Positions 1-64,000 of a DNA stretch of 64,000 nt are shown in pieces (the first letter of the stretch is position 1; every line of letters starts with the position of its first letter). The notes below the pieces were generated by a model. That model was not told the DNA's origin. It saw only the letters and a list, made by a program, of their open reading frames with translations, and ran no database searches. Origin of the DNA: Heliocybe sulcata (taxonomy: Eukaryota; Basidiomycota; Agaricomycetes; Gloeophyllales; Gloeophyllaceae); assembly GCA_004369045.1 (NCBI GenBank), contig ML213511.1, positions 1,008,278-1,072,277 on the forward strand, written 5' to 3'. Position numbers and translations under genes: made by a program.

Positions 1-669
1 GAGGGCAGTCGCGACCTCCAGAGAGGAGCTGTGGATGCGCGCAGATTGGATCCGAAAGCGGATGTAGCTATTATTGGATTATATAGAGAACATCTCTGAA
101 GATGAGACCTGGGAAGCCCATTCCAGTCTGCACAAAAAAGGGCCTCACAGTGTATGACGTCATACATCTCGCCCTGCCTGAGGTGGACTCTCTTGAGGTT
201 CTCACAGAACTCGAGTGGTATTGCCTTCTGCGATGTATCTGCAGCCCATCAATATTTCGGCATTTTGCAGGAGAAGTAGCGCTCCAGCACAATGTACAGC
301 GGTAGCTCAGCGGCGTGTCGTAGAAAACACTTGCGGCACTACGACGATACGACCGGTATAATACTTGTTCCGACACAATAGCTGTCTCAGGCTGTCCTCT
401 GTGGGTCAGAGATCATGAACGAAGAGCGTATGCCGTGGGACCCACACAAGAACGTCCAAGTAAAAGTTGCCATAAAAGGGAAGGCAGGAAAGCTGAGAAG
501 AAATCCGTATGAGTTCGCGACTTCGAACAGACTCCTCTATTGTTACAGCGGCTGCTCGCTACAGTGAGTGCCTCATCAGAATGATATGTCTTACCGCGCT
601 TCATGTCCTCGGTATATATAGAGCAATGCACAGGGACAACAGACACGTTTACTTCCTCTTTGTAACGCA
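1..669. other. left edge, no gene recognised
   Basis: No reading frame here resembles a known family or joins convincingly to the kinase that starts at 670. The stretch probably holds the 5' region of that kinase. Confidence 0.4.
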
Positions 670-2716
670 ATGCTACCCGACATACAGACAGTCATAGCTG
701 CTGGTCCAGCGGTCGCAGAGACCACCGTCCACATTGCCGGCGTACCAGGTCTAGGATCGCTTCTTTTGCTTGTAAAAGAGATTACAAAGTTGCCTCAGGA
801 CGTTTCGAGCAACAGGCATGTGCTAATTCTATGGCTTGCTTCTGCCGTCTAATCAATACATCCCAGGAATGCATCTCAGCAACTGGCTGGACGTTGCGAG
901 CTACTAGTGCAAGCCCTACAGGAGAACGGTCAGAAACACTTGACTGTGGTCCAGGCTGCCGAAATGTGAGTCTTCGTTTTAGCAGGTCACGTATAGACTC
1001 AGGCTAAGATCTCTTACCTAGCGTTCTCAATGACATTCGGATACGTATGATAGAGTGGACAGAGCTGGGACCGATCCAAGCTTTTGCGAAGCATGGCCAA
1101 ATTGCGAAGGAGGTTGGCCAGTGTCATCTCAACCTTACCGCTTGTTGCGATCAGTTCAATGTGCGATGGGTCAGGCATGCATACCATGCACCAACTGATC
1201 ATTTGCTCTCAGATCCGCTCCGGACTTCTCACTGATGCATGGCAGACGGAATACGAGAAACGCTGTCAAGAAGACTCGCTACTGATGATACGATATTTGT
1301 CGGATATCAGGAACCATGATGAAATCATGAGCGAAATTGTGAAATGTGACGCCGTGGCAATTCAACAGATTTTCAGTATAATGCAGCAGGTATGCAGCAT
1401 GTGTTTGTTCTGTCTCTGCCCTAATTGTTGGGCCATAGGCGCTTTCATCCGACGTGTTGCACAGCGAGGGCAGTCGGCCTGGCCTGGAGAAGAATCTTTA
1501 CGATGCTTTACAAAGAACTGGTTATCTCTTGCCAGATAAACAATTGCTCAACGACGAAGTTGCTGTTGCTCAGGCTATAGGGATAAGGCCCGGCTTCGTG
1601 ACGATAGACATTTGCGAGGGCGTATTCCTCGGGCATGAGCGAGTCACTGTCAAGAAGCTGCGCAGTATGCAACCCGAGCCTCTGACCATAGCGGTACGCT
1701 TCCGCCTTACAATAATACACCCAGCGTGACGTATTCTTCACAGCGCTTCCGCCGGGAGGCGACAGTTTGGAGCAAGGTCTGGCGCGATAAACAAGGAAGA
1801 AAGTATACCGTCCCTGTCTATGGGTGGTACCACTGTGATCCTTCACTACCATGGAAGCCTATGTACGTTGCCCCATTTCTCGTTCTGTCGAGTCGCCTCT
1901 TTTTTACGCTGTGGTCATGCAGGCACCTCGTTTATCCATATTACCCCAATGGGACATCCATAGCCTATGTGATGCAGCACCATGACGTCGATCACATTGC
2001 CATAGTGAGCCTATATCACAAGTTACTAGTCACTCTGGCTCAGCATGGCTTAGCTCCAAGGAATCGCGAAAGGACTTAGTGCTTTGCATGGGATCGACGT
2101 GATACACGGTGACCTACGCGGGGTATGACCACGGTGTCAAGTCTCGGAAATGAGTGCTGAATGCTGCTTACAGATCAGCGTTATGATAGATCAGACGGGT
2201 CAACCTCTCCTCACGGATTTCGGTCTATGCAAAGTAAGTACGCTCCTTCGAGATGCACAGTGATCTCACGTCTTTGAATTCCGCAAGTTCGTCGAAGACA
2301 TCGATACATATTTATCTGAATCCGTGCAAATGAGCATGACCAACGAGCTGTCAATGCGATGGTATGCTCCCGAGACTATCCACGACATGTCGCAGAGTAA
2401 GCAGTCAGACATATACATGTACGGCATGACCGTTCTTGAAGTGCGTCTCCTCCCACTGAAACCCGTCCGTGCTTTCTGACATCACCACACCGATCAGATA
2501 CTTACGCACGAGCGTCCGTTCTCCGATATTAGATCTATCCGCACCGTGATGAGAAAGGTGATCGACGGGGACCGCCCCCAGAGGCCGTACGACAGGCGTA
2601 TAGTGCAGCGAGGCCTCGACGACGACGTCTGGGGCTTGCTAGAGAGGTGCTGGAAGCAAGATCCTTCACAGAGACCTGCTATACAAGAGGTCGTGGACTA
2701 CATGCTCTCATTATAG
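670..2716 (+). CDS. TKL-like protein kinase with N-terminal helical domain
   Basis: The spliced model encodes about 502 residues. Exons are 670-819, 880-965, 1022-1160, 1213-1389, 1439-1693, 1744-1862, 1923-2004, 2054-2122, 2174-2233, 2288-2440 and 2498-2716; all phases agree. Residues 1 to about 190 are helix-rich (HIAGVPGLGSLLLLVKEI near the start) and resemble the adaptor or MLKL-type helical bundle found before many basidiomycete kinases. The kinase domain follows: beta-3 lysine in VTVKKLR, catalytic loop HGDLRGIS, DFG in TDFGLCK, APE in RWYAPE, and C-lobe WGLLERCWKQDPSQRP. HRD has become HGD and the loop asparagine is serine, so activity is doubtful. The fold is clear; the substrate and pathway are unknown. 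The start is the first in-frame ATG of the first exon. Confidence 0.85.
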
Positions 2717-3587
2717 ATCTGCGGTGCGATACTGGAATCGGACTTCGTTGCACACTTTCAGTAGCGGAGCGGTCTCTAGGATGTGTGCGGCTGCATACCG
2801 GTCAAAACTTATGGTTGTCGAGGAAACGAAACGTGTTTTGTGGCCAAATGGATAACGCAGTCCTTGATCGCAGTTCAGGCGTGCGCCTGCAAATCAGATG
2901 TCTGCAAACTCTCCGCTTGTCGAGTACCCTGTCTATCGTCGTTTCCAAACTTCGATTACGTCGCAGAGCAATATCACACTGACGCTTTGGTTGTCGATAT
3001 CCCGGAAGTTTCATAGTGCGAATGACTGGAATTCGCGTCTTCCATGACAGTCAATCCCTTGTGTATTAGCCGCACCACTCTTAAAGTTTCTCCGAAACAG
3101 TATGGACTCACAGACGCCAGACGTCCTGACCCGGACTGTCCTTCGCCTCTGCAATGCTGCACCATGTTTCTTGCCGAGTGCATCTCAGCGGAGTTGTGTC
3201 CTACCTCTCCTCAGGCGAAGTCGATCTCGACTCGAATGTGATGCATGAGGTATGTTTGTGGACTTACCGAGATTTCAGCAGCCACCGATACGAGTAAATC
3301 AAAAGCTTCGGAGCATCTAGTTCTGAAACTCGTTTACAGGCCATGCATTTCCCAGACCGTTCACGCTCTTCAAGTTCTGTGGCGATGTCGGTGACCATCT
3401 GGACTGGGCCTGTGTTAAACGCCGCCCACGCAAACCGTGATACTACTTGATCATATGCAGCCTACACCTCTGATCGGTCTTCGGTCAATTCGGTTGAACA
3501 CTACATATAAAAGGATCTCCTCACCTAGGAACCTTCCTGCCAGCTACCATCCGAGTACGACACCCAAGCGGATAGAGTAGACTTGAA
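2717..3587. other. intergenic region
   Basis: It separates two genes on the same strand. No coding frame was recognised. It holds the promoter of the aldo/keto reductase, including a TATA-like box at 3506-3512. Confidence 0.5.
3506..3512 (+). promoter_or_regulatory. TATA-like box of aldo/keto reductase gene
   Basis: TATAAAA lies 76 nt before the ATG at 3588, a plausible distance for a fungal TATA element. Inferred from sequence only. Confidence 0.35.
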
Positions 3588-4878
3588 ATGGCCCGTATTA
3601 CCTACCCAGCACGTCATCTTGGTGCTCATGGCCCGACTGTAAGCGCGATAGGTTACGGAGCTATGAGTAAGCCATACCTTCTTTCTCGTGTCTTTTGGGA
3701 CATGTCTCAAGGGGAACCTAGCCATTGGTGGAACGTACTATGGCCAAGTGAATGAAGACCAAGCTCTCCAGGCACTGACTTATGCTGCTGATCGCGGCCT
3801 CACCTTCTGGGATACGTCTGATGCATATGGACCTAGTCAGCGGCCTTGCAGTCTTTTGAATAGGCATCAGCGCTCACGCATTGACTGTGTAGGCGAGGCT
3901 ATCATCGGGAAATGGGTCGGAACCACGGGTAGACGGTCCGAAATATTCCTCGCGACTAAATTCGGCGCTGTGGATCAGACGCCCGGTGTCGCAAACCCGT
4001 ACAAGCAGAACAGCAAGCCCTCATACATGAGGCGCCAGGTTGAGAACTCGCTCAAAGCACTCTGCACGGATTATGTTGATCTGTACTACCAACATCGTGT
4101 GGACCCCGAGGTGCCAATTGAAGGTGATATTACTTCCGCATTTTCATGGACGTGGAGACACTGAAGAAATGTCGCAGTCGTGATGGAGACGCTTCGGCCG
4201 TATCTGCAGGCAGGACGGATCAGATATATTGGCTTGTGCGAGTGCAGCATTGAAGTGTTGAAGAGGGCAAAGAGCGTCGCCGGAGTTGGCGAGAAGATAA
4301 TAGCTGTGCAGATGGAGGTGTCTCCGTTCGACCTTGAAGTTGTCAGATCAGGCTTCCTTGACGCTGCACGAGAATTAGGGGTAGGGATTGTTGCTTACTC
4401 GCCTTTAGGCCGTGGTGCGTCAATTACTTCTGGCGTATCATCAATTTGCTTGTCTGACTGGTTGAGCTGTGAAGGCTTGATAACTGGCAGGTACAAGTCT
4501 CAGCAGGACTTTGCGCCGGACGACGTGCGGCAGATGATGCCCCGTTTCTCTGACAAGAATTTCCCCAAGAATCTTCAGCTCGTAGAGAAGTTCAGGGCAG
4601 TCGGAGGGAAGTATAATGCCACTGCGGCGCAGATGGCGCTTGCTTGGATGGTTACGACATATCCCGATATCGTGCCAATTCCTGGGACAAAAGACATATA
4701 TCGACTGGAAGAGAATGCGAAATCTGCGGAGATCAAGCTGGATATGGAGGATTTGAAAGAGTTGAACGATGCTGTTCACGCTGCAGATGTTGCTGGTGCC
4801 CGATATCCTCCCGAGTATGCTTCTGTCTTCAACGACACTTGCATTCGCCTGGACGCTTGGCAAGTGGACTTCGAGTAG
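3588..4878 (+). CDS. aldo/keto reductase (AKR superfamily)
   Basis: Five exons (3588-3666, 3722-3835, 3893-4123, 4178-4414, 4475-4878) give about 354 residues, normal for the plant/fungal AKR group related to pyridoxal reductase and YakC. It should be a cytosolic NAD(P)H-dependent carbonyl reductase with a TIM-barrel fold. The catalytic tetrad is visible: Asp and Tyr in WDTSDAYG, Lys in FLATKFG, His in YYQHRVDP. The conserved barrel segments YIGLCECS and YSPLGRGLITGRYKS and the cofactor-binding region PIPGTKD are present. The substrate cannot be told from sequence. No obvious defect. Confidence 0.92.
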
Positions 4879-5085
4879 TTCTGCCTAGTGAGAGTGTCAA
4901 TCTCGTCGTGAATGCGAATGTAGAACGATAACTCTTGGAAGGCCGAATTCTGCTAGAAACATGCGTCAAGAACGCGGGCCGTTTCTATAAGTCGTCGAGG
5001 GACTCCAGGCAGCTTCCTGTTTTACAGCATACAGAACTTGAGCGCAAGCCATAGGACGTGATACCATCTCCAAATCCGCAAAACA

Positions 5086-6339
5086 TCACACAGGGTGCGA
5101 GCGTATGAGGTTACGGAGTCTCTCCTCATGCTGGTATTTGTCCAGAGCCGACGCTTTCCATTCTAGCCACATCTTCTTGGGATCCTCTGCATTGCGTCCT
5201 TGCAGAGCAGCTAGCAAGCCGGCGAAGAGATTGGGGAACCATACTCGGTCATCAATATCTCCAGCAATGCAGTGCAATAGACGATGCTGCAATCGTCCAT
5301 TTCGGACGTGAGCCGCTAGATCGTGGCTACCCTTCTCTTCTAGAACCTCCGCGAAAACTTCCTCGTATTCGCTAAGCTCGTTGCTGCCATCGTAGTAAGA
5401 TACGATATCCAGGAGGAAGAATGGAGCACAGAATGCCTGCGCCTCGCACGTCGTCTGTGCCCACTCCCAGTCTATTATGCCGGTGATATTTCCATCATCA
5501 TCGATAAGAATATGGTCGCCCTTATCATCCATGTGCCTCAGAAAGAAGGCTGGCCGATCCAGGTCCTGGAACGGAGAATACGTGGCAATGTAGTCTCGTA
5601 GGTACCGGTGAACCAGGTATGCTTCCACAGAGTCACGAGGATAAGCCTCGCGATGGCTGATGAGATCCAGCTGGCGATCAATGATTGCGATTTGATACTT
5701 GGTCCAGGATGAGAATGGCCCAACGAGGTCAAGCTCTCCATCTACGGCGTCTGCGGTGTTGTCCGCCAAGAGAGGCCCGACAGAGGGATCGCCTGGATTT
5801 GCAAGGCAGCCAATAAGAGGGAAAGGGTGCCGCCTAAGCTTGATGACTATGTCCGCGAACTGGCTGAGGAACCTTCGCCGGCGCTGTTCGCCTAGGGAAT
5901 ACCAGTCCAGCTCCTCACCAGACAGCCTTTCCATGATAATATAGCTCACTCCAAGCGGGCTCGGTCTGCTCGCAACTGCATAGTCGTATACGATTGGAAC
6001 CGGAATACCGGCACTGGCCAGATATTGGAGAGTAGCAACTTCGCTGAGAACAATACGCTCCTGCAGTTGAGGAGGGGACGATGATGCATTTTGGCGACGC
6101 AGGCGACATATCCAGTAGACATCGTCCTGGAATCGTATGTTGAGGTGGTAGTTCATTCCGCCCAGAGCCAAGCGGACATAAGCAGAATCATAAGTGGCAC
6201 CTTCGAGAGTGCATGGGATACCGCCACGCAGTTCGCTTGCTCTCGCTTGCAACGCATCTGGCTGAAAGCTGGACAGCAGAGATGAAATTTCCTGTTGGAG
6301 CGCTTTATCGCTCGCGCAGTTCCACCTGGACTCGTCAGT
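5086..6339 (-). CDS. APH-family phosphotransferase-like protein
   Basis: An uninterrupted frame runs from 6339 down to the stop at 5086, over 400 codons with no in-frame ATG near its beginning. It appears to open at a splice acceptor near 6340, so the first exon is unidentified. The aminoglycoside/choline-kinase-like fold is recognisable from YIIMERLSGEELDW in the linker, FLRHMDDKGDHILIDDDG at the catalytic loop and GIIDWEWA with the metal-binding aspartate. The usual loop is HGDLHPGNI; the H-x-D pair survives but the following asparagine is histidine. Fungal members are rarely characterised, and nothing ties this one to antibiotic resistance. It is tail-to-tail with the aldo/keto reductase, 207 nt apart. 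Confidence 0.8.
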   Translation of the reverse strand, partial: TDESRWNCASDKALQQEISSLLSSFQPDALQARASELRGGIPCTLEGATYDSAYVRLALGGMNYHLNIRFQDDVYWICRLRRQNASSSPPQLQERIVLSEVATLQYLASAGIPVPIVYDYAVASRPSPLGVSYIIMERLSGEELDWYSLGEQRRRRFLSQFADIVIKLRRHPFPLIGCLANPGDPSVGPLLADNTADAVDGELDLVGPFSSWTKYQIAIIDRQLDLISHREAYPRDSVEAYLVHRYLRDYIATYSPFQDLDRPAFFLRHMDDKGDHILIDDDGNITGIIDWEWAQTTCEAQAFCAPFFLLDIVSYYDGSNELSEYEEVFAEVLEEKGSHDLAAHVRNGRLQHRLLHCIAGDIDDRVWFPNLFAGLLAALQGRNAEDPKKMWLEWKASALDKYQHEERLRNLIRSHPV

Positions 6340-7540
6340 CTAGTGGAAACGCCTATCAGTGGCAATATACCGTAACGTCGTGATAGCTGACCTCGCGGCT
6401 CGGGCAATCGTGATACGAGGCGTCGTTGTGTATGGCGCACAGGCGCCGTTCACAGAGGCGACAGGCTCCGTCCTTCCGGACAGATGGCTGTCTGCAGCTC
6501 GCAAAATCACAGACATGCAGAGGCATCTTGGGACAGGATGTATAGGACGAGCGGCTGGGTGATCAAGGGGCGGTTCTTGCCAGAAACACGAACAGGAGCG
6601 CGCGCGTCCTCGCTCGCGGGAACAAACCTTTTGACGGTCACGTGGAAGAAGTTTATATCGTGAGTCATGCCTGTTTGTGGGTCCCTGCAGGTCCTTTCTA
6701 GCCGGGCGTACCTTACCATCCATCGCTCCGAGTCTTGCTAATCGATGAATGGAAGCAACAGCGTGGTTAAGTGCAGCAGGATACTCACAGCTATCTTAAC
6801 AAATAAATACTTCTCTGCGTTTTCGCCCGGCGAAGAGAAAGACGATGTTTACCACAAGGTGAAATGGTGCAGGGTGCTGATACCTGATTGAACGCATAAG
6901 ATATAGTTCTAGGACGGCGCTGAGAATAAAAGAGACACGGACCAGAGTTACTCTGAGCGCTGCAAGCGCCAGTAACTCATGTGGCTGTCTGATATACGCC
7001 CAGGGTTGACGCCACTTCAAGAGATACTTATGGGCGACTGTATCCGCGAAGCCGACAGATGAGCCTAGCAACTGATTCGTAAAAGCCTCGAGAACTGTCG
7101 CTGCCGCGAAAAGCTTCAGGGGTGTGCAGTAGTCGCGTCCTGTGAAAGGATCCGAAGAACCCAGATTGGAGCCGCTGGCAGATGATGCGCTGAGTGAAAT
7201 CCAGATAAATCAGTCAATAAGATCGCCGCCCAGACGTGGAAAATGCTGGCTCTGAGGAATTACCTGGTAAGGACAGGCTTTTTGTCACAGATATGGGGAA
7301 GAGGCAGTTCAAGAAGCTGCTGATGAGGCTACAGATGGTGCGAGAACTCGAGTCAGCATTTCAAACCCTTCGTCAATCATCGAATGGGGCTTCACCGTCC
7401 TGGCGACCACGCCAACCGCTCCTAATGGTGCACGGACCTTGGGAATGTATATAAGACCCCGATTCAGTGCCCTGGAGAGCAACCATTGGTTCCGCGAACA
7501 GCTCTCTATCCATTCATACACCACCAGCCGCTACACCAAT
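6340..7540. other. intergenic region with possible unidentified exons
   Basis: The first exon of the APH-like gene should lie here on the minus strand but could not be fixed. A minus-strand pair of segments (about 6831-6775 and 6721-6507) can be joined across a 52-nt intron-like gap, but the product matches nothing known to me. No confident gene. Confidence 0.3.
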
Positions 7541-7868
7541 ATGGTTGCGCAAAAATGCAGACACCCCGGATGCGTCCGGTGGGCACAGACCGGCTATGAT
7601 TATTGCAGTGAGCGTATGTCCATCCCATCCACCACAGGGCTCGCGGTATCACTGACCTCGTTTCATTGGCAGACCAAGGATCCCACCAGGTCACGGACAG
7701 CATCAATTCCTGCTTGCCGCTGGACCCAAACAGTCAGTGGTACCAAGCAATTTCAAAGAGCCTTCTACTGACCATGATGCCTCCACCATAGAAGTCTTCC
7801 TCGGCCACACCGATGCAAAGCAAGAAGCCACTGTCGACTTCCACATCGTCCATGACCTTGGTTATTGA
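7541..7868 (+). CDS. small Cys/His-rich protein, 74 residues
   Basis: Proposed exons are 7541-7613, 7673-7689 and 7734-7868, with phases that agree. The N-terminus, with cysteines spaced in KCRHPGC and a later YCSEH, looks like a short zinc-binding module of the kind seen at the start of various basidiomycete proteins. The rest is polar (motif FLGHTDAKQEATVDFHIV). The last intron is only 44 nt, and skipping it leaves a different C-terminus ending at 7791, so the tail is uncertain. Function unknown. Confidence 0.4.
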
Positions 7869-8882
7869 ACCAGTTAGACCCGCGCAAGCCCAGAGGATGG
7901 CCCCATAATCTATGGACAGTTTTTTCGCACTTCTTTCCTCGCGTTATCTCATGCTGATTTCTGTGTAATTGACTGAGCGTCCCCTGTCAGCGTGTTAGAA
8001 GTCCCTTACGCACCTCGTGTGTCTGTTCAAGGTCGATGGCCTGGTCGGTGTTCGGCAATCGTATTGTGCTTCTATGCTTCTCCTTTCCTGCTTATACTAG
8101 TTGCATCAGTATCAAGTGACTCTGTCAGATGAATGCATGTTCACCTGTATTCAGGCCCAGAAGAGGCTGAAGTGCATACTACCACTCAATCAGACATATG
8201 TTTACCAGCAATCCACCATCGTGAAGGCAACAACCCCTTGTCAGAGTCTGTTGCACCATCCATCCAGAGTCGTCTCGTGTGGGCGTATAAAGAGAACTCA
8301 AAGTACATTTGCTAAAAGTCACTCATATTCAATACTGAACTGATCAGGAGATCCTCTGAAGTCTCGTACCTTATGCTTATAACTGCCGCTTCAGATTTAC
8401 CAGCATCAAAAGTATTACTCTCAGGTCGTCGATGCTTTTAGGAAGACCGTGGGAGCACATCGGCCATACCCGAACCGAGCTAACTCTTACTCTCTAAGCG
8501 TGCAATCTTTGACGACTTGCGATGGCAGGTATTGAAGTTTACTTCCTGTGCATCCTTTTGGATGACTAACATTTAGGTCGTAGGACTTCTCCTCCGGCGG
8601 CCATATGTTGAACGGAAGTGGCCAATCTTGTCGGCGGCTGGACGGGAAAGCATGTTTCTGTCAGATGACCACGCCCACCTGATAGAAGTGTAATAGCGTC
8701 TCAATTGGTAGTGTCCTCTGATCTACCCATAGCTTACTTACGCGGAAGATCCTTTCGTCCAGCATCCAATTCTCATCATATGACCTGGATTGCCCGAGCA
8801 TTCGCACACCCATATAATGCTTGGGGGTGAGTAGTAGCGAGCTCGTTTATCTCTCCGGCCTCAGCTTAGCACGCTGAGCGAC
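7869..8882. other. intergenic region upstream of P450
   Basis: About 1 kb without a recognisable coding frame. It presumably holds the P450 promoter. Confidence 0.4.
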
Positions 8883-10789
8883 ATGGGTTTCAACAACACT
8901 GAGAGCGACGTGCTCTCGAAGCTTGGCCAATGGTCTGGGCGAATAGGTTACTCTGACCTTCTGGTGTTACTCCCAATCTGCGCGCTTGTGCTGATTGCGG
9001 ACTACGCTCGCATGCTCTATCTACATTTCAAGATGGTGAGTCGTCTCGAACACATACCTCTCCTCAGAGATGTGACGTCTTCTTATAGCCACCCGGCCCA
9101 CTACCCCTGCCCATCATCGGCTGCACTTACCTCCTCCCAGACGAGAAACCCTGGATCTACTTCGAAGAGCTCTCGAAGAGATACAACACCCCCGTCATAA
9201 CCTTCTGGATCGGGCGCAACCCCACCGTCTGGATTAATGATGCCTGGGCAGCCTCCGAGCTCCTCGACAAGCGCGCAGGTATCTATTCGTCCCGCCCGCG
9301 CATGGTCGTCTTTGGCGAGCTCGGCAGCGGTCAGTCCAACCTCGTCACGATGAAATACGGGGACAGATGGAGACTCCACCGCAAGCTAACACATATGGGC
9401 GTCGGGATGCAAAAGATCCGCGATTACAGGCCCTTTCAGAATGACGAGAGCCGTGTCGTGGCGTACGATCTGCTCCACAATGCTGATGATTATGTGCTCC
9501 ATTTCGAACGTTACGCTGCAAGTGTTGTGTCCATCATCGGATACGGCAGAAGGATATCGACGTTCAAGGACCCAATTATCCCAGAGGTTATCGCTGTAAT
9601 GCACCGCGCGGCAGATCTCAACGTTCCAGGAAAGAAATTCCCCATGCTCATGGAAACGTTCCCAAGTGCGTACCTATATTTCAGGTTAGTATAAACCATG
9701 ACCCATATCTCCTTCCCACAGTCCTCGCAAAGTTCCCCACCAAAATCGCGCCCTGGAAGCACGGTCTCGGTGGTGGCCGTCAGCGGGGCCGCAACTTCTT
9801 CTATGCCCTCGCCGACGAAGCGGCAAAAGAGTCCGAACAGCCCTGCTACTCCAAAACTCTCTTCGACCACGCCGGCGACCTCTCCGTCCAAGAAATCGCT
9901 GCGCTCTCCGGGAACCTCTTCGGCGCGGGGAGCGACACGTCCGCGTCCACCCTTATCACGTTCGTCCTCGCGTGCTGTGCGTTCCCCGAGACGTTGCCGC
10001 GGGCGTGGGAGGAGCTGGATAGAGTCGTGGGCCCCAATCGGAGCCCGCATTTTGACGACGAGAAGGACTTGCCGTATGTGAAGGCATTCGTGAAGGAGGT
10101 GCTGAGATGGAGGAGCGTCGCGATCATCGGGGGGCAGCCGCACGCGCCCATTCAGGACGACTATTTCCAGGTGCGCATACCACTCACCACACCCAACCTT
10201 CCTTCCTCCCTTTCCCTTGCCCCATCCTAACACGTGTTCTGTAGAACTGGTACATCCCGAAAGACACCTGGGTGCAAGGCAACGTCTGGGCCATCCACCA
10301 CCATGCGCGCGACTTCCCTGAGCCCGACCGCTTCCTCCCAGAACGGTACTTCGACGATAGTCCATACCACCGCCCCTTCCCCAACGACCGCGGGTACATG
10401 ACTTTCGGCTGGGGGCGGCGCGTGTGTAGTGGGCAGGGGCTGGCAGAGCAGGGCACGTTTATTACCATCGCGAGGTTGCTGTGGGGGTTTAGGATCGAGA
10501 AAGCGCTGGATGAGCAGGGGAGGGAGGTGCCGGTGGATATTTTTGCGTATACGTGAGTACCCTGCTTCCTGTATTTGCGTTTTGGGTGCATGGCGGGGTG
10601 CTGATGAGAGGGGCATGCAGGAATGGCCTGAATATGCGCCCGCAGCCGTTCAAATGCCGGATTACGCCGAGAAATGAGGCGATCAGGGACACGATTGAGC
10701 AGGAGGGAAGGCAGGCGCTGGAGGATCTCGCGAAGTACGAGGGGGAGACGAAGTATAGAATGAGTACCTTCTATGGTCAGGATATCTAG
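8883..10789 (+). CDS. cytochrome P450 monooxygenase
   Basis: Five exons (8883-9035, 9089-9665, 9722-10170, 10245-10552, 10621-10789) give about 551 residues, a normal length for a fungal microsomal P450. A membrane anchor (DLLVLLPICALVLIADYA) is followed by the proline-rich hinge PPGPLPLPIIG. The I-helix oxygen-binding motif AGSDTSAS, the ExxR helix in KEVLRW and the haem-binding loop FGWGRRVCSGQGLAEQ with its cysteine are intact. The GGQPHA stretch and the loop are typical of the large OrdA-like P450 clans of Agaricomycetes, which hydroxylate varied small molecules. It should sit in the ER and need P450 reductase. The substrate is not predictable. It converges with the OCD-family gene, 172 nt apart. 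Confidence 0.95.
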
Positions 10790-10961
10790 TCAGCTAGAAG
10801 ATGCGGATACTCTTCGGTGCAGTGTTGTATATTCTCTTGCGGCTTCTTACATGTTGTATTACTTTCTAAATTAGATGGTAGCTGGTATGATGAGAGGAGA
10901 TGCCTGTGTACGGATCCTGGAAACAGAGTAAGAATGACTTACCGGTTGCCCTTCCCGTCGA

Positions 10962-12081
10962 TCAGTCGTAGTCATCCACGATCGTCCCAATACCTAGCTC
11001 TTCCGCTCGACTCACCACGGCAGTCGTGATCATCACATCCTGCACGCCAACGCCTACAGACTTGAAAATCGTCACATCTCCTGTCGCCCTGACAGCGTTG
11101 ACCACGTCTCGCTTCGCCGTCCATTCACCACTGTTGTCCTGGGCTACGCTGACGAGCTCACCGAGCTCTACCAGTTTCTCTTCCGTCGCTTGCGTATCTA
11201 TAAGTTCCCCGGCTTCTTGCAGGCATGCCGATCGTGAATCGACGATAACCCTGCCAGCTCGGCGGATCAGTTCTGTGGAAACTTCGTGCATTGAGGGCTT
11301 GTAGGATCCGACGAGGATAATGTGCGTCCCAGGTTGGACCCAGTCTGAGGCGAAGAGGGGGGCGGTGGAAGAAGTGGCTGTTACAATGATGTTGGCGGAT
11401 TTGACGGCCTCTTGGGTTGCAGACGGGTCTCCTCCTGTTATTGAGAGGAAGGTGACGACCGGAAAGTCGGCTTTGAGAGTTGACATGAGAGATGCTAGAC
11501 GGGCGTTCACTGATCTGTTCACAATATTGACAGTTCGGATGGATGGGAACAGGCGGAGGTGCAGGGATATATGCGCGCTGATCTGAGCTCCTGCTCCGAA
11601 GGCGGTCAAATGTGTGGGCTTGGCTCCGCCCAGGACGAGCACAGAAGAGAGAAGCGACCCTTGGGTACGTTGCCAGTGAGATTCAGGTGCACGTCTATAA
11701 TGGCGACATACCGCCAGCCGTTCGGACAGCAGTCAAGCTCCTGGCGTTGACCAGCGCTTTCGTTCCGCCCGTCTCTTCGTCGATGACCATCGTCGACGCC
11801 GGTAGGCCTCCGTCTTTGACCTTGTCCATCATCGGCACCGAAACCACCTTGATGGTTGTCCCTGTGTCTTTAACTCGCGAAGGCATAAAGAGAACGGTGT
11901 GGTTCGCCGTCTGGATTGAGGTTCGATGGGGCGAGGAGATGGCTTCTGCATTGTCGTTTGCAGCTTTCGTTGAAGATGATAGGAGAGAAAAAATCACGGC
12001 GGATTGCCTTAGCAGGTCCGATGTCGAGAAGCTCGACGTTACCTGGCGGATATTGGCAGCCGAGAGTATTCGCAGCGACAT
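10962..12081 (-). CDS. ornithine cyclodeaminase/mu-crystallin family protein
   Basis: Two exons (12081-11712 and 11659-10962) encode about 355 residues. The ATG at 12081 begins MSLRILSAANIRQV, the usual family start. The family joins a substrate-binding half (SVPMMDKVKDGGLPAS; RTAGGSL after splicing) to a Rossmann NAD(P)-binding half with FGAGAQISAHI at its start. Members include ornithine cyclodeaminases, alanine dehydrogenases, ketimine reductases and opine- or siderophore-related enzymes, so only an imine- or amino-acid-type redox or deamination reaction is predicted. It is tail-to-tail with the P450 and head-to-head with the SDR that starts at 12397, so the last two share a short 315-nt promoter region. 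Confidence 0.9.
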
Positions 12082-12349
12082 CAGTATACGGAGTAGTAGC
12101 GAGGGCCACGGCGGCATTTGCCGGCCCGGGCGCAGTACTTAAGAAAGAATATTAATTTCCGTCCTTAAAGCTTGAGCTTGGACCTCCTGTACGCCCATAG
12201 CCATTCAGGTCAACAAGGATATACAGCTACGAGATATACGCCGGGATACTCTTGCAGCATGATGATGCATACGCACGTACATCTCTGTCATTCCTTACGC
12301 TCCAGCACCCAGACTCTAGACGTCATCGTGGCTGCTACACCACATATGC

Positions 12350-12356
12350 TATAAAA
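12350..12356 (+). promoter_or_regulatory. TATA-like box of SDR gene
   Basis: TATAAAA ends 40 nt before the ATG at 12397, in the short divergent promoter shared with the OCD-family gene. Confidence 0.35.
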
Positions 12357-12396
12357 TCGCTCTGCTTTCTTGAATCTACCCATTCGCTTCCCAGTC

Positions 12397-13487
12397 ATGT
12401 CTGCTGAAGATATTATCACCGCGTACAAGCATGTCGCTGTTCCTGAAAAGCAGGAGCAGAACCTGCCAGGTCTCGACAAGAACATTGAGCGTGAGTGACA
12501 GTCCTTGTCGACCCAATCAGCCGTTCTGATCTGTCGACCTTTCAGCCGGTCTTGAATACACCAAACAAGAAGTCTGGGATGACGAAGGCAAACCTGTCCT
12601 TCGCGAGTACGTTGGCTCCGGCAAGCTCAAGGGTAAAACGGCCATCGTCACGGGTGGTGACAGTGGCATCGGGCGCTCTGCCGCCATGCTCTTCGCGCGT
12701 GAAGGCGCGGCAGGCATCACCATCGTGCACCTTACGGAAGAGAAAGAGGACGCGGAGGCGGTGAAGCTTGCACTCGAGAAGGACGGCGCAAAGTGCCTCC
12801 TCGTGCCGTGCAACCTTGAGAAGGAAAAGGACTGCCAGGCGGTAGTGGACGCTCACGTGCAAACATTTGGGTCGCTCCATGTACTGGTCAACAACGCGTC
12901 GAAGCAGATGTATGTTCCTCGCCTTTCACTCGGAAAGGGAACTGACGCATGGGTGAAGACTGGCGAGCAAGCTCGAAGACATCGACCTCGAGAACGTCCG
13001 CTCCACGTTCCAATCCAACATCCTCCAAATGTTCGCGGTCACCAAGTTCGCCCTTCCGCACATGAAGCGCGGGAGCAGTATCATCAACACCACCTCTGTC
13101 ACCGCCTACAAAGGCTCTGGCAGCCTCGTCGACTACTCCTCCACAAAAGGCGCGATCGTGACCTTCACGCGGTCTCTCGCTACCCAGCTGGCGCCCAAAG
13201 GCATCCGCGTGAACGCTATCGCCCCCGGCCCCGTTATCACCTCGCTCCAAGCGGCGAGCAGGCCCGCTGACCAGATGGAGGGTCTCGGAGTCGGTATGCC
13301 ACTGCACGGGAGGGCGGCGCAGCCGGCGGAGATGGGACCTGCATATGTGTTCTTGGCGAGCCCGTCGGACTCGAACTGTATGACAGGGGCAGTGTTGCAC
13401 ATTAACAGTGAGTGCTGATGCTTTCTTGTGCGGCGAGATGTGGTGCTGATGATACCGGTAGATGGGCAGCATATTGGTGGGTCGTGA
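12397..13487 (+). CDS. short-chain dehydrogenase/reductase (ribitol/glucose dehydrogenase-like)
   Basis: Four exons (12397-12490, 12546-12909, 12968-13407, 13462-13487) give about 307 residues. The long N-terminal extension before the Rossmann fold and the sequence GKTAIVTGGDSGIGRS match the bacterial YhdF/YdaD-like and fungal group often named glucose/ribitol dehydrogenase. The cofactor glycine motif TGGDSGIG, the NNAS motif, the catalytic Ser-Tyr-x3-Lys (TSVTAY then DYSSTKGA) and the segment RVNAIAPGPV are present. The last exon encodes only nine residues after a split codon (NGQHIGGS and stop). NAD(P)(H) use is expected; substrate unknown. Confidence 0.92.
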
Positions 13488-13863
13488 GTGGAGGGAAAGG
13501 AGGAAGCTGTATAATGCGAGAGTGTACGATAAGCTCGAGGAAGGAGTCTTGGGATATTGGTCACCGTACTCCACGTGCATTGTTTCTGCGGAGCCTTCGA
13601 AATGCCCTTGTTCTTCGCGTTCCGCATTTTCATCAGCAAGCATTGGCCTGCTCAACAACCGGGAAGCATTGGCCATGTCGCACATATTCTCGAGCAACCA
13701 GGATACTTGATTGATGCACCTTACCGAAAAGCGATCAGAACAATATTGTGGCTCGTTGTACGCCACACGCGCACGTGAATAGTTCTCACGAATCGTCCTC
13801 AGTTCACGTGCTTCTAATGCAACTGGTCTTTCTCCCTCTTCCTTATCTAATGACTGAGCAATA

Positions 13864-13887
13864 GCTGTATCGCATGCTGTATCGCAT
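13864..13887. repeat. 12-bp perfect tandem duplication
   Basis: GCTGTATCGCAT occurs twice head to tail. Confidence 0.7.
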
Positions 13888-15040
13888 CCCCACGGGTCGA
13901 CCTCCTAGTGGATCGTCGGATCCTTGGCACAGTCAGATTCGATAATTTGTGGCTCATCACGCGCATCGGGGTATACAGGTGCTATTGATATTTTTCACCA
14001 GTCATCAATACATCACGCCCTGATCAGCGTCATCGCTTTCATGTCCTCGCATCCTTGCCGGGTCTGTCATTCATGCATCATGCCCTAACGTACGTTGCCC
14101 GCCTTGCTCAGATTCACTAAGAAGACGTTCGCCAGCAAGTCTGCACTACTGCACTAGCATGCTGTATAGACGTGCCTGCCAGGATGAAGCACAAGAATGT
14201 CTAGCGCAGCATCTGAATTGATGAAGGTAGTGAGTGGTCATATCCACGAAAGCTCTAGTACCCACATGCTGCGAACGGCATTGAGCTGAACATTTTTGAT
14301 TGGGACATGAAAGACCCGCCATCCCCATATATGCATCAACCTCCAACACTCGGCGAGACGGTTAAACTATATTCCGGGTGGCTGCGGAGCCCGCAACTTC
14401 AGCTAACGAATTGCAAAGACCGCAGCATCTGCGCGTACTGTTCCCATCCAGGCCGAAGTTGACCATTCGTCACGGTGATGGTGCAATGAAATACAGTGGA
14501 TGGGTTTGGAGTCTCCCGTCTGCGAACTGAATTGAAGTTCCTCGATGTGACTCGGCGTAGTGCGGCTGACGCGTACTACACGTCAGTGCAATGGGACAGC
14601 GCAAGAACAGGATGAAAATGAGCCTGTAAATCAGTTAGTGGTTACCAGTGTTACTGCAGTGACAAACGCCACGTCAGGACAGACCACGGAACCAAAGGAT
14701 AGCACTCAATTGGTCACGGGAAAACCTAGAACGAAGGAGTCTTCATTGATCGGCACGGACATAGATCCTGCGCTGGCTTCCATCTCGACAGAGGAGCTAG
14801 GCCGCCTAAGCCTTTTGAAGCATATACAAGCGCATGAGGAAGCTGAAAATTCAGCGACCCTGAGCTGCTGAATCCGATGGCAACGTTGTTTGGTCCTGGA
14901 CAGCAAGCTCAGCTTCCGGGATCCCTTGAAATTTTCAGTGGTTCGAGAATGGAAGAGAACAGCATAAGGACACGTCTCAAACATGAAGACTTGAAGGTAG
15001 CCGGAGGGACTGCCATGTTGACCAGAGCGTCCGGCTTGCC

Positions 15041-15085
15041 GGTAAGAGGAAGACCAGCACTCGGTAAAGAGGAAGACCAGCACTC
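15041..15085. repeat. 22/23-bp tandem duplication
   Basis: Two adjacent copies (15041-15062 and 15063-15085) differ by one inserted A. Confidence 0.8.
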
Positions 15086-18000
15086 GGAGCACAGGTTGTT
15101 GCGAACCAGCAGCTGGAGAGGATAGTCTACTCCAATAAAAGTCTGATGGTGGTGGCGGAACGTCCGGTCCTACTCGCTTTGGTCACCTCGCATGTCAAAA
15201 TTCATGGCAGTAGCAACGGATATGGTATCCGGAGCTTCGGTATTCATCTGAGGCAAGGAGTAGCATGAATCCAAGAGACGAAACAGCAAAACAATTTGAG
15301 GATGAGAAGCTCACGGTGCCAAATAATAGAAGCCAGCTGTGGTCCGCTGGATTTCCGGAGCAAATGCCATCATTTTCAGGCAAAAAAGCTACGAAACGCA
15401 CTGTGGCATGCGCGTCCTTCACTGCTGACCAAGAAAATAAGACTGACATCTGCGCAAAAGACAACGACAGACGCACCGACAACGTCGACCTGGCAAGGTA
15501 CCCGGTCTTATTCACATGACGAGCAAGAGCACGGGTCTCTACCACCACCGTAACGCGCTGCTCCTCGCGTAAGGAAATCAACATACACTCGCAGGTTACG
15601 ATCTCTTCGGAAGACGTCGCTCTCGGAAGTCGACGTACGGACCACGCGGCACGACGGTACCTGAAGCATAATTAGCGTCCCGGTCTTGGTAAACTCGTTG
15701 CCAATGCTCATCTGAACGGTATACATCCACCACCGTGTGGCTGTGCCAACCGCCTCCTCAAATCATCTACTGCAAAACGGGCGACGCGGGCCGGGAGATT
15801 AACCAGCGTCTTCGGGTGGGATGCGTTCGGGCCCGAGGGTTCACAGCTTGCGCAATGTATCGCGGGAATCGTCACGTCGACGTTGTGTGTTGACATTGCT
15901 TGGAGACTGTCAGGTGGGTCCAGCTCGCGGGAACGAGAGCGCTTGCCACTCTATCCAGGCCCTAGCCGAGGCATTGTGCGCCCCGGCCTGGCTTTGTCAG
16001 AATGAAGAAGAGGTCGCGGTAAGGCCGATCAGACCACTTCATCACCGCGAGTGTGAAGACATATCACCGGGTGATGCATATCCTTGGACCCGAGGGCATG
16101 ACTTGGACTCCGCATCTTCATCAAAGAAACACTGTTGATTGTGGATACCGGACGATTAGAAGGGAGAACTGGGCTGAGGAGGAAGCAAGTACTCACGGTT
16201 ATTATTACTTCGATCCCGGACGGTTGTACAGTGCAGTGCAAGGTATAATTAGGTTCGGTCTAATTACGCCCACTTCCGTAGTCACCGGGGCAGTAGGAGC
16301 CAAACTTGAGACGCTTGACGGATTGCTATGGGGAAGACAGGATCAACACTGAAGCCTTGACGTCTGCACATGCCAATGGAGAACAAAGACACGGGATATC
16401 ACGGTGTCGATGCGAGAAGACTGTCTTGTGTATCAGTTAGAGTTTGAGGTGAAACGTACTGTCGTTTGTCTTGCTTGGCATATCCACAGGCTCGGAGGGT
16501 ACCCAAAAACTTAGGAACGGCCTCAAAGCGTCGCCTATGGATGGGTTGCCAAGCCTGGTCTGAGCATACTTCAGATATGAGTGTCGTCGACGTGCAAGAT
16601 GCGGTTACTTACACAACGAAAATCTTTTGGCCGTAGGACCAGAATCCCATCATATCGACTCCTTCGTCAACAGATAGATAATCATGCCATATGTCGATTC
16701 CAGTGCGAGCGCCTAAGGATTAACCTCGGCGAAAGGTATCGGGAGCGAGTACCAAAGGTACAGCAAAACAGCATCGACCACATTGCGACCACCGGGAAGT
16801 ACTGACGGAGGATTATGGAGGAGTGACATACAGATATTATGACGTGAATTCGGAATACGATCTAGCGGTCAGGGTTTGGGCTGAAACGCACCGTCTGTCC
16901 TGCCATCGTATACATGTGCTCGTGGGGGACCCTGAAATCGCAAACGGCGACAAGGCAGAGACTTGCATAGAAATCATTTGCCAGGAAGGGTCTCTGAGAT
17001 AGTCGTCAAAGCGTCCATGCCGCTGAAAGCGGAAGATATGGGTGCTTACCCGTCACGAGCATTTAGCTATGCTAAGCAAATTATAATCCTGGCCCGTCAA
17101 TGATCACTTCAGCCGGCGAATAACTTTCGGCCTTACGAGTGTTGGGGGCGAGCATCAGAATACGTCGAACAGCTCTGGCCATCTCTCAAGTCGCCGGAAC
17201 CTATGTATTGGGTAGGCCGTAAGCATGATTTCTTTTTTGTCATATGCAGCCCAAGGGCTTGGAAAGGAGGTATAGCCGAGGTTCCTACCAGTGTTATGTC
17301 TAGTGGAGGATGATATCAGCGCGAATTTCTGGGTATCAAAATCGAGTGGCCGAAATCAAAATCAGAGTTGCGCACCGGTCGGACCAAGCTGACTGAAGAT
17401 CCTAGTCTCATAGTACACAGCAGCGACTCCCCCCTCACGCGGGCACTCTTGGCAATGCGCAGTCCGCCCCAGCATTGCTTGAAACCTCTGACGCCACTCA
17501 CCACCTTGTGCTCTCGAAACGCCAACCCATCGTCGACGTTTCCCGAAACCACCCGACGACCCCGCACCGCACGCAGCTTCTCAGCAAACTGGGCTTCCAT
17601 TGGCTGGCAAAGCGAATGAAGAGACTCCATCCTCATTGGCCCGGAGATCAGTGGGAGTGGTCACCCGAAGCCAGCGCGAACCGTTTATCCGCCTTGTCGA
17701 TGGTGCTTCTGAAACGAGAGAAGGTGGTTGATATATAGGATCAGTGAATGTGTGGATGATGTTATTGATGGAGGTGATGTGGTTTTGAATTAGCTTTGAG
17801 CGTATACTAGAAATTGAAGTCTGAAGGCGCCGATACAAGCGGGTAATCCAAGAATGTGTTTAAAGTACTTCCGTTTCAGTTCCAAGCCTCCAATTTGTGG
17901 GCGCACTGCAGTAGATCGATGCGGAGGGAGTGGAATACTGATCGTGTCGGTTAGATGAGTGGCCGTCCGACGATAATCGGACATGCCGCACGCCACGTGG

Positions 18001-19656
18001 AGTGGCCGCCTACCGAGCCGGACCTGCAGCGGGCACCCTCCTTCGAACGGACAGGACCGTTCATCCGGAGAAGCATCAGATGCACTACATCTTCCCCAAT
18101 ACACAAAGACCCTGCGCCCTACCAATACAGCTCTCTTTGGAATCACAGTGTGGTGGGCCTCCGTGGCCCTCGGCTAGATACCAGGAACATAGTCGAGGAC
18201 TCATTGCTGTGATGGCTATAGTTATCCTCAGTCCGGGGTAGAACGCTGCGGTGGAGCGGTATCGAGGTACTTCATATGATGGTTCTGGCCTTAGTATAAA
18301 CAAAGTGCGCAGAAGCAGTCAGAAGCAGTGACTATTGATTAACCTGTTCACATGCATATGGAGGGCCTGCGCCTGCATTCTCCGTCATGATCATTAGCTC
18401 TCGGGACCTGGGTCGCTTCTGTGACGATACAGGGGTCTGTTACAGACATGGACTGATTGTTACTGTCATTCCGTACACAGATGTCCATATGCATCCATTC
18501 CCCAGGAGTAACGAGGCACACCACTCTGGATTTGATTATCAGTCGCGTAAACGGTAAATCGAGGTAAATCACAGTGCTCGACGGCGAGCGGAGACTGTGC
18601 TGTATTGTATTGCAGTGATATAGTGGCATATGTACTGTAGTTATGAAACATCGATGCGGGGCCGCTTGAATGTGTAACAGGAGCATAGGGACTGGTATCG
18701 TGTGGGCGCACCTGGAACGGATTCGATGTCAAACACTTAGCTACAGTAGCGACGTCGCGACTGCCCGAATATACCAGGCTTGTTTCCCGAATGTCTGGGT
18801 ACTGCGATTCATCTGCACGAGGTAATTCACCGGGTGTCAAAGAGACTCCAGCGGGCGTGCACGAGACTGCCTAGAATAGCAGGGGAATGGGTTCCTGGTC
18901 CCGCTGCGGGGTATAGCATTCCTTGATTGGAAGCGAAGTGTTGGGCGTTCGCAATGGGAGGATTCGAAGACGTGCGACGGAGGAGAAGGACAGGAACAAG
19001 CTGGTGGATGTATAGCTGTGCTGAGGACCCGAAGAGGACTATTGGCAAGACGTAAGCGCAGTAAGGATCATGAACGAGTGACAAACATTGCGTATGAGTA
19101 AGTAAACAGCCAGCAGGAAGGTCGGCGACCCGAAAGTATCGCGAGCGCAGGCAGTGCCGGTACCGGGAGTAACGCTCGCATTCGAGATTCGCGTTAATAC
19201 AGCAGAGCCTAGACGTTCACTGGTAAGGTAGCCTCATGGCTAACTTGAGGACAGGCTATGTTCTGGCAGTGCAAGCGTCGGGACGAGTACAGGCTCGGGG
19301 ACGGCCGGCGGTCGGCAAAGGCGCGGAGCCAAGGCTCGGGCCCAGGGGATTGGATAGCCGGTACCGTTACGTACGGCACCTTGTTTGGCGCCTATTTGGC
19401 GCTGTTTGGCGTAATGATCGGGCCGAGTGGGGGCATGAAGTAAGACGGCGCTGATTGGCTCCCAAGGGTCCGATCCGGTAAACACTAATAAGCGAAGGAG
19501 TCGTTCGTTTCCCTCCCATCTCTTCTCGTATATAACGACACCCGCCTGCTTCGGCTGTCCTTCAAGCCTCTAGCTTTCTGTTGCTCTTTACTTGTATTTT
19601 CCACAACGACGCCCACGACGACCGCGCATCCGACTCTGACGTCGACGCACCATTCC

Positions 19657-22193
19657 ATGACGACCACTGTAACCCAGCCCATCGCTCTCCCATCCCATCA
19701 TGACCGCGACGTTTCAATGGCCTCTGGCTCCCTAACAGGGAACAGCGGCTCCTTCAACCCTGCTTCATACACCCGACATTTCCTGGGTTCTCCACTATCC
19801 TTCCGTGCTGGCTCGTTTGGCAGCAGATTCTACCCTGGCGTGTCACCGGGACAGCTTCTAGGACCTTTAGAGTGAGTGTTAGTTTTAGGTTCGGATGGTT
19901 GGGTGGCATGGTAAGCGTATGGATCTGCGACGAGACTTGGGACGATTCGTGGACGTGCCACCGCATTCTCCATGAACCCCAATGACATCGATCCCGCGTC
20001 GGAGGAGACATCACCCGTACACGTATACCTACGGCACGCGTCGCACCTATGCCCCGCGAGGGAGCATTCCTGCGCCGCGTGTGCCCTCGACTCATCCACT
20101 TCCGAATTCCATCTCGACTCGAACTGACTTCTGCCGCAGCCCTACCGATTTCAAATTCGGCAAAGTTTCTTCCTCTGTAGAGAGCGATCGGGGTTCGATA
20201 TTCAACGCCTTCACGATCCAGGAGAGGGAAGACGAACTGGTGAGTCGCGTTCTCTTGCGCTCGCTTCGGATCTGCGTTCTTCCTGTTTCGTCCGTGTCTT
20301 GGGAGTTGCGAGGGTGACTCGGCGTTCGTGGGACCGCATGTGACCGACGCGTCCTACCGTGGTCAGGCCTCCGGGTGGGGTTCCTGCGACGGGTATGCTT
20401 GCCCTTGCAGAGCAAGGCAGAGGCCGACGTGTCCCGGTAGCTGTAGTCGGGAGTTCCCAGGATGCTGGCAAGGAAGTTGCCGATGGTTCTTGCGTTCTCG
20501 GGATCCCCGTCTACGCCATGACATGGCGTGTCTTCCTCTTCCTTACTTCGTCCGAAGTACCCCTCTCCGCCGCCACAGTTACGATAGTGCGGCATTTGCC
20601 CGGCGTAACCAGCTCCATCTACCATCCATGGTCCAAGGAATGATGATGCTGACCCCGCTTTACGTCTACAGTGCCGTAACTACACCTGTTGTGGGCTGAA
20701 CCTCACCGACCTCCATGCTCTGCTCGAACATTTCGAGGAATGCCATGTCGTCGTCGTCGATCCCTACCACCCGCAACCACAATTACAAGTCCAGACGTCG
20801 CAAAACAATCCCCCACAAAATATGGACCTTGGCACGGCGGTCGAGGTCGCTGCGCAGAACGCGACGTACGTCGCACAGCAACAGCCGCAAGGACAGGGGT
20901 ACCACAATCAAGGGCCGTTTGACCCGGATGATATGGAGATGGATTTGGGCGAGAATAGTTCGCCTGCGAGCAGTGGTGCGCCTAGTCCGCCTGATACACC
21001 CATCTCGACGCCTCTGTCGAGCTACCCGAGTCCGTCGATGGGGAATGCGGGGAATGCGTTCCCGGCTGTGCAGGTGTATTCGAATCCTGCGTCTGCGTCG
21101 ACGTCGGCGTGTCCGTCGCCGATTTCGGCTTTTGATACTACGACGGTCTTGGCTAATCGGTCGCTCTTGTCTGTGTCTACCTTCCCCGCGACTAGGGATG
21201 TCCTCAACAATAATGGGTATTACAGCGAGCCCTTCACTGCGTCGGGTATGGCCAGTGAGGGCGTTGATAGTGCTCCGAGTACTCCGTTGTCGCCCGATGG
21301 CTGCGTCCCTCCTGCCCTTCTGTTCTCGGCCACCAGTACTCCTGTGACCACGCCCAATGGTTCGCGCGTCAACTCGCCCGCCCCGAACTCCTACTTTTCC
21401 TCTCAAACCTCCTCGCCTGGCTCCTCCTCGCTCAACCCAAACAAGGCCGGCACTTCCGCTTCTGCAACCGCCGCGCGCGCTAGCACGACGTTATCCCGCC
21501 CCTCCTCGTCGTTACTCCTCTCGAAGCCGTTCAAGTGCCCGAAACCCAACTGCAACAAGTCGTACAAGCAGGCGAATGGGCTGAAGTACCACATCACGCA
21601 TGGGTCGTGCAGTTTCGGGCCGGCGAAGGAGCTGGGGGAGGTGCAGGCGGTGTTGAAGGAGCGGGACTTTGGGGCGGAGGGGGAGCCGTTGACGGAGAGG
21701 GAGATGATGGAGGTTGAGCGGGAGGCGGAGCGGAGGCTTCGGCCGTTTGCGTGTGGGGTTGGGGATTGTCAGAGGCGGTATAAGAATATGAATGGGTTGA
21801 GTGAGTGTTCCTTCTTTCTTAAATTTTGCTTGGCTGTTGACGAGTATGTTAGGGTACCATTACCAGCATTCTGGGGACCATGGTGCGATTGGCCTTGCGC
21901 TACTTGCGTCGGGGCAGCACGAGTGTTTGCGGAGCGCGCATAGTCGGCGAGACGGCAGCCGGGATCGGAATGCGAATAGCGCGGCGGCGCAGCAGCAGCG
22001 CCAGTCGCAGACGACGTTCCCGTCGAATCCGCAGCCTTCGGCGACGCCTCAGTATTCGCAGCCTCAGCAGCCGACTTTTGCGACGGCGTATACTGTGCAG
22101 CCGACGCAGTCGCAACAGCAGCAGCAGTGGACGGCGCCGATGATGGTGTATAATGTCCAGATGCAGCAGCCGGCGCAGTCGTACTCGAGTTGA
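19657..22193 (+). CDS. SFP1: SFP1-like C2H2 zinc-finger transcription factor
   Basis: The C-terminal half is secure: a long exon from about 20671 to 21800 joins 21853-22193. It contains CRNYTCC and LTDLHALLEHFEE near its start, a Ser/Pro/Thr-rich low-complexity stretch, then two C2H2 fingers. Finger 1 is FKCPKPNCNKSYKQANGLKY with its histidines; finger 2 is FACGVGDCQRRYKNMNGL, split by the intron before RYHYQH. Two fingers with an acidic spacer are the mark of Sfp1-type factors, which in yeasts control ribosome biogenesis and cell size. The tail is rich in Gln, Ser and Pro. Upstream exons are 19657-19871 and probably 20140-20239, plus an unresolved segment inside 20240-20650; the first intron looks long (about 270 nt). 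The fingers are certain; orthology is inferred. Confidence 0.8.
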
Positions 22194-25100
22194 TTGCCAG
22201 GTTTGCTATGCTTTCGATGTTTTTGTTTCTATGCGACTTTCGACATTGCAAAAGTACGACATGTGGTATGCGTATAATTGGGATTTGGGATCGGGCGCGC
22301 TGGGACCAGGTGACCTCGACGCTGTTATCTCCCCGTCATCGGATCAAGATAGGGAGAGGAGAGGGGCGAGAGGTCATCTGCGAGCAGTGTTTGGTCAAAA
22401 GTAACACACGTAATTTCGTGCTTTTCTTTGCTGTCTATTCCTTCTTTACTCTCGTCTTCTTTTCTCTCTATCTCTACCTGACAACATATCGTTTCACCAC
22501 CCCATCTCACTCTGACTCGGGTTTGTAGTTTGGTTGCTCGGACTGACTGACTGTAATCATTATTAGTGTAATTTTTCGCTCTGTCGTGCTGTTCTGGGTT
22601 CTCTCTGCTTACGATTATTCACTGCCTAATGTATATAGCTTCCCATGCCATGACTTACGACTACCCTCTCCCTCTCCCTCCCCCACCCCCAAAAGCTATA
22701 GCCTGGTACATGTACTCGTAGATAGCATTCATGGTACATGTTGTACGATATGGCATGGCATATAGTATGATAGATTGCTTGCTGTTGTGGTGCTGTGGGA
22801 CTTGTCAAGGAAGATCGCTGCGAACGAGAACAAAGTCTCCAAGGTACATAGGTATTGGTGCCTCACTGTCAGGACATTCCCATTGACCACGGAAGCGAGA
22901 GGGCTCTTCGCTCGTCATGATGCATGATCTGCTACGTCGACGTCCATAGATAGCTTACCCGCTGATTCGGCGGCGCGGATGCAAAGGACAGGGACATCAG
23001 TGACTGGGGACTTGTCACCCACGAGTCCTCACTGGAGGTGATGCGTTGGGCCAGGATCACTTTCGAAGGATGGGTGTACCTTCTTCGATGGGCCTTTTCG
23101 ATGGCCCTTGTATGCGTACTGTGACGGCCGGGCGCGCCACCTTCGACGTATCTCATAGGTACTATTCCGAGTACGCTATGTTTGTAGTGGCGAGGGAAGA
23201 TGCACTAGGCGTCTGTTGAGTGAGTCGAGCATGTGCACGAGCACTGGTACGACGACTTCCGAGTGATGATCATTCCGGCAGGAGGTTAATAGTATTCCCC
23301 TGGCCAAATGAAAGGGAAAAGTTGTTCATACTTGCACATACGACATTGAATTCTCATCTTCAGTCGTACCACCGGAGGAGTGCTCTGCAGCTAATAGAAC
23401 AAGTTGCTGCCCCGGATAGAAAGTTCCCCGAAAGGCACCGAGATGATTAGAGAACATTGTTGAAGAGAGGCTGCGCACATAGCCACAGCACGTCTATCGG
23501 CTATTTCCGAGGAACAACATTCTCCACACCACCGACCGCTTTGGAACCCACCAATCAACGTCGGGCTTACCAATATCGCACTTATGCCGACGTCGAGACA
23601 TCCAGGTCCTCCTACGTGATGGTAGAAGCAGAATCTTCTCCGGCTCTTGAGTCGATTCAAGCGAACAATCGCACATGTAGGCCCACTTTCCAGAGAGTCC
23701 GGACATCTGGACAAATCGTGGAGGTACCTGGTTCAAGCGGTGGGCGCCTCCTGCGAGAAATATTCGGCTGCGGGTATATGACGAACCATACCTCGATCAG
23801 CATAATTGATCGACACCAGGCGCAGCGGGAATGGTTCTTCCTACCTACAGTGTGCCGTGCGACAATCCAGGCTGACCAGCATTGACTGCATCTCTCTGGC
23901 GTTGCATGAATCAGGAATGAACATACTCTGCTCTGGTTTATTGATTATATAGAACGCCCCGGTCCATCCTGCAAGTCCGAATCGCGCGCGAGAGTAGCCG
24001 AAACCCCTACTTCGAAATTCGCATCCTAGGTTATGAAGCGGCTGCCTTGATCATGTCGGCGCACTTTCAGGATTAATGTAATATATTGAAGGCTTCATTA
24101 TCCATGCATCAGTCAACTCACTTTCATGTCCCTAAGCGACTCAGTTTGCTCCTGACTTCGAACTCTCGGCTTGATGACCCACCTGCGATCGTGAACGCAA
24201 TACCTCGAGCGTATGCCGTTGACAGAGAAACATATACCTCGTAGATGCATCAAAGAACGGACGGCCTTCTTCTCTTCAATGCCTCAGGCCTCATGCCTTG
24301 CTCCTAGGTGCCGCTCGTTGTGGAACGGGTGGTCACATCTGACCGGCGCACGTGACCTGTAAGAGCGTGACACGCGCAACGCGCTACGACCCGTCGGATT
24401 TTCATTTCTGCTTGCTCTCGACCACAACCTTCTCTCCTCTACAGATTCTTCGCAGTTGGCATGATATTTAATAATGTGCGTATTATTGTCATTTCTGGAA
24501 ATGATCTGAAGTGTAGGTGTCTATGCGCCCCGTGAGCGCAAAATTGGTGAGAATGGCCGAAAGTAGGCGATTCTTCGCATTTATGGCCATCTATATGATT
24601 CTATTAACCGACCACGTACAGGCATTTTTACTCGGGATCTCGTGAATGAGTCTGTCTGCGACCTGAATTCACGACAGCTTCCTACTGACTCGGATTGCAA
24701 GCGGATGGTGAGTATGATATCTGGCTGAAGTCTAAAGTCATAGGTATGGTAGGGTATACACTATCAATTGTGCACCTCGATATCGCAGATGCGAGATCTG
24801 CGTCACATATGCGCCACTCCAGATGGTCACCATTGCGGATTGACATTGGCGCTGCTATCGCGAGGAAAGACGCGGAGGAGCAGCAAGTCGTATTCATCAA
24901 GGTGGGGCAGGTTAGTAAACAAGCACATTACTTATCAGTGTATGCAGCTCCGTGTATGACTGAGTCAGGTAACCATGTCCCCCAGCATCTGTTTCCTCTT
25001 GTCCGTCAAGTGCACAAAAGACTCGGCATCGGCATCGGCGTGAGGCCTCGAGGGACGGAACAGACACGTCTACTTATGCGTTGCACAGTACTGTTCTCTT

Positions 25101-25302
25101 TGCATCGTTTTCCGGTGAACGCTGGAGGTCCTGCGCAGCACCTAATCAAAGCGTGCACCCCTTCACTCTTGTCGGGATCGTCTCTACTAGTTCTACCGAT
25201 CATCCCACATATGACAATATGCCAAAGCGTGAATTGATCTGATAGCATGTCTATGCGTGACGACATTACGACCCTCCATTTACCCAAACAATACATCTAC
25301 GC
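22194..25302. other. 3-kb intergenic region
   Basis: It holds the 3' end of the SFP1-like gene and otherwise no recognisable gene. A plus-strand frame at 24695-25237 is open for 180 codons from a TTG, and short frames near 24460-24670 have plausible splice signals, but the possible products match nothing and the phases do not agree. Confidence 0.35.
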
Positions 25303-26487
25303 CTAATCAATCTTCTTCCCGCCAGCACTCGCCTCTACCAGCGCCTCCGCCTTGTGCCCCTCTGCTTCCTCTTCCGCATTGATCTTCTCCTCATACGCCC
25401 TCCACTCATCCACGGTCATACCCTTCGCCTTTGCCTGTTTCTTGGCCTCATCCATGCGCTTGCGGTACGCGCGATACTTGGTGTCGGTTCCACCGAGCCA
25501 GTCACACCACCGGAAGGAGGTGGAGTAGTTGTTCACGAAGGCCATGTGGTGGAAGTCGTGGTGGTCCGCGCCGGACCAGAAGGGGATGATGTGTTGCAGG
25601 GACCAGGGGAAGTCGTACCCGCTGTGCGCGTCGATGGCTTGGAACAGGCGGAGCATGATCCAGATGTAGACAGTGAAGATGTGGAGGTCGCGCATGAAGT
25701 AGGAGTAGAGCAGGGGTCCGGCGATCGTTCCCATTCCGAGGATGAGCACCTCCGCGGGGTGGGCGTATTCGGCGGCGAGACCGAAGGGCGCGGAGTACTT
25801 GTGGTGGATCTTGTGGATGTGCTTGTAGAAGATGCCTTGGTGGAGCATTTGATGCGCTATAGTTGAGGAGCAGTTAGTGAGTACTAGGGGAGAGAAGGGG
25901 GAGAGAGACGTACAGAAGTAGTGGAACATGTCCTCAAAGACGAAGAAGGCAGCGATTTGGGGGAGCATGAGCTTCCACGAGGGGAATGGGACCTGCCATG
26001 TCGCCATGCCGATGGACTCTGCGATGGGGTGGAATAGCAAGATCTGGGTGCGGAGGTCAGTTAGAAATTGCAGATGCGCTGAAGGCATGACCGTACCAGG
26101 GGAGCCTCGATGGTAAAGTGCGAGAAGAGCACGAGTTTCGTGCACTCCCACTGCTCTTGTGGCGTTGGGACCTTGTTCGGTTGGAGCTTCCACTGGCGGA
26201 AGTAGGGAATGGCGTCGATGATGACCCATGGTACACACCGTCCGAAGTACACAATCTACACGAAAGCGGGGTTAATTCCGCGTCTTGAAAATTAGGGTAA
26301 ATGGTAAGACACGTACCTCGTGTACCAGAAAGCTCATGAGCCCTGTGGCAAGGATGGGGTTGCCAATCCAGAGATACCAGTTCGCCCACGACTGTTCCAT
26401 CCAGCTAAGCTTGCTGAAGTCGATGTTCGCATACAGCTGCTCGGGGCTGGGCGCCGCGGGGGCGGTCGCGTTAATGTAGTACGACAT
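25303..26487 (-). CDS. ERG25: C-4 methylsterol oxidase
   Basis: Four exons (26487-26317, 26255-26097, 26043-25914, 25856-25303) encode about 337 residues. The enzyme is an ER di-iron oxidase that removes the C-4 methyl groups of sterol intermediates in ergosterol synthesis, with ERG26 and ERG27. The three histidine clusters that bind iron are visible: HQMLH (split by the last intron), HKIHH and [10 protein letters not shown]. The membrane segments of the fatty-acid-hydroxylase fold lie around [33 protein letters not shown] and [16 protein letters not shown]. The Lys/Glu-rich tail continues about 60 residues past the last cluster. Nothing looks broken. Confidence 0.97.
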
Positions 26488-27896
26488 GGCCGGTGGTGGG
26501 TGGTAGAGGGGTGTTTTGGCGAGCGACCAACAGGTGAGGGAACTGTTGGACAGCTCTTTTTATGGGGTTCAGGCAGAAACCGCACCATGTTTTCTGAGGG
26601 GCAGGGATTTTAATCGAGGTGGCGTGAGGCGGGTTTATCCGTGGTAACGGCCAATCGGGTACAAAGCCGTTTCCCATACCAGCTATTTTGGGAAGGCGGT
26701 GGACGCGGTGGACGTTTGGGTTGCTGTTTCTCGACGCTGACGACGACGACGGCGACTGCTCTGACGAGACTCTGGCGACTCCAATGTCTTGCTGTGTGTG
26801 CTGTCTGTTCCATTCTTCTGGCTGTCTCCCGCACATTCGCTGTCGCTTTGGTTGTCATCTGCTGCCGGCATCCCCTGTTGCCACTCCTCGACATGAAAAC
26901 TCGGAGAATGGAGCCCAAATCTATTCCGGGTTCCCCAAGTGCGCCCTGGATCAAGTACTCTGGCCGCAAGGAATATTAATAAGGGGTTCTTTGAATCGCA
27001 TCCGTTCGTACGGACCAAAGCTGTTTTGCGATTTCTTCTTTCCGCGATGTTGTTTTCCCTGTAAAGTCGCGAGAAACCAGTGGGTGTCCTACCAGTTCCC
27101 GATATGCTACGTGCATAAGTAAGCTATCGCACTCTTGAACTTGCAAGCCATGCATGAATCGTATGTGTATCTTCGTGCTACCATCCCTAGTAAGGCTTAG
27201 CACGTGACAGAGAATATGGAGCGCGTATTGGGATAGGACTCCATACTAGCACATATTCTGGCGACATTGCAGCTCATTCGATGCTCACAAGAAACATGGC
27301 CATGCCTTTGCACATGTCACGCCTGCTGAATGAATGGCAGCGCGATCGCGAGGCAGCTGCTGATCTTGAAATATTTGTTACTATCTCTTGTTTCTCCTCA
27401 TTCACGCCGCGCAGCTATGGAGGCGTCGCGCGAGCGTTCAGAGGACAGGGCCTGTCAGTACGCCGCGGCGAGGGGTGTAGGTCCATCTATCTGACCGTGG
27501 GTGGTGCAACGTCCCTCTATCAGGAACGGCTGCAAGGGGGTCCGGAGCCTGTCCTACGATTCACATATTTTGTCTTCTATCGCATGAGGTTGCTATCCCT
27601 GCAGTCACCGCGCAGAGAGTACGGATGTCCTGAGGGAATCGGACATCTCGGAGGTCAGTTCCCCGTATACGAGTCAATCACTGATTTTCTCATACATGTA
27701 AGCCTCGAGCTGGTCTTGGTTCTCCTGATGGAAGAACAGTCAAACAGTGGACAGGCGCCCATCTAAATGAGTGCTTCGCATAGCCTCGGTCTTCTCGCGC
27801 ACCGCCATGCATTAAGGTCAGTCTCGTCCGACCTGTCTTCACTACCTGCCAGTGCACTCCCAGTACTCCGCCACTGAGAGTCAAAGAGGATTGACA
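26488..27896. other. intergenic region between divergent genes
   Basis: It holds the ERG25 promoter on the minus strand. A plus-strand ORF starting with ATG at 27281 and ending at 27766 (161 codons) is the longest unexplained frame. It has no recognisable domain and may be chance. Confidence 0.35.
26557..26564 (-). promoter_or_regulatory. possible TATA-like element of ERG25
   Basis: On the minus strand CATAAAAA lies about 70 nt before the ERG25 ATG. Confidence 0.25.
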
Positions 27897-30822
27897 ATGG
27901 ACGATCGAAGCATTGAGAATCTGCTAGAGCGGTGAGTACGAGGCGAAGAGAGCACTCCCGGCGCGCCCTTCTAACCACTTCCTCAGATTGCTATGCAACC
28001 CTAGTATGGGGGACCCACCGGCCAAAGGCGCTGAGACAACAGGCCAGATCTTACAGATGATTGCGTACCATGACGACAATACCATCATCAGAGCTGTTCC
28101 ACAGGAAAAAGCGCCATCATTTCTGGACATTGTGTTACAAGTATGCTTGTTTTACAAGACTCTCAAAACGCGATAATGCTCACTCGTGTATTTCACTTAG
28201 TATCTCCGCCGCGAACGAGACAATTGTCATCTGTTCGCGCGTCTGACCCGGCTCATGCTCCGGGCAGCTCACGCCACGACGTCGCTTCCACCTTCTCTCT
28301 TCATATCAGGAGTATCTCTGACGGACTCCAATCTCATATATGGAGGAGGCTTCGCAGATATCCACCAAGGCGAATATGAGGGACAGCTCGTCGCCGTAAG
28401 ATGCCTGCGTTTCTTCACCAACCAATCAAAGAAAAGGAGAATGGAAATTGAGCGCGTAAGTCCCTACTCCTGCCTGCGCTGTGTAGGCACTAGATGACTA
28501 AATACCCTGAGTAGGTTCTGTATCGTGAAGCCCTCTTATGGCGATCTCTGAAGCACCCCCGCCTACTGGAGCTGCTCGGTATCGACCGACATGCTCGGCC
28601 GCCGTTGCCTTGCATGATATCCCCCTGGATGGAGCAAGGAACCCTGAGCCAGTATATGGATCACTATCACCCTCCACGCAGCACGATATATCGCTTGGTA
28701 TGCCGTTTATCATAAGCTTTGCACACGCTCAGTGACTATCGTCGTAGCTCTGCGAGGTGGCCGAAGGTCTGACGTTTATCCATGGGCGACATTTGGTTCA
28801 TGGTGATCTCCGAGGGGTTCGCTTATACGTTTATAGCGGTTCTCGTGTGTTGACACTATCTGTTGCAGGCCAACATACTAATCAACGACAATCATGAAGC
28901 TGTCCTAGCAGACTTTGGGTTGGCGAGGGTTACCGATGTGACCCAGAGCACTAGCCGGAACGCGGGCGCAGTACGCTGGATGGCTCCTGAGCTGCATGAT
29001 CCGACGCTCGCTGAAGGTGTGGACAAAAGATCCGCCGACGTGTACTCTTTCGCAATGTTGTGGATAGAGGCGAGTGTTGTGATACGCCTCGTAGACCTGG
29101 CTCCTGACTCCCGTACCACAGGCCTGGACGGAATATCCTCCGTTTCCGTCTATCAACAAGGAGGGTCAGGTGATCCTGTCCGTGATGGCAGGCAGCCGAC
29201 CAGACCGGCCCAAGCATGAATCGCACGGCTATCTGACGCAATGTCTATGGGACCTTGTCCAGGTCTGCTGGCATCAAGAACCTCTGTTTAGACCGAAAAT
29301 GCGAGACATTTGGTCCTGGTTACATGCATACGTTAATAGCACCTATATGTTGTTTCAACCCCTATGTCCTTTCACGGTCGCATCCGCCAGCACATCTCAG
29401 CCTTCACGATCATTATTGAAGACCATTGCTCTTCCTCCAGTTCCTTCACTATGGGCGTCGCAGTCAGTATACTATCGACTTGGGCAGACCGGTAAGAGGA
29501 GGCTATCAGGTCCTTGTTACTCCGATGCTTCCAACGGCTGCCGGAAGATTCTAGCCTGCGCTTCCCAAAGAGTAGATCCAGGCGTATTATTCCCTTGCAC
29601 CCTGCTGACCGATGGTGGTAGGTTCGAGTGACTCTCATGCGAGGCATGCACCAGATAAGTCCAAGGGAAACGGTATGTTGCCAGTTACGCAATGCGAGTT
29701 CGGCCGAACTCAACCTTGCGTTGCAGACATCTACCATAGATTCGGAAAAATGGAAGCGTATCTCTCATCCAAATGTCGCGTGTCCGATTGGGTTTGCACA
29801 TTGGGATTCACAAGTTTACATGGTATGCCAATATGGAATCCACGACGGTACCGGAGCCGTGGCCCTAAGGGTTCAATGCAGGTGACCGCCCTTACAGCAA
29901 ATAGCTCTGCGGAGGAATATCTGGCTCGATATCCACAAATAAACAGACTGGGATTAATCGCCGACGTGGCTTCGGGTACGTGCTTGGGCAATGGCGTACT
30001 TCACCTCCTCTCACACAGTAATTCCAGGACTCGATTATCTCCATCGTCATAACGTCATTCACGGGGATTTGCGTGCGGTAGTTGGATCTCCTAGACTGAG
30101 ATGGATCTAGGCTGACAGAATGCGCTATAGGGAAACGTGTTGATATCTGATACTGGCTCTGCTCTATTGGCAGATATTTCCTTCGAATGTCAGGAGCGTA
30201 GGGTGAGTGAAACAGCAACCGCCACGATGTCAGCACTGAGTGTCCAGTTAGGATGTTCTTTTGGCCGCCAATACGAGGTGGCTCGCTCCTGAGCTACTTT
30301 CCGTCCCTTCAGAGCCCAAGACGGCTCGATGGAAGACAAGTTCCACAGATATGTGGAGCTTCGGTATGCTCTGCCTGGAACTGATGACCAGCCGTGCCCC
30401 ATTTTGTGCCATTCTGCGGGAGAGGGACGTTGCTCATCACATACGGAACGGTCACCTGCCGTCCAGACCCGGGATTGGGTTCGAAGGAGACGTTGGCGGT
30501 CAATTGTGGAACATCTTGACAGATACCTGGAAGTGGTTGCCTATTGAAAGAATAACCGTCGCCGAACTGAGGGTTAGATTGTCACACCTGGAGTCGGGGC
30601 AAGATAATGAGGAAGGATTCTTCTTCATGAACGCATTGAATTCGATGGATCCATCGCCTGCAGAGAATCTGGCTGGGGAGGCGTCCGATGAATCTCGCCC
30701 TTGGACCACTGCAAGACTGACAAAACCGTCATTTGTGGCCAAAAGTGAGTGTTCTCCTAGCGCGCGTAGGCATAGTGTATGCGCTGTTGCTCACGCTATG
30801 TTCAGGACGAGCGACTCTATAA
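27897..30822 (+). CDS. tandem kinase-like protein (kinase plus pseudokinase domain)
   Basis: Domain 1 exons are 27897-27931, 27987-28140, 28201-28455, 28515-28697, 28748-28816, 28869-29069 and from 29122 on. It has a glycine loop (IYGGGFADIHQGEYEG), VAVRCLR where the beta-3 lysine is arginine, HGDLRGANILI, ADFGLAR and RWMAPEL. Domain 2 exons are 29622-29672, 29727-29822, 29882-29975, 30028-30077, 30131-30202 and 30252-30744, then a short last exon; phases agree. It has VRVTLMRG in place of the lysine strand, VIHGDLRAGNVLI, ADISFE where DFG is expected, and RWLAPEL. No clear glycine loop or start codon was found for domain 2, and the spacer 29340-29621 is not fully resolved, so one two-domain protein is likelier than two genes. 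The C-terminus could instead read through to 30911. The intron at 29070 appears to be GC-AG. Confidence 0.72.
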
Positions 30823-31247
30823 TTCAATGCATATGCACCAATCGAAGCCGGATGAGATGTCGACTCTGTGCCTTTTTGCAGCCGTTTACAGAACGGGAAT
30901 ATGGTATGTAACATAGTTTGGAATGGCATGCTGGAAGCCTACATAATGTCACAGTAGCGGATAATTGATCCATACGGGAGGCAGTCATACGTATCGCGTC
31001 TCTAACGTGAGAAGCACGAAAGAAGTGGTGAATGAGAAGTCATAAAATATTCGTGAACGGCAGATAGACAATCGACTACCGAAGAAAAATGCTCTAGGGC
31101 TCCGGAACAACACGATTCCAATGGCGCACGTCGCTCAGGAAGCCGACGGACCTTCCATCGCGGACAGAAGCTTTGTATCGTTTCATTGTGACCGAGGGAG
31201 GATAATGAGGAATATTGGCCAACGTGTTTGTTCCCTTGTCTGGCGTG
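30823..31247. other. short intergenic region between convergent genes
   Basis: It lies between the tandem kinase gene and the EPL1-like gene. Nothing recognisable beyond their likely 3' ends. Confidence 0.4.
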
Positions 31248-33446
31248 CTACTGAAGCGAGCAACTTGGAAGTTCGTTCACATTCTCTGTGTAGGCAGCAG
31301 AGTTGGTACCCATGTGCGTCGCCAACGGGTGAGATGGAGCGTTGGCGCCTGCCGCGGGCGCAGAGTTCGGATAACAATGGACGACGTGGTCCTCCTGAGA
31401 GCCTTCAAACGTTAGTCTGGCGCGTTGTGGCGCCGCCGGGACCGACGTTCTGACAGGTACATTCTCCCTGTTGATACTTCTCCGAGAAATCCTAGGAACA
31501 CCGGCTGGACTGCCAACGTTTGGACGGTGTTCGATAGATGCACCGTCACGTCCATGTGACCATCGCCCACCGGACCGTCTGGCACGCTTTTGCTCTCGAA
31601 GCGATATGTGCCGAACGCTGGCGTCCGACGGTAGTACCTCGCGTCGCGATAATGACAGGCTACCAGTCCGATCGAGGCCAGCGCTAACTGCACGACGACG
31701 GGGGCCAACCGACTCTCTACCCGCGTCCAGGCTATCGGAGATGTCGGTGACATGGGACTGGTAGGCGGTCTGCACTGTCTCTGCTTTGACGACGCCCTAT
31801 GTTCAACAATCTAAGTCTCAGGAAGACGTTCTGCGGACCAGTGACGCACATCTGAGTTCTCCCAGTCGCGGTCTTCCTCCGCCTGCCGTGCCACATCCTC
31901 CCCAGCCTTCCCGAGGTCGGCGTAAGTCCCTGACTGGAGCGGTGCGCTGGCGTCAGTAGCACGACGCTCAGATTCGGCTATCACCAAGGTCGTCGTCTTT
32001 CCGGCTGGGGTCTTTATGAAATATCTGGGCAAATCACCAGTGAAATGGGACGTCAGCAGCCAGATTACCGCACTTGGAACGCATCCACCTTGCCAACGCC
32101 TTAGACTTCAGCGCCTCGATTTGTCTGCGCCTGCGCAATTCTAGCACAACGATACGATTGCTGATATCCATGGCTTTGGCTAGGTCGACATCTAGTTGCA
32201 ACAGCTGATTGACCTGCGCTTTACGTCTGCTACGCATCTTCAGAGCAGCATCGTCCCGCCGCCTGAAGCATCCATAGGCATCTAGTTCGTCTGCCTTCAA
32301 CTAGATAATATTGAGTCAAACAGAAACCGTGACGACAGAGCACACACGTGCAAGCCGGGGAGGACTTCTAGTCCACGAGGCATCGTCCTACGCTTTATCC
32401 AGTGTGGGAAGATAGTCCGGGCCATAGCAGTCAATACAGGTGATTCTGGCACCCACTTCGGCACCCGATACGTCGCAAACAATACGGGCGTCAGTTTGGT
32501 CGCAAAAGTCTCTTCGTATGTGCTGAAAGGGGGGATCCCAGCCACAGCGCCTTCGTCGGCTTGGACAGAGTCTCTGTGGTCACCACCAGACTCCTGACAG
32601 GATGAGATGCCAAGAACGTGCGCGTCAAATACTACCTGACTTGCCTTCAAGACGTCCGCAGTCACTTTCTCGAAGATACCCATGACCAGTTCGAAATGGT
32701 CTTCGGATATTCGTATACCAGACATTGCATTTTGACTCTTGCCTGTACAACTGAGGCTCGCACGAGGTGCTATTCGACCTCCCGATTGTACTGCATCAAT
32801 AGGACCGCATAGCCAGCCGTCGCATTCCTGCTTTATCTGTGGAACGTCTTCATCGGGGACTTTGCTCTCCATGTTGCAGTTATTGGTGTGCGTGAGCCAC
32901 TGTGCGTCCTTTTCGTCCATAAAGTACGTAAACCCGTCCACAAGTCCATCTTCGATTGACTGTTCTACAGTATCCGATGACTGCAGATAATTGAAGGAAT
33001 CGTTCCACCTCCGTTCTTCCTGAGCCAACGCGGGATACAGCCGCGAAACGTCCTTGAAGTCGGGAACAGGTATGCAGGTAATCGGCTCCTTTGTTCCGCT
33101 GAGCGCTGCGTGACCTTGAATCGCATGCAAACTGACGCCAAGGGCAGCCTGGAGGTGATGTTCCTACGCACATAAAGACGCTTAGTGGCACGTTGCAACA
33201 ACTCCTGTGAAGTTGGTGGCCTCTGCCATACCAGATTGTGCCACAGCCGGGATGAGAGATTTCCGCGATAAGACTCACATTGACATCTCTAACATCCACT
33301 CCAGCAGTAGTAACCGCACTGATGTCCTCAGCATGCTCGCGGGAGGTGGCACTCACTTCAACGGATCGCAGGATTTTGAGCATCGTGTGGTGGCGAGGGA
33401 AATTACGGCTTCTCAGGATGGCTCGGTCCTCGTTACCACGAGCCAT
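31248..33446 (-). CDS. EPL1: enhancer of polycomb-like protein (NuA4 subunit EPL1-like)
   Basis: Proposed exons are 33446-33279, 33148-32348, 32300-32089, 32024-31828 and 31780-31248, about 636 residues; phases agree throughout. Family marks in order are: the basic N-terminus (LRSRNFPRHHTMLKILRS) and VTTAGVDVRDVN; the EPcA core with IPVPDFKD, FTYFMDEKDAQWL and ISEDHFELVMGIFEKVT; then ARTIFPHWIKRR, AYGCFRRRD and the leucine/basic helix that follows. EPL1 scaffolds the Piccolo/NuA4 histone acetyltransferase with Esa1 and Yng2 in the nucleus. The copy looks divergent, with an extra 150-residue insert in the EPcA region and a short, poorly conserved tail, so it may be a paralogue rather than the main EPL1. 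The first intron could hide a micro-exon of 18-21 nt. Confidence 0.75.
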
Positions 33447-34581
33447 AGCAGCGGCGACAGAGAGACAAGTTTAGCAGAAGGAAGAATGTGCAACGGTGAA
33501 GTTTGCAGTGCGAGTAGTACGTGCCGCGTTCTCGCATCGATTTCGTTCGCGGTGATCCAAAGCTCGTGATCTTGCCTAATCCAGATAGTGACGTGACTCG
33601 CCGTGGTCGAACGACCTCTCCAACTTGAGCTTCAGACCTGGGCTTATAAGCATGAGCACTGTGAGTAACAGGTAATAAAATCCAGTGCTGCAGGGCATGG
33701 ACCGTGGCGAAACCCGTCCACCATACGTGCAGCAGGCCATATCTGGTGGCCAGGATGACAAGGACAGAGCTTGTTCGTTCACTGGCGCTTCCCTGAAAGA
33801 CATACTGGCAATCAAAATGGCCAGCAGGGTCAATGGTAACTGCACTTAGAAAGCAGGCGTTGGCTAAGGAGCGCCTACTTCATAGGTGTAGCGGCCAGAG
33901 GCCTTCCCAACCTCGCCTATCCGGCTGCAGAGCAACGATAGCAAGGTAACTTGGACTTCATGCCTCTTCGGGAGAGCCATACTGTACCATGGAGCAAACA
34001 CTGTAACAGTGTGCAAAGACAGCGGGCGGACACTGAGCGCTGAGCATAAGTATTGTGGACCGAACCCTCAGAAGCGATGGCAATGCTATCCAGCTGGGAA
34101 TTATTATCAGGCCCCGACCGTTGCATGGCTCGCCTAGCAGGAGTCGCCGAGACGGGTAACCGGAGAAGCAAGTGGTCGAAAGGCAGAGGCGAGAGGCTCC
34201 GCCGCTGATCGAACGAGTTCGGATGTTGCCGAAGCACGCGCCGCATCACTTCCTCTCATTTTGCGGTTGGCAACTGCAGTCTGCAGAACAACAGTACTCC
34301 AAGCGGATCACAAATACAACGGCGAGTTGCTCATCGTGGCTAGTGTACACAGTACAGAGTGGGGTATGAAGGAGAACTATGACTCCCGGGAGCCATCGAG
34401 AGCGATCCACATGAAACTAAATGTACCAGATCAGAGCACAATATATACCATATACGATCTATATCCAAGTAAATATCCAAACAGGGAGAGGAGGGGTGTA
34501 GGCTTAATGAACTTGAGCATATGACATAGATATGACAGAATCAACCTAAGCAAGGGGTGAACGTGGGAGGAGGACCATGAG
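33447..34581. other. intergenic region
   Basis: No recognised gene. A minus-strand frame at 33576-33845 could encode a short peptide with two hydrophobic stretches, but it lacks an ATG start and any family resemblance. Confidence 0.35.
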
Positions 34582-36786
34582 TTAGTGCGCCACGGCAGGC
34601 AGGGTCGACGCCTCCTGCATCTCGAGGGCCTTGTGCTTGTCAATATCCTGGCTCGCGGTGTCAACAGATGACGAGCGCTGATGACCGGTATCCCGGCGCT
34701 CCAGGCGGAACTCGGAGTTATTCGAGTATCCGGCGGGGTAGGGGCTAGTGTCGCGCCCAAGTATCTTTTTCCTACAAGACGCAAGTAAGAATGTTATAAA
34801 GGTGGTAAGTTATAGGGACTAGGGAGGTACTGACATCCAGTAAGGCATGAGGCCACCAGGAGGGACAGTCCAGCCTTCAGCGAGGTCGTACGTGGTTGGA
34901 ACTATGCGACCTCCACTCAGCCTCTTGATAATCCAAGGGATGCCGTTGATGGCGATATAGGAACCAACACCAGCGATGACGCCGTAGGCAATACTGCGGA
35001 AAATCTCATGTTAGAGAATCGCAGGAGGACTGGGTTGCAGCACGTACTTGTACGACAAGGGAATGATGATCACAGTCAAGAAAGCAGGAACTGCATCGCC
35101 TGCATAATCCCAGTTGATCTCCCGAACACTAGAAAAAAGTAAGTGGAATCGTCATGTCGACCAATGGGATAACAGACGTACTTCCTAATCATCATACTAC
35201 CCACAAGCACGAGCGCACCACCTGTTGCCCAGCTGGGGATACTGGCGAAGATTGGAGCAAAGAATACACATATGAAGAAGGCAAGCCCAGTCGTGACGGC
35301 GGTGATACCGGTCTTGCCACCCTCTACCATACGTACGCTTCAATATCGCACGTGACGACAGATCAAAGAATGAAACGTACCGCTGATACCGGTAGCACTC
35401 TCGATGAAGGCGGTAACAGGGCTGGTGCCCATGAGAGCACCCATACTGATGGAAAATGCATCGATGCAGTAGGCGATGGTCGAATTTTCGAAGTCGAGTG
35501 TGACAGGGTCCCGTAAGCCGGCAAACTTCGCCATAGAGTAGAGGGTACTGTGAGAGTGAGATACTGTAAGAAGCGAACAGTGGCGGAGTGATAAGAATTA
35601 ACGTACCCGGTGGTATCGAGGATATCGACGTATAGGAAGGTGATAAGGGCATACCAGACCCTTCCCTTGCTAGTGATAGCGCAGATATTAGTTAAATTTT
35701 AGAGCAGAAAACGGTGATCGTACCCATAGTGCCAGTCAATCGCGTTTCCGATCTGGTTGATAGGATGCCAAGTAACGACCTTCTTGAAGAAATCGAACAG
35801 CAAGTCGCCGCTCTCAGTGTGCGGGAAATACGTGACCGCGCTGTTCCTCGGCCAGCTGATGATACTCGTGATAAAGATGCCGATGAGGATGGCACCCTTG
35901 ACGCGGTACAGCATCAGAAGCACCGTGAGGATACCGCCGGTGAAGATCCCTAGCCACATCGTGGGGCTTTGGAGGACGCCGTGCTGACAATACCCTGACA
36001 AGCCCTCGTAGTAGTTGTCGGCTGTACAGCCGCCGAGGCCGACCAGATTTGTCGTGTCACCGCCGATGACACCCAGGCCTCCCGAGCCCAGTCCAATGAA
36101 CGCAATGTAGAGACCAATACCCGCGCCAACGGCCATAACGAGAGACTGCGGCATGATACGCGCGAGCCATTGACGCAAGCCGAGGAGGGAGAGAATGAAG
36201 AAAATCCAGCCCTCGAGGAAGACAGCGGCGAGCGCCTCGCGGTAGCTGATTATCCCAGTCCCGTGGAACCCGACGACGGAGTATGTGAACTGCAAGGGAT
36301 TAGACTGAAGTTAAAATGTACGGCAAAGTGGGGCATACGTAAGCGTTAAGACCCAAACCCGGTGCCATTCCGATAGGGAGGTTTGCCAGCGCCCCCATCA
36401 GGAAACTTGAGAGCGCAGAGATGGCTGCGGTGGTGGTGATCAGGTCTCTGTTGACCTCTTGCAGACAGTTGGCGTAATCTTGGTCCGTTGCGCACGTTGG
36501 GTCGTCAGCGTTGTTGCATACACAAGTTCCTCCAGAATCGGCGAGGATAGACGCATTGACCGAGATAATGTACGCCATGGCAGCCCAGGTCGTTAATCCG
36601 GCGCGGATCTCGGTCTACGCAGCTTCGTGTGAGCGATGAAAGTTACAATACAAGACGGTCGCTGCTTACCAGGAAACGAGAGCCCTCACGCTCCTTGGGG
36701 TGGCCTGACCCCTCCAGTCTGAACCATCGGCCAAATGCCGAGTTGGCGACATGGGCGTTAATCCTGTCGGCCCAAGTGATGCTCAT
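34582..36786 (-). CDS. azgA: AzgA-type purine permease
   Basis: Nine exons (36786-36670, 36614-36339, 36289-35724, 35669-35607, 35547-35381, 35323-35182, 35128-35048, 34993-34835, 34771-34582) give about 586 residues. This is the adenine-guanine-hypoxanthine/H+ symporter family of the plasma membrane (Aspergillus AzgA, plant AZG). Visible landmarks are the N-terminal FTYSVVGFHGTG region, GIGLYIAFIGLGSGGLG, the family-specific CTADNYYEG loop, FLYVDILDTTGTLYSMA and GALMGTSPVTAFIESATG, with about a dozen hydrophobic helices. The tail is hydrophilic and cytosolic. It is the purine uptake gene of the window and looks intact. Confidence 0.95.
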
Positions 36787-37750
36787 GACGGGAAGAGGAG
36801 AAGAGACGGGGAGACGCTAAATGAGAGCAGCGTAATAAGAGGAAGGAAAACGAAGGAACGCCAGATGCAATAACTGCAAGGCACAGGAGAGCCGGGAAAA
36901 GCCTGAGGACCTCCTGGCTTGGCTGGCTAAAAGGTGTCTCGGATGAGAGAACCCATCTTTTCGGTACTTTCTGCGAATTACCCGATGTCGACAAGCGCGT
37001 CCATCGAGATTTGAGATCAGAGGCGAAGGATCGGCACAGTGGCATCTTGCCTTATCGAGTGGCCGCAAACATATGATCACAGATTCTTAGACGCGGTTGC
37101 ACACAACCCCCGCTAACATTTCTTCCACCAGAAGCTGATATCCCCCACATCAGAAACCGTTTCTGCTCACGCAGCGGAGTCGTATAATCTGGGTATCGCA
37201 GCTCGGACTGGATGGAGGAAAGACTCACAATACATGGCGCCTCCAGTTATCTTGCACTGCATCAAGCTGTCAGGCGGATGTCAATACAACCGCTGTGGAA
37301 AACATCAGCGGAATGTCCACTTCCGCCTGATCACGCTCGCACGCCACTTTGAGGCAGTTCAAACCTGAAGCGCGTTGGAGGAACTGAGTAACCTTGCTTG
37401 ATATGTATGTTTCATGTGGTGACCGACTGCTCGGCTGCACAAGACCTGCAAAAAATGCAGATCTAGACGGAGGAAGCCACCCGTTCTGCGGTTTCCTTGA
37501 CAACCTTGGTTTCCCAGCTGTGCCCGATTCAAGTATTAATGTGGCTGAAAGTATTAATGTGGCTGATAGGAATGCAGCTCTCCTCGCAGCCTTTAAGCTT
37601 AACATAGCTCGGCGTCTTCTTATACTTAGATTTCTGCACGGAAATACCCTGCGTGTGATTCAAGAATGACGACAGGTCTGGCCTTCTCATCTTATCAGCA
37701 GTCTGAATATTCGAGTCGTTCTCTTACCTTCAACTTCCACACCGATTTCT
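36787..37750. other. divergent intergenic region
   Basis: It lies between the permease (-) and the SDR (+) and should hold both promoters. A perfect 18-bp tandem duplication lies at 37531-37566. No gene was recognised. Confidence 0.4.
37531..37566. repeat. 18-bp perfect tandem duplication
   Basis: AAGTATTAATGTGGCTGA occurs at 37531-37548 and again at 37549-37566. Confidence 0.85.
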
Positions 37751-39019
37751 ATGCATTCCGAGTCCGTCAGAGGAAAGCTCGCACTGATCACAGGCTGCAC
37801 GTACGTCCAAACCTTCTGATATACCTGATCACCCTAACCCTTGTTCGCGTCCCTTCCACTGCACCTGCCCGGTTTACCCGGCGCGTCCCCGATCCCCTCG
37901 CATCACAATATAATTGAAACCTTCTCTCTTCCGTTGGAATTGTGCATGCTGGGCTTTGCACCCGGGTATCATGAATCAGCGGGGGCATCGGCCGCGCAAC
38001 CGCTGTAGCGCTCGCCAAACACGGCGTCAACATCGCTATCCACTACAACGCCAACTCTGGCAATGCCGCCGCCCTGGCTGACGAGCTCTCTGAGCAGGGC
38101 GTAAAGGCCTCCTACTTCCAGGCCGATATGGGAAACTACGACGAGGTGCGGCGGATGCATGCGGAGGTCGTGGAGAGCATGGGCCATCTGGATGTGCTCT
38201 TCAACAATGCGGGAACGACAACCAAGGTGATTGGGAGAGCCGGGGCGATTGAGGATGTAGACATGGATGTATTCGAGCGGACCTGGAGAGTCAACTCTGG
38301 GAGCAGCTTCCTGGTGAGGAGTTCCACCCGCTAGAAAGGTGTATTAAGCTGGATGTCCCATCTACCAGTTGACGCAACTCTGCGTGCCTCACATGGTCAA
38401 GCAGCAGTTTGGCCGGATCGTGTTCAACTCCAGGCAAGCTTGTTCATGTCTCGAGCGAGGAACGCGGCTCACGCCTCAATATAGCGTCGCGGCAGGCACT
38501 GGAGGCGTGATCGGACCCCACTATGCCTCATCAAAATCTGCGCTTCATGGCATGATGCATTGGATTGCACAGCGATACGCGAAAGACGGTGTTGTACGCC
38601 CTATACCAACCCTTGAAAGAGACCAAAATTTGACGGTAGCTTCGTAATCGTAGACTTGTAACGCCGTGGCACCGGCGCTCATAGTCGGTCAGTAGAAGAC
38701 TCGTTCTACAGAGGTGAGGCACTCACCGCCAGTGCAGGAACTGAAATGATGTCCAATCCCAACCCGGAAAACCTGGTAAGTCGCACTAGAGGGCTATATA
38801 TGACTGCTCCATTTACGGTCGTACAGAAAATGATTCCTGTGGGTCGTTTCGGCCAACCTGAGGAGATAGCTTCCATAGTCGAGATGCTCGTCGGCAACGC
38901 GTACATGACAAACAAGGTACGGCTTCTTTTGTTCCGCTGTTAAAGGTGGCTGATGATGCTATGCTCTGATCACGCAGATCATTGTCGCGGATGGAGGTTG
39001 GACGGCCGGTGCCTTCTAA
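37751..39019 (+). CDS. short-chain dehydrogenase/reductase (3-oxoacyl-ACP reductase-like)
   Basis: Eight exons (37751-37800, 37980-38313, 38369-38433, 38485-38593, 38654-38687, 38738-38775, 38827-38916, 38978-39019) give about 253 residues with consistent phases. The Rossmann motif is split by the first intron (LITGCT then GGIGRAT). Next come LFNNAGTT, the catalytic serine region NSSVAAGTGGV, the Tyr-x3-Lys in YASSKSALHG, TCNAVAPAL and the C-terminal VADGGWTAGAF. Fungal relatives act on keto groups of fatty-acyl or secondary-metabolite intermediates; the real substrate is unknown. The intron at 38434-38484 has a GC donor. Exons of 34 and 38 nt make automated calling error-prone. Confidence 0.9.
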
Positions 39020-40377
39020 GCATGCGGAAGAAAGGGTAGGAGCTTGAAGACAATAAAATGAATGTACGTTACCGCGATGGTATGAAAATATCTCGAGTTC
39101 GCCTCCGTGGGCGAGTCTTCAGCGGGCACGCCCGGCACACCTAGGCTTCGACGATCGGAATCCAGCGTATTCAATGCTTTAAAGATGTCCCTAATTGCGA
39201 CCAATCCGACGTGCACAGTATGCATTGCATAAATTGCGGTAAATGGATCAGCTTAGGCGAGAGGCCCACTTACGCGATTACGCCGTCTCGAACCATCTCA
39301 AGCGGTGGATCAAGTGAATGGCTCTTACTAGATCTCGCTGTGCCTCGAGTTTTGTTACTCATATCTGACTTGCCGCCGGTTAGACCTAGTGATCGCGTAG
39401 CGTTGGCCGAGCGCAAACTGAAAGTTGTCAACGGCCCGCAGGCCAGGGCGTTCGCTCCTCGTGCTATGGAGTGCGCGTCTTCTGGTGAGACTGTCATGCC
39501 TGCCTGACAATGGCTTGATGAAATGGAATAAATACAAGGCGAGCTGCGCCTAGTAAGTCTTCAACTATTGCACAATACTTTGAGGAGACCGCTGAGATTT
39601 TCTTCAGTACCTAACCGAAGTCCGTCGTCGCGCCAGTTAGTGAACAGTACGGCGGCAGCTGTCTCTGACACCGTAAGCGCACGAACATGTATCCAGCGGA
39701 AACCTAACCCAAGGTATTAATTTGCAGGATGATAATGGCACACCATCAATAAAATAGAGAATCCCATCAAGAATCACGTTGACCATCAGCTTCATTGGCT
39801 CACTAGGAAGAGGTGGGATTCATTGGTTCGGCCTGCAAGAACTCTTGGGCGGTAGCTCAAATTCTCGGGGCCAAGCTGCGAGTTGACTTCGTCAAAGCGA
39901 CTGCATACGGCTTAATAGCGCTATACGCATTGCCAGAGAAGTATGGCCTCTGCTTAAGGTTGCCTAAGGAAACCCATCAGTATCCCGTCATTTAAATATA
40001 TGCTAGGAAGCGGACCATCTGCTGTTCGAAAGTCATGAATATGGGCGTGGCAGATACCGATACCAAGTCGGTCTGGTATGCCCGACTGCGTATATCCTGG
40101 TTCCCAACCTGACAACTGCAAAATCTCTGAAAAAAGAGTAAACTCTAGGCACGGGTACGCTGCGCACTGCATGCCCCACGCGTGGGGGCCTGAGGAATTG
40201 AAGGTATACAGACAGTCAAGCAAAGTCTGACCGCTCCCCACTGAAGCCCGGAGAGTGAACTCTGGGCAATGGAAACAGGGACGCAGCGGAGATTTAATTA
40301 CTACAAGCGCAGGGTAGGATATCGATACAGCGGCAGTCGTCTCAATACAGAGAGTAAACGATACAGAGAGTAAACTA
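39020..40377. other. intergenic region
   Basis: No gene was recognised. A tandem duplication of about 15 bp lies at 40345-40375. Confidence 0.4.
40345..40375. repeat. 15-bp tandem duplication, period 16
   Basis: ATACAGAGAGTAAAC at 40345-40359 and 40361-40375. Confidence 0.75.
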
Positions 40378-41037
40378 TCAGTTGTTGATCTGTCCCGCAC
40401 CGGTGGAAGCAGCGTGCAGTGCCGGCAGATAGTGCTGGAGTTCCTCAGGTACTTTGTAGTCCTTCATCATTACCTCCGCCACCCTCTGGATATACTCGCC
40501 ATACTTCGGGTCCATAGCCTCCACTGTCTCATTAAGCATCCGGCACAGCCGCTCGAAATACACCCCCGGTGATTCAGCAGGTTCCACCTGTTCGCCGAGC
40601 TGCGCGCCGAAACGCCTGCGGCGAGCCTTGCATATAGCCTTCTCTGCTTGCCACGCGAGCTGACAAATAGCCATGAAGTGTCCACTGTGGGAGTCGGTCG
40701 AAGGGAGAACATCCGTCAGATTGTCGCGTTTCCTCCCCGCTATCAACTTCGGATCGTAGGCTGCTGTCCAATCCCGGTACGCGTCGTGGACTGCTACCTT
40801 GCCTTTATCGTAGCGAGCACAGATCCACAGACCCACGTATGCAAACGACTCAACATCATACTCTGGCAGGCCAATTACTCCGCGGTCCTGTGCAAGAGTG
40901 TCGAGATAGGACGTACCGTAGAGGTGCGCGACCGGCTTGCCACTCCGAAATGAAGTGAGGAGAGCATGGGCCATAAACGGGATGGTACCAGTCCGATCAT
41001 TTGCAAGTAAACGGTTGTCACTGTGATAGATCGACAA
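40378..41037 (-). pseudogene. FunK1-type kinase C-lobe remnant
   Basis: The frame encodes about 219 residues matching only the C-terminal half of the fungal FunK1 kinase family: DRTGTIPFMAHALL (activation-segment end), VAHLYG and PEYDVESFAYVGLWICARY, then a variable helical tail. The N-lobe, catalytic loop and metal-binding segment that should precede it were not found in the next kilobase upstream, and the frame has no convincing ATG. It is therefore probably a truncated copy. A functional short protein cannot be excluded, because the remaining frame is open and the stop is in a natural position. Confidence 0.6.
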
Positions 41038-44000
41038 GTCATGAGGTTACGAATCGTCTATCAATGCATCAAGCAACGAAGTATACATACTCGCGAGACG
41101 TCATATGCCTCTCACCGGATGGTGTCGAGTGGATTGAGTTCGACGAGGCGGTGGTCCGCTCCTCCAGGGTGCAAGAGTGCGGCAAAGGATTGAATAATGA
41201 AGACGCGACACGCGACAACACGCGCAAGGACCCACATTCGACTTCCCGCGGTTTGTTCGGTGATGTCGCGTTAACGGGCACGTGACACAACGCACGCTCT
41301 TTGTGGCATACACATGCATCTGACAATCCAATAATAAGCCGAGCACAAGATACGTACCTAGTAGTAGTTGGGCATCGGTCAGTGCTAAGAGCTTTTTTTC
41401 GTCTACAACCAGAGGGAACTCGTTAATAGATTGTCAAAGTACAGGTAACGTCCGCAGAGCAATAATCAGAATTCCCCATAATGTCAATCATAAACTGAAA
41501 GCCCACGCCAGAAGTAAAGAAGTCAATCAAATCCACCTTAAGACTTTCCGCCTGCAGAGGGCCCAAGGGAGACGGATCCACCTTCCTGGAGAATTAAACA
41601 GAACCGTTGGTTCCGCCTCACGCGAGGTAGAGGCGCTGGCTGGTGACCGGTGACCATCGGCGCCACCAGTCCTACGGCTCTCAATCCACATCCAACACCC
41701 AAATACCACGGCACCTATAAACAGCACTCCGAGAGAGACCTTGATGAGCGTGAAGACGAGACTCAACAGTAGAGCGCCGATCGATCAGACGACCATTACG
41801 AGACGGAAACTCAGGCGGAGACTCCTGGCCGAAATCGCGTCTTTGTGTTTCGTGCTCCGCTCTTAGGGATGGGAACTGGGGTGCGTATCCCGCCACCAGA
41901 ACGCTGACGGCGGCGAGCGCTAGTGCACAAGTCGGACTGCCGCTGCCAGGCAGGTCTCGAACGCGAGGACGGATGACCGAGGCCATCCCCCGCATGCTTG
42001 ACGATGTGTACTTCATTTAAGCCTCTTTCACGAGATTCAATTCCTGCGAGACAGGTGAGTAGGCGGCGGCGAGCGGATTAGCGTGTGGGCGTGCTTGGTG
42101 AACTTGAGCCTCGAATGCACGCGGGGAATTACCGACAGGCACGCGTGACGCGTCTACGCGTTGTGGGCGCACTGCGAAGCTCGTCAACCGGAGAATTTAA
42201 GCGCGGTTAATGCAATCGAGAAGCCGACAGCGTACCTGCGTTACGACCCAAGACTTAGGCGTGACGAGGCTGTATGCGCGTAGCTGCGCTGAAACACGGA
42301 TCCGCCGTTCTGGGTTGGATTCGCAAGGTATCCGCTCGGGCTTTATAAGACGGCTGGCTGGCCGTTCGCGGCGTGCACTGCGATACGGAACTCGTCTGTT
42401 AGCATGCTCTCAATGATTCAGCATGTGAGAAAGCCTGTGCCACTTTGCAAGAGTCAGCATTCCACAGCCGACATCTCGAGCTCCGTCAAAGGTGGACGCC
42501 GAACCCCATAACTACTCGCCGCCTGAGAAGCACTCGTAGCGTGCTTCTCGGACAGTGAGTGGAGTCGCGACGACCGAGTAGGGGAATCCTTCCATGATGG
42601 GGATACGTACTGTGTCATCGTAATGGCAAGAGGCGCAGTGCTTGCGTATAGCCAGACAGGATGAGCGGTGTTCCGGTAGATAATCCTGAGAGTGAAACCC
42701 ATAACGTCATCGTTCGGAACGCTCAGCATCGGCAATAGACTTACTTGAAAGCCTCTGTGCGCTCATCGAGTTCGATAGCGATCACAAGGCAGTAACCCCT
42801 TCTCAGGATAATCACTGAAAGAAGCCCCGACATCGCGACATTATGTGAAATGCCTCCGAGATGGCAAAAGCCTCACGCATCGGTTGCTTTCTGGTATGTT
42901 AATGCTTAGACACTGAATGAGCGTGTTCGATTACCGTACGGAAGATAATTCGAGTCAAATACACCTACCCAGCATGCATCCTATCTGATGCTTCAACCCA
43001 ATCCGCCGCAAGGATGGCTGTCAACGCCACTCTGATTGTCATGAACACGAGAGGCAGCATACCTATGTAATTCCCAGCTTCTCAGATCGCTTTGGATCTT
43101 CCGGGGATTCCGTGACGTTGCTGGAATGCGCTTTCGGGACAACGTACCCAGTCGATTGCTGGTCTACTGCGAGACCCGCGGTCCATTGAGTAGACGGTCA
43201 CCAAAGCACCCAGAGCCCGCGTGGTAGACGTTAAAGAGCGGGTATCGCCTGTCTGAGTGTACGGCACTTTGATTAGATTGGCCTGCTGGATGCGAGATCA
43301 CTCTGACGGAGGTGGCGAGAACTGAGCGAGTGCGCGCGAGAGCAAAGACCAGGCAACCCTATTCGGCATATTTGTGGTTCACCAAAGTCTCGGAGCCCGT
43401 AAAAGAGGCGATTAGGCAAGGGGAGTGGAAAGATGGCCCAGCACGTATAATAGCGAGAACTTGAGAGTCCCAGTTGCACGCAAAGAAAGCATCGGACGAG
43501 ATATTGCCGCTAGCATGTGTCGCCGAGGTTATTGCACTGCACCAGGACCGGACAAAGCTAGAACAAGCTTGATAGAACACATCGCTCGAGTCAGACAGAT
43601 GAGAAAAGGTCGGAATCATTAGGGACCAATCCGCGGCTCATATGTAGTGTTGCAAGCAGCGGGATGTGGCGTGGGCATACGGTTTCCTCGGCGAGTTGTC
43701 GGATCGCCGAGGAAGCATACCTTGAATACTATAAATTCCCATTTGTATCTAGCGCCCTCGCATTCTCTTGAAATTGATGCATTGTGCGTTCTATATCTTC
43801 TGCTCTGGTTGTAATAAAAAGCATATCTCTCATCTGGGCCGATCGTGCTGGGTATGTACCGGCTCGCGTTTAACTACAAGGGGGGAATAAAACAGTAACC
43901 CTGGCTATATATTCGGAAATAATTTAGGTGACCTCAGGACTCGAAACACATGCCATGCTTGCAATGGCCCTCTTCCACAAGTTGATAAAACCGACTACTA

Positions 44001-44429
44001 CTGTATACATAGCCAATCCGATCCGGTCCGATCCGACCGTGTACACGCTCTTGCAACGTTAATGCTCTTCCATAATGCCCATATGAATCATTTCAGCAGA
44101 CGCCCTTATTGTATCTGGACTAGGCGTACTTGACTCGCCCTTCTGTGTGCATTGCCTGTACATCTGCGCACCGGCAGGACCTCCTATGCGGCTGGCGACT
44201 TGGATATTAGTACCCGATCAGCACAGCATCCGCACATGGAGTCAAACTCCGGAAGGTTGAGTTCAGGGCACAATGGCCCGTACATGCAGCGCTGTGATAC
44301 ATCCTCCGTTCGCGCCGATAAAGTAACCCATATTTTACTGCCCTAACGCCTTGCCACAGATTACACCTCCTCATCTTGTTATATATCTGCCCTGGGATAT
44401 CCTCGGTATCTCCTTCTGAACTGCCTGGC
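41038..44429. other. 3.4-kb gene-poor region
   Basis: No family-level match was found. On the minus strand, an ATG at 42016 opens a frame with an N-terminal hydrophobic stretch, and a second frame at 41766-41527 has a strong membrane-spanning segment (SLGVLFIGAVVFGCWMW). They may be two exons of a small membrane protein, but the junction is not clear. The rest is without signal. Confidence 0.3.
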
Positions 44430-46042
44430 ATGCCACAAGACGAATCCGAATCCTTTTGCCATGGACACCCCGTTGCAGGCCAGTCCCTTGGACTGGGAGC
44501 ACGGTCCATCTACGCACTCCTAATGATACCGTACAGTTTCTGTTGGCTTTTGTTAGCCATACTGGCAGCAATCGAATGGCTTCTGCGATATGTAGCTGTT
44601 GTCCCTCTATTGTTAAGTTGGCGCTCTTCTCTGACACCCATATCAGCTCCTATGCGCTGCTGACAAGCGGCATGGAAAGGATCTGACTGTCGTCCGCCTG
44701 GAGAAGGGCTTCAGAGCTTCGATATCGTCAATGTCCCTACATTGTTCAAGACGGATGGACTTCCCCAATAGAGGCAAGAGCTAATTTGTCGTTCCGAACA
44801 CAAACACTAACTTTAGCTTAGGGCGCTTCGAAAAAACCTTTGTATCCGCTTCGCTGTCATGCGAAACGCCTGCTGAATGTGTTGGTCAATTAATTCAATA
44901 GCTTTGATCTGATCTTACTGCCATCTTCAGCAGCAGCAACTGTCCGAAGGACAGAGAGTATTACAAGACATCGCAGAAGAAATCCAGTCTTGCAAAGCAA
45001 TAGTTCGAAATCCCATCGGTGCAACTGAATTCATCCTTTTGACTATACCTCTGTACAGTTTAGTGAAGCCCGACGCAAGCGACTTGAGCTAGCTCGCCAA
45101 GTGCGTCACATACAACCTCTATTTCTGCGATGACTGATTGCCCTTCTTCAGGCTTCGTTGTCCGGGCCCTCAGAAGAGTACTCTGCATTGGTGTCGGAAT
45201 GCCACAAGATACGAAAACATGTGAGGAGGTTTCTTGCCGTCTCGGCCCGTGACTCTGCTCAACCAAAGTATAAGTTGATCGGTCTACTCAAAGACCAGGC
45301 AGAGAAAAGTATCTATTACGAGACGGAATCTGGCTACGCTACTACTGGATATCGAGGACTTGTGGACTGGGCGGAGGTATGGCGGTAATCTCAAGCATCC
45401 TGTTGTGCTCTCGGCTAATTCCGTCTGGTTTAAAGACAATGCTGGGACGTCATTCGCACCTTTCGAACGTCCTGGCCCAACTCTCTCTCGCTGGTGCAGC
45501 CCTAACATATAGTACCATCTTCAGGTACGTAACCGAGAATTCCCACACTTCTTCATACGATTAACAGCCATCTCAGCGCGACGCGAGGCAGTGTCGGACA
45601 CATGAGCCTGGCATTTGCGTTCTTCAACTTTGGCTTTGTCATCCCCATGGTTTCTCAAGCTCTTCTGAAGTGGGCCGCCCGCCGTGACCGGAAGTCAAAG
45701 CTCTTAAGACCGATGCTGTGGAGCCTCGTACTTTGTTTCTTCATCTACGTCTCCGTGATAGTCGTGGCCGCCGCCATATGCATTCTCAGCCTCACCATAT
45801 TCTACCTCCAATTTCCCTTGGGATCAGACGGACGACGGGGCGACTCTCCTCTACAGTTCGACAATCTGCCACGTTTCGGGGCTGGGTTCATGTTCATATG
45901 TGCAGGCCTATCCGCTGTCGTAACTGGCACAGCTCTCATTATACATTACATCCATAATGGCTGGACGAAATTGTTCTATGATTTATGTGGATATCGAGAT
46001 GTGGGAACAGACCCGAGACGACATCTGGTATTGCCACTCTAG
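44430..46042 (+). CDS. predicted multi-pass membrane protein with coiled coil
   Basis: The 3' exons are well supported and phase-consistent: 44931-45002, 45059-45100, 45152-45376, 45436-45524 and 45568-46042. They encode a hydrophilic helical part (QQQLSEGQRVLQDIAEEI; SEARRKRLELARQ) followed by about four membrane segments, among them LAFAFFNFGFVIPM, LVLCFFIYVSVIVVAAAICI and FMFICAGLSAVVTG. Upstream, a frame from the ATG at 44430 encodes another hydrophobic helix (YSFCWLLLAILAAIEWLL), and 44822-44878 may be a further exon; how these join is unresolved. No known family was recognised. The gene converges with the unknown gene at 46547. Confidence 0.55.
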
Positions 46043-46546
46043 TGCTCGCAGTCCGTACTTCCTGGCCCTAGCATAGTATGTCGGATGCATGGATTTGGTC
46101 GTATTACGCGCAGCCATGCTATGAATATACCTACGTGAGGTTCGGTGTCGAAATACCTGCTCACTTGTACTCGTGCAGGGCATATAGCTTGCGACTATCT
46201 CGACCAGAGACATAAGTTGGTATGACTTAGACTCAATCCTTCTCGAATGACTACCACCGTAACACCCTTTTGTGAGGCAATAGACCATTCAACGAGTTCG
46301 GCGCAATAGTCTTGCGGCATATTGTAGGAAGATCCTGAGATATCACAGAGACGACCTGCGAGGTTGAATGACTTCACGCAGAAATCCAGTGATGAGAAAT
46401 ATGTGGATGTGGACTGGTGCAATAATATCAATATTGTGGCGTCGTCACCGATAATTACATACAAAAATACAATAAATTGCATACTCTCCAAATACTCTCT
46501 CGAATTACAAAAAATTCTGGCTGGATATGAGACTTGCAGTCACGCT
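46043..46546. other. intergenic region between convergent genes
   Basis: Nothing recognised beyond the 3' ends of the two flanking genes. Confidence 0.4.
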
Positions 46547-47455
46547 TCAAGCCCCATTCCCGACGTCCCGAGTAGCTTTCTCGAATAAATTCTTGATTAC
46601 CGACCTGTTCCCCTCCTCGAGCTCCTGACAGCGCTCGATACGCTTAGCCATTTCTGCGAGGTCCGACTGCTCCTGCTCCCTGCTTCTCCTCACCGCCCCG
46701 CTGAACTTCGTTTGCCATGCAGCTAATTGGCTATTCGCGCTTCGCTCCTGATCTTCCTTCAGGTGCTTGTCATACTGCTGGATGTCTTCTATCGCAGCAT
46801 TGGGACTCATTACGCGTACCCTCAGCCAGGCACCGAATCGCCCGCCACGATCGTGCGCCACTCCCTTCACCTGCACGAACTTGTAATCGTCCACCATCCG
46901 CCGCATGAATATCTCGCAGAACCAGTAGCATTGGGCGCTGAAGAGACGATAGTATTTCTGCGTCTTGCTGTTTGCCTGACAGACTCGACAGACGTCGGCC
47001 AGTAGCAGAGTGTTGCCAGGTGGGATCAGCAGGTGCGAAACTTTCAGGAACTCCTTAGGGTTGAAGTCCATGACACGGGTAACGCAGTCGACGGGATCTC
47101 GGACGGTATGCGAGACACCTCCGATGGCATTGGGGCCCGTCGCGCTAGGTCGTCTTTCCATGCGCAATAGAATAGGTTTGTTTCTCAAGATAATGTGCGT
47201 GAGCAGGAATTCGTGCCCTAATATGCCCTCAGATCTTGCCGACTATGAAGTCTAGGGGAACCAACTACCTACGAAGCTCGGGTTCTTGTAACGCTCAACC
47301 TTTGCAATCTTGTAATCACTGTATATATCCTGATTTGCGAGGATTTCGGCTGTCAGGACAGACAGCAACATAGGATAGTCTCCAGAGCCATCCAACCTCA
47401 GCAATATGTTGGCCATGGACGATTCTTGTTGGGGAGACGGAGAGGGGACCTTCAT
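46547..47455 (-). CDS. uncharacterised agaricomycete protein
   Basis: Two exons (47455-47269 and 47217-46547) join cleanly to about 285 residues. The first carries SDYKIAKVERYKNPSFVG, the second GHEFLLTHIILRNKPILLRM and a long segment ending in a charged, probably coiled-coil tail (REQEQSDLAEMAKRIERCQE). The pattern of a variable N-terminus plus a FHEFL-like core is familiar from unnamed basidiomycete proteins, but I cannot assign a function. Upstream exons could exist. It is divergent from the HSP104-like gene. Confidence 0.6.
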
Positions 47456-47886
47456 GAAGGAGAATCGCAGGTACTGTCCCTCTTATGTCAACTACCATTA
47501 TCTGTGCGCTCGGATTCAATGATCGGGTTTATGAGTGGCATATGAGCGTCTGTTCACGCACAGCCTGAGTCTTCATTCACTTGGGATGGCCGGCATCATC
47601 GCCGGGCATTTGCTCTATTCACAGACTTCTGGAACATTCCTCAGAGGGAGAAGCATAGCCAGCTCATGAAGTCGGAACGATCGATCTGCAGTCCAAAACT
47701 TCCTAGGGGCACGAACTGCACGAGGCGTAAGCCCATAGCCCTTGCTATTATTATCGTCCATTGTTGTGTTCTGATGCGATGTGGACAGGGAAGCTGTGGA
47801 AAGCAGTGCAGACGACTTTAGAGATATCCAGGATCTCTTGAAGGCTTATCTGCACGATAGCCGACCCTCTCTAGTTCCCTGGCGCG
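47456..47886. other. divergent intergenic region
   Basis: It holds the promoter of the HSP104-like gene. A short plus-strand frame ending at 47907 (SADDFRDIQDLLKAYLHDSR) looks protein-like and overlaps the proposed start at 47887 in another frame. It could belong to an extra upstream exon or gene. Confidence 0.3.
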
Positions 47887-50800
47887 ATGTCGGAGACGAG
47901 CACTGACTCCTCTCTATCGAACCTACAGAAGCCCCTACCAGAATTACAGCATGGCTTCAGTAATGAAATGGACGAGCTCCTGCGGAATTGCATTGTGCTT
48001 ACAGGGCTTATTCACGGCAGTGACGACTTTCTACTTCATCCACTCCACTTCGCGCTGACGCTGCTTCACGGACCTTTCAAGCCTGCTGAGCACCCACATG
48101 CGGCTTGTCAGATGCTACCTCCCTCGCCAGAGAAGACGCTCTTCTGGAGTGCTATATCCAGGCTTGTGTATCCGCAAACCGCCTTGACTATGCCTCGTTA
48201 TGTGGAATCCATGGTCTATAACGTCGAAGGAGCCAAAAAAGGGGACCCGATGCAGCTGTCCATAACCAAGACAATTCTCTTCAAGATCGAATGCCTACAG
48301 GACGAGATTGCACCGCGATTGTCCGATGTCGATCACGTACGTCGTTTCCATTGCGGGGAACTAACTGACCTTCATGGGTTGAGGTAGCTTCTTCTTCGAT
48401 GTACGGACGGAACAATAGCTATGATCCGGCTCGCTGATCAGCTATGTACCAGACGAGTCAGTCTCTCCTTCATGACTCTCGAGATCTTTATCAGGACTTC
48501 TGACTCTCAAATGATCAGGACGACAAATATATCGCGTCTCATCACATACTTCTTGCCCTGCTTGAAGACGAGCAGCTCTGTAAAATTTTAAATGATGCAG
48601 GGGCAGATCCAGAAGCCATAGCACGCATCGTGACTGACCTTCGGCGAGAGAGAGTGACGACTGACAGTGCGGTGGAGGGTTTCGACTTCCTCAGACGGTT
48701 GGCGCTTCTCGCATAATGCGATAATCCTTGCTCTAACCACTCAGAGGACAGGTACGCGACGGATATGACCGACCTTATGCAGAAGAACATCGAACGGGGT
48801 GAATTTGACTCGGTAATCGGCAGGGCATGTTTGATGTGTCGCCATCTACTACACATCCACCTGATGCATGGCAATGCAGAACAATGAAATTCGGGAGATC
48901 GTGTCTATCCTGGCTCGCGCGTATGGGCGCCCCTCCCTCGACTGCAGTCATTACGTGCTAATTCACCTCGCATTAGCACGAAGAATAGTGTGGTCATACT
49001 TGGTGAGTCTCTACTCCGGAAAGCTTAGATTCCTGACTTACCCACGTATAACAGGTGATCCAGGAGTTGGCAAGACCGCCATTGTTGACGGTCTCATCGC
49101 CAGAATGATCCGGAACGAAGTTCCCGAGGCCGTCTGCGCACGGATATTCAGGATTGATTTGGCAGGGCTTTTAGCGAGCACAGCTTGCCAGTCATCATAT
49201 GAAATCGTTAGTAACGGTGGAATGCAGTATCATGCATGCGCACTGATCGTTCATCTCTGTGGCAGATACTGGAAGGGATCCTGAAAGGTAGATCCCGTTT
49301 ATCTTTGTCACGCAATAATGCTCACATTTGAGCCCTGTCTCGTCAATATAGAGATTGCGCGTGAAGCTCTGAGAGGCCATCAGGCAATTCTCTTTATCGA
49401 GGATTTGAATCAAATCGCAATAGGTGGCTACAGAGATGGAGGCGGAGGCCTGTACGTACACAGCATCGCGATACCGGATCTCGAGATACAGCTAATAGTC
49501 CAAATGGGTGCGAACTACAGAGATGCCGCAACCCTGATGAAACCGTTTCTGTCCACCGGAAAAGTGAAGTGTATAGGGTGCTCCAATTTTCAAGACTACG
49601 CAGCCACCATCGAGAAAGACGGTGCGCTATCCCGCCATTTCTCTAAGGCACTTATCCCATACCCCAATTTCCGCTTGCTCCACTGACTATCCGACTACTC
49701 AGGTATCGGTCTGTGAGCCTGGTCTTGAGGAGACAATAGCCATATTACGCTCGCTTAAGCCAAGACTGGAGATATTTCATCGAGTACGGATACTAGACGA
49801 GGCGATAGTAGCCGCTTCGAGCATGGCTGCTCAGTATTTTGTGCACAAGCGGTATCTCCGTTTTTTTCTTAGAGAGCGTAAAAGATGGACTAACTGCGGG
49901 GACGCTCGCGAAAAGCCTTCCGGATGCAGCATTGGACCTAATAGACGAAGCGTGCACTACAGTCAAGATTCGAGGAGGGGAGCACGACGAAGAACTACGA
50001 AGATGCAGGAGACAGCGGCTGCTCCTACAGTTAGAAATATCCTCTCTGAGTGTACGTTGTCTGTCTCCTTGGTCAGTAGCACAGCTTGATCGGACTTACT
50101 TCCGTGCATTTCTTTTTAGAGAGAAGCTGATTTCTCTGAACTGAACGAGACGATCATGCGTTCGCGGCTCAACAGGTTGAACTCGCTAGAAGAGCGCGTT
50201 AGGAATACCAAAGTGTCCCTGTTAGAACGTCGGCGTGTCCTGTCCAATCACGCTGGTCTACGCCAGCAGATTAACTCCATCGAGGAAAGCATGCACAGTT
50301 ACGCTGAGGCACAGTGAGATTGACTACGTCACTAAATATTGTGCGATGATTTTCCATTCCTGACAATTCTCATGCCATCAGGGAACACGATAGGGTACAA
50401 GAGTGTCTGGAACGTATACGGGAGCTGACTCACCAGCTGCACTTGGAAGCTCCAGCTGGGTCGGATTCCTCAGAGGAATTGCATGCTTCTGCTTCTGGCT
50501 CTGAGCTACCTCCTGCCTCTCGTAAAGTCCAAAGATCGGATGTCGCTGAAACGGCTTCCTGGCATACCTATATCCCGTCTGCAGCGCCTGCACATACCCG
50601 ACAAGCTGTGGATAAGACCCTCTCAGAAGCTGTGAAAAGATCCGTCCAATCATGCCTTCGAACGGATGCTGACGCCGGTATTGCAGGTATTAGCCCAACC
50701 GGAAGCGGTGGAAGCTCTAGCGGGTGCGATCAATTGTATGATGGCTGGCCTCTCGGATCCGAATAGACCTATCGCGGCCTTCCTCATCGGCGGACCCCCG

Positions 50801-52087
50801 GGGTCAGGCAAACAGCTGCTTATCAATGAGGTATTCTCCGTCTTTTATCAATAAGCTGAGAGACGGGTAGGAGCTGATCTCTCATAGGTCGCCACGTTCT
50901 TACGGAAGAATTCAGGCAAGATTGTCCACATAAATGCGTGCCATTACGCCAATCCAATCTCTATTTCCCGTTTGGTGAGCTCGTAGTTCCATGTCGCGGT
51001 CGTATCCCACCGATTTCTGAATGCTGCGTGCAGCTTGGAACGCCAGAGTGTACAGGCTTTGACCAAGGAGGAGAACTCACGGAATGTGTGAGACGCAAGC
51101 CCTTCTCCGTGATCTGCATCTCGAAGTATAGCTAGCTTACGCAGACGACTATTCATCTCACTCACGCCGCTTGTACTAGGATTGAACAAGCTTGCACTGC
51201 ATTCCGAGTAGTGATTCAAACCATGTTAGATGCGGGGTTCCTAAGGGACGGGGCAGGAAGGTCCGTGGACTTCAGGTCAGTTCGTCGTACCCTTTGACTA
51301 TCCAATATCGACAGCGTCGGCGGTGTTGGATGACGAGTCCTACTTCATCGCAGGAACTGTATCATCATCATGACCACAAATATCGGCAGGGAAAGGAGCC
51401 GATACGTCATCCACTCGCAAGACGAGCGGCAAGCCTACATGCAGGACATTCAAAAACACTTCCCTGTGGAGTTTCTTGCTCGCGTAGACCAGATAGTGAT
51501 TTTCGTGCGTACGCTCTTCACATGCTCGACGTCGCTTGACGATGCTCTGGTAACTATAGAACTCCGTCGCCAATGCCATGTCTTTCATTGTAGAAAGCCG
51601 CTTAGAAGAACTGCGGAAACAGTTGCTAGCTCTCAAGCTGCATCTGGTAGTGGACCCGCCGGCGAAGCTACATCTCACGGCTCACGGTTGGCTGGTCACA
51701 AGAGGCGCCCGTCATCTGGAGTCAATTATCCGGGATGAATTGCTTCGCCCATTGGCCAACATTATTCTGCAAGATTGCGATGACATCCTAGACAATTCAA
51801 GAATCATTGTAGCATGGGATGACAAGAACCTGCAGCTGTCCGTAACAGTAGCGAAGCCCCTGAATATCCGCTCCGACTCCCCTGATAGTCGCGACTCTTC
51901 TCCGAGCTTACCCACGACGGACCCTGATTCTGGGGACTTCGTCTTCACAGTGGAGGATTTGCCCGACCTCGCAGAGCCAGACCGCCATCTGCCTAGTCCG
52001 CAAGATGCAGGGGACTCGGATCTCGCCAGCCGGTTGGGATCTGGTTCTCTGAAACCCAGACCGTTGCCACAAAGAGTGATGTGGTGA
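47887..52087 (+). CDS. divergent HSP104/ClpB-like AAA+ protein
   Basis: About 20 exons give roughly 1030 residues with the full HSP104 order: Clp N repeats (SHHILLALLEDEQLCKILND), AAA-1, coiled-coil middle domain (about 50120-50500), AAA-2 and an acidic tail. AAA-1 Walker A is intact (GDPGVGKT). Its Walker B reads ILFIEDL instead of ILFIDE, pore loop KYRG is ACQS, and the arginine-finger pair RR is RH. AAA-2 keeps DPNRP and a modified Walker A, GPPGSGKQ. Its Walker B acidic pair is lost (SVICISKIEQA against SVVLLDEIEKA), and the GYVG pore motif is ECTG. IIIMTTN and FLARVDQIVIF are kept. Exons include 48519-48697, 49055-49206, 50687-50830, 51034-51125, 51180-51275, 51354-51504 and 51560-52087. 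The junction near 49834-49876 is uncertain. Introns at 48825 and 49648 appear to be GC-AG. It is unlikely to be a normal disaggregase. Confidence 0.85.
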
Positions 52088-52766
52088 CTGCTGGTGCTGT
52101 ATTGACCATATGAAACCACTGCGAAAGCTGCAGCTGGTGCATACGTCTATTGCGCTGTTTCTGTTCCGATCGATGAAGCTAGATACATACTTGCACTTCC
52201 GTATAGGAGAGGGACCTTGTTATTGAGTTCGGGGGCACTCTTCGACTAGCAGCTGCAAAACCTACTATTCGACATTCTGCTGTAGTGCAGGAATGAAGCG
52301 GCAGATATGCAAGTGCACCAGCCGTCACGGTACTGCAGTACCAGATCACGTGCTCGATAGCCAATTATTTACAACTTCCGCAAATTATTTCAAGGTTATA
52401 TAGCACAATTAATATCCGGTCACCGGCATCTGAAATTCCAGCGTTCACATCAAGCTCACGTCCTGTTCGCCGAGGACCGCGCGCCCGACATTCCTGAGTT
52501 CTTGTCAGCGACGACAGCGGACGGTCGGGTAAACTGAGGTATATCCTCTGCCTACTTCTCGGTAACAGAGTCCTGACAGCACGCCGGCCCCGCAGCTAAG
52601 GGAACACGGTTCTATCAGGTCGACGCACTAGGGGATACCGGGTACATCCTGCGACGATTGAGACGTTGGAAGCGAAGCGGAACTCCGGAGAATAGGTGCG
52701 TACTTGAGCTCCGCAGAAGTACTCTGTCTCACGGACGAATTGGCTGAAGGCTGCGAAGGGACAATT
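52088..52766. other. intergenic region upstream of AUR1
   Basis: About 680 nt between two genes on the same strand. No other gene was seen; it should contain the AUR1 promoter. Confidence 0.45.
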
Positions 52767-54089
52767 ATGTCAATCCGCATCAGTAGCCTTCCACGGCCTC
52801 TGGCCACGGTGCTGACTGCCTTCGTGGCAGCAGTAGGCCGTATGGACAAGTCGCTGTCTCCGTCTGATACCATGGCTCGACTTCGGCAGCACACCTTCAC
52901 ATTCTCCGACTCCATATACATCTTTCACCTGGCACTCGCCGCTTTCTGGATCACCCTCATGCAATTCCCGCCGTTCCCTCTTAAGCTCGCCGTACCTATC
53001 CTCTACACTATATTGCTCCTGATACCCCTCACGTCACAGTTCTTTCTGCCGTTTGTCCCAGTCGCATCGTGGATTCTCACATTCTACTCATCTCGGTTCA
53101 TACCTGAGGCCTGGCGCCCGTCGATCTCAGTATCCCTCCTCCCTACACTTGAGACAGTTCTCTACGGTGCTAATGTATCCGATATTCTCACCCGCTTCAC
53201 TCATCCAGCCCTCGACATCCTCGCATGGCTCCCATACGGAATCATCCACTTCGTATTCCCCTTCGTCGTAGCTGCGTTCATATGGCTCTTCCGGCCCAAG
53301 CAAGCTCTCCACCTCTGGGCACGCACGTTCGGGTACATGAATCTAATCGGAGTCATCGTCCAGATCCTGCTTCCCTGCGCTGCACCGTGGTACGAGCTCA
53401 TATACGGTCTGACTCCTGCGAACTATTCCATGCCTGGCTCCGCCGGCGGCCTGGGCCGCATCGACGCATTGTTCGGCTCACACGGCTACGAGACGACTTT
53501 CTCCCATTCGCCCGTCGTTTTCGGCGCCTTTCCTTCCCTGCACGCCGGTTGCGCGACCATCGAGGCGCTCTTCATCTCGCACTTCTTTCCGCAGATGACC
53601 AGGTATATCTGGGCATATGCGGGCGTTCTCTACTGGGCAACGATGTACCTGACACACCATTACCTTGTCGATGTCGTGGGCGGCGCGTGCCTTGCAATCG
53701 CGTGTTTCTACCTTTTCCTACCCGATGAGTTCCGTGGGCCGCTCGCTACCGCGTCGCCCACCTCTCCCGGCCGTAGATCCAAGTACGATGCCTACAACTT
53801 GGAGGAGCCACGGTCTCGGGTTGCGGATATGGACGACTTTGAATTGTCGAGCGCAGAGGAGGACGAGATGGATATCCCGTATAGGTCGCCACTACCCGGA
53901 CAGCAGCAGCAGATGCCGAGCGAGCAAGGGAAGAAGAGCCATAGACATACCGCAAGTATTGCGAGTCTGATTAGGGCGGAGGAGCGGGTTGAGGATGGCT
54001 GGAGTCCTATCATGGGAACCTTCGCGTTTCCTCCCGGATCGCCGGCTGCTGTAGCAAGGGAGAGGGACCGAGAGGATGCGAGGGTATAA
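52767..54089 (+). CDS. AUR1: inositol phosphorylceramide synthase catalytic subunit
   Basis: A single uninterrupted exon of 440 codons from the ATG at 52767. The protein transfers phosphoinositol from phosphatidylinositol to ceramide in the Golgi, an essential fungal step in sphingolipid synthesis and the target of aureobasidin A. It has several membrane helices and the PAP2-like active-site motifs: CAAPWYELIYG with YSMPGSAGGLGRID, the central SPVVFGAFPSLHAGCA, and THHYLVDVVGG with the catalytic histidine and aspartate. A hydrophilic C-terminal tail of about 110 residues is rich in Ser, Glu and Gln. In this window an intron-free gene of this length is unusual. An in-frame upstream TTG at 52704 is a less likely start. 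Confidence 0.97.
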   Translation: MSIRISSLPRPLATVLTAFVAAVGRMDKSLSPSDTMARLRQHTFTFSDSIYIFHLALAAFWITLMQFPPFPLKLAVPILYTILLLIPLTSQFFLPFVPVASWILTFYSSRFIPEAWRPSISVSLLPTLETVLYGANVSDILTRFTHPALDILAWLPYGIIHFVFPFVVAAFIWLFRPKQALHLWARTFGYMNLIGVIVQILLPCAAPWYELIYGLTPANYSMPGSAGGLGRIDALFGSHGYETTFSHSPVVFGAFPSLHAGCATIEALFISHFFPQMTRYIWAYAGVLYWATMYLTHHYLVDVVGGACLAIACFYLFLPDEFRGPLATASPTSPGRRSKYDAYNLEEPRSRVADMDDFELSSAEEDEMDIPYRSPLPGQQQQMPSEQGKKSHRHTASIASLIRAEERVEDGWSPIMGTFAFPPGSPAAVARERDREDARV

Positions 54090-54341
54090 GTAGAGCGCGA
54101 GCTACATTTACTATTGGTGGATATCAGTATTGTGATCTATTCACTCTACCTTGGTCTTGAGGACCATACGTTTGTCGGCATACGTATTCAATATCCAGTA
54201 TTCAAGCTCAAGGCTCAAGTGCGGTGCGTGAGAGTTATGACTACATTATGGGTGCTTGTGTATTATGATTCTGCAGATAAGGTCCTGCCAGACGTTCATC
54301 CTATCTATCCGTCTACCTTGCCGAGATCTCGCATATCCAGA

Positions 54342-55485
54342 ATGGTTGCTCTTCCTGCTTCATCGCGGCTGAGACAGCAGTATGAAGAGCAGGGCTATGT
54401 GATTATTCCAGGTCTCATAGCGAACGAGGAATTCGAAGCGCTCCGTGAGGCGGCGGAACGCACTGTCGAGCGAACACGGTCCGGTGCTTGGCCGTATCGT
54501 CGTGTTGTAGGGAAACAGTTTCCTCCCTACGGGAATGATGACCCGGATTCCTGGGGCGTACAGCATGTTATGCACCCTGATCTTGGAGAGCCGGCGTTTG
54601 CGAAGTGGTACACCTCGGAGGGGCTGACGGGGGTGGTGCAGGAGCTCTTGGAATGTCCCCAGGAGAACCTTCAGATGGGTGAGTCCACGAACCCGGCTGT
54701 ATTGCCATTGATACCATTAGCATCAGGCTGATGAAGCGCGGATTTGGACCAAATACTGAAGAGCTATTTAATATGCTTATCAATCCGGAAAAGCATAATT
54801 TTGCGTTGAGGTGGCACCGCGATGATGTCAAGGAGACTGCTACCGAGGAGGAGGAGTATAATGCTCTGGATGTGTGGCATTACGGAGTGAGTTTCAGGAG
54901 TTGATTCTGCGGAAGAGACTGTTGACCTCCTGTTCCATGAAGGTTCAATGGAATACGTAGGTCGGCCTTAACAGGATTTAATGAGTAGCTGAACGGTATG
55001 ACTTGCAGCGCGTTGTACGAAGACTCTTGCCTTTACGTCGTTCCTGGATCGCACAGGACTCCTCGTACGCCTGAGCAAAGGAAACATTCGTCGACCTCCG
55101 AAGCGCCAAAGGATCCCATGAATATGCCCGGAGCCATACAAGTGACTATCAAGGGTAAGTCAAGAACTTCATCGGTCGCTGAGGCTGACAAGCTGAATAC
55201 TATCGCGTTACCGCGTCAGCCGGAGAAAGCGTATTTTACAATTCGAATATCCTCCACTGTGCCACGTACGACTACAGTCGGAAGCGGGCGACGCTGCACG
55301 CTACAATGGGCGACACCCGTGCAGGAGCCTCCCGCGCGCGCAATATTCTTCAGCACGGGTTGAAGTGGATGAAAGAGGACGCATTCCGGGAGACGCTTAA
55401 CGAGAAGGGTAAAGCCATGCTGAACAGACTAATCAAGATGCAAGAGAGCGTGAATGCTGATGTCGAATATTCATTGACAAATTGA
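54342..55485 (+). CDS. phytanoyl-CoA dioxygenase family protein
   Basis: Five exons (54342-54678, 54762-54886, 54943-54956, 55009-55154, 55220-55485) give about 295 residues. The family are Fe(II)/2-oxoglutarate-dependent hydroxylases. The start MVALPASSRLRQQYEEQGYV is typical. The metal ligands are seen as H-x-D in RWHRDDV and a distal histidine in ILHCATYD, and the 2-oxoglutarate-binding arginine is probably in SRKRATLHATMG. VVPGSHRTPR is the usual loop between them. The third exon is only 14 nt (encoding VQWNT with its neighbour) and is needed to keep the frame. Substrate unknown. Confidence 0.9.
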
Positions 55486-55737
55486 TCTATCCGGCAGGGA
55501 TGTCGCATTTTGTATACCTTAGCTGGTTCCAACCTCACGATAATGGTCCTCAGGCCTCAGTGACCAGTCTCCGAGTTCGCTAACGCGTCTTGTCACACAT
55601 CGTGCTGACGTGACCGTGACCTCAGTCAGGCTTTATCTATCGCCACGGGCTGTCTGGACTCTAGTACCGCCAAGATTCTACTAGTACCGTCTCAATTGTG
55701 CTGAAAGAGAGTGCACTATCCTCCCTATAAAACTAGC
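55486..55737. other. short intergenic region
   Basis: A TATAAAA string ends only 5 nt before the HSP70-like ATG at 55738, too close to act as a usual TATA box for that start. Nothing else was seen. Confidence 0.3.
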
Positions 55738-58440
55738 ATGCCCGAGAACTCGAATCAGCGCAAGCCGTATGCAGGAAAAGGGAGAAGGCTCGTCGTTGCC
55801 ATAGATGTCGGAACAACGTTCACTGCAGCATCCTTCTGCATCTTACAGGAGGGGAGGATTCCGAAGTTCGAAGAGGTGGAATACATCTATTTCCTCACTT
55901 CTCCACACCTTTCTAATGTTAATCACGGCTTAGATCCTGCGATGGCCGAGGCAGGTTCGTCGCTATCTCGCGGAGGGTTACAGAGGATGTATTCCATCTC
56001 GTCGTTAGGCCACAGCCGACGCGAAGGTTCCGTCAGTCTTGTATTACGACAAGGAGGGTCGAGCTCAAGCATTTGCTGCTGAAACCGACGACGAGGATGT
56101 CATAATGGAGGCTGAATCTAATGAGTGGTACAAAACCGCTTGGTAAGTCTCCTTCGCTGCTACTACCGGCTTCTGCCCTTAATAGTGCACACGAAGGTGG
56201 AAATTACATCTCCGGCCTGGACATCTTCCCATAATCAAAGACTTGGCACTACCTGCTCTTCCTGTTCGAAAATCCGTCGAAGACGTGTTCGCGGACTATC
56301 TGGGGTATATCCAGACACAAGTCAAGGAATATATCACTACGACTTACGGTGAAGGTGGAAACATCTGGAACGCACTCAAGCCGACTATGTATGTGATTCT
56401 CACAACACCCAACGGGTGGGAAGGAGCGCAGCAGAACAAGATGAGGTCTGCTGCGATAAAAGCGGGGCTTGTGGATGCTGATGGAGCGCGGAGGATCAAG
56501 TTCGTGACTGAGGCAGAGGTGAGGTCGTTGGATGTTCAAAGTACTATCTGACAATCTTCCATAGGCTGCTGTCCTATACGCTGTCGACAGTGGCTGCGTG
56601 AGTGATTGGCTTGTGGTGAGTAACGGCCTTAACGCCTTACAGAATTGCTGGCTAAGCTTTGCCGGCTTCAGCATGATGGACATTTGATTCTCTGTGACTG
56701 CGGCGGTATGACCTTCTTCAGTCTCAGGGGAATTTGTTTCTGACCCCTATGACCCACTGAAGGAGGCACTGTGGATATAACGTGCGATTTGTCTATTCTA
56801 TAGAGCTACTTGGTCGACTGATCTACCTTGCATATCTACAGTGGATACCGCATCAAGGAGCTTGAGCCGCTCAAGCTGGAAGAATCGTCCGCTTCCAGGT
56901 GTAAGTGTCCTACTCAAAGGACGACCATACCCACTCACTAGTGATGATTCAAGGCTACCTTGCGGGCGCTGTGTTCATAACACAGGCTGCTAAGGTGTAC
57001 TTGAAGAGTATGAACATCTCTTTCACCTAGGCCCTAGGTCGTTACCGATGTTCTCTTTAGCAAGGCTTTCTGGAACAGAATGGGATAATGAGGAAGCAAT
57101 ACAACGCGCAACGGACGATTTTGAAAAGAATGCGAAGCGCAAGGTGAACATCATGAGTCAAAATTGGTAGACCGCATGCTGACGACAAGGTAGTTCGATA
57201 GTCATAACGGCACATATTGGATCAATCTCAACGGTTTCAAGAGCATTGCTGATCTTGGTATTGTCCGAGGTCGTCTCAAGGTTTCTGGGTATGTGCAGCT
57301 TATCCATTCTATGACGTTCCTGGGTTCTCATTTTTGATTTGAGGAAGCATGGATATGGCAGCATTCTTCGAACCTTCTCTCAAGTCGATCAAGGAAGGTT
57401 TGGACATTGCATTCGAGAATGGCGGCCGTCTTGCGGATGTGAGTCTTCCCAGGCATGCCCTACCACACACCTGGATCTTGCTCACAGGATATAGAAAATC
57501 ATTCTCGTAGGAGGGCTCGCCAGCTCACCGTACGTCTACGCCCAACTTGTGAAGTGGGGCGAAGAGAATAGCATTCCGGTCAGTAGACCGGATGGTCCAA
57601 CGTGAGTCTGCTTTTCTTATGCTGCTCTGAGCCGCGCCTTGATGTACCTTTCAGTACGAAAGCAGTAGCCAATGGTGCGCTTGCGTGGCATGTCGACGAC
57701 AGTGTTGCTGCCAGGGTGTCCAAATACCATTACGGTATAGAGGTGCATATTGCATATGACCGCACTTGCAAGGAGTCTCAGGGCCGCTCGACATTCAGGT
57801 GTCGGGCCGGTGATGAGCGGGTGCATGGTGCCTGGTCTTGTATCTTGCCGAAGGTTCGTCCCAGTTCTCTCGGCTCGGCCTCATTGACTTAGCTCTGATT
57901 GCAGAATGCGTCCGTGCAAAGCTCCACGCAATTCACTAAGCCCTTCACCGTGGAGCTTGACGACGTTCCTGGTCGAAACTTCGATCACTCGGTCAATATA
58001 TTTGTGTATCGAAGAGCTAAGCCACCCAAATTTATTACTTTCCCAGGTATGACAGCTGCGTCGCGATGTATCGCCATCATCTGAACTGGCGCCGGATAGG
58101 CAAAGCGACTTTACAGCCAGGATATGAGAAGTTGTGCAGTGTTGAGGGCGATCTTCAGCGTTGTTTTGAGGGATCGCCCGTCCGAACGGAGGCGCTTACA
58201 GATATACGGTACCGGAGGGTTGAGGTAAGCCCTACCCTCTTCCAGAGGTTCTGAAATGCTGCTGACCGCGCTCGTTAGTTTGATATTTGCCTGACCCTTG
58301 GAGAAACTGAATTAACTGCTCAAATGCGCTGGAAGGAAGATGTACGTCGTGGTATGCTCTCTCAGGCTTCTCCGCACTAATCTTTCCTACGGCATAAGGG
58401 GGAATGGGTTTATGGGGATGCTTCTGTGGCTTACGAATGA
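55738..58440 (+). CDS. HSP70-like ATPase (HSPA12 type)
   Basis: Eighteen exons give about 592 residues. The N-terminal phosphate-loop motif VAIDVGTTFTAASF, the second phosphate motif LCDCGGGTVDIT (assembled across exons 56672-56705 and 56763-56781) and the adenosine motif KIILVGGLASSPYV show an actin/HSP70-type ATPase. The lack of a standard HSP70 substrate-binding domain, the ILRWPRQ and WKLHLRPGHLP segments and the C-terminal all-beta region (KPFTVELDDVPGR) match the expanded fungal HSPA12-like group. Exons of 21 nt (55934-55954) and 19 nt (56763-56781) are needed. The ATPase core looks intact. The biological role of these fungal proteins is largely unknown. Confidence 0.9.
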
Positions 58441-58453
58441 GCATTTCGGATCA

Positions 58454-58489
58454 CTCGTAGACAGAAACATGCTCGTAGACAGAAACATG
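58454..58489. repeat. 18-bp perfect tandem duplication
   Basis: CTCGTAGACAGAAACATG at 58454-58471 and 58472-58489, just after the HSP70-like stop codon. Confidence 0.85.
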
Positions 58490-58681
58490 AGAGCCTCCGT
58501 GACGACACCGCTTCCTCGGTGTTTGGACTGCATGTTCCTATTTCACTAGGCTAGCTGGCTGCTCATCGTATCCCGTTTTACTCCCAAGGCAAAGAACTTC
58601 ATATACCTGTGTGCTACCCATGGATTCTAATATGTATTCTGATATGTATAGTGCAAACGACTGACAGTACTTCCATGTGTG

Positions 58682-60884
58682 TCATGGAGCCAGACCCGCC
58701 TCTCGGAACAACGCTTCCGTGACAACCTTCGGGCGAGCGAGGGACCAGCGCTGACCGTCAGCAGTCGCTTTCGACAGCCCGAGGCCATAGGCTCCAAGCA
58801 CGCCATCACGGTCATTCACGCCCATTTCAGACCATTGACAATCCATCATGACACCGTCGAAGATGCCATTCCGCACTATCGTGACGGCCAGGCGCACCGA
58901 CATCACATCCCGTCTCAGAACCAAAGAAAGCTCTGATGCCTTGGTATACAAAGTGCGGAGTTCCTCGGCTATGTCCCCACGGATAGAGTCGAAGTTTTGA
59001 TGAGGCGAGCCGTAGGCCACAGCGATCTGACGGATCATGACTTCCGTTTTGCTCGATATGATGTCCATTATGCGTCCCCGGTCAATAAAATTGACAGTGG
59101 CGACTGCTGTAAGTGAACGCCATTTCTGCACGACCTTCCAAGACTCTGGCCAGGTTCGCAAGGTTAGCTGTCTGCATCATGTCTTAAGCGTGTCAGGGCC
59201 TACCTCTGGTACCTATTTCATTCGCCAGCCGATCCAGGAAAGGAGCAGTTTCCAAATCCACCACGGCGACGTCGTTGGAGAAAAATGTGCGATGTAATCC
59301 CTTAAGCACTTCATCGTGTAGCAAGGCATCCAAAAGCAGTTCACGATTTTCCAGAGTGAGGAGATGGGACTCAGAGTGCAGCGCGGCCTCGAGAACTTCT
59401 GCATTTTGAGCCAGTGGTCCCAAAACGGATCTCACGGTTGTATTTCGCTCAACATCTTCAGGTCCACGGGGTTCAGCCAGGGTTCCGGCTTTCTCCATGA
59501 CGGTCACCACGAAGTCGTCCAGAGCAGCGTTGATACTCTCCACGCTGAAGGAGGCGCCGCTTCTGATAAACATCTCGGAGGTCTGGTCGACAGTGGAATC
59601 GAAGTCGTCCAGAAGGTGGTCGGCTGATGATCGAGTGGTCTTCCCCTTCAATGCCTTGACTTCCCGCTTGAGTTGTCCCTTCTCCTCGAGCAGGGCGTTA
59701 TACCTCGCCTCGTAAGCCTGCTCAGCCTCTTCCAGTTTGCGCGTCTTTAAGGCGAGGGCATGCTTGAACTTCGCTGTCTCCTTCTGGGCGCTTAGGCACT
59801 GATCCTCCCATCGCTTCGCCGCAGTCGAAGCATCCTGGAAGCCAGTAATGACAGCTTTTTTATCCCTCTCCGAAGTCTGCATTCTATGTCTTGCTTCTGC
59901 CAACTCTTCCGTCTGGGATTTCTCCTTAGCGCGGTATTCAGCTATCTTGCGGTTGGCTTCTCCGAGTTCGGCCTGTACAGCAAGTAGTTCGTCCTGGGTC
60001 GTGTGAGGCGTCTCAAGCTCTAGGTCAGCCGCATCTGAAACCGAGATGCACTGGGTAGAAGCTGGCGGGGATTCATGCAGGAGGCCGGATAGATGTCTGC
60101 CGATGCCCAAATTATCGGTGACACCCTTCCATATCCAACTGAACCGGTCCACTTCATGTTTCGCTGGCTCCGACTTCTAGAAGTCAATTACGCGCCTTCA
60201 TAAGAGGTCCAACAACTAACGATCTTACAGTTGAGCCATTATACTCCCGTGAACTTGAAGCAGTCTTTGCTTCCTGTGAATTTCCTTGCTTCCGTTTCCG
60301 CCTGAACAAATAGTTACATGAATTTCCATCGGCCCAAAGACTGCTCGCACCGTTCTTCAGAATCACTGTCGGAAATGCTAGAGTATGTATATATCAATGA
60401 ATGAGATATAGTATTTGGAGAGGAATACTCACATCTCGTCGTCGTTCTCCTTTGTCCGTTGGCTTGCGCTAGTTAATTCCGCGGTCAGAGACAATGCAAG
60501 CAATAGTAGAATGCGTTACCCTTTGATACGACTGCATGAGATTTTATCTATGTCAGCTAATAGACTAGGTCTAGGAGACAGGGCGTTAACGCACAGTTCC
60601 TGCGACCCAGAACTCGTTTCCTCCCGCTTTGTCCAGTATGAACCGTCAGGCTTGAGAACATCGAACGGGTGAGGAGTCTCCACTGCATCCTCTCTTCGCT
60701 GCCGTTTATATGACCGCGTTTCGTCCTGCTCATCCCGCCGTTCAGTTTCGTCGCAAAACCGGATGTGCGTTCCTGTGGGCGGAGATCTGATAGCATGATC
60801 TGTCTCCTTGTTGGAGGTTGTGCTCGACGACCCATAGCCCTCATAGCTTCGTTCCCAGTAACGAGATGCGCGTGCACCATACAT
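58682..60884 (-). CDS. coiled-coil protein of unknown function
   Basis: The core is a long exon with over 300 open codons (about 60173-59217) containing an extended heptad-rich coiled coil (residues such as EELAEARHRMQTSERDKKAV), followed by a globular helical part that continues in a last exon (about 59164-58682, TLRTWPESWKVVQKWRSL). Upstream exons around 60360-60230 (ASSLWADGNSCNYLFRRKRK) and one with an ATG at 60884 (MYGARASRYWERSYEGYG, rich in Arg, Ser and Glu) appear to belong to it. The joins between 60590 and 60420 are unresolved. No known domain was recognised. It is tail-to-tail with the HSP70-like gene. Confidence 0.6.
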
Positions 60885-61188
60885 TGAGGACAGGGATTGC
60901 TGCTTCAGGAAGAGGCTCAGGAAGGACAACGAGTGGTGGCAGTGACACGCGCCTTCGCGAGTCGCGTCGCGTCGTCGATATTGCATATATGCATCATTTG
61001 TTTTCAATATTGATATATCGGAGTTTAGAGATATACATGTGAATCGGGGGTAGCCCTCGTGAATCCGCCATAGCATGCATCAGAGCAAGCAGTGCGATGT
61101 AATAACACTAGGCTGAAGGACTGAGTACGGTACAGCACTTGTAGTAGAACCTGCGCATGAGATGTGGATATGGAGACAGAGACAGAAA
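60885..61188. other. short intergenic region
   Basis: No gene was seen. It lies between the start of the coiled-coil gene and the end of the SAP-domain gene, both on the minus strand. Confidence 0.4.
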
Positions 61189-62004
61189 TTATGCCGTGTT
61201 TACAATCTCGTTGATGACAACTCCGTTCACGACATAGGCATTCGTGACAGGAAGAGGGTTGCCGCCTTCGGGGTCGGCGCCTTCGGATTCTCCGTCTGCG
61301 TCTTCGTCGGCCAAAGCAGCTGTTTGCGTAAGGATATTCAGCGAGAGCCAACAGGTCTCTCAAGGAGATGCTTCACCAAAAGACACTGGGACGTGGGATA
61401 CATTACTGGTCGACGGTCCAGCGGCAGTATCACTCCCAGCAGCGTCTTCGTCGCCATCCTCGTCAGATCTGCGACCGTCTTCCTCTTCGTTCTTCGTCTG
61501 CTTATTCGTGGCTTTTGTAGTCGATCTCTTCTTCCCCCTGGTCTTGGCGACTCTCCGACGTTTTACGCTCCGGGCACGAGGCTCCGTCTCCGCCTTTGCA
61601 CTCTCGATAACGACGCCATCAAACGCCTTCTGCCTCTTCTTCAACAAAGAGCCGTCAGCACGCAGCCCAGACCGGAGGTTAATCCCTTTCTTCCTATCGC
61701 TGAGCAGTGTGCCTTGGGGCTCAGCTTCCCTGGGCCGCTTAGCACGCCGAGAGGAACTTGCGCCAGTCTCATTTGGCACAATTTCATCAATGCGCTCTAA
61801 TACCACCTCAACTGTGCGTCGAAGTTCGTCATTTATATGCAGTCAAGAAAAGGGAGATTCATGCGTACGGCCTTCGTCTGCGATTGCAGAGAGTGCCTTG
61901 ATCATCTCGGCCCTTCTTCCCAGTCTCGGAGGTAGATTCAAGTCCCTGCACAGCGATCTGAGAGTCTCTGCTTTCAGCGTATCCCAGGGGAATTCGGAGG
62001 GCAT
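61189..62004 (-). CDS. SAP-domain nuclear protein
   Basis: Three exons (62004-61869, 61811-61377, 61319-61189) give about 233 residues. Residues 8 to 45 form a SAP motif (LKAETLRSLCRDLNL then GRRAEMIKAL), a helix-hairpin-helix that binds scaffold/matrix-attachment DNA or RNA. The middle is very basic with nuclear-localisation-like clusters (SVKRRRVAKTRGKKRS), then an acidic stretch. The last exon encodes an acidic/Asn-rich tail ending INEIVNTA. Without splicing out the second intron the frame would stop early at 61360. A DNA- or chromatin-associated role is inferred; no closer relative was recognised. Confidence 0.75.
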
Positions 62005-62747
62005 GATTGACGCGAAATATGCCAATGCGAATATCTGTGGTTTTAGCTGACCATTGAAGTGTCAATGAAGATTCTGGCAAACGCAATACGGATCTTAACG
62101 GGGGCACAAGTGCTTACAAGGAGAAAGTCGTCTCGCCTGGATATTAGGCTTGTACAACCAGCTGTAGCTGGTCGCCGTTCGCTACTGTGACAGAAACACG
62201 ATTCTACAGAACAGCGCGCGTGAGAAGGACTTTCCCAAAGCGGAATATTCAGGATCAATGACTGATAAATGCCCTTGGCTGCAAAAGCACGTACGCATGG
62301 CAGCCTGGCGAGATAACCTCGTGTCTGACCACTGACTTTTGTGACGATCCTACTGTACGGTGTCAGGAATTAATCAGGTTCGAGCTCACTGACGGTCATT
62401 ATTTTAGTTTTCCTTTGCCGGGACGCCTTTCCCAACCGATATCAGTACTTGGTTCATGACATAGTCATTGGCTCAACGATAATTCTCATATACATAGCTC
62501 ATTCTCATATACATAGCTTCACAACACGGCATCTGCATCTGCAAGCGCTAAGACGTTATGGTGCGCCGCTTGCCCCACGGGGTTCCCCATGTGAGATCGG
62601 GCTGTCGAAAACACTTTAGCCGGGAGGGGCTCTATAAGCCTCTCCCAACACTCAAGATTACCTTGGATCGCCCTTCACACCGCCGGCTACAGTCAAGTCA
62701 GTATCAATATATCGTCCAGTACAAGCGTACATTTAAAGTCTATTGCC
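62005..62747. other. divergent intergenic region
   Basis: Promoter region between the SAP gene (-) and the hydrolase gene (+), with an 18-19-bp tandem duplication at 62482-62519. No gene was recognised. Confidence 0.4.
62482..62519. repeat. 18-bp tandem duplication, period 19
   Basis: ATTCTCATATACATAGCT at 62482-62499 and 62501-62518; the following base differs (C against T). Confidence 0.8.
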
Positions 62748-63884
62748 ATGGATTACGTGAACAAGACGTCTGAAGTGTCTATTCCACTCATCCACGAGTC
62801 TAGTGCGTGCCGTTCTTACCATCCACATCTTCCACACGGTTCTTGGGCTAGAAGTGACTCCCCGTCATGCTTATCCAAGTATTCAATCCACGCAATTTTG
62901 TTCGACTGATAACATCCTGGCATCCCTTCCACAGCCATCGAGGCCTTCCTGCCTCTCCTGGAGAAGAACAGGAAGCAGATCGAAGAAATACCGCGGAAGA
63001 CCTTCCAATATGGTCCCACAGAAAGGCACCAGGTATACTCCTCTGCATCGTCCATAAAGGAATTGAGACTCAATTCTTCTCTGAAGCTCGATGTCTACTA
63101 TCCCATTAGTGGTGGCGGCAAAGCCCCCATCCTCTTCTTCGTCTATGGCGGCGGCTTCTCTATGGGCAGTCGCGTCATGCCCGGGCCTCAATCCATAGGA
63201 TACCCGTGCCTGGGAGCTTTCTTCGCGCACAGAGGCTTTGTCACCGTTATAGCAGACTACCGTCTGGTTCCGCACATCAAGTACCCCGCGCCAGTTGAGG
63301 ATCTGCGGGACGCCTTCCAATGGATTTTCGACGACAAACCGGAGGTACGCCTCGCAGGCCACCCTGCACCGGACGTAGAGAACGCTTTCATCATGGCTCA
63401 TTCCGCCGGTGCCACGCACATTGCCACACTCCTGCTCTCCCCGACTGTCCTCTCGCCCTCTGTGCGCCCAGGGTTCCTATCTCGTATAAAGAAGGTGGTT
63501 CTGAACGCCGGAGCGTATCACTTCCGCTCGGAGCATGCTGCGGACCCATCGGTACTCGAGGCGTACTACGGCAAGCCCACCGAGTTGCGAGACAGCGAAC
63601 CACTCACTCTAGTTGAGAAGGCTTCCGCGGATCTCATCAAGAGCTTGCCCGATATCTTGATGCTCCGCGGAGAGAAGGAGCCTCAGGGTTTGATCGTGCC
63701 TAACGATGAGTTCAGGAGCGAGTTGGAGAAGCGTCTGAAGGAGGCGGGCGGTGGAAGGAATGGCCAGACGCAAGTGAGAATGGTTGTCAACAAAGGTCAC
63801 AACCATATCAGTTGTCACTGGGCGCTGTCGTCCGGCGAAGGCGAGGAGTGGGCTGAGGAGGTGCTGACGTTCTTCCGCTCGTGA
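62748..63884 (+). CDS. alpha/beta hydrolase (esterase/lipase type)
   Basis: Three exons (62748-62802, 62935-63032, 63087-63884) give about 316 residues. The oxyanion-hole motif is VYGGGF (HGG-like), the nucleophile elbow is MAHSAGA, and the catalytic histidine is likely in NKGHNHIS with an acidic partner in VPNDEF. Landmarks such as VIADYRLVP and YPAPVEDLRDAFQWIF place it with carboxylesterases of the hormone-sensitive-lipase/BD-FAE/kynurenine-formamidase superfamily. The elbow is A-H-S-A-G rather than G-x-S-x-G, which is tolerated in some members. No signal peptide is evident, so it is probably cytosolic. Substrate unknown. Confidence 0.88.
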
Positions 63885-64000
63885 ATGGTCAATCAAGCTC
63901 TGAAAGCATACGACCGTAATGTACTATCAGTTATATTCAAGGCTATGTTCGAGCGGAACGTGACCCCCTCTATGCATTACCATGTATCCACTAGTGTTGA
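63885..64000. other. right edge
   Basis: 3' flank of the hydrolase gene; nothing else visible. Confidence 0.4.

Follow-up and report, generated by a model that had tools for sequence, protein, structure and literature searches.

The window, a 64,000-nucleotide (64-kb) stretch of Heliocybe sulcata DNA, carries on its plus strand (47887-52087) an Hsp104-derived gene. Its coding sequence (3066 nt, encoding 1021 aa) is divided into 20 exons and ends in a single terminal stop. The exons come from a spliced alignment in which the genome's own HSP104 was the query, with exon 1 and the last exon placed by hand:

47887-48336, 48388-48456, 48519-48697, 48752-48824, 48880-48920, 48977-49002, 49055-49206, 49266-49287, 49352-49451, 49521-49647, plus strand: exons 1-10 of the Hsp104-derived gene (1021 aa)
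49703-49851, 49916-50051, 50120-50313, 50382-50631, 50687-50830, 50888-50974, 51034-51125, 51180-51275, 51354-51504, 51560-52087, plus strand: exons 11-20 of the same gene

No internal stop or frameshift was found across the 1021 codons of this model. The original prediction of a full-length HSP104-derived protein, with the reading frame kept across about 20 exons, is thereby upheld; the frame runs from the Clp N-domain through D2-small into a new tail. The 19 introns comprise 17 of the GT-AG and two of the GC-AG type; at 48825 and 49648 the donor is GC.

In the spliced protein, Clp_N, AAA_lid_9, AAA_2 and ClpB_D2-small were identified by Pfam in the correct order, each above its cut-off, and AAA1 was recognised by general AAA models only. 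N-domain, two AAA+ modules, AAA lid and D2-small thus follow one another as expected for Hsp104/ClpB by descent. In the PDB, the top matches are chains of ClpB and Hsp104 (lowest E 6e-127), with ClpC, ClpA and others in lower rows. The score against the NCBIfam equivalog TIGR03346 is below the cut-off (548.3 versus 1232.1 bits; a scan of the window protein alone). Residues 1-150 align weakly and include an apparent insertion. In the M-domain, the coiled region is present, and the stretch around LRYYALPDL, which we take to be the Hsp70-contact motif, is partly aligned to a gap. The tail, longer than that of HSP104, comprises 91 residues from position 931 on (16 D+E, 9 K+R). The terminal domains are placed as follows:

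48433-48644, plus strand: Clp N-domain repeat (residues 166-215; Clp_N, E 1.4e-9), broken by intron 2
51560-52087, plus strand: D2-small domain (ClpB_D2-small, E 1.9e-10) with the sensor-2 GAR kept, followed by a new Ser/Pro/Asp-rich tail

A canonical HSP104, sought in the same genome, is present on contig C1; the genome also carries an Hsp78-type gene (C17) and a second paralogue, L011, located on the same contig as the window gene, 62 kb downstream. Further AAA_2 matches lie on C14, C12 and C3, and at C17:334738. The window protein shares 34.8% identity with HSP104 over 886 aligned residues and the same N - AAA1 - M - AAA2 - D2-small order, but HSP104 has 5 exons and the window gene 20. Compared with fungal HSP104 proteins (the genome's own copy, Chaetomium thermophilum 5d4w and Calcarisporiella 6d00), neither the active site of AAA2 nor either pore loop is preserved, its M-domain motif and linker appear degraded, and it has gained the long Ser/Pro/Asp tail. 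The Hsp78-type protein, also of the Hsp100 fold, is 30.1% identical over 763 residues, but none of the 19 introns in its gene model, the N-terminal exons of which are doubtful, is shared with the window gene, and its Walker B and pore loop 2 are canonical. The L011 protein is 32% identical to the window protein, and all 17 modelled L011 introns coincide with those of the window gene in position and phase, an agreement beyond chance; the 17th junction was set manually, since the alignment program steers clear of stops. In L011 the arginine fingers, both Walker B motifs and pore loop 2 are retained, Walker A2 is altered and pore loop 1 is shortened; one of its splice junctions contains an in-frame TGA.

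These common introns speak against an artefact of gene modelling or assembly, in which exons would have been selected to dodge stops. The two GC donors and the weak alignment of residues 1-150 fit such an artefact, as do the poorer L011 models (extra introns, one or two frameshifts) that resulted when the window protein served as query. With HSP104 as query, however, 16 of the 17 L011 introns and 17 window introns were given directly by the program, and they coincide. Moreover, the GC content at the three codon positions of the window gene (0.59/0.42/0.55) differs from that of its introns (0.485). We consider the artefact explanation scarcely credible.

In the tree, the window copy groups with the genome's own HSP104 (SH-aLRT/UFBoot 98.9/99; 96.1/89 without L011), and descent from Hsp104/ClpB is recovered; L011 is also placed beside HSP104. 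The window branch is very long (1.59 substitutions per site versus 0.20 for HSP104). Three topologies with an older split were rejected by the AU test (P 0.0048, 0.001 and 0.0016), the first of them not by the SH test (P 0.062), and the same tests disfavour a duplication before the ascomycete split. Placement of the window copy outside HSP104 and L011 is not rejected by the AU test (P 0.0745) and is disfavoured by the introns common to the window gene and L011. Tree and introns together support the view that the window gene arose long ago as a paralogue of the genome's own cytosolic HSP104, by duplication in this fungus's lineage after the ascomycete split. A segmental duplication with flanks was not detected: when the window was compared by blastn with L011 and eight further stretches of C9, the sole matching part was that at 40-44 kb of the window, and neither the gene nor its flanks matched. 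The gene ends 105 kb before the contig end, and no telomere repeat was found in the last 2 kb, leaving a subtelomeric place unsupported. No relative was encoded on viral contigs, where one stretch fit a pattern.

The motor motifs, located from the sequence and the exon coordinates, are:

49002-49077, plus strand: intact AAA1 Walker A (GDPGVGKT), with intron 6 interrupting the codon of its first Gly
49183-49194, plus strand: pore loop 1, with ACQS replacing KYKG
49399-49404, plus strand: Walker B of AAA1, with ED replacing DE
49633-49635, plus strand: AAA1 arginine finger (R409), kept in ALSRHF
50792-50815, plus strand: Walker A of AAA2, GPPGSGKQ, with Thr lost and Lys kept
51046-51057, plus strand: pore loop 2, with ECTG replacing GYVG
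51121-51180, plus strand: Walker B of AAA2, with S and K replacing D and E; the K codon is split by intron 17
51481-51483, plus strand: AAA2 arginine finger (R839), kept in FLARVD

All of the motif changes first proposed were recovered: the inverted Walker B1 at exactly the predicted coordinates, the GKQ ending of Walker A2, both pore-loop replacements, and the Ser and Lys of Walker B2, which could now be placed across intron 17. R409 and R839 occupy the same alignment columns as R349 and R788 of C. thermophilum, identified as arginine fingers in PMC5130295, and as trans-acting fingers they would, judging from the kept residues, act on the neighbouring subunit. The AAA2 sensor-1 Asn and sensor-2 Arg are retained. 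In AAA1, ERRF has His at its second Arg and the sensor-1 stretch GATT reads GCSN; this sensor was left unscored, since Thr330 of PMC5130295 fell on Gly in the numbering used. The kept residues indicate that AAA1 probably binds nucleotide. The two competent ATP sites of a disaggregase are not present: AAA2 has S-K in Walker B and Gln for the Thr of Walker A, and AAA1 has E-D in Walker B. With the acidic pair of Walker B and the Thr of Walker A missing from AAA2, and no Tyr left in either pore loop, processive threading ATPase activity is very unlikely.

Alternative splicing that restores normal motifs had been named as a possible refutation. Single-junction changes within 90 nt, with GT or GC donors, restore none of the three motifs examined: 0 of 42 in-frame pairs for Walker B2, 0 of 18 for Walker A2 and 0 of 35 for pore loop 2, the models included. 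Walker B1 and pore loop 1 are each contained within a single exon. Two introns have GC donors, as seen in the splice model and, for the second, in comparison with L011:

48825-48879, plus strand: intron 4, GC donor, with an in-frame GT donor 12 nt upstream
49648-49702, plus strand: intron 10, with a GC donor that is weak (GCACTT), where the L011 counterpart starts with GTACTT

None of the 17 L011, four HSP104 and 14 Hsp78 introns examined has a GC donor. When the scoring matrix is derived solely from HSP104 and Hsp78, the donor score is 3.24 for the window gene versus 6.00 for L011 (P 0.013), and among the 17 intron pairs the window donor scores lower in 12 (Wilcoxon P 0.0055); the leave-one-out means are 4.07 and 6.07 (one-sided P 0.038), and the window donor is lower in 13 of 17 pairs with a matrix containing L011 itself.

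Because the donors are weaker than those of its sister, recent decay has to be considered: the gene may have been constrained for most of its history and now be released, with the frame still unbroken, like L011, which already has a stop. The GC donors and the long branch point the same way, as does the rate at which motif positions were lost. Invariant motif positions were kept in 32 of 55 cases (23 lost) and other invariant positions in 110 of 193 (83 lost), i.e., at the same rate; the motif ranges were chosen by the analyst, the AAA1 sensor-1 range did not include the Thr residues, and the Walker B Glu columns were uncounted, two of the five references having Glu-to-Ala there. A favoured removal of catalysis is consequently unsupported: since conserved sites inside and outside the motifs have been lost at equal pace, the data indicate a loss of protection of the motor. 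Against early decay, the 1021 codons show no frame break although 179 of the 383 sites agreeing in HSP104 and L011 were changed (204 kept). All 19 introns retain GT-AG or GC-AG ends, the acceptors are not weaker, and the stops, frameshifts and lost splice ends of a decayed pseudogene are absent. The replacements at those 179 sites are conservative (mean BLOSUM62 +0.11 versus -0.47 to -1.27 in neutral simulations), and when the HSP104 frame was left to decay neutrally until 55% identity, a mean of 17.1 stops arose (minimum 7 in 50 runs). Differences between the window gene and L011 are biased by codon position (0.533/0.415/0.696). Conservative changes and codon-position bias together reject long neutral drift, so past selection on the protein is supported, albeit not by dN/dS, which was rejected as a measure because synonymous sites are saturated in three pairs (pS 0.75-0.80). 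We regard early decay as less likely than not, and as about as likely as the ring mechanism suggested below.

The upstream region was searched post hoc for a heat-shock element:

47627-47639, plus strand: TTCnnGAAnnTTC, a heat-shock element of three perfect units that lies 260 bp before the start codon; the same site reads on the other strand

This is the sole perfect three-unit element in the window (chance expectation 0.35-0.49 per 64 kb), and none was found in the upstream stretch of L011 examined. The gene is possibly heat-induced through it.

The best reading of the locus is a non-motor Hsp104 paralogue; the initial interpretation is partly supported, its non-disaggregase role being a proposal. 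As to its mode of action, we tentatively suggest that the protein would join canonical HSP104 in mixed rings, as a passive subunit that would lower or re-tune disaggregation, possibly upon heat induction through the upstream element. This mechanism is backed by the open frame, the 17 of 17 common introns, the conservative changes, the kept Walker A1, fingers and sensors, and the promoter element. The rapid and random exchange of Hsp104 and ClpB subunits described in PMC3887210 also counts in its favour. The same paper reports that Hsp104 hexamerization depends critically on nucleotide binding by NBD2 and on the C-terminal extension; the damaged AAA2 site and the replaced tail count against Hsp104 assembly, and at 35% identity the HSP104 interfaces may no longer fit. 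The equal loss of motif and other conserved positions, and the donors weaker than those of L011, likewise count against mixed rings. A more specific version, a natural dominant Hsp104 modulator, i.e., a heat-induced, motor-dead, grip-less subunit evolved to enter HSP104 hexamers and to brake or re-tune disaggregation and aggregate and prion handling, seems improbable.

Alternatively, the protein may act without HSP104, using AAA1 nucleotide binding as a switch and working as a holdase or scaffold. Walker A1 is intact, Walker B1 is still acidic, the N-domain repeat is kept, the M-domain and linker appear rebuilt, and the apparent N-domain insert and the tail are new; however, nothing points specifically to independent assembly, and the arginine finger and sensors retained in AAA2 could equally be read as partner contacts. 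We regard this as somewhat unlikely.

A possible counterpart is WcHSP100-3 of Wolfiporia cocos (1043 aa), a third, longer HSP100 beside a 904-aa copy (PMC10045903). It is similar in length to the window protein, and their kinship is a guess; its expression is inhibited above 35 C according to that paper, which would count against the mechanism suggested above if the two were relatives. Defective subunits have been doped into Hsp104 and ClpB hexamers in laboratory studies of subunit cooperation (PMC3887210). If the non-motor paralogue encodes a subunit of this kind in nature, cells would use the doping principle themselves, and this control of Hsp104 could be tested in the fungus and in yeast; if it is in early decay instead, it would form with L011 a clean example of Hsp104 duplicates losing their motor. 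Pex1/Pex6 belongs to a different AAA+ family and its stable heterohexamer is established, whereas mixing of the window protein with HSP104 is only proposed; a parallel is offered by its D1 domains, which lack a canonical Walker B or, for Pex1 D1, the aromatic pore residues and yet are part of a working AAA+ ring (PMC4490564).

The assembly (31.6 Mb, 51 contigs) was searched with the AAA_2, ClpB_D2-small, AAA_lid_9 and Clp_N domains, with subsequent gene modelling, and the results point to four ClpB-type genes: (i) the canonical HSP104 that the original prediction had proposed looking for in the same genome, present on contig C1 (5 exons, 905 aa), (ii) an Hsp78-type gene on contig C17, (iii) the HSP104-derived gene of the window (hereafter, the window gene) and (iv) L011 (1121500-1129500), a divergent paralogue on contig C9, which also carries the window; its modelled part starts 62 kb downstream of the window gene. 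Clp_N matched at three loci (contig C1, the window gene and L011) and ClpB_D2-small at five, the fifth of which, on contig C2, appears from its signature to be ClpX-like.

The HSP104-type frame of about 20 exons predicted at 47887-52087 (+) was recovered by splice-aware alignment with the HSP104 of this genome; exons 1 and 20 were placed by hand. The spliced model, of 20 exons and 1021 codons, is free of internal stops and frameshifts, and its product carries the Pfam domains Clp_N, AAA_lid_9, AAA_2 and ClpB_D2-small, in this order. The 19 introns are 51-78 nt long, and 17 have GT-AG ends, introns 4 and 10 being GC-AG. Residues 1-150 match other Hsp104 proteins poorly and seem to contain an insertion.

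The window protein was mapped onto motif columns numbered by Chaetomium Hsp104 (PMC5130295), and every motif change originally proposed was confirmed: E-D for D-E in Walker B1, ACQS for KYKG in pore loop 1, Q for T in Walker A2, S-K for D-E in Walker B2 and ECTG for GYVG in pore loop 2. Moreover, the second Arg of ERRF is replaced by His, and R402 by K with an adjoining Arg. The retained residues include K and T of Walker A1, the AAA1 arginine finger R349, K of Walker A2 and, in AAA2, sensor-1 N748, arginine finger R788 and sensor-2 R849. Judged from these residues, threading by the window protein is very unlikely, since AAA-2 is described as the main threading motor (PMC4436881), while some AAA1 activity is possible, since NBD1 is reported to supply most of the basal ATPase of Hsp104 (PMC3887210). 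L011 retains Walker B1, Walker B2 and pore loop 2; its Walker A2 reads GPSGTRKT and its pore loop 1 is shortened. A single in-frame stop interrupts L011 where a conserved intron is spliced out (exon junction 1945/2000), and the copy is probably either truncated or a pseudogene of recent origin.

All 17 modelled L011 introns (downstream of L011 position 1346, the N-terminal part lying outside the model) have a window-gene counterpart in the same alignment column and with the same phase; 16 were taken directly from the alignment to HSP104, and one junction was placed by hand because the stop sits in it. The window gene shares two of the four HSP104 introns and none of the 19 modelled Hsp78-type introns, the N-terminal ones of which are doubtful. 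Amino acid identity is 32.4% between the window protein and L011 (809 residues), 34.8% between the window protein and HSP104 (886 residues) and 48.5% between L011 and HSP104 (804 residues). In a tree of eight sequences (720 columns, reference sequences partial), the window gene pairs with L011 (support 98.1/95), and the pair is sister to the genome's HSP104 (98.9/99), with branches of 1.59, 0.69 and 0.20, respectively; this HSP104 adjoins that of an ascomycete, with Calcarisporiella outside, which, together with a fungal kinase (PF17667) near the window gene, suggests a fungal and probably basidiomycete host. A tree in which the window copy branches outside HSP104+L011 survives the AU test (P 0.0745); the introns common to the window gene and L011 argue against it. 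A duplication older than the ascomycete split was rejected in three topologies (AU P 0.0048, 0.001 and 0.0016), the first of which passes the SH test (P 0.062).

Synonymous differences of the window gene are saturated (pS 0.77-0.80; pN 0.47-0.49), therefore no pN/pS ratio is given. Four signs point to constraint: (i) differences at codon positions 1/2/3 (698 codons) of 0.533, 0.415 and 0.696 against L011, and of 0.509, 0.398 and 0.689 against HSP104; (ii) a mean BLOSUM62 score of +0.11 for 179 window-protein changes versus -0.47 to -1.27 in neutral simulations (1 to 8 hits per codon), the window protein being identical at 204 of 383 sites where L011 equals HSP104; (iii) no stop, versus a mean of 17.1, and no fewer than 7 in any of the 50 runs, when the HSP104 frame decayed neutrally to 55% identity; and (iv) GC1/2/3 of 0.59/0.42/0.55, with intron GC of 0.485. 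These signs support past selection on the protein, and they cover the entire history of the copy, not its present state. A favoured loss of the motor left no sign among positions that are invariant across five reference chaperones: the window protein keeps 32/55 of them within self-chosen motif ranges versus 110/193 elsewhere, so that motor positions have lost their extra protection. L011 keeps 49/55 and 149/193 (motif positions, window protein versus L011, P 0.0004).

This lost protection counts against function, as do the in-frame stop of the sister L011 and weaker splice donors. Leave-one-out donor scores average 4.07 for the window gene versus 6.07 for L011 (one-sided P 0.038), and 3.24 versus 6.00 with a matrix of HSP104 and Hsp78 introns alone (P 0.013); with the latter matrix, 12 of the 17 intron pairs have the weaker donor in the window gene (Wilcoxon P 0.0055). 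No corresponding weakness was found in the window-gene acceptors. A gene just entering decay is a live alternative of nearly equal weight to our preferred reading, a passive, HSP104-associated subunit whose arginine fingers are predicted still to be presented to neighbouring subunits. Against such a subunit, Hsp104 hexamerization is described as critically dependent on the C-terminal extension and on nucleotide binding to NBD2 (PMC3887210), and both this extension and the AAA2 (NBD2) site are altered in the window protein. An independent holdase carries nearly the same weight as the passive subunit.

Within the 64 kb, a perfect heat-shock element of three units occurs only once, at 47627-47639, 260 bp upstream of the window-gene ATG, in what is probably the gap to a divergent neighbour; shuffles give 0.35-0.49 such elements per 64 kb by chance, in a single, post hoc test. 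The likely neighbour comprises frames at 46547-47242 (-), without Pfam match, and 47252-47482 (-). The 600 bp upstream of HSP104 lack a perfect element and contain five matches with a single mismatch, which form two clusters; none was found in the stretch tested upstream of L011, whose start is uncertain.

DNA pieces 70-91% identical recur in the window and in the DNA that separates the window gene from L011, here compared as L015 and L016 (contig C9, own internal coordinates). These pieces and frames with domain matches are:
Window 40361-41813 and 43933-43991; L015 4197-10000; L016 29-2193 and 6586-6646: repeated pieces
Window 5089-6339 (-): APH-type phosphotransferase domain frame
Window 52662-54089 (+): PAP2_3 phosphatase-like frame, directly 3' of the window gene
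Window 62913-63881 (+): alpha/beta-hydrolase domain frame (BD-FAE, Abhydrolase_3)
L016 6821-9706 (-): PIF1-like helicase domain in an open frame of 962 codons, at a guess part of a Helitron
The longest repeated piece (680 bp, 91.5% identical) overlaps frames matching the fungal kinase PF17667, above the cut-off in L015 and slightly below it in the window.

Among the matches listed from the open-access literature, none described a natural ATPase-dead Hsp104 paralogue. A large HSP100 phylogeny describes the fungal lineages HSP104 and MT78 (PMC12283024), and the accessible part of its text holds no mention that we found of a paralogue like the window gene. Three HSP100 genes each are reported in Lentinula edodes (890, 771 and 749 aa; PMC9858218) and Wolfiporia cocos (904, 956 and 1043 aa; PMC10045903). 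The 1043-aa protein of W. cocos may be a relative.
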